The position numbers and the translations under genes are program-made. Positions 1 through 35,020 of a stretch of DNA of 35,020 bases are shown here, one piece after another. Position 1 is the stretch's first letter. Every line of letters begins with the position of its first letter. The stretch is from a virus, in the IMG/VR virus record IMGVR_UViG_3300036980_000695, positions 1 to 35,020 of that record; one strand, written 5' to 3'. The notes under the pieces are model-generated. The model made no database searches, was not told where the DNA came from, and saw only the letters and a program-made list of their open reading frames with translations.

Positions 1-55
1 CCGCAGCGCGTTGCCTTGCCGCGAGTGCCATTAACCGATCCGTAGTACCTACTCA

Positions 56-337
56 TTAGGCGCGCTCCTGCATGGCAATTAGGTCGTCCAGGTTGGTTGG
101 CCGCGTCCGCATCCAGGCCACGAGCTCGCTATGCAGCCATCGGCTCATGCCGGTGCTGGGCTTGCGGGGCCTGGGGAACTCGTCTTCCTTTACCATTCGG
201 GCAATAGACCGGGGCGATATGCTAGTCATCGTCGTTACCTCCTCTAGCCGCATGTAGCGCTCGCTATGCAGCTCTTTCACCAGTTCCATAAATGCCTCTT
301 TGAACAGCTGTTTCATCTCGTGGTCGAACTTATTCAC
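56..337 (-). CDS. AlpA/excisionase-like helix-turn-helix DNA-binding protein
   Basis: A 93-residue protein read from a GTG start that overlaps the stop of the upstream gene by four bases (GTGA), with GGAG eight bases before it. A longer reading frame to 439 exists but would overlap the upstream gene heavily. Residues about 28-75 fit a winged helix-turn-helix of the AlpA/MerR-like excisionase type: an RLEEVTTMTSISPRSIARMV recognition segment followed by FPRPRK and a WLHSEL-VAWM helix. Such proteins bind DNA as phage regulators or recombination directionality factors. No integrase is visible here, so a regulatory role is more likely. It is the last minus-strand gene of the window in transcription order. 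The family call is by motif; the target is unknown. Confidence 0.75.
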   Translation of the reverse strand: MNKFDHEMKQLFKEAFMELVKELHSERYMRLEEVTTMTSISPRSIARMVKEDEFPRPRKPSTGMSRWLHSELVAWMRTRPTNLDDLIAMQERA

Positions 338-585
338 TCGTGAAGCTCCGCTGTTAATTCCGGGCCTGTGCTTAGGTGCTGCGCAGTCGCCCACTGGATC
401 AGGCGGGTAATCACGGCCAGGTCTGAAAGGCTCAGCCATGCGTGGGCGCAGCCATCTTCGTCGTGCAACTCAAGGCGGAACGGCAGGCCAGGGCCAAGGT
501 CTGGATCTTGCCCATACTCAACGGCGATCTTTACGTGCGGGCCGCTGTCTAACTCCACGCCTGCAACAAATTCAAGCTTGCTCAT
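334..585 (-). CDS. Hypothetical protein between the nuclease and the HTH gene
   Basis: An 83-residue acidic protein with no recognised domain. Its ATG overlaps the stop of the RecE-like nuclease gene by four bases (ATGA), and its own stop overlaps the GTG of the HTH gene (GTGA), so the three genes form a translationally coupled set. The sequence looks like a compact mixed alpha/beta domain, with a strand-rich N-terminal half and a helical C-terminal segment (LSDLAVITRLIQWATAQH). The function is not recognised; linkage suggests a recombination or replication accessory role, which is inference only. Confidence 0.7.
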   Translation of the reverse strand: MSKLEFVAGVELDSGPHVKIAVEYGQDPDLGPGLPFRLELHDEDGCAHAWLSLSDLAVITRLIQWATAQHLSTGPELTAELHE

Positions 586-1610
586 GCGGTTGCCCCTTCG
601 TCATTGGCTAGCAAGCCTTCGCGCTTTAGCTTCCAGCTGGGTGGGTCAACCATCTCAATCTTGCGCTCGTAGCCAGGCCAGCGGTTGGTGCTCACCGCCA
701 GGAAGTGGGCCGCTAGCTGGCGGCGGTAGATGGCGCGGCCAAGCTCTATGGCCTTGTTGCTCAGGGCCAGCACGCGGGGCTCGTAGGGGGGGTACTTTTC
801 AACGGAAAGGATGAGGTTCGCCCGCACGTCAACGCCAAGCGCAAGCTGCACGAGATCGCGGTAGTAGGCGGCCTGGACCTCGTAGCCCATTTTGAACAGG
901 TCGCGGTCAAACGCCGACGCCGTGTCGCGGGTAGTTTTAAGGTCAACAATTATCTGCTTTTCAGGCAGCCAGCTGTCGATCTTAGCCTTGAGCCACAGGC
1001 CGTGGTGGTCGGGGCTTCTGGCCACCACCATAACCTCTGCCAAACCGCCGTCTATAAACTGCTTAATGAATGGGTCGTGCGTCGTGCGCGCCTCAATTTG
1101 GTAAATGGCCTGCATTTCGCCCTCTTTGAGCAGCGTTTTCCCCTTCCCAGCAGCCTCCCAGGCGTCAAAAGCTACCTCGTAAGCAGGCAGCCACGTCGCC
1201 TCCCATGCTGCAATGGCCTCCTTCCCTGCCTTGCTCTGCCGCGTAACGCCTAGCAGCTCTGGCGGTCTGTCCGGTTGCTTGGGGCGCTCGTCAAGAACCG
1301 CGTACAGCTTGGGGAAAAGCTCGTTCTGTAAAATGGCGCAATGCACCGCTCGGCCAAACACCCTAGCCGGGGTGTCGCCATCGTCCTTGCCCGCTTTGTT
1401 CATTTTTGACCTGGCGTGCGCCGGGCTCTCGTCGTAGTGCGACAGCAGACTTTGATTTGCCGCTGGAAAGGCAAAGTAGTCTTCGTCGCAGACCCTGAAT
1501 AACTGACCAGAGAACGGGCATGTCTTGTCTGGGTTGCGCTCGGCCCAATGCCTCATATCCATGAGTCCATCAAGCGTCGCGTCAACCACCGGATTGGTAG
1601 AAGTCGGCAT
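582..1610 (-). CDS. PD-(D/E)XK exonuclease, RecE/exodeoxyribonuclease VIII-like
   Basis: A 342-residue protein carrying the signature of RecE/YqaJ-type PD-(D/E)XK nucleases. In order: a helical His in GRAVHCAIL (about H90), an acidic residue in LAEVM (about E192), the metal-binding Asp in KAKIDSW (about D212), the core DLK in IVDLKTT (about D223 and K225), and QAAYY (about Q247 to Y250). Family members degrade double-stranded DNA from ends and work with a single-strand annealing protein in phage recombination; no annealing protein is seen in this window. The ATG at 1610 has GGAG eight bases upstream, and a TTG directly before it is less likely. It is the first gene of a three-gene coupled set. 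Confidence 0.85.
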   Translation of the reverse strand: MPTSTNPVVDATLDGLMDMRHWAERNPDKTCPFSGQLFRVCDEDYFAFPAANQSLLSHYDESPAHARSKMNKAGKDDGDTPARVFGRAVHCAILQNELFPKLYAVLDERPKQPDRPPELLGVTRQSKAGKEAIAAWEATWLPAYEVAFDAWEAAGKGKTLLKEGEMQAIYQIEARTTHDPFIKQFIDGGLAEVMVVARSPDHHGLWLKAKIDSWLPEKQIIVDLKTTRDTASAFDRDLFKMGYEVQAAYYRDLVQLALGVDVRANLILSVEKYPPYEPRVLALSNKAIELGRAIYRRQLAAHFLAVSTNRWPGYERKIEMVDPPSWKLKREGLLANDEGATA

Positions 1611-2070
1611 CAATTAGTCTCCGCTGCGTGTGGTGCTCCGGCGCGACTTTTCGTGCCTCGGCATGCCATGTGTGGTGTAGCTCTGCCAACACATAAGCAT
1701 CTAGCCGCTTCGCTTGGCAAGGCAAAACTTACTCGTTTTGTTATAATGCCATCAAGATAGCCGTAGACGCGCGCTGGCCAAGGGCCCTGGCATGGGGTGG
1801 GGGGCGTGCGGCGCGGCGGTCACAACCATCGCAGATGGGCCTGGCGGGCACGCCGATGTTTGCGCGGCCCGGCGCCGGGCAGGTATAATTCTAGGGTCAT
1901 GCCTACCAAGGTCTTGGCCGTAAAGGCTTAGGCGATCTAGAATAACCACATCACCAAAAGCACAATCTAAGGCGGGGTATGCCTCGGCCACCGCGTTTGA
2001 ACTCTACGTCATAAACGGCATGGGGCCATGCTTGAATGGCCACCACCACTACACGCGAGGGGCGAAAGAC
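1611..2070. promoter_or_regulatory. Divergent intergenic region with promoter-like elements
   Basis: A stretch of 460 bases between the minus-strand nuclease gene and the plus-strand HExxH gene, with no convincing gene. It holds two perfect TATAAT hexamers on the plus strand, at 1742-1747 and 1884-1889. The second is preceded by a weak TTGCGC -35 (1860-1865, spacer 18) and by a perfect 14-base palindrome (GCCCGGCGCCGGGC, 1867-1880) lying in the spacer, a typical operator position. The reverse complement around 1742 also resembles a -10 box, so this may serve both directions. The hexamers and palindrome are seen; the function is inferred. Confidence 0.45.
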
Positions 2071-2403
2071 ATGGCGCAGCTGAAGGGGCCACGCAGCTAC
2101 CCGAAGGTGATCCTGATACTGGATCAAGAGTGGACGATAAAGTTCGTTCGCCGGATCGACATCGCGGTTCAGGGTGGCTACCGCGTTATGGGTTCTTGCG
2201 ATAGCGACGAGCGAAACATCAGCATACTGCTTGGCCTAACTCCCTACGAAACCTTCGTGACCTTCATGCACGAGGTGATGCACGCCATGGAGTACGAGTA
2301 CAGGTTTGAGATCCCGCACGCCAAGGTGCTAGACAAGCTGGACATGGCCATGGCGCAGTTCTACCTCGCAAACAACAAGGAAATGCGCCGGATTATCAGC
2401 TGA
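2071..2403 (+). CDS. Small HExxH metallopeptidase-like protein
   Basis: A 110-residue protein starting at an ATG with AGGGG eight bases upstream; an in-frame ATG at 2020 lacks this. The motif FMHEVMHAMEYE (H67, E68, H71) is the zinc-binding HExxH of gluzincin/SprT-like or ImmA-like peptidases, on a predicted helix in the second half. No clear third zinc ligand can be named; an acidic residue in EYEYRFE may serve. Small phage proteins of this kind may be peptidases or zinc-binding structural proteins. It is the only plus-strand gene in the left arm and stands alone behind its own candidate promoter. The substrate is unknown. Confidence 0.7.
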   Translation: MAQLKGPRSYPKVILILDQEWTIKFVRRIDIAVQGGYRVMGSCDSDERNISILLGLTPYETFVTFMHEVMHAMEYEYRFEIPHAKVLDKLDMAMAQFYLANNKEMRRIIS

Positions 2404-2411
2404 AAAGGAAA

Positions 2412-2440
2412 GGCCCCCGCCCCAAACTGGGACGAGGGCC
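2412..2440. terminator. Hairpin terminator between convergent genes
   Basis: A GC-rich inverted repeat: left arm beginning GGCCCCCG, loop AAC, right arm ending GAGGGCC, about 13 pairs with two mismatches. Read on the minus strand it is followed by TTTCCTTTT, so it fits an intrinsic terminator for the minus-strand gene at 2472-2699. On the plus strand it lies nine bases after the stop of the HExxH gene but lacks a T run. Confidence 0.6.
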
Positions 2441-2471
2441 AAAGCCAAGAAGCCAGCACTGAGCAGGCGCC

Positions 2472-2699
2472 TTACTTTACGCGAGGCGGCCGCTGTTTCG
2501 GGTTTTGTTCGTAGCAAATGTTGCGAAAGAAGTGGCTTTGCACGGTGGCGCAGCCCATCCCATCGGCTATGCGGGGCGGCGGTGGCTTCACGGCCTCGGC
2601 TATGTCTGTGTCACAGGTGGCCAGTGTTATCAGTGCGGCCACTATCATCACAAGGGCGGTCAGTGCGCCTATGCCGTTTTGCGTATCGTACGTTTGCAT
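2472..2699 (-). CDS. Small membrane protein
   Basis: A 75-residue protein beginning at MQTYDTQNGIG (start 2699, weak AGGG upstream). Residues about 9-28 form one hydrophobic membrane segment (GIGALTALVMIVAALITLAT) ending at a Cys, followed by an acidic stretch, a PPPPR run, two further Cys residues and a basic C-terminus. The topology would be a signal-anchored protein with a periplasmic tail, possibly with a disulfide. It does not match a holin or spanin I recognise. A longer frame to 2747 exists without a better start. Confidence 0.5.
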   Translation of the reverse strand: MQTYDTQNGIGALTALVMIVAALITLATCDTDIAEAVKPPPPRIADGMGCATVQSHFFRNICYEQNPKQRPPRVK

Positions 2700-2812
2700 G
2701 TTGGCCCTACTTGGCTGTGGTTTCTGTGTGGCGTCATTGCCACGCAAAGGTGCTTCTAGCTGCGTCTACTATAGGGGGGCTGGCCTGGGTGGCCCCCCCC
2801 CCTGCTAGCGCG

Positions 2813-3064
2813 TCATAACCCATCCTGCTTGGTCAGCGTAGCTGTCAGGTTTTCATGGAAGTCGCATAGCATTTCATTCAGCATATGGTCGCGCCCCGAA
2901 ACATACAGCAGCATCGCGCCGGTGCCATTGAAGGTGAAGGGCACGCCGGCGTCTTGGGCCCGTGCCATTGCGGAAATGGTAGTGAGCGCCTGGGCGAGCA
3001 GCACCTCGGGCGGAATCCTCCCACTCTTGGCCTTTGCGTCTGCTTTGGTTGCTTTCTTTTTCAT
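2813..3064 (-). CDS. Hypothetical protein with lysine-rich N-terminus
   Basis: An 83-residue protein with a basic N-terminus (MKKKATKADAKAKSGR) and then a predicted helical and strand domain. The ATG overlaps the preceding stop by four bases (ATGA), so it is coupled to the zinc-ribbon gene upstream. No family is recognised. It is the last gene of a coupled run that begins at 4407. Confidence 0.6.
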   Translation of the reverse strand: MKKKATKADAKAKSGRIPPEVLLAQALTTISAMARAQDAGVPFTFNGTGAMLLYVSGRDHMLNEMLCDFHENLTATLTKQDGL

Positions 3065-3255
3065 GGTGTCACCTTCACGTGGCCTAGTAGCACGGCCTGC
3101 TCAAGCCCCATCATCTTTAGGCGTTGGCATTCCGGGCATGTGTATTTTTCAGCGTCAGGTTCTACGCCGCTACAGGTGGTCACGTCGTCGCAGTGGGCGC
3201 AGTAGCCAGCGTAGTCTTCACACAGGGCTCTGTAGGTGCGTATGGTCATTTCCAT
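3061..3255 (-). CDS. Small zinc-ribbon protein
   Basis: A 64-residue protein with two Cys pairs, YCAHC and TCPEC, separated by about 21 residues that include a further Cys. This is a classic zinc-ribbon or zinc-finger spacing. The ATG at 3255 has GAGGAG five bases upstream and overlaps the end of the previous gene; a second ATG at 3249 sits in an ATGA overlap and is an alternative. Such phage proteins often bind nucleic acid or a host polymerase, but no specific function can be assigned. Confidence 0.6.
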   Translation of the reverse strand: MEMTIRTYRALCEDYAGYCAHCDDVTTCSGVEPDAEKYTCPECQRLKMMGLEQAVLLGHVKVTP

Positions 3256-3716
3256 TGCTTCTCCTCTGCGTCCCATTTCATGTTGCGGTACACGCCGTAC
3301 AGCGGGTCTTCCAGGCCGGTGTCAAACAGGCGGCCTACGATGGAGCCAAGCATAAATATAGTTTCTGGCTCCAAGCCAGTGCGGCGGCGCAGCTCGGCAT
3401 AGCAGGGGGCGCTAAACTCGTTGTTTGGTTCTTTTCCGTCGATGACGTCAGCATAGCAATCCCACAGCAGGTCCATGGTGCTTGCGGTCCAGCCAATTTC
3501 GCCTGGCACATCGGGCACCGGCTTCTGTTCTGTGTCAGCAGCAAAGGGGGCAATCGCTGTTTCAATTTCATCGCAAGTCCTTTGCATGGCGGGTATCATG
3601 CCGTCAATTCGCCAGGAAGGATTCGGTGCTAGCCTGCAAGCACCTGAGTCTTCTTGAGCAAGGACGCCAAGCTGGTACAGGGTTGGCCATCGGTTCACAA
3701 ATTTGTTCGTGCTCAT
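3246..3716 (-). CDS. Hypothetical 156-residue protein
   Basis: A soluble, acidic, mostly helical-looking protein with no recognised motif. Its ATG overlaps the stop of the upstream gene by four bases (ATGA). It belongs to the minus-strand run 2813-4407 of small coupled accessory genes. Amino-acid composition is balanced, without the Arg/Pro bias of shadow frames, which supports it being real. Confidence 0.65.
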   Translation of the reverse strand: MSTNKFVNRWPTLYQLGVLAQEDSGACRLAPNPSWRIDGMIPAMQRTCDEIETAIAPFAADTEQKPVPDVPGEIGWTASTMDLLWDCYADVIDGKEPNNEFSAPCYAELRRRTGLEPETIFMLGSIVGRLFDTGLEDPLYGVYRNMKWDAEEKQWK

Positions 3717-4051
3717 TGCACCTCCTTCCGGCTTGGTGTGTAGTCTGGCGCTGGCCTCGCACGGTAAACCCGCGCCGTGGTTTCAAAGTAGATCTCAGTC
3801 CAGACGCCAGGGGCCTTGCCAGTGGCGATGGCGTTGCGCTCCTTCTTGGTGCGCGCGGTGGCATAGTGGCAGGAGGTCACCGTGCCGTATGCTTCGCGGC
3901 ACGCGGCGGCGCTGTAGTCGTACTTGTAGTGGGTGCAGCGCACGACCATGCCGCCGTCAAAGGCGAACACGTAGTAAAGCTGTTTCTTGTCGGCTGTCAC
4001 GGCGGCACCTCCGGGTTGTGGCGGCTGTGGCCTTGGTGGCTTCAGTTCCAT
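3713..4051 (-). CDS. Hypothetical 112-residue protein
   Basis: It starts at an ATG preceded by a strong GGGAGGTG, and overlaps the end of the upstream gene by ten bases. The N-terminus is proline-rich (about residues 1-18), followed by a likely alpha/beta domain (KKQLYYVFAFDGGMVV onward) with aromatic and Cys residues. No family is recognised. The stop is coupled to the next gene by ATGA. Confidence 0.65.
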   Translation of the reverse strand: MELKPPRPQPPQPGGAAVTADKKQLYYVFAFDGGMVVRCTHYKYDYSAAACREAYGTVTSCHYATARTKKERNAIATGKAPGVWTEIYFETTARVYRARPAPDYTPSRKEVQ

Positions 4052-4407
4052 CCCTGCACCTCCCAGGCGGCGTCAAACATCGTCACCAGCCAGCGTGCGG
4101 CGGCCTTGTTCGGCCCTTCGTAGGTTTGCACTTCGCTGACCAAGTAATCCAATATCAGGGTGGTGCACAAGTCGCCTTGGGCAAGCATCCAGGCAGCCTC
4201 GGCCCTGGCGGCAGCCACCATGTCGGGGCAGGCGGCAAACATCGCCAAGATGGCGCCAGTCATCCCAGCGCCTTGTACGGCGTATTTCTTGGAGAAGTCG
4301 CCTTCCAGATCGTCTGACAGGCAGCCCCGGTTATTGTAGGCGACAACAAACGTGGCGAGGCGGAACAGCGGGTCTTCAAAGGAAAACCCTGTGTAAACGG
4401 TGTCCAT
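4042..4407 (-). CDS. Hypothetical 121-residue helical protein
   Basis: An Ala-rich, helical-looking protein whose ATG follows AAGGAG with a six-base spacer. The leader carries the ACACCAAGGAGC element that recurs before several genes of this arm. It is first in the coupled run 2813-4407. Function is not recognised. Confidence 0.65.
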   Translation of the reverse strand: MDTVYTGFSFEDPLFRLATFVVAYNNRGCLSDDLEGDFSKKYAVQGAGMTGAILAMFAACPDMVAAARAEAAWMLAQGDLCTTLILDYLVSEVQTYEGPNKAAARWLVTMFDAAWEVQGWN

Positions 4408-4432
4408 ATCTGGCTCCTTGGTGTTGTGTCAT

Positions 4433-4816
4433 TCACTTGGGTGCTGGTCCTGCTACTGCTTCTGCTGGCGGTGGTACGTCTTGCGTGGGGGTGCCCCCAT
4501 GTAGGCGTATCCACTGGGCGCTCGCCTTGTAGTGGCCCTGGGCCCGCTTGAACATGACGGAATCAGCGGGGCCGTAAGCGCCGCTTTTCATGCCAGCCTG
4601 CAATATGTCGCACCGCTGCTGCATCATGGCCGTGCTGCGCTTCAGGCCAATGGGGTAGCCAAACTCGTTCTTGCGTTCGGTGCTGGCGGGGGGCGCCACC
4701 ACGACGGGGGCAGCCACCACGACAGGCGGAGCCACCACCGCAATAGGTGGTGCAGGGGCGAAATCCACCACCGGGGTGGCCGCGTTAGCGGTGCTTTGCT
4801 TCTTTGCCTTTGCCAT
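4433..4816 (-). CDS. Ala/Pro/Val-rich protein, paralogue of 7209-7631
   Basis: A 127-residue protein starting at MAKAKKQ, with AAGGAG nine bases upstream; the frame runs further to 4960 without a start that fits. It has a basic N-terminus, a low-complexity Ala/Pro/Val linker (about residues 17-47), and then a domain with GYPIGL, a helix around CDILQAGMKSGAYGP, and YKASAQWI. The protein at 7209-7631 has the same order: MAK basic start, A/P/V linker, GYALGI, NVLAAGLAAGTYGQ and YTASVGWV. The two are clearly related by eye. An abundant small DNA-binding or virion-associated protein is possible, but nothing shows this. Confidence 0.65.
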   Translation of the reverse strand: MAKAKKQSTANAATPVVDFAPAPPIAVVAPPVVVAAPVVVAPPASTERKNEFGYPIGLKRSTAMMQQRCDILQAGMKSGAYGPADSVMFKRAQGHYKASAQWIRLHGGTPTQDVPPPAEAVAGPAPK

Positions 4817-4990
4817 AACAGATAACTCCTTGGACTGTGGTTGCTGACCTGTAACCCTTGTCGCAGTAGGCGTCTGGGGTTTGACGCCCCAGCCGTTTTG
4901 TGCCAGCGGGGGCTTACAATGCTTAACGGCATAGATGCAACAAAACTTTAGCGTGACCAAAAATAAATATGCGTTTTGATGTTCCCTGGC

Positions 4991-5383
4991 CTAGCGGGGC
5001 CCCCCGGTGAAGTCAGGCGGCGCAGGCTGCTCGTCGGTGGTGACGGGCGGCGGCGTGTCGGTCTCTGGCTCTGGTGGCTCATCCTCTTCCTTTTCGGTTG
5101 GTGTCGGCTCTGGTGGCTTTTGGGCCACTGGCATCTGTGGCCGTAGGTCAATCACCTCCCACGCACCGTCGGCGCAGACGTAGAAGGCAGCGGCGGTTTT
5201 GACGTAGCGCAGCGCTCCTTCGTACAGGGTGTCGCACGTCGGCAGGGTGGCCATGTCGGCCACGGCGTAGGCCGTCAGGTCGGGGCGTGGTTTGACCGCG
5301 GCTGGCTTGGCCTGTTCTTTGTCGGGGTCTGCGGTGCCACAGCCTGTCAGGGCGGCGGCTAGTATCAAGGCGTAGGTTCGCAT
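4991..5383 (-). CDS. Predicted lipoprotein with Pro/Glu-rich tail
   Basis: A 130-residue protein with a short signal sequence ending in the lipobox LTGC (MRTYALILAAALTGC), so the mature protein should be lipidated at Cys15 and tethered to a bacterial membrane. A short domain follows with two Cys (TLPTCDTLYEGALRYV, then FYVCADGAW), and residues about 87-130 are rich in Pro, Glu and Thr. Phage lipoproteins of this sort can act in superinfection exclusion or as spanin parts, but nothing specific is seen. A TTG at 5392 forms a TTGA overlap with the upstream stop but lies only two bases from GAGGAG; the ATG at 5383 is preferred. Confidence 0.7.
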   Translation of the reverse strand: MRTYALILAAALTGCGTADPDKEQAKPAAVKPRPDLTAYAVADMATLPTCDTLYEGALRYVKTAAAFYVCADGAWEVIDLRPQMPVAQKPPEPTPTEKEEDEPPEPETDTPPPVTTDEQPAPPDFTGGPR

Positions 5384-5388
5384 GGTGT

Positions 5389-5889
5389 TCAAATCTCCTC
5401 GTCGGTTGCGCGTGTAATCGCTTGGGCAAACAGTTTGAGGGCGTAGTTGTTGTCTAGCGTGCGGTCGTACTCTTGCCAGGCCATGGCGTCGCCGCGGGCC
5501 GTAGCCGCGATCACGTACCAGCCGTCGGCCTGGAGGATGATGCGTACAAGGACGCCCCCGGTGGTTTCAAGCAGGGCGCAGGTCACATTATCGTCGTCGT
5601 CGCCGCAGGCGGTACATGCGCCGTCTGGGGGCAGTGCCGCACAGCAGGTGCGACAGGCACGCGGGATATTGACGGGGTTTACCGCTTTGACGTGGACAAC
5701 GGGGGCGACAACTTGGGGAAGTCGACGGCGGCGTGCCGTCATTTGTGCGGCCACGGCGGCGGCCTCGGCCTCGGTTTCGTACAGGGTGACGTCGGTAGTC
5801 AGGTCCTCGTGCCAATGGGTGTCGGTCCTGGCGTATGTCAGGCACCCTTCGCTGGTGTAGCTCGCCAGGTAATACTTGTTGCTGGTCAT
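5389..5889 (-). CDS. Hypothetical protein with central zinc ribbon
   Basis: A 166-residue protein starting at MTSNKYYLASYT, with AAGGGAG eight bases upstream inside the repeated CAAAAGGGAGC leader. The N-terminal 50 residues resemble a small phage domain (strand, then a helix YETEAEAAAVAAQM). The middle holds CRTCC and CTACG, a likely zinc ribbon, followed by an acidic DDDD run and a strand-rich C-terminal part. The function is not recognised. Confidence 0.65.
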   Translation of the reverse strand: MTSNKYYLASYTSEGCLTYARTDTHWHEDLTTDVTLYETEAEAAAVAAQMTARRRRLPQVVAPVVHVKAVNPVNIPRACRTCCAALPPDGACTACGDDDDNVTCALLETTGGVLVRIILQADGWYVIAATARGDAMAWQEYDRTLDNNYALKLFAQAITRATDEEI

Positions 5890-5923
5890 GGTCTTGGCTC
5901 CCTTTTGATGTGGTGCTTGGCGT

Positions 5924-6319
5924 TCATTCTTGGGCCCTGTAAAAGGCGTCCATTTCGGCGTATACGTCGGCGTCATGTTCAACCTGGCGCTTGGCCTGGC
6001 GCTTGGTCATGCCTTCGCGTCGGTAGCGCTGTACCTCGCGCTTGGCGGCCTTTATCTCTTCGCGTTCGGCCTTGCGCTCCACCTCGGCGTGGGTGGGTAG
6101 GCCAAGGGTCAGCAGGTCGGCGGTATACAGGTAGTCTTTTGATGTGCTCACCTCTTTGTAACTGGCAACCTCGCCGGTCAGGCCACACCAGTGGTAGGTG
6201 AGCAAGATGCCGCTTTTGAGGCGGATATGCCGCGTGTCGCGGGCGTATGGGTCGTGCTTCGGGCCTACGGCGGTGTGGCGCGCGGCGCTCACCCAGGCAA
6301 TCTTTCCTATGTTGGTCAT
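5924..6319 (-). CDS. Hypothetical protein with basic coiled-coil C-terminus
   Basis: A 131-residue protein from MTNIGKIAWVS, preceded by AAAGGGG in the repeated ACACCAAAAAGGGG leader. Residues about 1-75 look like a strand-rich domain; residues about 76-125 form a long charged helix rich in Lys, Arg and Glu (VERKAEREEIKAAKREVQRY), likely a coiled coil. No family is recognised. Confidence 0.65.
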   Translation of the reverse strand: MTNIGKIAWVSAARHTAVGPKHDPYARDTRHIRLKSGILLTYHWCGLTGEVASYKEVSTSKDYLYTADLLTLGLPTHAEVERKAEREEIKAAKREVQRYRREGMTKRQAKRQVEHDADVYAEMDAFYRAQE

Positions 6320-6348
6320 TTCGTGGTCCCCTTTTTGGTGTAGTGTTC

Positions 6349-6600
6349 CTATCTGTTCGTGCCAAGCAGCAGCGGGTTCCCGTCCTTGAACTGCTCCAGC
6401 ACGGCTTCTAGTCTTTTGATGTGGGGTTCGTAAAATTGGCGGCATAATTCTTCGTCAGCGGCGTGTGCGTCGTTAATCGCCATTTGCAGCTTTTCTATCT
6501 CCTTCTCAACCAGGCGCTGGATCAGGAACCAGGTGCCAACATCGGTTGCGAGCTCAAACTTGACCTGGGGCAGCTTGGCTAGGTGTAGTTCCATCTTCAT
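6349..6600 (-). CDS. Small helical protein
   Basis: An 83-residue protein of mostly long helices (LIQRLVEKEIEKLQMAINDA; HIKRLEAVLEQF). Two starts compete: ATG 6600, three bases after AGGGAG, and ATG 6594, nine bases after it. The second has the more usual spacing, the first gives MKMEL. The leader carries the ACACCAAAAGGGAGC element. Function is not recognised. Confidence 0.6.
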   Translation of the reverse strand: MKMELHLAKLPQVKFELATDVGTWFLIQRLVEKEIEKLQMAINDAHAADEELCRQFYEPHIKRLEAVLEQFKDGNPLLLGTNR

Positions 6601-6628
6601 GTGCTCCCTTTTGGTGTAGTCGTTCCCT

Positions 6629-6838
6629 CTAGGCCCCCAGTGGGGGGCTTTGACCGCACGGTGCTTTCGTTGGCACTTCGTTTGCGCGAGCCCAAAACCA
6701 CCGTGGCCAAGCATCTGGCGCGAGCGCCGCGTTGAGGGGGTGCATGGCGGCCATGGCCTCGGCGCGAGTTTCGTATGGCCCAAGAACTTGAAGCGGTGTG
6801 CCACATGGGCTGGAGCAGAGCATGATTACGAACTGCAT
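6629..6838 (-). CDS. Small hypothetical protein
   Basis: A 69-residue protein from MQFVIMLCSSPCG, preceded by AAAGGGG five bases upstream. It has a strand, helix and strand pattern (VLGPYETRAEAMAAM), common in small phage proteins that follow a display such as 'YETRAEA'. Its last codons lie inside a GC hairpin (6632-6649, GCCCCC paired with GGGGGC) that may act on the RNA. An open frame continues upstream to 7495 but runs through the repeat block and is not a real extension. Confidence 0.55.
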   Translation of the reverse strand: MQFVIMLCSSPCGTPLQVLGPYETRAEAMAAMHPLNAALAPDAWPRWFWARANEVPTKAPCGQSPPLGA

Positions 6839-6873
6839 TTTGACCCCTTTGGTTGAGTTGCCACTAAGAAGCT

Positions 6874-6981
6874 GACTTTGAACTGGCCCTAGACTTTGAC
6901 GTGCCACCAGACTTTGAACTGGGCCGGGACTTTGAACTGCCACCAGACTTTGAACTGGAGGCGGACTTTGAACTGGGCGGC
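6874..6981. repeat. Six 18-bp direct repeats (iteron-like)
   Basis: GACTTTGA recurs at 6874, 6892, 6910, 6928, 6946 and 6964, a strict 18-base period. The first 12 positions, GACTTTGAACTG, are kept in five of six copies (the second reads GACTTTGACGTG) and the last six vary. The period and the conserved core resemble iterons bound by replication or partition proteins, but 18 is also a multiple of three, so a coding repeat is not excluded. Confidence 0.85.
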
Positions 6982-7023
6982 GACAGCAGCAGGGCGAGGG
7001 GAGCGCAGACGCGAGAGCCGACA

Positions 7024-7082
7024 CCTGCCTGGAAAATGCCTGCCGAAAAGATGCCTGCCTGGAAAATGCCTGCCGAAAACAT
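7024..7082. repeat. Two 30-bp direct repeats
   Basis: The unit CCTGCCTGGAAAATGCCTGC followed by CGAAAA occurs at 7024 and 7054, a 30-base period. Each unit is built of two similar 15-base halves (GCCTGG-AAAAT and GCCGAAAA-AT types). It lies 43 bases after the 18-bp array. Confidence 0.85.
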
Positions 7083-7182
7083 GCCCGATTTTGCGGAGGC
7101 GACGCCAGGGCCGACCCTGGGGAGGCCGCAGCCACGGAGGCGACAGGGGAAGCCGCCGGGCTGCGCAGGAGGGGGGAACGTG

Positions 7183-7208
7183 GGGCCCAGGGGCGACCCC
7201 AAGGGCCC
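7183..7208 (-). terminator. GC hairpin directly after the 7209-7631 gene
   Basis: Arms GGGCCC at 7183-7188 and 7203-7208 enclose a second stem GGGG-CGA-CCCC (7190-7200), with a one- to two-base bulge. On the minus strand it starts at the base after the stop codon. No T run follows, so it is either a Rho-type/processing barrier or an attenuator rather than a textbook terminator. Confidence 0.45.
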
Positions 7209-7631
7209 TTAGGCCGCCGGGGTGGCCTTTTTACGGGTGGGAGCGTGATGCACCGCCAGCCAGGCCTGCAGTTCCGGGGTGCTGGCACCAGGGGTGGCCG
7301 CCAGAGCCGCTGCAACCCAACCCACGGAGGCCGTGTAGTGCTGATAGGCACCGGAGTACGTGGTGCCAGGGGCCGCCGTACCGCTGCCGTTGGCCTGCCC
7401 GTAGGTGCCAGCGGCGAGGCCCGCTGCAAGAACGTTGGCCCGGTTAACCATGGCACCGATTGCCAGCGGGCCGGTGCGTGGGATGCCGAGAGCATAGCCG
7501 TAAGCGTTAAGCTTAACCTGGCGAGCCGGTGCAGGAGGCGGTGCTGGTGCGGCGATAACCGCTGGTACCGTGATAACCGCTGGTGCGGCGACCGCTGCGA
7601 CTGGTGCAGAAACCTTTGTGCGCTTTGCCAT
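7209..7631 (-). CDS. Ala/Pro/Val-rich protein, paralogue of 4433-4816
   Basis: A 140-residue protein with a basic start (MAKRTKVS), an Ala/Val/Pro linker (about residues 8-35), a GYALGIPRTG segment, a helix NRANVLAAGLAAGTYGQANG, a YTASVGWVAAALAATPG segment and a short basic tail (TRKKATPAA). It shares this order and several identical residues with 4433-4816, with an insert in the second half. AAGGGG lies seven bases before the ATG. It is the first gene after the long gene-free stretch, so a promoter for the whole minus-strand run probably lies just upstream. Function is unknown. Confidence 0.7.
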   Translation of the reverse strand: MAKRTKVSAPVAAVAAPAVITVPAVIAAPAPPPAPARQVKLNAYGYALGIPRTGPLAIGAMVNRANVLAAGLAAGTYGQANGSGTAAPGTTYSGAYQHYTASVGWVAAALAATPGASTPELQAWLAVHHAPTRKKATPAA

Positions 7632-8565
7632 TTTGGGACCCCTTGGTTGTGCGGCCCTGTGGCCGCTTGGTTGTTATATACAATGCAGGGTGCATGCCAG
7701 GGTGCTAAGTGCCCGTACTCACTACCAAAAGGGTGTAAACAAAGTAGTCACCCTAAAGTGCAATGGTTGCAGGGGCTTAAGCGCGCCGTAAGTGCCTGTA
7801 ATCACTAGGGGGTGGTGGCCAAGGTTTAGGCGCAAAAACGCCCAAGGCGGCCCATGCTGTTGTTATTGCAGGCAAAAGTGGGGGTGGCTAAAGGTACGGC
7901 AGTGGCCAAACCCTAACCAGTTGGCAAATGCGCAGTAATTACGGGTAGTTAGGGCGTGTACCGCAGGGGTGCTGCCAGGGCATGCCAGGGCGCGCATATG
8001 GCGACTGGCAGGGGGGAAAGGGCCGCCCAAGCGCCCCAACCGTCCGTCCCCTACCGTTTTCGTCCCCCTCAAGTGTCACCAGCATGGTCGGTACTAGTCG
8101 CCCGTAAAGTCCCTACCACGCACCCCAAAAACGGGGCGGAATAGGCCCTAGAAAGTCCCCAACCACGTCACCCCATGTAAGGGGGGGGGCAAAAGACCGC
8201 CCCAAGAAAGTCATGCCAGGATCCATTTAAGGGAATCCTGCAAAGGAGCCGTTACCTACCACCCCGCCATATTTTTTTTACTCACTCATTGTATATACGT
8301 TGGCGTCGTGGTCGGTGCGCGGGGGCTGGCGGCCAGCAGGCCAGCCAGCCTGCCGGTCGGTCGGCCGGGTCGGCCGGCCAGGTCGGCCGGCTTTAGGTGT
8401 TAGCAAAGTTCAGTGTCAGCTTATGTGGCCTGTCCCTACTCCCCCCGCCTCTGGCGGGTCGGTCGTGGGCCAGTGTGTTTGCCCCCCAATGGGGGGTGTT
8501 TTCGCGTGTTGGCGGGGGTCTGTCAAGGGCTAAATGGTTAGTCCTTGCTTGTCGCTGGCATAGGG
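7632..8565. other. Gene-free, repeat- and dyad-rich region
   Basis: About 930 bases without a convincing gene. Contents: two copies of AGTG-N8-CACT (7708-7723 and 7791-7806); CATGCCAGG three times (7693, 7981, 8212); two imperfect copies of AAAGTCCC-ACCACG-CACCCCA (8106-8127, 8152-8175); TATATACAATG at 7675-7685 and its exact inverse at 8287-8297; a G9 run near 8181; a T8 run (8272-8279); three GGTCGGCCGG units (8359-8390); and a CCCCCC-AAT-GGGGGG hairpin (8482-8496). This composition fits a replication origin, a control region or a non-coding RNA, but none is proven. Confidence 0.6.
8482..8501 (+). terminator. Possible plus-strand intrinsic terminator
   Basis: A perfect six-pair stem CCCCCC-AAT-GGGGGG (8482-8496) followed by TGTTTT on the plus strand. 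If it works, it would end a plus-strand transcript arising inside the gene-free region. No gene precedes it. Confidence 0.3.
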
Positions 8566-8919
8566 TTACACCAGGGCGGTCGGTGGTAGCTCGGCGTTGG
8601 GTCCCACCTTCCGCCACAGGTGCAGGCAATGGGGGTGGTTGTTCACGTAGTCGCCCACGGCAGGGTGGAACTGCACGACGGTCTCCTCGGGCGCCCAGAA
8701 AAGGTCCTTCACGCGGCACATCTCGGGCCAGTTGGGGCAGCGGTTAGGCAGGCTCACGCTTACGTGGTCCCAGCCGCTCAGCTGCCCGTCGCAGGCCAGC
8801 ACCGTCAGGCGCATACCGGCAATGGTAGGCACGTAGAACAGGCCGAATGGATCGCCCGCCTTAGAGCGCCAAGCGCCTTTCACCACGCGATACATTTCGA
8901 CATCGGGATTCAACTTCAA
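8566..8919 (-). CDS. Conserved phage protein (DUF7694-like pattern)
   Basis: A 117-residue protein from a TTG start that overlaps the previous stop (TTGA), with GGAGGT six bases upstream, so the TTG is well supported. The pattern GWDHVSVSLPNRCPNWPEM, VKDLFW, VVQFHPA, YVNNHPHCLHLWR is one I know from many small phage proteins, in databases under DUF7694 as far as I recall. The biochemical function of that family is unknown to me. It ends the minus-strand run that begins at 11315. The protein at 10367-10711 has a looser version of the same layout. Confidence 0.75.
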   Translation of the reverse strand: MKLNPDVEMYRVVKGAWRSKAGDPFGLFYVPTIAGMRLTVLACDGQLSGWDHVSVSLPNRCPNWPEMCRVKDLFWAPEETVVQFHPAVGDYVNNHPHCLHLWRKVGPNAELPPTALV

Positions 8920-9227
8920 GGCGTCACCTCCCTCACCCGGATCTTGCGCCAGCCGTTCGCCGTCAGAATAGCGTCATCATCCAAGGAGCGGGGATTGGCA
9001 GTAATGCCGTCTTCACACAACCACAATTCCCCCTCCCACAGCTTCTTTGGCTTCGGCTTCGGCTCCCAATCCTCCGCGTCGAGTGCTGCCGTATCGACGT
9101 ATCGCGAGGCAAAGCCGTCTTCAGTCCGCATCACAGTGATATGCAGTTGTACCCAGCCATTTTTCGTTATCGCCGGACTTCTCACCCACCCCTCGTGCCC
9201 TGCCTTCCGCGCTTCAATCAGATTCAT
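8916..9227 (-). CDS. Small repeated-family protein, copy 2 (DUF2829-like pattern)
   Basis: A 103-residue protein with GGGAGGTG four bases before its ATG. It shares with the neighbouring 9214-9537 protein the N-terminal EAR-HEGWVRSP, the middle ASR-LDAEDWEPK, the ELWL strand and the C-terminal DD-AI-GW-KI-REV. The first half follows the arrangement of DUF2829/Tad2-like proteins: a helix 'EA..G' then a Trp/Arg segment, and a closing A-(D/E)-DWE motif. Tad2 proteins bind Thoeris signalling nucleotides. The resemblance is in short motifs only, so this is a lead rather than an assignment. Confidence 0.65.
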   Translation of the reverse strand: MNLIEARKAGHEGWVRSPAITKNGWVQLHITVMRTEDGFASRYVDTAALDAEDWEPKPKPKKLWEGELWLCEDGITANPRSLDDDAILTANGWRKIRVREVTP

Positions 9228-9537
9228 TTTTCACCTCCCGCATAAAGATTTTTTTCCACCCAGCCTTCTCTAATTGAATGGCATTATCATCTGGCTCGAA
9301 AACGCATAAATTTCCGGCGCACGTTAGCCACAGGTAACATTCCAATGGCTTCCTCTCCCCTTGCTTCGGCTCCCAATCCTCCGCGTCGAGGTCTGCAAAC
9401 GAAAACGCTCTAGAAGCGACGCCGTTTGCCCACCACTTTGTATGAATTCCACTCGCACGCCACCAATGCCCCCCCGTCCTCGTCGGACTCCGCACCCACC
9501 CTTCGTGGGCTAACCCGCGCGCTTCGCACAGCTTCAT
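9214..9537 (-). CDS. Small repeated-family protein, copy 1 (DUF2829-like pattern)
   Basis: A 107-residue protein whose ATG overlaps the previous stop (ATGA) and follows AAGGAGG by seven bases. It is a tandem paralogue of 8916-9227, overlapping it by 14 bases. Shared features are M-L-EAR, HEGWVRSP, a Trp-rich strand, ASR, LDAEDWEPK, LWL, DD-AI and GWKKI-REV. Divergence elsewhere is large, so the duplication is not recent or the copies have specialised. Function as for its partner: possible small-molecule-binding domain, unproven. Confidence 0.65.
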   Translation of the reverse strand: MKLCEARGLAHEGWVRSPTRTGGHWWRASGIHTKWWANGVASRAFSFADLDAEDWEPKQGERKPLECYLWLTCAGNLCVFEPDDNAIQLEKAGWKKIFMREVKNESD

Positions 9538-9773
9538 TTCGCTGCCTCCTTTTTTCGCTGGTGGTATGCCCTGGTCATGTCGCGCTGTAGGCAGCCGCAG
9601 CTTTGCGAGTCGCCACGGCGCATGTTGTTCCCTGTAATTGTTTTCATGCGGCCACAGTCGCAGCGGCACAGCCAGGCGGCCACGTTGCTGTCGCCACGCC
9701 GACGCACGCCGTTGCGATACAGCACGGTCAGGCGCCCGAAGCGTTGGCCTATCATGTCTTTTACTTGCCCCAT
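9534..9773 (-). CDS. Small zinc-finger protein
   Basis: A 79-residue basic protein of a type common in phages: an IGQRFGRLTVLYR opening, a Trp-Leu-CRCDCG zinc knuckle, and GDSQSCGCLQRD near the end. The four or more Cys residues (CRCDCG and CGC) should bind one zinc. The same module occurs at the N-terminus of some phage HNH or AP2-type DNA-binding proteins; here it stands alone. It overlaps the preceding gene by 13 bases and the next by four. Confidence 0.7.
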   Translation of the reverse strand: MGQVKDMIGQRFGRLTVLYRNGVRRRGDSNVAAWLCRCDCGRMKTITGNNMRRGDSQSCGCLQRDMTRAYHQRKKEAAK

Positions 9774-10030
9774 AGCATGCTCATTTGCGCTACGGCTTCC
9801 CGGTATAGGTTCATCACTGGGGTTACGTGGCTTTCCACGACGCCGTGCGCCCCCGAGCTAGTGGCCCCCAGCTCCACGCCGTCGGTGCAGTAGCGGTATT
9901 CCTGCCACAGGCCAGTTCGTGGGTGGCGCTCGCACACGTAAATGGTGGCTTCGTGCATGCACCCGCTGCGGTCGAAGTGTGCCGTCTCAAGGCCAATTGT
10001 TACTACTGAGTCGCGTGTTGGGATTATCAT
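9761..10030 (-). CDS. Hypothetical 89-residue protein
   Basis: It begins at MIIPTRDSVVTIG with an ATGA overlap to the zinc-ribbon gene upstream and a GAGGA about 11 bases before the start. The first two thirds look strand-rich (ATIYVCERHPRTGLWQEYRY), the end helical. No family is recognised. The longer frame to 10180 is not supported. Confidence 0.6.
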   Translation of the reverse strand: MIIPTRDSVVTIGLETAHFDRSGCMHEATIYVCERHPRTGLWQEYRYCTDGVELGATSSGAHGVVESHVTPVMNLYREAVAQMSMLWGK

Positions 10031-10200
10031 CGTTCGTTTTCCTCTGTTGGCATTGTCGGTGCAGGGGTGGCAAACACGCTCCCGCAGGTCAGGCAGGCCC
10101 AGTGCGCCATGGGTCGCCCGAACAGGTGGCTGGTGGAACAGTGGATGAACTCCACGTCGTTGCTGGCACAGCCTGGGCACAGCGGCGGTGGGTCTATCAT
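10027..10200 (-). CDS. Small zinc-ribbon protein
   Basis: A 57-residue protein with CPGC near the start and CLTC at about residues 36-39, plus a further Cys and His between; this is a standard zinc ribbon. GGAGG lies eight bases before the ATG at 10200. The frame is open to 10686 upstream, but that part is an Arg/Pro-rich shadow. A 166-base gap with a CCTTGG-GGC-CCAAGG hairpin (about 10338-10352) separates it from the gene before it. Confidence 0.6.
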   Translation of the reverse strand: MIDPPPLCPGCASNDVEFIHCSTSHLFGRPMAHWACLTCGSVFATPAPTMPTEENER

Positions 10201-10366
10201 GGCGTTTTCCTCCAAATGGATTGTGTCATGGCTTTTCTGGCTGCGTCGCAGCCGGGCGGGCGGTGCCTTGGGCACCCCCCGGCGTACGACGCAATGGATG
10301 GGCCTTTGCGGGCCGCCACGGCGGTCTTGCGTTGGGGGCCTTGGGGCCCAAGGGGCGCAGGGCGTT

Positions 10367-10711
10367 TCACTTTTGCTCAATGCCGCCATCAGGTACGTTC
10401 GGTATCTTGTGCCAGTAGTGGGCCGTCTGCGTGGCCCCCATGCTGTTGTGGGTGAAGTTCTCTGCACCGCCGAAGGCAGCCAGAGCGAAGGCCACCTCGC
10501 CCCCCGTTGGGGCACGGGGTTCGCCGCGGGCCGTCGACCCCGACACGACAAGGTGCCAGTAGGCGGCGCCGTCCATGTGGTCCACGCACGACGACACCCA
10601 CACGCGCGCCCCCCGATGCGTGAACAGGTGGCACGTCGATCCTGCCACGGTGGGCGGCAGGCGCTGCCAGCCCGTAGCCTCGGCAATTATGGTCAGCGGC
10701 CTATGTTTCAT
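10367..10711 (-). CDS. Hypothetical protein with DUF7694-like layout
   Basis: A 114-residue protein with ATGA overlap to the preceding gene. It contains HLFTHRGARVWVSS, DHMDGAAYWHLVVSG, a Pro-Gly-Gly-Glu turn, and a HNSMG-HYWH end. The order (Trp-His-Val-Ser strand, Pro, Glu, then an aromatic segment) is like that of the 8566-8919 protein, so the two may be distant relatives. Function is not recognised. Confidence 0.65.
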   Translation of the reverse strand: MKHRPLTIIAEATGWQRLPPTVAGSTCHLFTHRGARVWVSSCVDHMDGAAYWHLVVSGSTARGEPRAPTGGEVAFALAAFGGAENFTHNSMGATQTAHYWHKIPNVPDGGIEQK

Positions 10712-10989
10712 CGCTTGGTCACCACCACACCGCCGATATGTTGTGCCCCTCCCGGCCCCCGCGCCATGCCGTGGAAAACCCGGTAGCCGTCGAGGCGTGC
10801 CAGGGCTTCGCTCACGCTGGCGGCGGCGGCGGCGTATTGTTCCAGGCTGTGGCATTTGCCCATCATGCGTGCGGCCTCCGTCACGCCGTTGACGGCAGCC
10901 AGCTCTTCGCGGAGCGACACAATGCAGGCCAGGGCGCGTTCCAGCAGTAGTTCGGCCTGTGTTGCCAGGGCCGTGTCGTCGGTTGTCAT
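10708..10989 (-). CDS. Hypothetical helical protein
   Basis: A 93-residue protein coupled by ATGA to the XRE-type regulator gene upstream. Residues about 8-68 are two or three long Ala-rich helices; the C-terminus is glycine-rich (ARGPGGAQHIGG) and ends in basic residues. It could be a partner of the regulator, by linkage only. Confidence 0.6.
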   Translation of the reverse strand: MTTDDTALATQAELLLERALACIVSLREELAAVNGVTEAARMMGKCHSLEQYAAAAASVSEALARLDGYRVFHGMARGPGGAQHIGGVVVTKR

Positions 10990-11315
10990 TGGTTGGTTTC
11001 TCCACCTTGGTTTGTCGTCGTAAGCTGGCGCACGTTGGCCTCCAACATGGCCAGGCGGCGCTCCACCCGTAGCCGCCACGGTGGCGTCTTGGGGGTGACG
11101 GTATGTCGGCTGGGCTGCTCGATGGTTTCCTCGCGCAGCCATGCCTTCAGCCGTTGGCAGGTTTGCTCGTCGGGCTCGCTGCCACAGCGTTCAAGCCGGG
11201 CCAGCGTACTGAAGCTGATGCCGGTCAGCTTGGCCAGCCCTCGGTAGCTCAGGCCGGTGGCCACTCGCTTACCCGTGACGGCGTCTATTAGTGTCATTTT
11301 TTCATGCGTTATCAC
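10986..11315 (-). CDS. XRE-family (Cro/CI-type) DNA-binding regulator
   Basis: A 109-residue protein with a helix-turn-helix of the HTH_3 type at about residues 22-62: LSYRGLAKLTGISFSTLARLERCGSEPDEQTCQRLKAWL, here described in parts as LSYRGLAKLTG, ISFSTLARLE and QRLKAWL. The C-terminal third is a basic, helical tail. The GTG start at 11315 has AAGGGGG six bases upstream; an ATG at 11297 is an alternative. It heads the run of overlapping genes down to 8566, so it probably controls that operon. A role in lysogeny control is possible but no integrase or repressor pair is seen. Confidence 0.75.
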   Translation of the reverse strand: MITHEKMTLIDAVTGKRVATGLSYRGLAKLTGISFSTLARLERCGSEPDEQTCQRLKAWLREETIEQPSRHTVTPKTPPWRLRVERRLAMLEANVRQLTTTNQGGETNQ

Positions 11316-11461
11316 GCAATACCCCCTTATTTCCTAGTCTGTTCACGTTTACTGCCAGCCGTGGGGGGCGGGTGGGTCGGGGTGGTGTGCGCCCCCGTGC
11401 CTCTAAAATACGGGCACACACACGCGCCCCGCACCCACCGCCCTCAGGGCTCGGCTTCTGG

Positions 11462-11881
11462 TTATTGCAGTAACAGGTCTTCAATCACCTTGAGCTTTTG
11501 CCCCGCCGACATGCTCGCCACATGCAGGATGGTGCGGATGGCCGCCACGGCGTCGTCCACCTTGCGGCGGCGTGCCCCGTTCTTGCTGGCGCGGGCGGTT
11601 CGCAGCTTCGCCTTGCGCCGCTGGGCGGGCGCTTTTGTCGCGGCCACCACGGCGGTCGCCGGTCTAGCCTTGGCCTTGCCTCGTCTGCCGAACCCTTCGA
11701 CATGCAGCAGTTGGCTCACCATGGTGTTGGTCAGCGGCTTGTCGTCTTTCGCGCGGCGGTAGTCGTTGGCGGCTAGGGCCGCCGCAATGTCTTCGCGGGT
11801 TTTCCCTTCGTCCCGCATGTTTTTGGCCATTATCGCCGCTTGCCTTCTGGTCATGCCTTTGCCTGGGTTTGCTGCCTTCAT
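11462..11881 (-). CDS. Basic protein with helix-turn-helix-like N-terminus
   Basis: A 139-residue, strongly basic protein. Residues about 10-60 look like the small domain seen after the catalytic core of serine recombinases and in some HTH proteins: a helix IMAKNMRDEGKTREDIAAAL, then a segment ending in TNTMVSQLL and a GFGRRGK turn. An Ala/Lys/Arg-rich linker follows (about 65-100), then a C-terminal helix pair. DNA binding is likely from charge and layout. The ATG at 11881 has GGAG ten bases upstream; an inner ATG (MTRRQ) is possible. Confidence 0.55.
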   Translation of the reverse strand: MKAANPGKGMTRRQAAIMAKNMRDEGKTREDIAAALAANDYRRAKDDKPLTNTMVSQLLHVEGFGRRGKAKARPATAVVAATKAPAQRRKAKLRTARASKNGARRRKVDDAVAAIRTILHVASMSAGQKLKVIEDLLLQ

Positions 11882-11946
11882 TTGCGCTGTTCTCCTTGTT
11901 TGTCGGTCGGCATAATTGCCGCCGGTTATTACTTTCACGCTGTCGT

Positions 11947-12387
11947 TTATGCCGGGCCCCATGTGCTGTGGTCGCTGTGTTGGTTCCACGTTGTAAAGTT
12001 GCTCGCTAGCTGGGCGTGCCCCGCCTTGACCAGCAGCTCGTTGACGCACTCCCACACGCCGAAGTGCTCGTTCCACGTGTAGACAATGCCCAGGTACCGC
12101 CCAAAGCTGTCGGTCTTGTGTGTTAGCAGGCGCACTGGGCAGTCGTTGTACTGGGTCAGCCATGCCTTGGCAGCCTCGGCGGCCTCGCGCTCCTGGGCGT
12201 TAGCCGCGTGCAGCTCCGGGGCGTCTACACCAAAAAGACGCACGCGCTGGCGTATAACAATACGAAAGCCTGGGTCCACGCTTACGTCCAGCGTGTCGCC
12301 GTCGACAACGTTCGTCACGGTGGCGTGGTCGTACAGCCACCACCGTATCCCAGGGGGCCGCTGTCCGAATGTCAGGATGTTGGTCAT
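11947..12387 (-). CDS. Thermonuclease-like (SNase fold) protein
   Basis: A 146-residue protein of the staphylococcal nuclease family. It shows VVDGDT (about D31), the RLFGVDAPE motif with the catalytic Arg, Asp and Glu (about R50, D55, E59), and DSFGRYLG (about R97), matching the R35, D40, E43 and R87 positions of the classic enzyme. It would cut DNA or RNA with Ca2+ after activation at the catalytic Glu. There is no obvious signal peptide, unlike exported homologues. Its 5' region (12388-12579) holds a large inverted repeat and two small palindromes. Confidence 0.85.
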   Translation of the reverse strand: MTNILTFGQRPPGIRWWLYDHATVTNVVDGDTLDVSVDPGFRIVIRQRVRLFGVDAPELHAANAQEREAAEAAKAWLTQYNDCPVRLLTHKTDSFGRYLGIVYTWNEHFGVWECVNELLVKAGHAQLASNFTTWNQHSDHSTWGPA

Positions 12388-12579
12388 GTTAAAATCCCAA
12401 GAGTTTAAAGTGCCATGTGGCGTGCTGTTGCGGCACTGTGGCATGCGTTTTTGCAACACGCCACACTTCTTTTTAAAAAGATTGGTGGCGTAACCTGTTG
12501 TTACATTGTAAAAAAGCAGCAACACCAGCTACAGCGCGCCACACGAGCCTAACGGCACACAAGGATTGGCACACCCCGC
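12388..12579. promoter_or_regulatory. Divergent control region with inverted repeats
   Basis: It lies between the minus-strand SNase gene and the plus-strand group. It contains nine-base arms TGTGGCGTG (12416-12424) and CACGCCACA (12457-12465) around a loop that can pair further through TTGC and GCAA, followed by the 12-base palindrome CTTTTTAAAAAG (12469-12480) and TTACATTGTAA (12501-12511). The AT-rich centre fits promoters in one or both directions, but no clean -35/-10 pair could be named. Confidence 0.45.
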
Positions 12580-12990
12580 ATGGGCACACTTCATACGCAC
12601 CCTCGCTTTGCGCGCAAATTGGCAGCACCCATCTGTTGGGTCTGCCGCAGGCCCGACGCCATAAGCGACCACACAGGGGGGCATGCCCCACTGGGCGAGC
12701 CTCCCGTTAGCACCGCGCCATGTTTCCGCTGCGCTGCGTTAATGGTAACGTTCGTTCTGTTCATCGAACTACGCGACGGCACCATACAAAACAACAACGC
12801 AGACGAAGCCCACTGCCGGACGGGCCGCGTGTTTGTTCTCGACACAGAAACCACCCTGCTTTACGTGCGGGGCATCGACATCGACAAGGACCGCATAGCC
12901 TTCGCAGAGCAGAGCGTTATGCGGCAGATACTTGGCACAAACTATACAAAGGAAAAACCCTATGTGGGACCAACCCCCACCCTGGTATGA
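12580..12990 (+). CDS. Hypothetical protein, possible zinc-binding N-terminus
   Basis: A plus-strand frame of 136 residues. The C-terminal part (from MVTFVLFIELRDG, ATG at 12742) has balanced composition and looks like a real alpha/beta domain. The upstream part contains CWVC, two His and CFRC, which could be a zinc site, or may be non-coding since neither start has a good ribosome-binding site (AAGGA is 14 bases before 12580). It overlaps the next gene by 29 bases. Moderate certainty that some product from this frame is made; the start is uncertain. Confidence 0.45.
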   Translation: MGTLHTHPRFARKLAAPICWVCRRPDAISDHTGGHAPLGEPPVSTAPCFRCAALMVTFVLFIELRDGTIQNNNADEAHCRTGRVFVLDTETTLLYVRGIDIDKDRIAFAEQSVMRQILGTNYTKEKPYVGPTPTLV

Positions 12991-13258
12991 CGCCTCGTGT
13001 GACATCCCCGGCTGGGCCCTTATCGCGGCCCTACGCCAGGCCGAGCGCCGCAACCGGCCCGCCCTGGTCGAGGTGCGGCTTGTCGCGCACAACAACCGCC
13101 TGGCTGCGTCCATCTGCCTGCCGCTTCCGCTTCCCGCCGGCGTCACCTACCCCGAGCCGCCTAGCCGGTCGTGGCGGCCCGTCTACTACACGTTCAGCCA
13201 GTGGCTTGACGACGACGTGGCAGAGTTTAGGCAAGTACATATAGCGCCTCCATTCTAG
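12962..13258 (+). CDS. Hypothetical 98-residue protein
   Basis: It begins at MWDQPPPWYDAS, with AAAGGA eight bases upstream. It has helices (WALIAALRQAERR), strands (ALVEVRLVAHNNRLAASICL) and an aromatic C-terminal part (YYTFSQWLDDDVAEF). No family is recognised. It sits between a possible zinc protein and the Lar-like protein, and its stop is followed after three bases by an 18-base perfect palindrome. Confidence 0.6.
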   Translation: MWDQPPPWYDASCDIPGWALIAALRQAERRNRPALVEVRLVAHNNRLAASICLPLPLPAGVTYPEPPSRSWRPVYYTFSQWLDDDVAEFRQVHIAPPF

Positions 13259-13261
13259 CGA

Positions 13262-13279
13262 CACACCATATATGGTGTG
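13262..13279. promoter_or_regulatory. 18-bp perfect palindrome (operator candidate)
   Basis: CACACCATATATGGTGTG is identical to its own reverse complement. It lies between two plus-strand genes, three bases after a stop codon and about 100 bases before the Lar-like start. No T run follows, so an operator is more likely than a terminator. The AT-rich centre and G/C flanks suit a dimeric regulator such as a ribbon-helix-helix or HTH protein. Confidence 0.55.
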
Positions 13280-13381
13280 CCCTCGCCACGGCGCCACCAG
13301 GCAAGATGGCATTTTACCACGAGTTTTTTCATGCCTCGCAGCCCGCAAACCAAGACAGCGCAAGCCCCACAGGAGCCCACC

Positions 13382-13543
13382 ATGCCGCAAGCCTTGGTGT
13401 GTCCGTTCTGTGGGGTGCGCCCCCCTGTAAAGCTCTTTGGCAAGCAGCTCCGGCCCTATGCCGTCCACCCAGCCGACGGCCGGAGGTGTGCCGCCTCGGG
13501 AATTATCGCGAATTTGTCCGAGTGGAACACCCGCACCGTATGA
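13382..13543 (+). CDS. Lar-like (restriction alleviation type) zinc-ribbon protein
   Basis: A 53-residue protein from MPQALVCPFCG, with AGGAG six bases upstream. It has the layout of the Lar family: CPFCG near the N-terminus, a later Cys region (GRRCAASG) and the closing WN-(T)-R motif (LSEWNTRTV). In lambdoid Rac prophage, Lar relieves restriction by modulating type I enzymes; most phage members are untested. The second Cys pair is incomplete here (only one Cys), so metal binding may use the His residue in YAVHPADGRRC. It lies directly beside the modification operon. Confidence 0.6.
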   Translation: MPQALVCPFCGVRPPVKLFGKQLRPYAVHPADGRRCAASGIIANLSEWNTRTV

Positions 13544-13561
13544 CTAAAATTAGCCATACGG
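13536..13561. terminator. Bidirectional stem-loop between convergent genes
   Basis: Arms CCGTATG (13536-13542) and CATACGG (13555-13561), continuing inward after one mismatch with CTAA and TTAG. The hairpin spans the end of the plus-strand Lar-like gene and lies just past the minus-strand glycosyltransferase stop, the place for a shared terminator. No long T run follows. Confidence 0.5.
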
Positions 13562-13566
13562 CGCTG

Positions 13567-14619
13567 TCACCCTAGCTTTCCCGCCACGGATTCGGCAAAT
13601 CCCAGCAGTTGGCCCACGACGCGACCGCCCGCGTGCCCGCGCAACGACTCGGCGCCGTTGGCCACTACGTGTCGGCTCGGTGGCTCGGCCAGTTGCTGGG
13701 CCAGTTCGGTTGGCCCGCTCACTGCCGTGCAGTTGACACCGTCCTGCATGGTGTCGTCGTGGTCCAGCAGCCAGTCGCGGGCCACAATAAGGTGGCAGCC
13801 TGCCTCCCACGCCTCCAGAAAGGTGTACTGCGTCCCACCACCGTCGCCAGAAATCTTGCTTAGGTCCACCATATAGCGGTAGCCCTTGGCGATCTCGACG
13901 GCGGCTCCCCAATGCCGTGGAAACTGGCCGCAATAGTGCCTGTCCCACGTGGGGTCCACCTTGAAAACCTTATGGTGGCAGTACAGGCGGTTCATTGCCC
14001 CGTAGATGTCGACGGCAAACTGGCCCTGGCCCGCGCCGTCCAGCTCGGCGTTGGCACCAGCTATCACGTGGGTTTGCTTGTCCCAGTCGAGGCGGCTCAG
14101 GGCGCAGGCATTCTGCCGCTGGAAGTAGCGGGGCTGTTCGTCGCCGCCAACAAGGTCGCCAGACGTCACGTATGGGTGCGGCACAAAGGCGGCCTCGATG
14201 CCGTGGCGGTGCAGGGCCGGAACATTCGCCTTGCGGATAGCCACCACCCCGACCGACCGCTGCTTGGCCACGGTCAACAGCCCGTCGCGCATTTCGGTCG
14301 GGTCGTGTACCACAAGCAGCCCCCCTCGCTTCAGCACGGCGGCCAATGCCGTCGTGTGGTGCTTGTCGGCGCAGGTGACGATGTTCACCTCGGCGCCGGC
14401 GGCAGCGGCGCTGATGCCGGCCATCCCTATAAGGCGCGACTGTAGGCCGCCAGACCACGGCTTATAGACCTTGGCTGTCGCCGCACCGAGGCGGTATAGG
14501 TTCACGGCGAAACCGGCCTGCGCTAAGGCGCGGCACAGGTGAACGGTGTACGACACCCAGCCCCCGTAAACGGGCTTCGCCAGATACCACAGGTTGACAG
14601 TGCCCTTGGGCTTATTCAT
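13567..14619 (-). CDS. GT-B glycosyltransferase (GT1/GT4-like)
   Basis: A 350-residue protein with GT-B features: a glycine-rich acceptor-side loop near the start (KPVYGGWVSYTVHLCRAL), a central domain junction with SRLDWDKQTH, and a nucleotide-sugar-binding C-terminal half with GGGTQYTFLEAWEAGCHLIV, where the two Glu of the E-x7-E type helix and the EAWEAG motif are expected. It would move a sugar from an NDP-sugar to an acceptor. GGAGA lies before the ATG. It is the last gene of the operon with the dioxygenase and the GT-A enzyme, so modified DNA bases, or a sugar already on them, are the likely acceptor; a surface glycan is the alternative. Confidence 0.8.
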   Translation of the reverse strand: MNKPKGTVNLWYLAKPVYGGWVSYTVHLCRALAQAGFAVNLYRLGAATAKVYKPWSGGLQSRLIGMAGISAAAAGAEVNIVTCADKHHTTALAAVLKRGGLLVVHDPTEMRDGLLTVAKQRSVGVVAIRKANVPALHRHGIEAAFVPHPYVTSGDLVGGDEQPRYFQRQNACALSRLDWDKQTHVIAGANAELDGAGQGQFAVDIYGAMNRLYCHHKVFKVDPTWDRHYCGQFPRHWGAAVEIAKGYRYMVDLSKISGDGGGTQYTFLEAWEAGCHLIVARDWLLDHDDTMQDGVNCTAVSGPTELAQQLAEPPSRHVVANGAESLRGHAGGRVVGQLLGFAESVAGKLG

Positions 14620-14649
14620 CGTTCGTTTCTCCAGTGGTATTGCCGGCGT

Positions 14650-14898
14650 CTACGTTTTTTTACGGCCAGGTCCATGCGGCCTCGGCTTCTTGCGTGCAAA
14701 GGTGGGCGGCTTTTCAATCGGCGTGATGTTGGGTGGCGTGCGGTGCAGAACCACCCAGTCGGTGGCGCGGCGGTCGAAGATGGTCATCTCGCCCATGACC
14801 TCGCCCGTGCGCACGATAAGATAGCACCACCGGGTCGGCCCCCAGGCCTCGCGGCGCAGCCAACGGGCGCCCGTCTGTATGGCGTGTTCATACGTCAC
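14650..14898 (-). CDS. Small protein with DUF2829/Tad2-like pattern
   Basis: An 82-residue protein from a GTG start with GGAGG about ten bases upstream, overlapping the radical SAM gene by 11 bases. The order YEHAIQTGARWLRREAWG, a strand-rich middle, then DRRATDWVVL mirrors the small phage domain of DUF2829 (EA-I-G-x-RR-W ... A-(D/T)-DWEV), the family that includes the Thoeris inhibitor Tad2. The C-terminus is basic and proline-rich (KPPTFARKKPRPHGPGRKK), unlike Tad2, and could bind DNA. The call rests on motifs alone. Confidence 0.55.
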   Translation of the reverse strand: MTYEHAIQTGARWLRREAWGPTRWCYLIVRTGEVMGEMTIFDRRATDWVVLHRTPPNITPIEKPPTFARKKPRPHGPGRKKT

Positions 14899-15868
14899 AG
14901 GCTGGCTTCCTCCAGTTGCGTGGCGTGGCCGTAGCAACTACGTCCCGCACGGTGGCGGCGTGCTCTGCCGTCGGCTGTGGGAGCTTGGGCAGCAGCCCTG
15001 CGCGAGCGCCTGCCCCCTTGTTGCAGCCCGAGCACGGCGTGAATGCCCGCTGCTTGGCCTGGAGGTAATGGCGGGCCGCCGTGAAGCGAGTGCCCCACCA
15101 GATTTCGTCGAGCGTCTCGCGCATGACGTTGCCGCAAACGTACTCGTGGCCCCAGTCCATGCAACAGATGTTGACGTTGCCGTCGTAGCAGACCGACAGC
15201 TCTCGGAACGGGTTGGTGCAGGTCTTGGCCAGCGGCTCGCCTATCATCGTGCCGTTATTCCCGGCATGGTTGTTGATCACCCGGCTGCCAACCTCGCCGT
15301 CGCGGGCGCCGAGGTCGTCCATGATGATGACGGACTTTTGCAGCTGTCCCTTGCGGTGATGGTTTGCCCACGGGCTGATACCGACCGGTGCCAGGTCGTT
15401 GTAGAAGTCGAGCACCCGCACCTTGTCTGCCGGTAGGGCGCGTATCATCGCCTGCAATTTGGTGCGCTCTGGCTCGTACGTGTCGACGATCAGAAAGTCC
15501 ACGTCTGGCGGGCCATACAGCAGCTCGCTCACGCGGGCGTCCATGCCCGCCTGGGTCTTCATCAGCGCGCGCCCGTTGGTGGTCACCTGGATCTGGGCCT
15601 TCGGCAGGTAGGCGCGGAACACGGCGATCAGCTCGGGGTACCGTGGGTTTGCAAGCGGCTCGCCGTGCATGGCGAACTCGTAGCGTGCGTCTGGCGCCAG
15701 GGCGGCGCACTCCATCGCCGTGCGCTCGGCTATGGCCATGGTCATAAACTTGAAGCCGCCCGGCCCGCTGCGGATGCCATTGAGCCCACAAAAGCTACAC
15801 AGTCGGTTGCAGCCCTCGGCGAGCTCTATCTGTACGGACCACGGTTTCCCAACCTGCTCTGTCTTCAA
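14888..15868 (-). CDS. Radical SAM enzyme with SPASM-type C-terminus
   Basis: A 326-residue protein from a TTG start in a TTGA overlap with the GT-A gene, with GGAGGG eight bases upstream. The cluster motif is C20-x3-C24-x2-C27 (ELAEGCNRLCSFCGLNG), followed by HGEP at about 68-71, the S-adenosylmethionine-binding turn. The C-terminal part has C217, C227, C235/C236, C245, C279 and C282 (CTNPFRELSVCYDG, ICCMDW, YVCGNV, PCSGC), a SPASM-like auxiliary iron-sulfur site. Such enzymes do radical chemistry such as methylation, C-C bond formation or peptide maturation. Its place between two glycosyltransferases suggests it acts on a modified base or sugar. Confidence 0.85.
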   Translation of the reverse strand: MKTEQVGKPWSVQIELAEGCNRLCSFCGLNGIRSGPGGFKFMTMAIAERTAMECAALAPDARYEFAMHGEPLANPRYPELIAVFRAYLPKAQIQVTTNGRALMKTQAGMDARVSELLYGPPDVDFLIVDTYEPERTKLQAMIRALPADKVRVLDFYNDLAPVGISPWANHHRKGQLQKSVIIMDDLGARDGEVGSRVINNHAGNNGTMIGEPLAKTCTNPFRELSVCYDGNVNICCMDWGHEYVCGNVMRETLDEIWWGTRFTAARHYLQAKQRAFTPCSGCNKGAGARAGLLPKLPQPTAEHAATVRDVVATATPRNWRKPACDV

Positions 15869-16665
15869 AGCTTGTACCCTCCTGCTTGTAGTGCCTTCTT
15901 GTACTGGACACGCGGACGCAGGGTGGTCGGCACGCCAGACTGTGGCTTGGCGTCGGCCGCGGCGACGAGGGTAACAAAGTCGGGGTGGAGGGCCCGTAGG
16001 CTCCGCAAGCAACGCTCGTAAAGCGCCTGGTCCCGGTACTGACTGCACCCCCCCGGCGCCTGGCTTTTCTGGTCGTGCATAAAGAGGTTGGAAACCACAT
16101 TGGGGTATCCGCACCGCAACACTTGCAGGGTGAAGTCGATGTCCTCGACAACCTCGCACTCATCTCTCCACTGTGCCTGCGTCAAAAACTCGACGTCAGC
16201 ACGGCGAAACCCGTGCAGCACGCACTGCTTACAGCCGACGTCATAGGGGCGCTGCTTCGTCTGCGCCATGAATCGCATGGCAATTCCACACAGCAGATTG
16301 CCAGCATCCAGCATGGCGTCCAGGTGGGCGAACATGGCGACCGTTTCGTCTGGCCCCTGCTTCGCGGCTTTGCCAGCGGCATCGCGGTACAGGAAACGCA
16401 CGTCGTCGTCGACAAAGTATAGGCGTTCCTGCCCCTTGGTTTGCCCCCAGACCCAGCGGCGCTTGCCGGTCAGGCGCATCGGGTATGGCTCTGGCCAATA
16501 GGTGGCTGTGGCCAGGGTGGGGCTCGTTGCCATGTGCTGCTCCACCTCCTCCGGGGGGCAAACGATGGCCACACGGCTCCGCACGGTTTCGTGCAGGGCG
16601 TGGTAGGTCTGCTGTCTGCCGACCCGCCCCTTGGTAAGAATGAAAATGTCAGGGGCAGCTGTCAC
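15865..16665 (-). CDS. GT-A glycosyltransferase, TET/JBP-associated type
   Basis: A 266-residue protein from a GTG start in a GTGA overlap with the dioxygenase gene. It has an N-terminal ILTKGRVGRQQTYHAL segment, the metal/nucleotide-sugar motif YFVDDDVRF (D86-D88), a central strand region (CGIAMRF, CVLHGFRR), and EDIDFTLQVLRCGYPN (E174, D175). This arrangement is that of the TET/JBP-associated glycosyltransferases described in phages and kinetoplastids, which glycosylate hydroxymethylated pyrimidines (the base J glucosyltransferase is one). The direct neighbour is a TET/JBP dioxygenase, which supports the assignment. The sugar is unknown. Confidence 0.82.
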   Translation of the reverse strand: MTAAPDIFILTKGRVGRQQTYHALHETVRSRVAIVCPPEEVEQHMATSPTLATATYWPEPYPMRLTGKRRWVWGQTKGQERLYFVDDDVRFLYRDAAGKAAKQGPDETVAMFAHLDAMLDAGNLLCGIAMRFMAQTKQRPYDVGCKQCVLHGFRRADVEFLTQAQWRDECEVVEDIDFTLQVLRCGYPNVVSNLFMHDQKSQAPGGCSQYRDQALYERCLRSLRALHPDFVTLVAAADAKPQSGVPTTLRPRVQYKKALQAGGYKL

Positions 16666-17564
16666 GGCAGCTTCTCGGACGGGCGGTTTTTGGCACGTTC
16701 AAGTTCTTCTTCGGCGGTGCCACACTCGAGCATCCCCTTGCGGAAGTAGTGGACAAGCGTGCATCGCTGCGCGTTCTTCGTCATGGGGGTGATGAACGTA
16801 TTGCCGTGTAGGTCGGTCGCGCCGTTGAAAATTATCACGTCGCCCGTATCCAGCGGCACGCCGATCCTGTAGGCGGGCAGCACAAGCACGCCCCCCTTCA
16901 CCTTGCCCTCGCGCACCAGCAGCATGGCGCTCTTGCCGTTGGCAATGTTTCGCCCGTCGCGGTGGTAGGCGGTGCGGTAGTTTTTGTTCACCGTCACGGT
17001 GGTGTACACCGTGTCGGGGATTATAAAATCCTTGCTGCAGTCGGTCGCCAACTCGTTCAGGGCGTCCCAGCTTGGGGTTTCGTAGGCGCGATGCACCTCG
17101 TTCACGGCCTTAATCAGCGGCGTGCAGGCGGCCCAAACCTCGGGGTGTTGCTCGTTAAAGGCGCAGCGGCGGCAGTATGGGATGCGCGGGTAGCGGTCGT
17201 AGAAGCCCATCACCCCACTGGAGATCTGGTCCTGCCGCGGCATCCGCATCGTGTTGCTGTAGGTGCCGTCCAGCTTGCGCTCGTGGATACGCGGCGCAGC
17301 CGCCGCCGTCGACCTGTTGTCGGTCAACGGGCGCCAGTCTTTTATCCCAGCGCGCCAAGCCTGGGCGATAAGCTCCAGCGGGACCCCGCGCTTGACGAGT
17401 GTCAGCACGGTTTCCCCGGTATCAAGGATCACCCGACAGCTGTGGGTCAACAGCTGGTCGTAGTGTGTGTCGTCGGCAAAGACACCCTCCAAATGCGCCA
17501 CGTCCAACGGCGGTCCGTTGTGGACAACATGGGGCAGGTCAACTATTGGCAGCGTCCTTTTCAT
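16662..17564 (-). CDS. TET/JBP-family 2-oxoglutarate/Fe(II) dioxygenase
   Basis: A 300-residue protein with the double-stranded beta-helix core of TET/JBP enzymes: YTTVTVNKNYRTAYHRDG with the H-x-D iron ligands (H201, D203), GGVLVLPAYRIGVPLDTGDV, the distal iron His in DLHGNT (H253), and the 2-oxoglutarate-binding Arg in QRCTLVHYFR (R267). The core occupies residues about 180-280; the first 170 residues are less conserved and hold a CRRC pair. Family members hydroxylate the 5-methyl of 5-methylcytosine or thymine in DNA. GGAG lies five bases before the ATG, which overlaps the ParB-like gene by 26 bases. Confidence 0.88.
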   Translation of the reverse strand: MKRTLPIVDLPHVVHNGPPLDVAHLEGVFADDTHYDQLLTHSCRVILDTGETVLTLVKRGVPLELIAQAWRAGIKDWRPLTDNRSTAAAAPRIHERKLDGTYSNTMRMPRQDQISSGVMGFYDRYPRIPYCRRCAFNEQHPEVWAACTPLIKAVNEVHRAYETPSWDALNELATDCSKDFIIPDTVYTTVTVNKNYRTAYHRDGRNIANGKSAMLLVREGKVKGGVLVLPAYRIGVPLDTGDVIIFNGATDLHGNTFITPMTKNAQRCTLVHYFRKGMLECGTAEEELERAKNRPSEKLP

Positions 17565-18300
17565 GTGCGCTCCTCACGGCACGAGCCACCGTGTCGGTAA
17601 TGTTGTCGGTCTTGTAGGCGTGGCCAAGCGCCGTACACAGGGCAATGAACTCCTTGTGGACTTCTGCCGCAAAGAACAACTGCACCATCTTGACGTGGGC
17701 CGTGTTGCCCCCCGCCTGGGTGAGGTCGCCCAGGGCAGACGGCAGCGGCACAAGCGGGACTGGCCCAGCCGAGCCAGCCGCGTTGGACTCGTCGGTGTCC
17801 ATGCCCCCAACGTCCAGCACGTCCTCGGCTTCCGTGTCGACGTAATATTCTTCGGTAAAGGCGGCTATGTCGATCTCGGGGAAGCGGAAGCTTTCCATCA
17901 GCTCCTCGGCCTGTATGTCGCTCCCCTCAAGGAATTCATACAGCCCGTCCTTCTCCATCTTGCCGTACTGGCTGGTCAGGCTTAGCACCTTGCGCTTGGC
18001 CTCGTTTGCATCAGCCGCCTCGACGAAGCTAACGGGCAGGGCAGGGCACGAGTAGCCCTCGTCGGAAATCATGCGCCGCACCACGCGACACCGCTGGTGG
18101 CCGTTGAGGATGTAGACCTTGTCGCCATTGCGCCATACGCTCACTGGCTCGCTAAAGCCCAGGTCAAGGATCATCCCCTTCATGCGCGTGTAGTCGCTGT
18201 TGCTCAGGCTTTTCAGGTTTCCCTGAAAGTGAATCAGTGACTCGACGGGCAGGTAAGCGGCGCCTTCACACGTCACGCGGATCGAGTTGCTCATAGTCAT
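17539..18300 (-). CDS. ParB-like (ParB/sulfiredoxin N-terminal domain) protein
   Basis: A 253-residue protein with a ParB/Srx domain at residues about 15-100: LPVESLIHFQGNLK, LGFSEPVSVW, YILNGHQRCRVV (GHQR 67-70), the nucleotide-binding motif. The middle is acidic and low in complexity (about 150-185), and the C-terminal 50 residues form a helical domain (VQLFFAAEVHKEFIAL, then a TDTVARAV helix). Proteins of this shape are frequent next to phage terminases and DNA-modification genes; some have CTP/ATP-dependent or nuclease activity. It may guide the modification enzymes or act in packaging. A second ATG at 18294 is possible. Confidence 0.78.
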   Translation of the reverse strand: MTMSNSIRVTCEGAAYLPVESLIHFQGNLKSLSNSDYTRMKGMILDLGFSEPVSVWRNGDKVYILNGHQRCRVVRRMISDEGYSCPALPVSFVEAADANEAKRKVLSLTSQYGKMEKDGLYEFLEGSDIQAEELMESFRFPEIDIAAFTEEYYVDTEAEDVLDVGGMDTDESNAAGSAGPVPLVPLPSALGDLTQAGGNTAHVKMVQLFFAAEVHKEFIALCTALGHAYKTDNITDTVARAVRSAHEKDAANS

Positions 18301-18487
18301 TAGTCTCCAGCTCTTGTGGTCTACTGCACGGCGGTTCGAACGCAGCCCCAGCCATTCTCAACCAGGCGCTAAGGTTCCCCTGGCAGTAGCGGCGGGCCTT
18401 GTCTTGCAAGGCTTTCAGCTCATGCCGGTTAACCTTGACGAGAATCGCCTTGGTTTTAACGATCGATGTGTCTAGATGTCCGCGCAT
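18266..18487 (-). CDS. Ribbon-helix-helix (CopG/MobC-like) protein
   Basis: A 73-residue protein with the pattern of a ribbon-helix-helix DNA-binding protein: a strand KTKAILVKVNRH, a helix ELKALQDKARRYC, a turn and a second helix NLSAWLRMAGAAF. This resembles CopG and relaxosome accessory proteins. It is first in the modification operon and next to the divergent control region, so autoregulation and control of the early/late switch are plausible. No clear ribosome-binding site precedes the ATG at 18487; the message may be leaderless or start further in. Confidence 0.6.
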   Translation of the reverse strand: MRGHLDTSIVKTKAILVKVNRHELKALQDKARRYCQGNLSAWLRMAGAAFEPPCSRPQELETNDYEQLDPRDV

Positions 18488-18547
18488 ATCTATATGGTAT
18501 ATACATGATACGGTGACACGATGTCATGTTCTAGCAGGGGCGGGGCC
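18488..18547. promoter_or_regulatory. Divergent promoter/operator between modification and virion operons
   Basis: A 60-base AT-rich gap between the minus-strand operon and the plus-strand late operon. It holds TATATGGTATATACATG-like sequence with -10-type hexamers on both strands and the dyad ATGA...TCAT (about 18507-18525) around GGTGACACG. It is the only space available for the promoters of both operons. No definite -35 boxes were found. Confidence 0.45.
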
Positions 18548-19108
18548 ATGTCCGAGGAAGAAGAAATCCTACAGCCGAGTGGCTTCGACGCCATTGACGA
18601 AAAGGACAAGGCGCTGATGAAGTACCTGTCCGAGTACCCGGACGCCAGCCTGGCCGACCTGGGCCGAGTGATCGGCATGACGGCGTCTGGCGTCCGCAAA
18701 CGCATGATGCGCCCGGTTTTCCAGAAGTTCCTACGGCAGTTGCGCGAGGGCACCGAAGACATCATCCTGCGGGGCCAGCGGGCGGCGGCCATGACCCTAC
18801 TGCGGCTGACGCGTAGCTCCAACGAAAAGACAGCCCTGGAGGCGTCGCGCATTCTGCTGACGCCGCTGCTTGCCAAGACGACAACGGAAAACAAGACGAC
18901 CAAGGAGTTGATCTTCCGGGCCCAGATTGGAACGCAGGGGCAGCTTCTCCAGGAGGTTATCGACGTGGCGCTACAGGAGGACGCCTCGGGCCGCGAGGGC
19001 GGGGCCCCACTACCGCAGAAGGCCGGCGACCGCCTATTGCAGCAATTGTATGCGCCCATTGAAGACGACGACGACGACGACGACTTCACTAAGGAGCAAA
19101 AGCAATGA
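18548..19108 (+). CDS. Small terminase subunit-like protein
   Basis: A 186-residue protein with an N-terminal homeodomain-like HTH (about residues 20-55: ASLADLGRVIGMTASGVRKRM), a helical middle (LRGQRAAAMTLLRLT, EKTALEASRILLTPLL) and an acidic C-terminus with a run of seven Asp. This is the usual layout of small terminase subunits, which bind the packaging site and stimulate the large subunit. It lies at the head of the late operon with the large terminase two genes on. The ATG at 18548 follows a GGGGCGGGG; an upstream ATG at 18521 is less likely. Confidence 0.75.
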   Translation: MSEEEEILQPSGFDAIDEKDKALMKYLSEYPDASLADLGRVIGMTASGVRKRMMRPVFQKFLRQLREGTEDIILRGQRAAAMTLLRLTRSSNEKTALEASRILLTPLLAKTTTENKTTKELIFRAQIGTQGQLLQEVIDVALQEDASGREGGAPLPQKAGDRLLQQLYAPIEDDDDDDDFTKEQKQ

Positions 19109-19278
19109 AGTACAAATTCCGCGAGGTCTGGGTCAACTACGGCCCTTATGGCGTCGTGCAGGGCGTATACACGACAAAGCTCGATGCTCTGGCCGCCGCC
19201 AAGTACGACACCGTGCGACTGGCCATAAAGCTCAAGGTGGCTGCCAACGAGCCTAAGGAAGGCGCCGCCAAGCCATGA
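19105..19278 (+). CDS. Small hypothetical protein of the packaging module
   Basis: A 57-residue protein starting with an ATGA overlap at the end of the small terminase gene, with AAGGAG eight bases before it. It reads MKYKFREVWVNYGPYG, then a short strand and a helix (KLDALAAAKYDTVRLAIKL) and a Lys/Ala-rich end. The strand-helix layout is common among small phage proteins. Its stop overlaps the ATG of the CsrA-like gene by four bases, which makes the set translationally coupled. Confidence 0.65.
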   Translation: MKYKFREVWVNYGPYGVVQGVYTTKLDALAAAKYDTVRLAIKLKVAANEPKEGAAKP

Positions 19279-19541
19279 CCATGCTTATTATCGGGCTTAA
19301 GCGCGGCGAGTACATACAGATTGGTGACGACATTATCATAGTGGTGAACAGGCCGGATTCCTACGTGAAGCTAGGTATCCAAGCGCCACGCCACTATAAG
19401 ATTAAGCGCCTGGAGCCGCCAAATGATCATAACGGTAAAGACACCAACGCCACACAGCCCCCAGCAGGCGATGGTGATGAACGCCTTCAACACGCCGGGC
19501 CTACTAGAGCTGTGGGTCGCCAACGGGACAAAGAACGGTAA
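19275..19541 (+). CDS. csrA: CsrA/RsmA-like RNA-binding regulator
   Basis: An 88-residue protein whose first 50 residues match CsrA along the whole length: MLIIGLKRGEYIQIGDD, a strand, VKLGIQAPRHYKI, and KRLE. Conserved points are the MLI start, GE and IGD, GI-AP and the RNA-contacting Arg in KIKRLE (R44 of CsrA). CsrA dimers bind GGA motifs near ribosome-binding sites and repress or activate translation. Residues about 51-88 are disordered-looking and are read out of frame through the first 119 bases of the large terminase gene. The ATG overlaps the previous stop (ATGA); an ATG at 19281 gives the classic MLI start. Its target could be host or phage messages. Confidence 0.75.
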   Translation: MTMLIIGLKRGEYIQIGDDIIIVVNRPDSYVKLGIQAPRHYKIKRLEPPNDHNGKDTNATQPPAGDGDERLQHAGPTRAVGRQRDKER

Positions 19542-20871
19542 GTCGATCGGCGCCAGCAGCGCCATGTCGACCAAGTCGTGGGTGACGAAAAACGGCCTAT
19601 ACAGGTGGGTGGCTCCCATCTATGCGCAAAGCAAGGTCGGTCTGCGCTACTGCCAGCGCCTCCTGCCGCCACGGCCATATGTCGTTCCTAACAAAAGCGA
19701 AATGTCCCTAAGCCTTATGCACCAAGGCACGACGCTTGAGTTTTGGCACGGCCAAGACGCTGAAAGCCTTGAGGGCGAGGCTGTTAACGGCTACGTGCTA
19801 GACGAAGTCGCAAAAATGTCTAGCAACATTTACGACTCGGCCTTGACCACCGTTACCATTACGCGGGGGCCGATGATCTGCATCTCGACGCCACGCGGCA
19901 AGAACTGGTTCTACGAAAAATGTATGCGGGCCAAAGAGGAGATGGAGTGGGCCATCAAGCGCGGGCAAGTGCCCAAGCGCATGTTCATCACGGCCCCCAG
20001 CGCCGAGAATCCAAAGGTCCTGCGCGAGGCAATAGACGAGGCGAGGAAGAATCTTCCAGACCGCCTTTTCCGCCAATACTACAATGCGGAATTTGTCGAC
20101 GACGGTGACGTCTTCGGTGGGTTTCGGAACGTACTGTATGGCGACAGAATTACAACCGAAGGGCGCATTGGTTTTTGGATTCTGCCCGACTACCCAGAGG
20201 ATGAAAACCGCCGCGCCGACGTCGAGGTCGTTATAGGCGCCGACTGGGGCAAAAAGAACGACTACACGGTTTTTACGGCATGGGACATTAAGAAGCGCAA
20301 GATGATCGGCTTCATGCGTTTCCGTGGCTCCACCTACATACACGCCATCAAATGCCTCATCTGGTTTTCCGCTCGTTTCCGCAAGGTCCACATGATCCGC
20401 CACGATAAAACGGGGCTTGGCGAGGTGATTGATGAAATGCTCGACAAAACGGAGCTGCCGTTCGAGGGCACCATATTCACCAACTACCTCAAGTCGGAGA
20501 TGGTCAACGGCCTGATGGTCGCCGTCGAGCAGCGTTCGGTCGAGCTGCCAAATTGGGGCGAGATGGTCCACGAGATGGACAACTACGAAGTGACGACAAG
20601 CGAAATAGGAAACATGAGGTATTCTTCCCCGGCGGGCCTGCACGACGACATCATCTCAAGCATGATTCTAGGGTGGGCCTGTGCCCAGGAATATATGGAG
20701 AGCGACATGGCGGTGCGCTTCGTAGAAGACCTGCCAAGCCGCAGGCCAAAGCAGGACCCATGGGTGAGGCAAATCCAAGAGGAGCTGGAAGACGGTCACC
20801 CCGGCTGGTACGACATTGAGAAGCCAAAGAGATTCGAGATTTTCCCTGGTATCATTCCAGCAAGAGGGTAG
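19423..20871 (+). CDS. terL: Large terminase subunit
   Basis: A 482-residue packaging ATPase-nuclease. The ATPase part has a Walker A variant NGTKNGKS (34-41), and Walker B VNGYVLDEV (D127, E128), followed by CISTPRG. The RNase H-like nuclease domain begins near VVIGADWGKKNDYTVF, with acidic residues there and in LHDDIISSM. Start 19423 has GGAG seven bases upstream but lies inside the CsrA-like frame (119-base overlap). It cuts concatemeric DNA and drives it into the prohead through the portal. The Walker A is slightly atypical (GTKNGKS), as is common in terminases. Confidence 0.9.
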   Translation: MIITVKTPTPHSPQQAMVMNAFNTPGLLELWVANGTKNGKSIGASSAMSTKSWVTKNGLYRWVAPIYAQSKVGLRYCQRLLPPRPYVVPNKSEMSLSLMHQGTTLEFWHGQDAESLEGEAVNGYVLDEVAKMSSNIYDSALTTVTITRGPMICISTPRGKNWFYEKCMRAKEEMEWAIKRGQVPKRMFITAPSAENPKVLREAIDEARKNLPDRLFRQYYNAEFVDDGDVFGGFRNVLYGDRITTEGRIGFWILPDYPEDENRRADVEVVIGADWGKKNDYTVFTAWDIKKRKMIGFMRFRGSTYIHAIKCLIWFSARFRKVHMIRHDKTGLGEVIDEMLDKTELPFEGTIFTNYLKSEMVNGLMVAVEQRSVELPNWGEMVHEMDNYEVTTSEIGNMRYSSPAGLHDDIISSMILGWACAQEYMESDMAVRFVEDLPSRRPKQDPWVRQIQEELEDGHPGWYDIEKPKRFEIFPGIIPARG

Positions 20872-20877
20872 CCCAAC

Positions 20878-23202
20878 ATGGAAGTAAGCGGAACAGGCCC
20901 CGTTGCACCAGCCAAACGGCGTGATGAAGACGACGGCGAGGTTTTAAGCTTCGGTGCTACCAAAGGCTATGAACTCGCTGATTTCCAGTCGGACGAGTTA
21001 AACCAGGGCATGTGGGACGCCGAGATCAAGGCGTTCATGGACACCTACACCCTAAAGGGCCTCTTCTACCACGAGGACTGGGTCTACATTCTTGTCGACA
21101 TGGTGGCAGACCACGTCGCTATGTCGCCCCTGTTGGTCCACGAAAGAAAGCTTGTCGGCAAGCGGCAGTACGTCAACACCATTGGCGGCCACGAGCTGAA
21201 CGCACTTTTCGAGGAGCCCAACGAGTTCCAGGAGTATTACCCGTGGATGTACAACTATACGGTTGAAAACTGTTTGATGGGCAACACCATCCAGTGGCGG
21301 TCCAAGCGCCTCGACCAGATGTACATCCTGCCAACCGAAACGGTCCTGCTAAAGTTTGCTGGAACTGGGCGGATCGAGGCATATCAGGTCAATACGGCCA
21401 ACGGCTTTGCTGCCGAAAACATCCAGGATGGGATGGAGTTCAAGCCATCTGAAATCTGGCATCAGCGCCGCCCAAACCCATCCAGCCTCGTGTGGGGGCT
21501 GAGTCCGTTTATCCCAAATCGCAAGAGCGTCCTGTTTAACAGGTACACCCAGGACTACCTGAATAGCTTCTACCTCAAGGGGGCCACACCCGGCCTGGTC
21601 CTCAAGATGGAAAAGAACGTATCCGAGGACAGCGCCATGCGCTTCCTCCGATCGTTCGAGGTGGCGCACACCGGGCGCAGGAATATGCGCCGCACCATCA
21701 TGCTGCCCAAGGGCGTTGGCATCGAGACCATCACGCCAAACATTGGCGACCAGAAGCTGGTCGAAATGATCAACAGCAACCGCGAGAAGATTCTCAATAT
21801 CTTGCGGGTACCCAAGCACGCCCTGAGCCTTGCTGAGAATGGGTCGCTCGGCAGCGAGGAGCACAAGGTAGCCTTAAAGTTCTTCTACACGTCGGCCATC
21901 ATCCCCATCCAAAAGAAGATCGCAGCTTTCCTAACGCGGCAGTTCCGCAAGGAGCGCCGCCTTAAGGAAAACGAATTCCTTGCGTTCGACAACAGCGGCG
22001 TAGAAGCCCTGAAAGAGGACGAGCTCAAGCGTGCCCAGCTTGGCCAGGCCCTGCGCGAGCAGTGGACCCTAAATGAGATCCGCCAGGAAATTCACGACAT
22101 GGAGCCAATCGAGGGTGGCGATGCCTACCCCGGCTCCACAGGGAATAGCACTCAGCCAAACATTCCAAACAGCGGCACCGTCATTGCGCCGGACGTAGAG
22201 GAAGATGGCGAGGAAGAGGAGCCGGAACAGGCCGAGGAAGAAGATGACGAAGAAGAGGAAGAGGACGACACGGCGAAGGGCCTGCGCGTTGCCCGCATCA
22301 AGATCATCCACGATAAATTTGGCGACGCAATAGCGGCAAGCAGCCAGGGCATGGAAGCCGCTATCGACGGCAACGACGGCGAGGTGACGGCCATCTGGCT
22401 TGCCGCCTATGCCTCCATGGCGGCCAAGGCTGTAGGGATCGTGAAGAACGAGCTGAACAAAATGCCAGCCAAGGAAAAGGCTGACGACGACGTGCCAACT
22501 CGCCGACCAAAGCGGGCAAAGCTGAAGGCAAAGCTCGACGACGAGTTTTCAAAAGATGCCGCAGCCGTTGGCGAGCGCCACACCGAGCAGTTGATTGGCA
22601 CCCTGGAAGATGGCTATACGCTTGGCCTAAACACCATCTTCGACGGGCCAACCAGAGATGAGGTTGAGGTGCTGCGCCTGCGCGATGCAGCCGGGCGCCG
22701 TCAGCTACTGATGGCACGGGGCCTAAAGACATTCTCCGGCGTTTCGTCGGAGGCAACGGAAGCCATCCTCGACATAATTGCCAATGGCGTCAAAAAGCAG
22801 AAAACCGTCAAGGGTATAGCTGGCGAAATCGTAGCTCGCTTTGCCGAGCTAGGGCGTTCCAAAGCCGAGACGATTGCCAGGACTGAGATCCTCACCGCGG
22901 TATCAATCGGCAAGGCGGCGGCCATGCAGAATGCGGGCGAGGTGATTGACGATTTGGTAAAAGTCTGGATTACAGCCGGTGACCTGCGGGTTCGCGGCAC
23001 GCCAGGCGGCACCCAAAAGAGCAGGGGCAACCACTTCAAGCTCCAGGGCGATGTTGTGCCTGCCAACGAGCCGTTCGATAATGGGCTATTCTACCCGCGA
23101 GATCCGAAGTCAAAGAAGCCACACGAGGTCATTAACTGCCGGTGCGATTTTCTAGTCGTTTCTGCCCGTGACTTAGGCCAACTGAACATTCCGAAGAATT
23201 GA
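20878..23202 (+). CDS. Portal protein fused to a MuF-type head morphogenesis domain
   Basis: A 774-residue protein. Residues about 50-420 are an HK97-type portal: GLFYHEDWVYILVDMV, WGLSPFIPNRKSVL, LNSFYLKGATPGLVLKM, and ILRVPKHALSLAE. A Glu/Asp-rich linker lies at about 440-465. The C-terminal 250 residues carry the Mu gpF/SPP1 gp7 domain, with the typical FAELGRSKAETIARTEILTA and the closing INCRCDF. Most phages keep these as two genes; here they form one chain, which ties portal stem and minor head protein. Start ATG 20878 follows the terminase stop by six bases, with GAGGG upstream. Confidence 0.88.
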   Translation: MEVSGTGPVAPAKRRDEDDGEVLSFGATKGYELADFQSDELNQGMWDAEIKAFMDTYTLKGLFYHEDWVYILVDMVADHVAMSPLLVHERKLVGKRQYVNTIGGHELNALFEEPNEFQEYYPWMYNYTVENCLMGNTIQWRSKRLDQMYILPTETVLLKFAGTGRIEAYQVNTANGFAAENIQDGMEFKPSEIWHQRRPNPSSLVWGLSPFIPNRKSVLFNRYTQDYLNSFYLKGATPGLVLKMEKNVSEDSAMRFLRSFEVAHTGRRNMRRTIMLPKGVGIETITPNIGDQKLVEMINSNREKILNILRVPKHALSLAENGSLGSEEHKVALKFFYTSAIIPIQKKIAAFLTRQFRKERRLKENEFLAFDNSGVEALKEDELKRAQLGQALREQWTLNEIRQEIHDMEPIEGGDAYPGSTGNSTQPNIPNSGTVIAPDVEEDGEEEEPEQAEEEDDEEEEEDDTAKGLRVARIKIIHDKFGDAIAASSQGMEAAIDGNDGEVTAIWLAAYASMAAKAVGIVKNELNKMPAKEKADDDVPTRRPKRAKLKAKLDDEFSKDAAAVGERHTEQLIGTLEDGYTLGLNTIFDGPTRDEVEVLRLRDAAGRRQLLMARGLKTFSGVSSEATEAILDIIANGVKKQKTVKGIAGEIVARFAELGRSKAETIARTEILTAVSIGKAAAMQNAGEVIDDLVKVWITAGDLRVRGTPGGTQKSRGNHFKLQGDVVPANEPFDNGLFYPRDPKSKKPHEVINCRCDFLVVSARDLGQLNIPKN

Positions 23203-23214
23203 AGGAGCACTTGA

Positions 23215-24624
23215 ATGGAAACAAAAAACGCGGCCGATGGCACGGCACTAACGTCGAAAACCCTGATCGAGTTTAAGGCCGAGGCAGTAAGCGGCAAAGG
23301 CATCTACATCGAAGGGTGGGCCAATAAGGCTGTCGTCGACAGGGGGCAGGATCTAATCCCTGGCACTGCCTGGGACGTGTCAGAGTTCAAGAAAAACCCG
23401 ATCATTTTCTTTAACCATGACCGGGATATGCCCATTGGCAAGGCCGTTGCAGTCCAGGTGACGAAAGAAGGGCTCCACATCCGCGTGAAGCTCTCTAACA
23501 GCAAGGAAGCGCCGATGCCATACATCCGCGACCTTGTAAAGGAGGGCATCCTAAAGACGTTTTCCGTTGGGTTCGACCCAATGGATAGCGAGGAAAAGAT
23601 GGAAAACGGCACCACCGTGATCCACAAGGCCAAGCTGCTTGAAACTAGCGTCGTCACGCTACCGATGAATCAGGACAGCACTTTCGAATATGACGAAAAG
23701 AGCCTGATGCACACGGCTGACCTAGCCTGCAAAACCTACGACGAAGCAAAGAGCAAAGTCCTGAAAGCCAAGAACACCAAGGGCTCTGGGATGGCCTGCC
23801 GGTTCCAAGAAGCAATCGGGGCCGCCCAACGTGGCGTATACCAATTCGACAAAGTCGCCGCTCTTGCCAAGTTATCTGAGGTATCTAGCTTGGCGCCAGA
23901 AATGGTGACGGAGATCCTGGCTGGCAATGTCACGCCAATCCCATCGCCTTTCTTGCAGGCATTCAGCCAAGTGTTCATGTGCAACTACGCATGGCTTGAA
24001 GAAGACAGCGAATGGGAGCACCAGCGTGTTGGCGAAGAGTCGCCTGGCGTTGCCGCTATTGCTCCTGAAGATGGCGAAAAGGCAGCCGCCTTGGCATTTC
24101 GCACGAAGGCGCTGGCCATTCTTGACGACCTCATTCAGTCTGGCACTGCCGGCGATGAGGCTGTAGCACAGGCGATTGTCAAGACAAAGTTAGTCATGCC
24201 AGAAATAACGGCAGGGAAAATCGACTACGATATTCTTTTCGCCGCGGCAGATGAAAAGGTCAAAGCGACGAAAGATGCTATTGCTACCGGCGTTAGCGAC
24301 CAGGCGGACTTTGGCAGCCCCGAGATAACGATGCTGAAGGCACAGCTCGCACACCTTGGCACGCTTGTGACACTGATGGGTGAGATGGTAAAAGAAATCC
24401 GTGGTGTCAATTCGAAGATGGGGGACATATTCGAGATTAAGTCGAAAGATGCTCTCACAACGGCGCCTGAGCCAGCTCTAGCGCCAGTCGTGGCAACCCC
24501 GGCAGAAGCAGCACCACAGCCCCCGGCAGAGCCTGTACAGCTTGCGGCACGCGCCGCACGGCTTGACCGAATGAGTAAAGTTATTGATACTTTCGAGATG
24601 ACGTTGGCGACGTTGAAGGGTTAA
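23215..24624 (+). CDS. Prohead protease (HK97-type, U35) with long C-terminal extension
   Basis: The first 160 residues are a HK97-type capsid maturation protease: YIEGWANKAVVDRGQD, FFNHDRDMPIG (catalytic His about H68), LKTFSVGFDP (catalytic Ser about S117) and LLETSVVTLP (acidic third residue about E143). The usual protein is near 200 residues; this one has 469. The extension is helical with a Pro/Ala linker (about 405-445) and a coiled-coil end, as expected for an internal scaffold. AAGGAG lies nine bases before the ATG. Confidence 0.85.
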   Translation: METKNAADGTALTSKTLIEFKAEAVSGKGIYIEGWANKAVVDRGQDLIPGTAWDVSEFKKNPIIFFNHDRDMPIGKAVAVQVTKEGLHIRVKLSNSKEAPMPYIRDLVKEGILKTFSVGFDPMDSEEKMENGTTVIHKAKLLETSVVTLPMNQDSTFEYDEKSLMHTADLACKTYDEAKSKVLKAKNTKGSGMACRFQEAIGAAQRGVYQFDKVAALAKLSEVSSLAPEMVTEILAGNVTPIPSPFLQAFSQVFMCNYAWLEEDSEWEHQRVGEESPGVAAIAPEDGEKAAALAFRTKALAILDDLIQSGTAGDEAVAQAIVKTKLVMPEITAGKIDYDILFAAADEKVKATKDAIATGVSDQADFGSPEITMLKAQLAHLGTLVTLMGEMVKEIRGVNSKMGDIFEIKSKDALTTAPEPALAPVVATPAEAAPQPPAEPVQLAARAARLDRMSKVIDTFEMTLATLKG

Positions 24625-24662
24625 CGCCCATTGCACGAGATTAAAAAAGGGAGTCATAAGGC

Positions 24663-26075
24663 ATGGACGAAACTATTCTCAACGATCGCGAAAAGGCTTT
24701 GGAATTGCGAATCGCAAGCCTTGAAAAATCGTTGAAAGATTCAAGTGAAGTTGAGGCTGAGCGCGTGAAAGCGGCTGGCCTGATTGGCGGCGGGCATGCT
24801 CAGCTGCATACCCCAAGCCGGAGCGGCAACAGCTTCGAGAGCAAGACGCTTCAGGTCTTCGGCGCAAAGTCACTCAAGGACCTCCTTGAAACCAACGTCG
24901 CCAGCAAGCGTTTCGGCCATGTCGACCTCGTGCATAAGCAGGCCGTCATCTCCATCAAGGAGGCGTTCGATACCGCCCGCTTTATCTCTCAGCTGTTCTA
25001 CGACGCTCCGCTTGACAAGGGCGGACGTGACGAGAAAAGCGACCGCGCGGCCGTCATCAAGAACCTGCTTGATACCCCATACGGGCGCGACGTTCTTGCA
25101 CCCATGATCAAAGCCTTCGGCACTGGCGTCGTAGGCGGCGGCGCCGAGTGGATCCAAACGGCACTGAGCGCATCGTTCATCGAGGAATTCCACCTCGAAA
25201 AGCGCGTTGCAATGCTGTTCCGCGAAATGCCAATGCCCACCAACCCGTACAAGCTGACCGTCCAAAAGGACGTCACCATCGCGCGCATCGCCGCCGAGGG
25301 TGTGGCTATGACGGGCGCAAGCATTGGCACCGACAACATCACGTTCGACGCCACGAAATTGGCAGAATTCTACGCGCTCCCAGAGGAGCTCAACGAAGAT
25401 TCTGCACCATCAATTTTGGCCATGGCACGCTCTGAGGTTTCGGAAGCTCAGATCCGCGCTCGCGAGACGATCATCCTGAACGGTGACGATACCGGCACCC
25501 ACATGGACTTCGACGTCACGGCTGCTGACGATGCCCGTAAGCTGGCCAAGGGCCTCCGCAAGCTGTCGATCGCCAACACGGCCAACGGCGGCACCGTCAC
25601 ATTCGGCTCGGCAGTCACTGCGGCCAAATTGGACGAGATGCGCACCAACATGGGCAAGTTCGGCATCAACGTCCGCGACCTGGTTTACATCCTCGGCTCG
25701 TCGACCTACCACCAGGCCGTCAACCTGGAAGAGGTCAGCACGGTTGAGAAGTTTGGTCCGCAGGCGACCATCCTAAATGGGGCGCTTGCAGCGTTCCGCG
25801 GCATCCCGATCGCCATTTCCGAGTATGTCCGCGAGGACGTGTCGGCAACCGGCGTCAACACCGTTGGTGGGCCAAACACCAAGGGCGTTATCCACCTGGC
25901 CCACATTGGCAGGTTCTGGGTCGGTATGCGCCGCCCAATTCGGGTCCGTGTTATGCCGGATGCAGCGGACCAAGACCGTTGGCTGCTTGCCTCGTACAGC
26001 CGCATCGACTTCAAGAGCCACGCCCAGTCGGCAAATGAAGTGAGCGTTGTCACGGGCATCAACATTACGGTCTGA
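24663..26075 (+). CDS. Major capsid protein (HK97 fold)
   Basis: A 470-residue protein with an N-terminal coiled coil (residues about 5-40, EKALELRIASLEKSLKDSSE) typical of the delta domain removed at maturation, then the HK97 core: an E-loop region, SASFIEEFHLEKRV, a spine-helix segment AMARSEVSEAQIRARETIIL with the NGDDTG turn, an AEF-ALPEELNED segment, and a C-terminal P-domain strand (RFWVGMRRPIRVRVMP). It lies right after its protease, as usual, and a strong terminator follows. GGGAGT precedes the ATG. Confidence 0.9.
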   Translation: MDETILNDREKALELRIASLEKSLKDSSEVEAERVKAAGLIGGGHAQLHTPSRSGNSFESKTLQVFGAKSLKDLLETNVASKRFGHVDLVHKQAVISIKEAFDTARFISQLFYDAPLDKGGRDEKSDRAAVIKNLLDTPYGRDVLAPMIKAFGTGVVGGGAEWIQTALSASFIEEFHLEKRVAMLFREMPMPTNPYKLTVQKDVTIARIAAEGVAMTGASIGTDNITFDATKLAEFYALPEELNEDSAPSILAMARSEVSEAQIRARETIILNGDDTGTHMDFDVTAADDARKLAKGLRKLSIANTANGGTVTFGSAVTAAKLDEMRTNMGKFGINVRDLVYILGSSTYHQAVNLEEVSTVEKFGPQATILNGALAAFRGIPIAISEYVREDVSATGVNTVGGPNTKGVIHLAHIGRFWVGMRRPIRVRVMPDAADQDRWLLASYSRIDFKSHAQSANEVSVVTGINITV

Positions 26076-26103
26076 TCGGTTTAATTCATCTGTAGCCGGT
26101 TCG

Positions 26104-26139
26104 GCGGGTTGGGCTAGCGCTCAACCCGCTTTATCTTTT
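26104..26139 (+). terminator. Intrinsic terminator after the major capsid gene
   Basis: A stem GCGGGTTGGGC with TAGC loop and GCTCAACCCGC (11 pairs, one G-U) is followed by TTTATCTTTT. Position after a highly expressed capsid gene suggests partial termination that raises capsid message above the downstream genes. Confidence 0.85.
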
Positions 26140-26150
26140 AGGATAGCGGC

Positions 26151-26942
26151 ATGGCGCAGATTCATCCGCAGATCATTCCACTTTCTGAGTTCCAGACCCA
26201 GAACATACTCCAATTGGAAAACCGCCCCCCGGACACCTACATTGTCCGCATGCGGGTACAGGGCAATTCACTTTACTCGTCTGTCTACGTGCGGGCGTTA
26301 AGCCCAGGCGCATCGGTAAAGATCAACTACTACGAGGCCACCACCGGGGCTGAGACCGGCGAACGCCGTGACATTCCGTCGCACACGCTAATCACAGTTG
26401 CGTCGCAAAGCCCAAACACCACCCTCATAACCCCGTTCCACAACATGCCGGTGATGGAGGCTGTGGTCACGGGGGGCAGCGTCGAATTCGGCGTGCTCGT
26501 GACGGTAGTTGCTACCTTTGCCAGCGACCTAGACAGTGCCCTAAAGCGCCACGAGCAAGCAGTTAGCCTAGCTAACGACAAGGGCCTGCCAACCGTCCTT
26601 TACGACCCGTCGCAGGGCAAGTGGTTCTTTGCCGAGAGCGTAGGCGGCAGCCAGCTAGTGGCGTCCGTTTCAAACATCACTACGCCGGTAATAGCTGTCG
26701 AGACCATAGCGACAGCAAATACAGAACAAGCACACACATTCCCAGCTAACACGAAATTGTTTTTAATTCGTTCAAGGACCGGGTCTGGTAGAATCCTGCT
26801 AGCTCATGCTTCAGGCGGTCCTTGCCTAACGATAAGCCCCGGCGCGGTTTACACATCCCCTGGTTTTAACCGCGCATCAACTACAATTTATTTGCAAAGT
26901 CCTACCGCCGGTTTGGAAGTCGAGCTTGAATCTTGGTCCTGA
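26151..26942 (+). CDS. Structural protein, possible head decoration
   Basis: A 263-residue strand-rich protein with no recognised domain, starting 11 bases after the capsid terminator with AGGA upstream. It contains several beta-type segments (IVRMRVQGNSLYSSVYVRAL, GVLVTVVATFASDL, FPANTKLFLIRSRTGSGRILL). The place between capsid and neck genes fits a decoration or minor virion protein. The start is given by the ribosome-binding site. Confidence 0.7.
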   Translation: MAQIHPQIIPLSEFQTQNILQLENRPPDTYIVRMRVQGNSLYSSVYVRALSPGASVKINYYEATTGAETGERRDIPSHTLITVASQSPNTTLITPFHNMPVMEAVVTGGSVEFGVLVTVVATFASDLDSALKRHEQAVSLANDKGLPTVLYDPSQGKWFFAESVGGSQLVASVSNITTPVIAVETIATANTEQAHTFPANTKLFLIRSRTGSGRILLAHASGGPCLTISPGAVYTSPGFNRASTTIYLQSPTAGLEVELESWS

Positions 26943-26981
26943 TTTGTGTGTCTAAATACATACTTGTAGGGGGAAACAAGA

Positions 26982-27902
26982 ATGGGCGGTTTAAGCAAAG
27001 ACAAGTTGATTTATGACGGCACGACGCCGTCCGATGGCGACTCGATTGCCGCGTTTCTACACGCGACACTCAAGCTCACGAGCACCACATTCGGTGGCGT
27101 AGAAGCCCTAGACGTCAACATCGCCGGCTCAACCGACCTTGGCGTTTACGACGAGGACACAGCGCACGCAGGCGGTGACAAAGGTCAATTCATCCTTGTC
27201 GTCCGCAACGACACGCCGGGTTCTTTGGTTGATACCGATGGCGACTACTCGCCGCTGCAAGTTGACGCCAATGGACGCTTGCGAGTGGACGCTGAGATCA
27301 GCGTCAGCACTGGCTCGGACAAAGCGGAAGATGCCGCGCACGTCTCGGGCGATATCGGTGCCTACGTTCTCGGTGTTCGCCAAGATACGCTGGCGGCAAG
27401 CACTTCAGCCGATGGTGACTACGGTTCTCTAAAGCTCGATTCTCTCGGTCGCTTGTGGACCGCAGCAACCGTCACCGGCAACGTCGCGGACGATGCAGCA
27501 GACACCGGCAACCCGCTGAAGATAGGCACCCGCGCTGTCTCGGGCGCTCTCGCAGCCGTCTCGGCAACCGGCGACCGCGCCGACTCGATCTCGGATCTGT
27601 ATCGTCGCCACTGGGTTAACACCTCGGCCAACATCGCCGGTTCCAACGCAGCGGTGTCGGTCGACACAACTGCGGGCGGCGTCGCCCTGTTTGCTTCCCC
27701 GCTCGATGGCCGTCGCAAGGCTCAAGTCCAGAACCTTGGCAACAAGGCAATTTTCATCGGCTTCGGAACCGTCACCGCTGCCAACGGTTTGCGGATCGCA
27801 GCCGGTGCAACCGAGACGCTTGGCGATTTCGGTCCTGACTTGGCATTGAAAGCCATTGCTGAGTCCGGTACGCAGAACGTCCGCGTCATTCAATTCGCGT
27901 AA
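26982..27902 (+). CDS. Virion structural protein with two internal repeats
   Basis: A 306-residue protein. Two repeats of about 48 residues (residues near 58-105 and 113-162) share the pattern E-D-AH--GD-G---L-VR-DT...DGDY--L--D--GRL. This repeat type occurs in phage virion proteins of the head-tail region. The C-terminal third is a separate strand-rich domain with KAIFIGFGTVTAANGLRI, ending close to the next gene. The ATG follows GGGGGAAACAAGA. It could be a decoration, head-fibre or baseplate protein; the exact role is unknown. Confidence 0.75.
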   Translation: MGGLSKDKLIYDGTTPSDGDSIAAFLHATLKLTSTTFGGVEALDVNIAGSTDLGVYDEDTAHAGGDKGQFILVVRNDTPGSLVDTDGDYSPLQVDANGRLRVDAEISVSTGSDKAEDAAHVSGDIGAYVLGVRQDTLAASTSADGDYGSLKLDSLGRLWTAATVTGNVADDAADTGNPLKIGTRAVSGALAAVSATGDRADSISDLYRRHWVNTSANIAGSNAAVSVDTTAGGVALFASPLDGRRKAQVQNLGNKAIFIGFGTVTAANGLRIAAGATETLGDFGPDLALKAIAESGTQNVRVIQFA

Positions 27903-27911
27903 GGATCATTC

Positions 27912-28127
27912 ATGGCTGAGTTTACCAAGACGGACCTCGCACGCTTAGAGACCTTGATGGCCGTTATAAAACGCGGCAAGTACGAGCTATCGGGCGAAGA
28001 GATCCTAGCGGTAGCTCAGTCGTGCTCGTGGGCAGCGCAATTGCATGAGCGGATTAAAGCGGAGCTTGTAGCTCCAGAGCCAGCAGTTAAACCAAAAGCC
28101 AAGGTTCGGGGAGAGAAGTCACAATGA
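27912..28127 (+). CDS. Small hypothetical protein
   Basis: A 71-residue protein with two predicted helices (DLARLETLMAVIKRG, GEEILAVAQSCSWAAQLHERIKAEL) and a Pro/Lys-rich tail. AGGA lies before the ATG, and the stop overlaps the next ATG by four bases (ATGA). No family is recognised; it is translationally linked to an exported protein. Confidence 0.65.
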   Translation: MAEFTKTDLARLETLMAVIKRGKYELSGEEILAVAQSCSWAAQLHERIKAELVAPEPAVKPKAKVRGEKSQ

Positions 28128-29017
28128 GGCTTCTCTCCCTTTTACTGTCTCTGTTTCTTTCGTCGATTGCATTGGCGCAAGCCGGAGCAAACCTTGAAGG
28201 CGATTCAGCCGGCGGCACATGGTCCACACCGGCTCTCGTCGGCAAGACTTCGACAACCGGCAACCTTTCCTTTCTCAAGGTCGACGAGACTGGCGGCCTT
28301 GTCACGACCGCGCTGACTGGCTTCGGCGCAGACTTTGCCTTCGGCGACGTGACGCTTGCCGCAACCACACAGGCTGTTGTCCGCCGCACGGCATACACCG
28401 AGCAGTCGGCGAACGCGCAACGCAGCATCTCAAGCGCAAGCGCCAACGACACGTCTGCGGGAACCGGCGCACGCACGGTGCGGATCACCTACCTGACAGC
28501 TACCGGGACAGGGCCATTCACGACAACCGTCACAATGAACGACACGACCTGCGTTGCAACGACCGCGACTGACATTGCCTTTATCGAGCAGATGGAGGTG
28601 ATCACAGTTGGATCTGGCGCAACTAACGCTGGCATCATCTCCCTGTTCGTCAACTCAGCTTGCGGCGGCGGAACCATCGGCACCATGGCTGCAAGCAACG
28701 GCCAAACATTCTGGGCGCACCATTACGTCCCAAGCGGCAAGATCGCAAACATCACAGGAATCTCGGTTAGCCACAACGGAACCACCGTAGGCTCTGGCGG
28801 CGTGTTCCTTGTGAAAGCGCAGACGCTGCCAATCGTCAACCAAGCCGAGGTGCAGGTATCCGACTTCGTGCGCCTCTACGGCCAGAGCAGTACCTTTGCT
28901 CGTGCCTACACGTCTCCAGTTAAGATCACCGGGCCGGCAAGGCTGCTGCTGTACGTCACTCCTGAAACAGCATCGTCTACGGTTTACCGGGGCGCTATCG
29001 ACTTTTTTGAACCGTAG
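28124..29017 (+). CDS. Exported protein with signal peptide in the virion module
   Basis: A 297-residue protein with a clear N-terminal signal peptide: MRLLSLLLSLFLSSIALAQA, a hydrophobic core ending in ALA-QA, a good signal peptidase I site. The rest is strand-rich with many Thr, Ser and Gly, two Cys pairs (TTCVAT, SACGGG), and a C-terminal jelly-roll-like part. Phage virion proteins are normally assembled in the cytoplasm, so a Sec signal is odd here. It may be released or bound to the host surface, or the hydrophobic start may be used differently in the virion. Confidence 0.75.
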   Translation: MRLLSLLLSLFLSSIALAQAGANLEGDSAGGTWSTPALVGKTSTTGNLSFLKVDETGGLVTTALTGFGADFAFGDVTLAATTQAVVRRTAYTEQSANAQRSISSASANDTSAGTGARTVRITYLTATGTGPFTTTVTMNDTTCVATTATDIAFIEQMEVITVGSGATNAGIISLFVNSACGGGTIGTMAASNGQTFWAHHYVPSGKIANITGISVSHNGTTVGSGGVFLVKAQTLPIVNQAEVQVSDFVRLYGQSSTFARAYTSPVKITGPARLLLYVTPETASSTVYRGAIDFFEP

Positions 29018-29026
29018 GGGCATAGC

Positions 29027-29491
29027 ATGCCAATTTCAACAGATCCGGTGACAGGACGTGAGATCCTTCTGACGGAAGCGTTTGCGTTCAACGGTCAGTA
29101 TGAAGTCAAAGCAACTGGCTTTCGCGGCACGGCAACCGCTGGCGTGACGACCAACATAGACTTTGCCGTCGGCGCCGAGGACCGCCACATCAACGGCCTG
29201 CACATTTTTCTCATCAACCACAACGAGGCCGACACAATCGGCATGTCGGTCGTTGACGTGGATGGGGTCATCCCCGAGCCTTATCGCGTGGCCTACCCGC
29301 TTTACCCGGTCCTCAAGGTGTTCGGCATCACATGGAACGTGGACGGATCGAGGTGCGACCAGGGGCGCGACACGTTTAATTTCGTGGCGAAGATCAACGC
29401 TGGGCTTTACATCCGCCTTGCATACACGTCTGCTGGTGGTGACGCGGTAACCGTCAAGCTTAATGCCTATCTTTATAGGCTGCTGGCATGA
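29027..29491 (+). CDS. Hypothetical structural protein
   Basis: A 154-residue strand-rich protein (FNGQYEVKATGFRGTATAGV, DRHINGLHIFLINHNEADTI, GLYIRLAYTSAGGDAVTVKL), with AGGGG six bases before the ATG. It lies among virion genes and may be a decoration or collar protein. No domain is recognised. Confidence 0.65.
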   Translation: MPISTDPVTGREILLTEAFAFNGQYEVKATGFRGTATAGVTTNIDFAVGAEDRHINGLHIFLINHNEADTIGMSVVDVDGVIPEPYRVAYPLYPVLKVFGITWNVDGSRCDQGRDTFNFVAKINAGLYIRLAYTSAGGDAVTVKLNAYLYRLLA

Positions 29492-29512
29492 CCATTTGGG
29501 CAAGGTGGCATT

Positions 29513-30103
29513 TTGAAACTCCTATGGGTTCATTCCAATAAAATAGGGTCGAAGCTAATACGGTGGGGCTTAGATACAGACTGCTCCCACTTTGCGATCT
29601 GCTTCGACGAAGGGCAGATAGATGACCCGCTCTCAGAAACAGAAATAGACAAGGGCATTGCATTCCATTCGTATGGATCCGGCACTCAGCTGACTTGGCT
29701 CAAGTCGTTCATAAGAAAAAACTACGTTGTCCATGCCCTTGAGCCCCGCGAGGAGCTGACGCTTGCCCAGGAAGAGGCCGTCTATAAGGCAATCCTGGAG
29801 TCCGAGGCTGACAGGCCATACGATTACGCCGCGCTGGCTTGGTTCGGTTGGCGTGCGGCGCTCTACAAGTTTCTTGGCTGGGAGATTGGTGGGCCAAACC
29901 GCTGGCAACACCCTGAGGCTCGGCTTTGCACTGGCATCGCGCCGGCAGTTCTCAAAGCAGTCGGCATTCCAGACGCCATCCTGGCTGGCCAGGACATTGA
30001 GCTTTTGCCCCCACACCGACTATTCACTTTGCTGCAATCCAGTGGTTTATTCACCCTGGCTAAGGATTGGGCTGTGGAGGCCCGGCACCTCTATAGCAAA
30101 TAG
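29513..30103 (+). CDS. Permuted papain-like (YiiX/NlpC-P60-type) protein
   Basis: A 196-residue protein from a TTG start with AAGGTGG four bases upstream. It has SHFAICFDEG (H26), an acidic and strand region, a helical segment with PYDYAAL, and ARLCTGIAP (C139). The order His first, Cys last, with the Cys followed by a helix, is that of circularly permuted papain-like enzymes (YiiX/DUF830 group). These cut amide or ester bonds, often in peptidoglycan or lipids. A role in DNA entry or lysis is possible. The Cys24-Ser-His version of the nucleophile is an alternative reading. Confidence 0.6.
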   Translation: MKLLWVHSNKIGSKLIRWGLDTDCSHFAICFDEGQIDDPLSETEIDKGIAFHSYGSGTQLTWLKSFIRKNYVVHALEPREELTLAQEEAVYKAILESEADRPYDYAALAWFGWRAALYKFLGWEIGGPNRWQHPEARLCTGIAPAVLKAVGIPDAILAGQDIELLPPHRLFTLLQSSGLFTLAKDWAVEARHLYSK

Positions 30104-30193
30104 GGGTTCTGCGCTAGGGGCATTGCCCGCATTGCCTGAACAGGCTGCTGGCTGATAAGCTGGGTTGATTTTACAAAAAGGGAGTTACACACC

Positions 30194-30379
30194 ATGACGA
30201 AGACACTTGCCACGCTACTCGCACAAGCCGCTCCAGCCACTGGTGACGCCGTCATCCCAGCCGAGGCGGCATGCCTCCTGCTGGCCAAAGCCATCGAAGC
30301 CTTGTGCAAGAAGTTGGACCTTGACGCCACCGTCACGGACACCAACTACGAAGCAATCGTTGAGGCTGTTTCCCTGTAA
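30194..30379 (+). CDS. Small hypothetical protein
   Basis: A 61-residue, mostly helical protein (MTKTLATLLAQAAPATG, EAACLLLAKAIEALCKKLD). AAAGGGAG lies nine bases before the ATG. No family is recognised. Confidence 0.6.
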   Translation: MTKTLATLLAQAAPATGDAVIPAEAACLLLAKAIEALCKKLDLDATVTDTNYEAIVEAVSL

Positions 30380-30409
30380 CTAGGGCGCGCCGACAAGGGG
30401 TTTTAACAG

Positions 30410-30886
30410 ATGCTCATTAGTTACTTTCAAGCGCGTGTCGCCAGGGTAAAAAGCGACTACGTCTACCAATACGGCCATGCGTCTGGTGTTATTCCCCTTG
30501 GCGGCCAGGCCGAGGTACCAGACGAGATAGCCCGTTTGCTGCTGGAAAAGGATGGCGACATCCTCAAAAAGGTAGAGGTAGCGGAAAAGTTCGAAGTAGA
30601 GCCTGAGGTAGTGCCCGCGGCTGAAGCTAGTGCTGAAGTACTGGTCGCTAGCGACGAGAAGCCACTGGCCAAGGCCGAGCCAAAGGCTGAAAGCGCCCCA
30701 GGCCAAGGTGGGCTCGCCTTGGGCCTTGAGCAATTGCAGGCTACCTTGGGCCAAGCTAGCGCCCAGGACGCACCAGAGGCGGCATCGGCTGCGTCTGTTG
30801 CCACCCCCAAGGGCAAAGCCCCCAAGGCCCCGGCCCCGAAGCCAGCCCCGGCCTATGCCGTGAAAGACATTTCTTTAGAGGAGTAA
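30410..30886 (+). CDS. Hypothetical protein with Ala/Pro/Glu/Lys-rich tail
   Basis: A 158-residue protein. The first 55 residues look folded (YFQARVARVKSDYVYQYG, VPDEIARLLLEKDGDILKKV); the rest is low-complexity Ala/Glu/Pro/Lys, ending in PKAPAPKPAPAYAVKDISLEE. The N-terminal shape is that of small proteins found between the capsid and connector genes of other phages. The start follows GGGG at ten bases. Confidence 0.6.
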   Translation: MLISYFQARVARVKSDYVYQYGHASGVIPLGGQAEVPDEIARLLLEKDGDILKKVEVAEKFEVEPEVVPAAEASAEVLVASDEKPLAKAEPKAESAPGQGGLALGLEQLQATLGQASAQDAPEAASAASVATPKGKAPKAPAPKPAPAYAVKDISLEE

Positions 30887-30889
30887 TGT

Positions 30890-31531
30890 GTGGCGCTCAA
30901 TGCGAACGCGCTTGTCAGCTTGGCCATTGCCAAAGATCACCTGAGCATCCAGCCGGGCGACGTGACACGCGACACCCGCATTGAGCGCTTTATCAATACC
31001 GCCTCTGCCATGATCGAGCGGTACACCCACCGCAAGCTGATCACCCAGTCCTACGTCGAATACCTAGACGGCAACCGCCAGAACCGCTTGCTGTTGAAAC
31101 AGTGGCCCATCACGGGTGGGCCCGCTGCCGGGGCGACCAAGCCGGAGGTACGGGTTAGCGACGACCCAAGCTTCCCAGCTGAATCAGCTCTAGACCCCAT
31201 TACATACGACGTCGACAACGAGCTTGTGGCCATTGTGCTCTACAGCGGCACAACGGTCCGTGGGAACCGCAACGTCAAAGTCACCTACACGGCGGGCCTT
31301 GGCACTATCGCCGGCGGGGACATCCCATCTGACCTACAGCACGCCTGCCTTGAGCTCACGCTGTGGTACTACCTGGCGAACAGCAATAACAGCATCGGCA
31401 CGCTGAGCAAGGGCAAGGCTGGCGAGACAACGGACTACGAGCAACTGGTGCCCCAGCACGTCGCGATGTTGCTGGAGCCATACGTCCGCCACGAGTTCCA
31501 CGTCGGGCAGGCCGCCCTAGACAATGGCTAA
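30890..31531 (+). CDS. Head-tail connector protein (gp6/phiE125 gp8-like)
   Basis: A 213-residue protein from a GTG start with GAGGAG six bases upstream. The pattern is that of the HK97 gp6 / phiE125 gp8 connector family: an N-terminal helical pair with LVSLAIAKDHLSI, RIERFINTASAMIERYTHRKLI, a strand-rich middle, and VKVTYTAGLG-IPSDLQHACLELTLWYY. Such proteins form a ring under the portal. It overlaps the next gene by eight bases. Confidence 0.8.
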   Translation: MALNANALVSLAIAKDHLSIQPGDVTRDTRIERFINTASAMIERYTHRKLITQSYVEYLDGNRQNRLLLKQWPITGGPAAGATKPEVRVSDDPSFPAESALDPITYDVDNELVAIVLYSGTTVRGNRNVKVTYTAGLGTIAGGDIPSDLQHACLELTLWYYLANSNNSIGTLSKGKAGETTDYEQLVPQHVAMLLEPYVRHEFHVGQAALDNG

Positions 31532-32018
31532 TAAGTTAACCGTAAACTTCAACGAGCGTGCCCTCAGAGCCCGCATCGCTGCCAGGATAGCAGGCTCTCA
31601 GCCGGATGACCCAAAGCTGCGGGAGCTTATGCTGCGCTTGGCGGCGCTGCTTGAGGCAGAGGCCAAGCTGAATGTCCGCCGCAAGCGGCTGATCGACACT
31701 GGCCGCCTGCTCGGCAGTATACGCGGGACGGCGACCAAACAGGGCAGCGTCCACGCCGTTACCATCGGCAGTTACGGGGTCCCCTACGCCAACTTTTATG
31801 AGAAGGGGTTTAAGGGCGTCGAGACTATTTCAGCCCACTACATGCGCCTGGATCACTTTTGGGCACAAAAAATAGACCCAATCGTCGTGCATGTGCGCGA
31901 GCACGCCCGCAAGGTAGACATCAAGGCCCGGCCGTTTATCCGCCCAGCGATCGAAACGCAACTGCCGTACATGCAGCGTCAGTTGCAGGAATACCTCAAA
32001 AAGCCGGACAAGGGATAA
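31524..32018 (+). CDS. Neck protein, HK97 gp10-like
   Basis: A 164-residue protein with the gp10 family layout: an N-terminal helix (LRELMLRLAALLEAEAKLN), LIDTGRLLGSIRG, VTIGSYGVPYANFYEKG, and the closing IKARPFIRPAIE. These proteins sit at the head-tail joint or complete the tail. It is placed between the connector and the tail terminator, as in other siphoviruses. Confidence 0.8.
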   Translation: MANKLTVNFNERALRARIAARIAGSQPDDPKLRELMLRLAALLEAEAKLNVRRKRLIDTGRLLGSIRGTATKQGSVHAVTIGSYGVPYANFYEKGFKGVETISAHYMRLDHFWAQKIDPIVVHVREHARKVDIKARPFIRPAIETQLPYMQRQLQEYLKKPDKG

Positions 32019-32024
32019 TAACCA

Positions 32025-32486
32025 GTGGCAATACAAGACCGCACCCTAGCCGCGATGAAGACGGCGATATCAAGCCTGACCTGGGTCAAGCTATGCGAGT
32101 ACGAGCGCGTCCGTCTCTTCAGCTCCGAGTTTATGGACCACGAGCTGCCCGCGGTCCAGATCTACGACATCGGGGAACAGTCGGTCAACCAGCAGGGCCG
32201 CGACATAATTACGTGGTCGCTTGCGGTCGAGCTGGTGATGAAGAAAAACGTCGACGGGCTGGTAAACCAGGGCGAGCTGTTCCAGCGCCGCCTAGAGATC
32301 AAGCAGGCCATAGGAGCCGACCCAACGCTTGGCCTTCAATCCCCTGGGGTGCCCGCTTCCGAAGGAAGTATGATTCATGTACGATATGCCGGTGGTATGA
32401 CTGATCTCCACGTACTGGACCAACACTACCTGGCACGTCTTGAATTCCAAGTCATGTTCGAGGAACCTTTCTCCAGTGCTTGCTGA
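32025..32486 (+). CDS. Tail terminator-like protein
   Basis: A 153-residue protein from a GTG start, AAGGGA nine bases before. It has an alpha/beta shape (LAAMKTAISSLTWVKLCEYERVRL, LPAVQIYDIGEQ, IITWSLAVELVMKK), and lies just ahead of the tail tube gene, the usual place of the tail terminator (lambda gpU-like). The family call rests on position and fold pattern, not on a clear motif. Confidence 0.65.
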   Translation: MAIQDRTLAAMKTAISSLTWVKLCEYERVRLFSSEFMDHELPAVQIYDIGEQSVNQQGRDIITWSLAVELVMKKNVDGLVNQGELFQRRLEIKQAIGADPTLGLQSPGVPASEGSMIHVRYAGGMTDLHVLDQHYLARLEFQVMFEEPFSSAC

Positions 32487-32506
32487 CACATTAAAGGGGC
32501 GCTCCA

Positions 32507-33754
32507 ATGGCTAAGAACTTCGCCGCTATCTACGCCAGGACTGGCGACTCTATTGCGTTGCAGCAAAGCTTCTTTGCTGTGGAGGAGACCACAAAGGGAA
32601 CTCTGAAAGGGCCCACAGGTGCGGATTTCTTCTACACTCGTGCGGGCGGCGCGATTACCCACACGCAGCCGAAGGTATCGTCTGAGCACCGATCGGGTCG
32701 CCACAACAACGATATTTATGCCGAAAAGAAGTCCACTGAATGGACTGTCCCGGCGTTTGTCAACATCAACACGGCTGTTGCCGCAGGCGCAACAGAACTC
32801 GACCCGGCTGTTCGAGTTCTCTGGAAGTCACTGCTGGGCCGCGAAACGGTTGGCGCTGGCGTAACTTTCGATGCAGCCACGGACCCAGACATCACGTTCT
32901 CGCTGTTTGAAAACGGCGACAAATGGTCGCAGCAAGCACGCGGCTCGTTTGTTGAGTCGGGCACAATCACGCTGCCTGGCAACGGCGTCAGCGGACTCGA
33001 GTTCTCGGGGCGCTGTGCCGACCGCTTGCGGGTTGGCATCTCGAAGTCTGTCATCGACAACGATGGTGGCAACACCATCACCCTGGCTGTCGCGGCCGAA
33101 GCCAAGCGTTTCCCGGTCGGCTGCCTCGTCATGTTGGTTGAGGCCAACGGCACTACACGCAGCGCAGACACTGCGGACGGGACATACCGCAAGGTGACTG
33201 CCCGCGACACTGGCACTGGCATCATCACGGTCGATGGCGCCGCCCTTGCCGATGCAGATGGCTCGGTGGCGCTAACCCCGATTTACCTGTGCTATGCAGA
33301 GCCTGTGACCCCAGTCGGCATCAGCGGCATCCAGACTGGGCTTGTCGGCCAGATCACCATTAGCGGCTTGGCCAGCGGTGCTTGCCTTCGGAGCGCCACG
33401 GTGACGCTGACCAACAACCACGAGGTTGTCGACTACTGCTATGGCCACGACGGGCTGGACACCCCCTTCTTCGTGCCGGGCGGGCGCCTTGACGTTGCGG
33501 TCGAGTTGGAGATGAACCTCAACGACCAGTTGATCGGCCTGCTGGACGACCTGGAAACCTTCACGTCCCAGAACATCAACCTTTTCCTGGGCAACCAGGC
33601 GACACGGCACTTTAAGGTTGAGTTGCCAAAGATTATCTTCGACGTGCCGTCGACCTCCCTGCCAGAGAGCGGCTCGATCCCTGTGTCGTTCAGCGGCATG
33701 GGTTTCCAAACTACCCTTGACGCAGCCGACGAGGTCAAGGTTAAGTACCTGTAA
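32507..33754 (+). CDS. Major tail tube protein
   Basis: A 415-residue protein at the tube position between terminator and chaperone genes. The sequence is beta-rich, with a KFA-like N-terminal part (AIYARTGDSIALQQSFFAVEE), an insertion with Ig-like composition (about residues 190-260), and a closing VSFSGMGFQTT segment as found in tail tubes. A long C-terminal part (FVPGGRLDVAVELEMN) fits a tube fold repeated. A strong terminator follows, as expected for an abundant protein. Contractile-type sheath genes are not seen within the window. Confidence 0.8.
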   Translation: MAKNFAAIYARTGDSIALQQSFFAVEETTKGTLKGPTGADFFYTRAGGAITHTQPKVSSEHRSGRHNNDIYAEKKSTEWTVPAFVNINTAVAAGATELDPAVRVLWKSLLGRETVGAGVTFDAATDPDITFSLFENGDKWSQQARGSFVESGTITLPGNGVSGLEFSGRCADRLRVGISKSVIDNDGGNTITLAVAAEAKRFPVGCLVMLVEANGTTRSADTADGTYRKVTARDTGTGIITVDGAALADADGSVALTPIYLCYAEPVTPVGISGIQTGLVGQITISGLASGACLRSATVTLTNNHEVVDYCYGHDGLDTPFFVPGGRLDVAVELEMNLNDQLIGLLDDLETFTSQNINLFLGNQATRHFKVELPKIIFDVPSTSLPESGSIPVSFSGMGFQTTLDAADEVKVKYL

Positions 33755-33771
33755 TGCGATGTTCTCCATAG

Positions 33772-33810
33772 GGCCGGTCTTCCACGTGGGGCCCGGCCTT
33801 TTCTTTTTTT
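33772..33810 (+). terminator. Intrinsic terminator after the tail tube gene
   Basis: Stem GGCCGG (33772-33777) with CCGGCC (33793-33798), and an inner CCAC/GTGG pairing, followed by TTTTCTTTTTTT. A partial terminator after an abundant structural gene. Confidence 0.8.
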
Positions 33811-33832
33811 ACCCAGGATGGGAGCTGCCGCC

Positions 33833-34321
33833 ATGTCTTTCTCGATCGAGATCAATTCCAAAGCCCATATCGAAGTCGTCTGTTCCAAGGACAGTGCCCT
33901 CCAGATGACCCCCGAGATGTACCAGTATTACCTGGAAGACGTGAACGACACTTCCCGCCTGTGTTACAAGGCTGGCTTGGGTTACGAGGACACGACCCGC
34001 TTTGTCATGCGTAAGGTGCTGCCATTCAAAGCGGCGCAGCGCATCATTGACCAGCAGCTGTCCGCGACAAGCAAGGACAGCGAGATGGAGACGCGCTTCT
34101 CCCTCAAGTACATCCTTGAGGAGGTGCGGGCCGCCCTAGTCGACATCAAGAACCCCCCGAATGCCCATCACCCCTTGGAATATAAGCGTGCGTCTGATGG
34201 GTATTGCAGCGAGGAGCTGGTCGCCGGCATCTATGCGGCCAAGGTTCTTGGCGAGCTGCACACCGGGTGGGACAACTCAGTCAAGGGCAGTGGGGACCAG
34301 GCACTCGCTCAAAAAAAATAG
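33833..34321 (+). CDS. Tail assembly chaperone, short form (gpG-like)
   Basis: A 162-residue helical protein from ATG 33833, with GGGAG eight bases upstream; an earlier in-frame ATG at 33818 lacks such a site. The layout (YYLEDVNDTSRLCYKAGLGYE, FVMRKVLPFKAAQRII) and position between tube and tape measure genes are those of tail assembly chaperones. It ends at CAA-AAA-AAA-TAG, which is a canonical A-AAA-AAA -1 slip site directly before the stop, so part of the ribosomes should produce a longer form. Confidence 0.75.
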   Translation: MSFSIEINSKAHIEVVCSKDSALQMTPEMYQYYLEDVNDTSRLCYKAGLGYEDTTRFVMRKVLPFKAAQRIIDQQLSATSKDSEMETRFSLKYILEEVRAALVDIKNPPNAHHPLEYKRASDGYCSEELVAGIYAAKVLGELHTGWDNSVKGSGDQALAQKK

Positions 34322-34794
34322 TCGCCCTTCTTGAAATATCATTTGGGGACCCTGGCGCCGAAAGTGGCAGGGGCTTCAACTGCGCGAGCTGCCCCGTCGA
34401 GATACAGCAGCTCAGGCGTTGCGGCAAGGGGGGCGGTGCTGATGCCGAGCGGTGGGATTTTACTGAGAACGATGCCGCGTTTTTCCCTATGCGCGTTATG
34501 GAAGGCGGTCAGCTCTTTGGCTTCTGCCCAGGCAAGGCCACCTGGGATTATGAAACAATTGCAATTTATGACGTATTGGTGATTGCCGCAAAAACAGGGG
34601 CCATGTGGGATGTAGGTGGCATATCAGATCAGCCGCAATGGTTTGTCGGCATGCTCGGTTGGTTCCTTCCGTTGTATGATACGGTAAGTTTCTTATCTAA
34701 AGTCCGCACCGTTCTGGGCGACGGGAAAGACAAGAAATCAGACCCCACCGCTGGCCCCTCCACAGGAGGCAGATCAATTGGCCGTAAAAAGTGA
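33833..34794 (+). CDS. Tail assembly chaperone, frameshifted long form (gpGT-like)
   Basis: A -1 shift on the A8 run at 34311-34318 joins 33833-34318 to 34318-34794, giving about 320 residues. The added 158 residues begin IVALLEISFGDPG and include a CASC pair, a second Cys, an aromatic region and a Lys-rich end. The extension has no start of its own with a good ribosome-binding site. It ends 17 bases past the TTG start of the tape measure gene, whose AGGAGG lies inside it. A stem-loop at 34350-34372 could stimulate slipping, though it is further downstream (31 bases) than usual. Confidence 0.7.
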
Positions 34795-35020
34795 CGACTT
34801 CGTAGTCAGTCTCATAGTCGACGCCAACGATGCTGTAAAAGGGTTCAAGACAGTATCTGGGGCTATCGTCAATTTTGGCCAAACCATTACCGAATCAGAG
34901 TCGCTAATGGCCAGGCTCACGTTGCAGCTTGGCGCTGCTGCTCGTGGGGCCGCAGCAACCGGCAAGCAGTTCTCCGGTCTTTCGTCCTCTATTCTTGGTG
35001 TGAACCAAGCAACGGAGCTT
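34778..35020 (+). CDS. Tail tape measure protein (N-terminal part; cut by window end)
   Basis: A TTG start with AGGAGG eight bases upstream opens a frame that stays open to the window edge (81 codons). The protein begins LAVKSDDFVVSLIVDANDAV, then KGFKTVSGAIVNFG and a helical, Ala-rich stretch (QLGAAARGAAATGKQF). This is the usual N-terminus of tape measure proteins, which set tail length and help DNA entry. It follows the chaperone gene as in other siphoviruses. Confidence 0.75.
   Translation, partial: MAVKSDDFVVSLIVDANDAVKGFKTVSGAIVNFGQTITESESLMARLTLQLGAAARGAAATGKQFSGLSSSILGVNQATEL

Follow-up and report, generated by a model that had tools for sequence, protein, structure and literature searches.

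Kinetoplastids (trypanosomes) make base J with JBP1/JBP2 and a glucosyltransferase. Phage TET/JBP hypermodification clusters were reportedly described by Iyer et al. in 2013, and those shown biochemically use 5-methylcytosine (5mC) with a linked C5-methyltransferase. Clusters of this type are attributed to Pyle et al. 2024 where that work is cited in PMC13216743. In phage T6, a GT-B enzyme (alpha-GT) adds the first glucose and a TET-associated GT-A glycosyltransferase (TAGT) adds the second, giving gentiobiosyl-hmC (PMC13216743). Thymidine hypermodification systems are found in phages M6, ViI and phi W-14, and M6 DNA carries 5-NedU derived from 5hmdU (PMC6449724). Rhodococcus phage Tonitrus has a ParB-TET-aGPT-PPlase2-kinase operon, proposed as a thymidine hypermodification system (PMC11955845). 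Both TET-TAGT systems and a ParB-TET-kinase-transferase variant are already known.

The operon and its protein families

The window, meaning the whole stretch of DNA analysed, is the complete IMG/VR record IMGVR_UViG_3300036980_000695 (35,020 bases), a linear contig without end repeats, so the record may be a fragment. The virus infects bacteria. Profile searches and a structure model place an operon on the minus strand, running from 18300 to 13567 in the order ParB-like protein, TET/JBP dioxygenase, TAGT, radical SAM/SPASM enzyme and GT-B glycosyltransferase, with all genes on one strand and overlapping or abutting. Every member of this set was found where the first-pass annotation had placed it, and the family matches and the GT-B model support its reading as an operon for TET/JBP-based DNA hypermodification that includes a radical SAM enzyme and two glycosyltransferases. 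That annotation also had the operon ending at the terminase; the terminase/packaging side does adjoin it, but the operon begins there, head to head with rightward packaging genes that run from 18521 on. Two further minus-strand ORFs are small: one of 73 aa from the ORF list at the operon head (18266-18487), assigned to no family by Pfam and PHROG searches, and one of 82 aa between the radical SAM and GT-B genes (14650-14898), which overlaps the radical SAM stop and was assigned to no family by a Pfam search. Identical neighbours recur in hundreds of loci, so the association of the operon genes is not chance. The comparison set holds about 240 related TET loci; the locus counts given here are not independent, because the contigs are mostly fragmentary and relatedness among the loci is common.

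The ParB-like protein (253 aa, 17539-18300) matches phrog_723 and phrog_620, and its model has a ParB/sulfiredoxin-fold N domain, a disordered linker and a conserved C-terminal helical segment, in keeping with its earlier label. The model matches ParB-CDP and SerK (a ParB CTPase/SerK-type N domain) and the family profile matches ParB/Noc/Spo0J structures; the window protein itself falls below the Pfam threshold and has no Pfam match. ParB lies within 3 kb of TET in 220 of 238 loci, and directly upstream of it in 143 of the 151 loci with enough upstream DNA. It is a near-obligate TET partner, and ParB-TET forms the core pair. Cultured phages with this pair include Gordonia phage Wooper, Arthrobacter phage Altadena and Mycobacterium phage Serendipitous. 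An apparent ParB-TET fusion in locus L127 was set aside, as its ParB part seems to carry a frameshift towards the C-terminus and the two genes are separate in close relatives; a nuclease role for ParB, with an old annotation label as its sole support, was likewise rejected.

The TET/JBP 2-oxoglutarate/Fe(II) dioxygenase (300 aa, 16662-17564) matches PF12851 at 69.7 bits (E 2.3e-19) against a curated cut-off of 34.9, and at 71.4 bits in the genome search. The H-x-D...H...R set proposed for it is present as H201-x-D203...H253...R267, the Fe(II) triad and 2OG arginine, and is invariant in an alignment of seven diverse phage homologues. The protein is also a distant sequence match to TET2. In the TET2 alignment the H+5 residue, which we take to be TET2 Asn1387, is Asn in the window TET and Asp, Ser or Asn in other phage TETs; on this alignment, which covers phage TETs and TET2, the Asn does not separate thymine from 5mC as substrate. 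As a single-sequence query against IMG/VR the window TET found no relatives, and these came from alignment-based queries.

TAGT (266 aa, GTG start, 15865-16665) matches PF20691 at 48.1 bits (E 1.7e-12; curated cut-off 27.5), the family expected for it, and phrog_842 (E 1.4e-32). It too found no relatives in IMG/VR as a single-sequence query, and alignments were required. The radical SAM/SPASM protein (~326 aa, 14888-15868) has both PF04055 and PF13186 above cut-off, as first proposed, and its TTG start at 15868 is preceded by a GGAGG box. Its C-x3-C-x2-C motif and SPASM cysteines (C25, C29, C32, C222, C240, C241, C284, C287) are invariant in 26 relatives, and the family profile matches BtrN, the nearest solved structure, with E 3e-33.

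The GT-B protein (350 aa, 13567-14619) was assigned to no sequence family by Pfam and PHROG searches. Its AlphaFold2 model (pLDDT 94.1) displays the two Rossmann-like domains of the GT-B fold, bearing out the earlier assignment. GT-B structures align with it at Z 22-27 over 296-329 residues; the best matches, at Z 26-27, are GT4 enzymes and T4 DNA alpha-glucosyltransferase, which ties (Z 26) and has the fold alone in common with it, outside its sequence family. The protein belongs to a widespread, unnamed phage family without a Pfam model. Used as direct queries among isolate phages, the GT-B and radical SAM proteins gave no matches.

Partners in related loci and the proposed pathway

Among 80 GT-B relatives, 58 adjoin TET, 13 adjoin an M6-type dUMP hydroxymethylase and none adjoins both, placing 71 beside TET or a pyrimidine hydroxymethylase. 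The hydroxymethylase of the TET-less loci is 45% identical to that of M6 and has Asn at the position occupied by Asp in T4 dCMP hydroxymethylase; these loci often form a single overlapping GT-B/radical SAM/hydroxymethylase run. Judging from these arrangements, TET takes the place of the dUMP hydroxymethylase of an M6-type pathway. ParB-TET core loci carry glycosyltransferases in 131 cases, a kinase with an amino-acid:DNA transferase in 91 and both in 8, and the TET tree shows 16 or more switches between the two routes. Profiles of the 5hmU DNA kinase and the amino-acid:DNA transferase, both common in relatives, have no match near the window TET. The transferase family PF18724 also matches gp51 of M6. 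The kinase family, PF18751, carries the annotation '5-hmU DNA kinase' in phage Wooper; its profile hit none of the M6 cluster proteins that were examined, so its role rests on Pfam and the phage annotation.

The 34 radical SAM loci include a glycosyltransferase in 30 and a kinase or transferase in only 1. In L071 and L270-L273 the radical SAM gene lies immediately after TET and ahead of the glycosyltransferase. One radical SAM/TAGT relative, L269, lacks TET and encodes a cytosine-type hydroxymethylase, in which the key position is Asp. In the comparison with the ~240 related TET loci, only the window showed all five genes. The operon may, as first suggested, make a new modification, but TET-TAGT and ParB-TET clusters had already been described.

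As a whole, the operon is somewhat likely to encode a post-replicative thymine-hypermodification pathway. The ParB-like protein, DNA-bound and probably nucleotide-binding, would position or license TET. TET, secure as to family, is predicted from its sequence and neighbours to add a hydroxyl to thymine's 5-methyl group in phage DNA, yielding 5-hydroxymethyluracil; with thymine in DNA as substrate, a methyltransferase would not be needed. GT-B and/or TAGT would glycosylate the hydroxymethyl group, most simply with GT-B first and TAGT second to form a disaccharide, as modelled on T-even phages. The BtrN-like radical SAM/SPASM enzyme may then oxidise or otherwise alter a sugar hydroxyl. This would yield a 5-hydroxymethyluracil, glycosylated and altered further, that is akin to base J and protects phage DNA against nucleases, and the modified DNA is probably hidden from bacterial defences. 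Glycosylation of the base is very likely, and the chances that a sugar is the radical SAM substrate are about even. Tentatively, ParB-licensed TET activity on thymine, a GT-B/TAGT disaccharide on 5-hydroxymethyluracil and BtrN-like oxidation may together produce a nucleobase not yet described.

The modified base and the target of the tailoring enzymes

The first-pass annotation had left the base as C or T; locus comparison sharpens this to thymine, which is the probable modified base. Its claim that the window lacks a cytosine-C5 methyltransferase and a thymidylate-hydroxymethylase holds, as the 35,020-base record, which may be incomplete, has no PF00145 match and the thymidylate-synthase-type hydroxymethylase (PF00303) is absent from it. 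PF00145 occurs in 9 of ~147 TET-bearing records overall (absent from ~138) and in none of the 11 isolate genomes that carry related TETs; in some relatives, such as G009, G072 and G074, it lies within a few kb of TET. The rarity of C5-methyltransferases, the kinase/transferase partners and the interchange of TET and an M6-type dUMP hydroxymethylase as neighbours of GT-B make thymine best supported, and the pyrimidine hydroxymethylase adjoining the nearest isolate relatives of the window TAGT was counted toward it. A cytosine pathway would have TET oxidise 5mC to 5hmC, GT-B and TAGT glycosylate it and the radical SAM enzyme modify it, with 5mC supplied by host methylation or by a phage gene outside the contig. 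Burke et al. reportedly found in 2021 that some metagenomic phage TETs oxidise 5mC made by a linked methyltransferase, which counts for cytosine, as do the few relatives with PF00145, the cytosine-type enzyme of L269, the possible incompleteness of the record and the availability of host methyltransferases. T-even TAGTs, moreover, act on modified cytosine, glucosyl-hmC (PMC13216743). Against these points, the scarcity of PF00145, the M6-type dUMP hydroxymethylases of TET-less GT-B relatives and the 5hmU-type kinase/transferase cassettes fed by related ParB-TET pairs render cytosine unlikely.

The radical SAM enzyme might instead target the base or the hydroxymethyl carbon, for example by a C-C rearrangement (cf. 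5-NedU formation), and the glycosyltransferases would then act later or on their own. Radical SAM enzymes are said by Lee et al. (2022) to take part in some thymidine hypermodifications, and the gene order in L071 and L270-L273 fits this target; it is nonetheless rather doubtful given the glycosyltransferases in 30 of 34 radical SAM loci, the sugar-alcohol dehydrogenase BtrN as best structural relative and the absence of any radical SAM match to the examined proteins of the M6 gene cluster. It is very improbable that the glycosyltransferases and radical SAM enzyme modify a non-DNA target, such as host surface glycans or a capsid protein, with only ParB-TET acting on DNA. GT4 enzymes that serve small molecules and cell-wall glycans are indeed among the top matches of GT-B, but T4 DNA alpha-glucosyltransferase ties with them, there is tight overlap with TET in the window, most GT-B relatives adjoin TET or a pyrimidine hydroxymethylase, and the TAGT family is known to glycosylate DNA bases (PMC13216743).

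Relation to known systems

If the thymine pathway is correct, base-J-like chemistry would be widespread in phages, ParB-TET would be a two-gene unit for hydroxylating thymine whose finishing enzymes can be exchanged, and the unnamed GT-B family and the BtrN-like radical SAM family would be families for DNA sugars. The enzymes would be useful tools to write and read 5hmU, and bacterial modification-dependent defences might target them. The pairing of the GT-B family with TET or dUMP hydroxymethylase, never both, makes the choice between C and T testable for hundreds of phage TETs.

Like phage TET/JBP hypermodification clusters, the operon combines TET/JBP with tailoring genes such as TAGT and radical SAM and would start from a hydroxymethylpyrimidine; it differs in having no linked C5-methyltransferase, in partners that point to thymine and in a GT-B family without a Pfam model. 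In the M6, ViI, phi W-14 and Tonitrus systems 5hmU would be the common intermediate; the ParB-TET order is that of Tonitrus and Gordonia phage Wooper, and GT-B relatives use the M6-type hydroxymethylase, whereas here glycosyltransferases and a BtrN-like enzyme replace the kinase and amino-acid:DNA transferase. BtrN, a butirosin biosynthesis dehydrogenase, likewise combines radical SAM and SPASM-type domains, but its substrate is a free aminocyclitol, and the operon enzyme sits among DNA-modification genes. T-even phages also combine a GT-B enzyme (alpha-GT) and TAGT in one phage, yet their hmC is produced at the nucleotide level by dCMP hydroxymethylase, whereas TET here would act on DNA, probably on T. 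Hydroxylation by TET/JBP of thymine in DNA and then glycosylation, the order proposed here, resembles the base J pathway, from which the operon differs in being viral, in its two glycosyltransferases of other families and added radical SAM step, and in a thymine activity that is predicted.

Gene content and setting of the operon

The gene set claimed by the first-pass annotation is factually right, forming a leftward operon on the minus strand, from about 18487 to 13567, in the order small ORF (18266-18487, 73 aa), ParB-like gene (17539-18300), TET/JBP dioxygenase (TET, 16662-17564), TET-associated GT-A glycosyltransferase (TAGT, 15865-16665), radical SAM/SPASM gene (14888-15868), small ORF (14650-14898, 82 aa) and GT-B glycosyltransferase (13567-14619). 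Its assignment of the TET and TAGT genes held, with PF12851 and PF20691 both exceeding curated cut-offs, and when TET is aligned with six distantly related phage homologues its iron and 2-oxoglutarate residues do not vary. A TTG at 15868, preceded by a GGAGG box, is the start codon of the radical SAM gene. Packaging genes (terminase large subunit, portal, protease, capsid) run rightward, head to head with the operon start.

The source record is the entire contig, linear, of 35,020 bases and possibly a fragment. An AlpA/excisionase-like regulator (56-439, minus) and an exonuclease VIII-like PD-(D/E)XK nuclease (582-1613, minus) hint at a temperate or recombining phage. Two small proteins (7209-7631 and 4433-4960, minus), with alanine/proline-rich N-termini and no Pfam family, are homologous to each other over a core of about 80 residues (E 2e-7).

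The ParB-TET core and its two routes

TET relatives were gathered with two alignments, one for marine/environmental phages and one for actinophages; many contigs in the resulting set are fragments related to one another. Of the 151 loci whose upstream sequence reaches 500 bases or more, 143 have a ParB-family gene directly upstream of TET on the same strand; within 3 kb, 220 of all 238 collected loci have one. This order extends to Gordonia phage Wooper, Mycobacterium phage Serendipitous, Arthrobacter phage Altadena and Pelagibacter phage HTVC112P, while loci breaking the pairing belong mostly to large-genome phages with longer TET proteins. In the ParB model, the nucleotide-binding domain is of the ParB/sulfiredoxin type, with structural matches to ParB-CDP and to the serine kinase SerK; beyond it come a disordered linker and a C-terminal helical segment that is conserved. 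The protein may position or license TET. At locus L127 a single open frame (6287-7825) spans ParB and TET, its ParB end apparently frameshifted; closely related contigs carry two separate genes. Five TET relatives come from bacterial genome bins (Parcubacteria, Betaproteobacteria, Pirellulales, Actinomadura, Gammaproteobacteria), possibly as prophages or phage contigs.

On this one core a glycosyltransferase route alternates with a kinase/transferase route; the two occur at 131 and 91 loci respectively and together at 8 (Fisher p ~3e-32, the loci not being independent), with at least 16 route changes forced by well-supported TET-tree branches.

Modified base and predicted chemistry

Four lines of evidence point to thymine as the modified base. 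The alternation of routes is one, and another is that the commonest alternative cassettes behind ParB-TET pair a P-loop kinase (PF18751), annotated in Wooper as 5-hmU DNA kinase, with an amino-acid:DNA transferase (PF18724); the family profile of the transferase also picks up phage M6 gp51. M6 DNA contains 5-NedU, derived from 5hmdU (PMC6449724). C5-methyltransferases are rare, which also favours thymine: a search that works on control genomes found none in the window or in 11 isolate genomes, and 9 in about 147 TET-bearing records overall. Host-supplied 5mC is nevertheless possible for the window phage.

The GT-B family provides the best test of the base. Among 80 relatives found with the family's own sequence, TET adjoins GT-B in 58, a count biased upward because the search seeds were drawn from TET loci; 13 TET-less relatives carry a thymidylate-synthase-type enzyme, and none of the 80 has both. 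That most TET-less relatives carry this dUMP-type enzyme is free of seed bias and argues for thymine. Over its length, the enzyme shares 45% identity with the M6 hydroxymethylase, and it has Asn at the position of Asp in T4 dCMP hydroxymethylase. Its gene forms one overlapping or abutting run with GT-B and radical SAM genes at six loci (L207, L216, L224, L227, L238, L239) and, in different order, at L201. Whole-record searches found no PF00303 in 47 TET-bearing records, the sole TET-bearing exception being Caulobacter phage Cr30, without ParB pairing. In both kinds of isolate phage nearest to the window TAGT, a thymidylate-synthase-type enzyme adjoins.

A single case departs from the thymine pattern, a TET-less relative (L269, L276) that has TAGT, the radical SAM family and an amino-acid:DNA transferase. 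Its pyrimidine hydroxymethylase carries the Asp marking dCMP (cytosine-type) enzymes, and because of this pairing the link of the TAGT and radical SAM families to thymine may not be strict. In records L263-L268 two ParB-like genes come after radical SAM-TAGT, and searches of these records found neither TET nor a thymidylate-synthase-type enzyme.

TAGT enzymes, which have the GT-A fold, are an established family of DNA-base glycosyltransferases, and in T2/T6 a GT-B enzyme adds the first glucose and TAGT the second (PMC13216743). No sequence family covers the window GT-B protein, whose model (pLDDT 94) matches GT4-type GT-B enzymes at Z 22-27, with top ties including T4 DNA alpha-glucosyltransferase and its hydroxymethyluracil-DNA complexes. 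GT-B and TAGT are each often found without the other, which makes it probable that either one can act on the hydroxymethyl group; where the two occur together (the window, L180, L181, L228), the simplest reading predicts a disaccharide. We infer the whole chemistry of the operon.

In the radical SAM family the CX3CX2C and SPASM cysteines are invariant, and its profile matches the radical SAM dehydrogenase BtrN at 3e-33, the next structure being far behind. A glycosyltransferase lies nearby in 30 of 34 loci and kinase/transferase genes at only one, which suggests a sugar, rather than the bare base, as substrate. A second arrangement (L071, L270-L273) places radical SAM directly after TET, with TAGT further on; the radical SAM proteins of these loci are only about 23-27% identical to the window's.

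Comparison with known systems

The concept of TET-made hydroxymethylpyrimidines being elaborated further is not new, and neither are phage TET-TAGT clusters. Nor is ParB-TET thymidine hypermodification as a proposal, which for Rhodococcus phage Tonitrus (PMC11955845) covers exactly the ParB-TET-transferase-kinase set seen here among relatives. Apparently new are the near-obligate ParB-TET pairing, measured over about 240 loci; the exchange between TET and dUMP hydroxymethylase next to a single GT-B family; this GT-B family as such, which Pfam lacks; a radical SAM family, BtrN-like and linked to glycosylation; and the complete set of five genes, found only in the window among all loci collected, with partial sets of ParB-TET-TAGT-radical SAM (L256-L259), ParB-TET-GT-B-radical SAM (L185-L187) and TET-TAGT-GT-B (L181).

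Follow-up and report, generated by a model that had tools for sequence, protein, structure and literature searches.

A divergent, shortened CsrA-family gene lying against the large terminase gene of a virus record

An open reading frame (ORF) of 88 aa is situated between the two terminase genes of an uncultured phage, whose virus record (35,020 bases) was analysed over its whole length and is called the window here. What kind of protein does this ORF encode, does its long overlap with the large terminase gene carry any meaning, and on which mRNAs might its product act? The + strand order of genes is terS, an ORF of 57 aa, csrA, terL, portal and then the head genes, and the features of this region are as follows.

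18548..19108, +, terS-like gene (small terminase subunit), preceding the insert; AsnC-type HTH PF13404 and a tblastn match
19105..19278, +, 57-aa ORF between terS and csrA, function unassigned; from sequence, with an ATGA overlap at each end
19255..19262, +, possible csrA ribosome-binding site AAGGAAGG, seen by eye, 12 bases before the ATG at 19275
19275-19541, +, csrA ORF, 88 aa; its start overlaps the stop of the 57-aa ORF (ATGA, 19275-19278)
19275..19415, +, csrA core, residues 1-47; from PF02599, PHROG, PDB sequences and GC by codon position
19416..19541, +, csrA tail and stop codon, in another frame over the terL start; no family match
19412..19415, +, likely terL ribosome-binding site GGAG within the last csrA core codons, 7 bases before the terL ATG, with GGA at -11
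19423..20871, +, terL (terminase large subunit); phrog_2 E 4e-33, PF03237
20878-23202, +, portal, directly after terL in gene order

The terS-like gene gave no match in a PHROG search and was recognised by tblastn to the ORF directly preceding terL in the related locus L116 (37% identity, E 2e-23). Its stop is joined to the start of the 57-aa ORF by an ATGA overlap, and the ATGA coupling proposed for the csrA start in the initial annotation was found where the 57-aa ORF stops. Neither Pfam nor PHROG gives a match for the 57-aa ORF, whose GC by codon position (0.61/0.39/0.77) resembles that of phage genes. Translation of csrA could begin at 19275 or at a second ATG, 19281, which coincides with the start of the profile match. 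The position assigned to the terL start is sound, with no earlier in-frame start available and with M1 aligned to M1 of the related loci L001 (48% identical) and L116 (54.6%). An Rfam search across the window matched no family, and promoter and terminator scans of positions 18000-21000 returned no more than in shuffles.

The csrA ORF is the sole match to Pfam CsrA PF02599 in the whole record (residues 3-47, E 2e-12, 47.3 bits against a cut-off of 27). It is also matched by PHROG CsrA-like families (phrog_9500, E 4.6e-7) and matches the sequences of solved CsrA structures (5dmb_D, E 4.1e-5). In a search of the six-frame ORFs of at least 30 aa of the window with an HMM made from 36 other CsrA sequences, the csrA ORF scored E 1.1e-8, and the match is beyond chance because the next-best ORF reached only E 3.7. 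The family profiles, R44 and the core motifs thus bear out the proposal of a CsrA-like regulator, and the motifs listed for it (MLI, GE, IGD, GI-AP, KRLE) are correct. The description of the ORF as near full-length holds for the beta-strand core and fails for the helix region, the match ending before the terL start. Close relatives were not found: the window CsrA gave 15 pattern matches in viral_contigs and a two-row alignment (A3) gave 148, none confirmed in either case, and no relative was detected among phage records at E 0.01. Relaxing the threshold to E 10 brings up weak matches to phage csrA genes (79 records in one search, 90 in another). Judged from its sequence, the csrA ORF is a divergent member of a known family of which phage-borne representatives have already been described.

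Residues were compared in an alignment with 36 CsrA from virus records (37 rows), using canonical CsrA numbering. All seven invariant columns (L2, I3, G33, A36, P37, R44 and E46) are kept in the csrA ORF. L4 and R44 are named as particularly critical for CsrA RNA binding in an excerpt of an earlier report (PMC7652899), and the initial annotation had singled out the same two for an alignment check; R44 is retained and L4 is not, although its replacement by Ile is conservative. Position 6 is occupied by Leu in place of R6. The core is followed by Pro-Pro-Asn-Asp, where most other CsrA have an EEIY-like sequence at the start of the helix, and a proline/charged tail replaces the usual C-terminal helix region. 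Cellular CsrA/RsmA proteins (Geobacillus CsrA, 5dmb; Pseudomonas RsmE, 2jpp) share the core strands, IGD, GI-AP and R44 with the window CsrA. However, the latter differs from them by the Leu for R6, by one residue fewer before the G-N-Q turn and by the lack of the helix region, the tail being taken from the sequence of another gene.

AlphaFold2 modelling of a single chain gave five strands, no helix and a mean pLDDT of 58, mostly below 50 from residue 52, whereas a canonical CsrA from a virus record, run as a control with a nearly identical alignment, reached 82. Modelling thus leaves the fold unconfirmed, and the low value is mild evidence against a standard CsrA; a single-chain prediction is a weak test for an intertwined dimer. 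A Foldseek search with this low-confidence model returned no match at E 0.001. A 49-residue chain named Truncated-CsrA has been solved (5z38_E), which suggests by analogy that the helix may be dispensable for CsrA folding.

Does the gene belong to the group of viruses to which the window is related? Capsid and portal scans of IMG/VR yielded 31 loci in 30 related records, several of them short fragments and six (L115, L132-L136) only distant relatives. None of the 30 records has a PF02599 match at E <=1; therefore, csrA appears to have been gained or retained in the window lineage only. The nearest relative found, L116, has a terL 54.6% identical and lacks csrA, and a genome scan with terL gave only distant matches, in four assemblies (26-31%). 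The terminase junction was compared in the 14 loci that show the terL start, omitting L113, L114, L118, L123, L126 and L129 (partial or unaligned N termini) and L106, L122 and L131 (further copies of the same record). In seven of these (L116, L121, L001, L120, L109, L110 and L128) the ORF in the place of terS ends -2 to +29 bases from the terL start, terS identity being supported by tblastn only in L116, L120, L109, L110 and L127 and given elsewhere by position. L117, L124, L125 and L015 carry different small ORFs at the junction and L127 a 2.2-kb insert; the arrangement is ambiguous in L119 and L130. The terS-terL junction thus seems open to cargo genes, with csrA apparently the one specific to the window lineage.

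Between terS and terL of L127 (positions 1413-2898 of that locus) lie two ORFs, one of 352 aa that appears glycosyltransferase-like by eye and one of 109 aa similar to staphylococcal-type nucleases. An SNase homologue (PF00565) also occurs in the window, at 11947-12525 on the strand opposite to terS/terL. Upstream of terS/terL, L117 (1318-3148) and L124 (1359-3215) each show two lipoprotein-like ORFs with CxxCH-type motifs, seen by eye, which look host-type and might hint at the host group.

The overlap of csrA with terL is exactly 119 bases (19423-19541) and out of frame, and it covers the last ~40 residues of csrA, just as had been annotated. The last base of the csrA core lies 8 bases upstream of the terL ATG, and the TAA stop of csrA (19539-19541) spans the GGT AAG codons (Gly39-Lys40) of the GTKNGKS Walker A-like motif of terL. 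The overlapped residues are not CsrA-like; no csrA stop codon precedes terL, so the tail of ~40 residues is terL read out of frame. When terL codons were drawn synonymously from the phage's own usage, the csrA frame stayed open for at least 38 codons in 29% of 20,000 trials (P = 0.29). The same frame is open for at least 36 codons in four of the 14 related loci, all without csrA (L116, L117, L124 and L119), a count that includes one apparently close pair (L117 and L124) and that depends on our choice of start codon where there was more than one candidate. In L116 it is open for 38 codons and closes at the same place (terL bases 117-119). GC at the three codon positions of the csrA core (0.54/0.29/0.69) is similar to that of terL (0.54/0.40/0.73) and portal (0.60/0.38/0.72), and the tail read in the csrA frame (0.78/0.53/0.42) has the terL pattern shifted. 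The ratio of identity in terL residues 1-39 to identity in the remainder is 1.01 between the window and L116, against a mean of 0.92 (sd 0.14) in the 91 pairs without the window; these residues are as conserved as expected, with no visible dual-coding constraint.

The suggestion that the tail is simply passenger sequence is thus strongly supported by the resampling, the open frame of L116 and the shifted GC pattern, and on this sequence evidence the tail is best read as the terL start in another frame. As to the companion claim that it is unusual to overlap a conserved ATPase region, the resampling and the relatives indicate that no selection is required here; the long overlap looks fortuitous and set by the position of the next stop codon. 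The alternative that the 40-residue tail is functional and that selection maintains the overlap has in its favour the 38 codons open over a conserved region. However, all four observations above, namely the resampling, the frame and stop position of the csrA-less L116, the ordinary conservation of terL residues 1-39 and the shifted terL composition, speak against it, and we regard it as highly improbable.

With a canonical phage CsrA as query, 257 places were confirmed; the best 80 were retained, a sample that leans to Pseudomonas-like csrA. Among these 80, terL (phrog_2) was found in 30 of 50 records searched, and in these 30 csrA-bearing IMG/VR records csrA and terL are separated by at least 3,959 bases (median 13,556). 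No other csrA touches terL among the virus records and annotated phage loci inspected, and searches of open-licence PMC papers brought up no csrA overlapping terL. Bcep22-like phages (BcepMigl gp50, JC1 gp47) likewise have a divergent csrA in a tailed-phage late operon, according to an excerpt of their description (PMC9144972). In BcepMigl, however, it lies between the genes for portal and major capsid, with no terL overlap such as that of the window csrA. In Klebsiella phage UHKP, as far as the consulted portion of the report goes, terL is ORF 11 and a CsrA-like gene ORF 15 (PMC12989515); therefore, nearness of csrA to late genes is not unique. Pseudomonas phages F116 and phi297 and Vibrio phages also carry CsrA-family regulators, which, unlike the window csrA, have a canonical MLILTR start and lie away from terL. 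PTXU04 gp28, likened here by description, is another phage csrA homologue, and part of the published account states that its knockdown leads to smaller plaques (PMC11879866). Extracts of two further studies report csrA in 30 of 2,517 phages in one survey (PMC7366521), and RsmA homologues in GenBank and IMG/VR phages for which host manipulation, CRISPR-Cas included, was proposed (PMC8450108).

Three database matches were discarded after a closer look, two of them (L008 and L011) filed as phage records but resembling bacterial chromosome in gene content. MT837916.1 (L008) reads as a bacterial fragment with csrA before a flagellin gene, and was nonetheless kept in alignments A2 and A3; CAKLQH020000034.1 (L011) is host-like DNA with alaS and thrA beside csrA; and the match in Pseudoalteromonas PY6 (L013) is antisense to an annotated gene. 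Plasmid matches are by number mostly from Pseudomonas (124 of 139 records), and the lowest listed E-values belong to Pseudarthrobacter and Rossellomorea, by which no host is named. A Planctomycetota MAG (the genome of L019) has 14 CsrA matches over the Pfam cut-off, an unusually large number of paralogues.

On which mRNAs might the protein act? The initial annotation had suggested that the phage could time its own late genes or reprogramme host translation. A phage CsrA that binds GGA at its own late ribosome-binding sites, such as the GGAG of terL, would time packaging and head translation, and the location of that GGAG inside the 3' end of csrA agrees with such a role. Leaders of 20 late genes (-60 to +12) were compared with shuffles. 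ANGGA is slightly raised (10 against 6.6 expected, P 0.11), which is not significant, and GGA shows no excess (22 against 25.3). Few GGA are thus available as second sites for bridging, with 3 counted upstream of the -20 region where 8.5 were expected. This shortage needs no special cause because the coding sequences of both strands use GGA less than expected (ratio 0.75 late, 0.76 early). Moreover, the terL GGAG is predicted to be paired rather than looped, in a leader that folds no better than shuffles (z 0.06). Timing of its own late genes accordingly finds no support here, and we consider such self-regulation quite unlikely. Host mRNAs are the likelier targets given the lack of GGA excess in late leaders, and reprogramming of host translation is plausible by analogy with published work on other phage CsrA/RsmA homologues.

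We therefore favour, with somewhat better than even confidence, a phage-borne divergent CsrA-family regulator, carried as junction cargo and likely acting on host mRNAs. The gene would have been gained between terS and terL and would be expressed with the packaging operon through the overlapping stop and start codons. Its short RNA-binding core is predicted to form the usual intertwined dimer and to bind GGA-containing mRNA leaders, and the protein would most likely alter translation or stability of host mRNAs in infection. We infer expression, dimer, GGA binding, host targets and timing alike. The family match, R44 with the other invariant columns, the phage-like GC of the core, the overlapping start codons, the restriction of csrA to this lineage among the related records and the passenger tail support this reading; for host targets in particular, the late leaders without GGA excess do so, as do the published proposals and the single knockdown phenotype for other phage csrA genes. 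The Leu at position 6, Pro-Pro instead of EEIY, the pLDDT of 58 against 82 and the absence of a close homologue weigh against it, and the host may be without CsrA targets altogether.

Loss of R6 and replacement of the helix region, with core strands and R44 kept, would also suit a reduced protein that mainly mixes into host CsrA dimers and thereby weakens host CsrA; part of the published work on E. coli reports that full repression is no longer reached by R44A dimers in which one surface is defective. However, R44 would be expected to be the first loss in an interfering form and is kept here, and we regard this explanation as unlikely. An extension of it, in which a minimal helix-less CsrA, its last core codons containing the terL ribosome-binding site, interferes with host CsrA during infection and terL translation is coupled to csrA translation as a dosage link, appears improbable. 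The single occurrence in the clade, the divergence and the missing stop before terL could instead point to a captured csrA in decay, deprived of its original stop and helix and of no further use to the phage. Its core, however, is intact and phage-like in composition by codon position, with every invariant column kept and tight start overlaps, and such decay is rather improbable.

With the overlap read as fortuitous, the case is largely ordinary: both the family and this kind of carrier are known. Its contribution to the phage CsrA already on record is a divergent, shortened member, whose placement against terL did not recur in the 30 csrA-bearing virus records with measured distance. It also provides a worked case in which no selection is needed to explain a long overlap, out of frame, with the start of a conserved ATPase. 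Should the protein be functional, it would lend itself to testing how little of CsrA a phage needs.

A block on the - strand of the window (13567-18300) looks like a DNA base-modification cluster and comprises the following features.

13567-14619, -, glycosyltransferase-like ORF, by eye; no PHROG match
about 14888-15964, -, radical SAM/SPASM protein (PF04055/PF13186)
15865-16665, -, match to beta-glucosyl-HMC-alpha-glucosyltransferase (phrog_842)
16662-17564, -, TET/JBP-type oxygenase (PF12851)
17539-18300, -, ParB-like protein (phrog_723)
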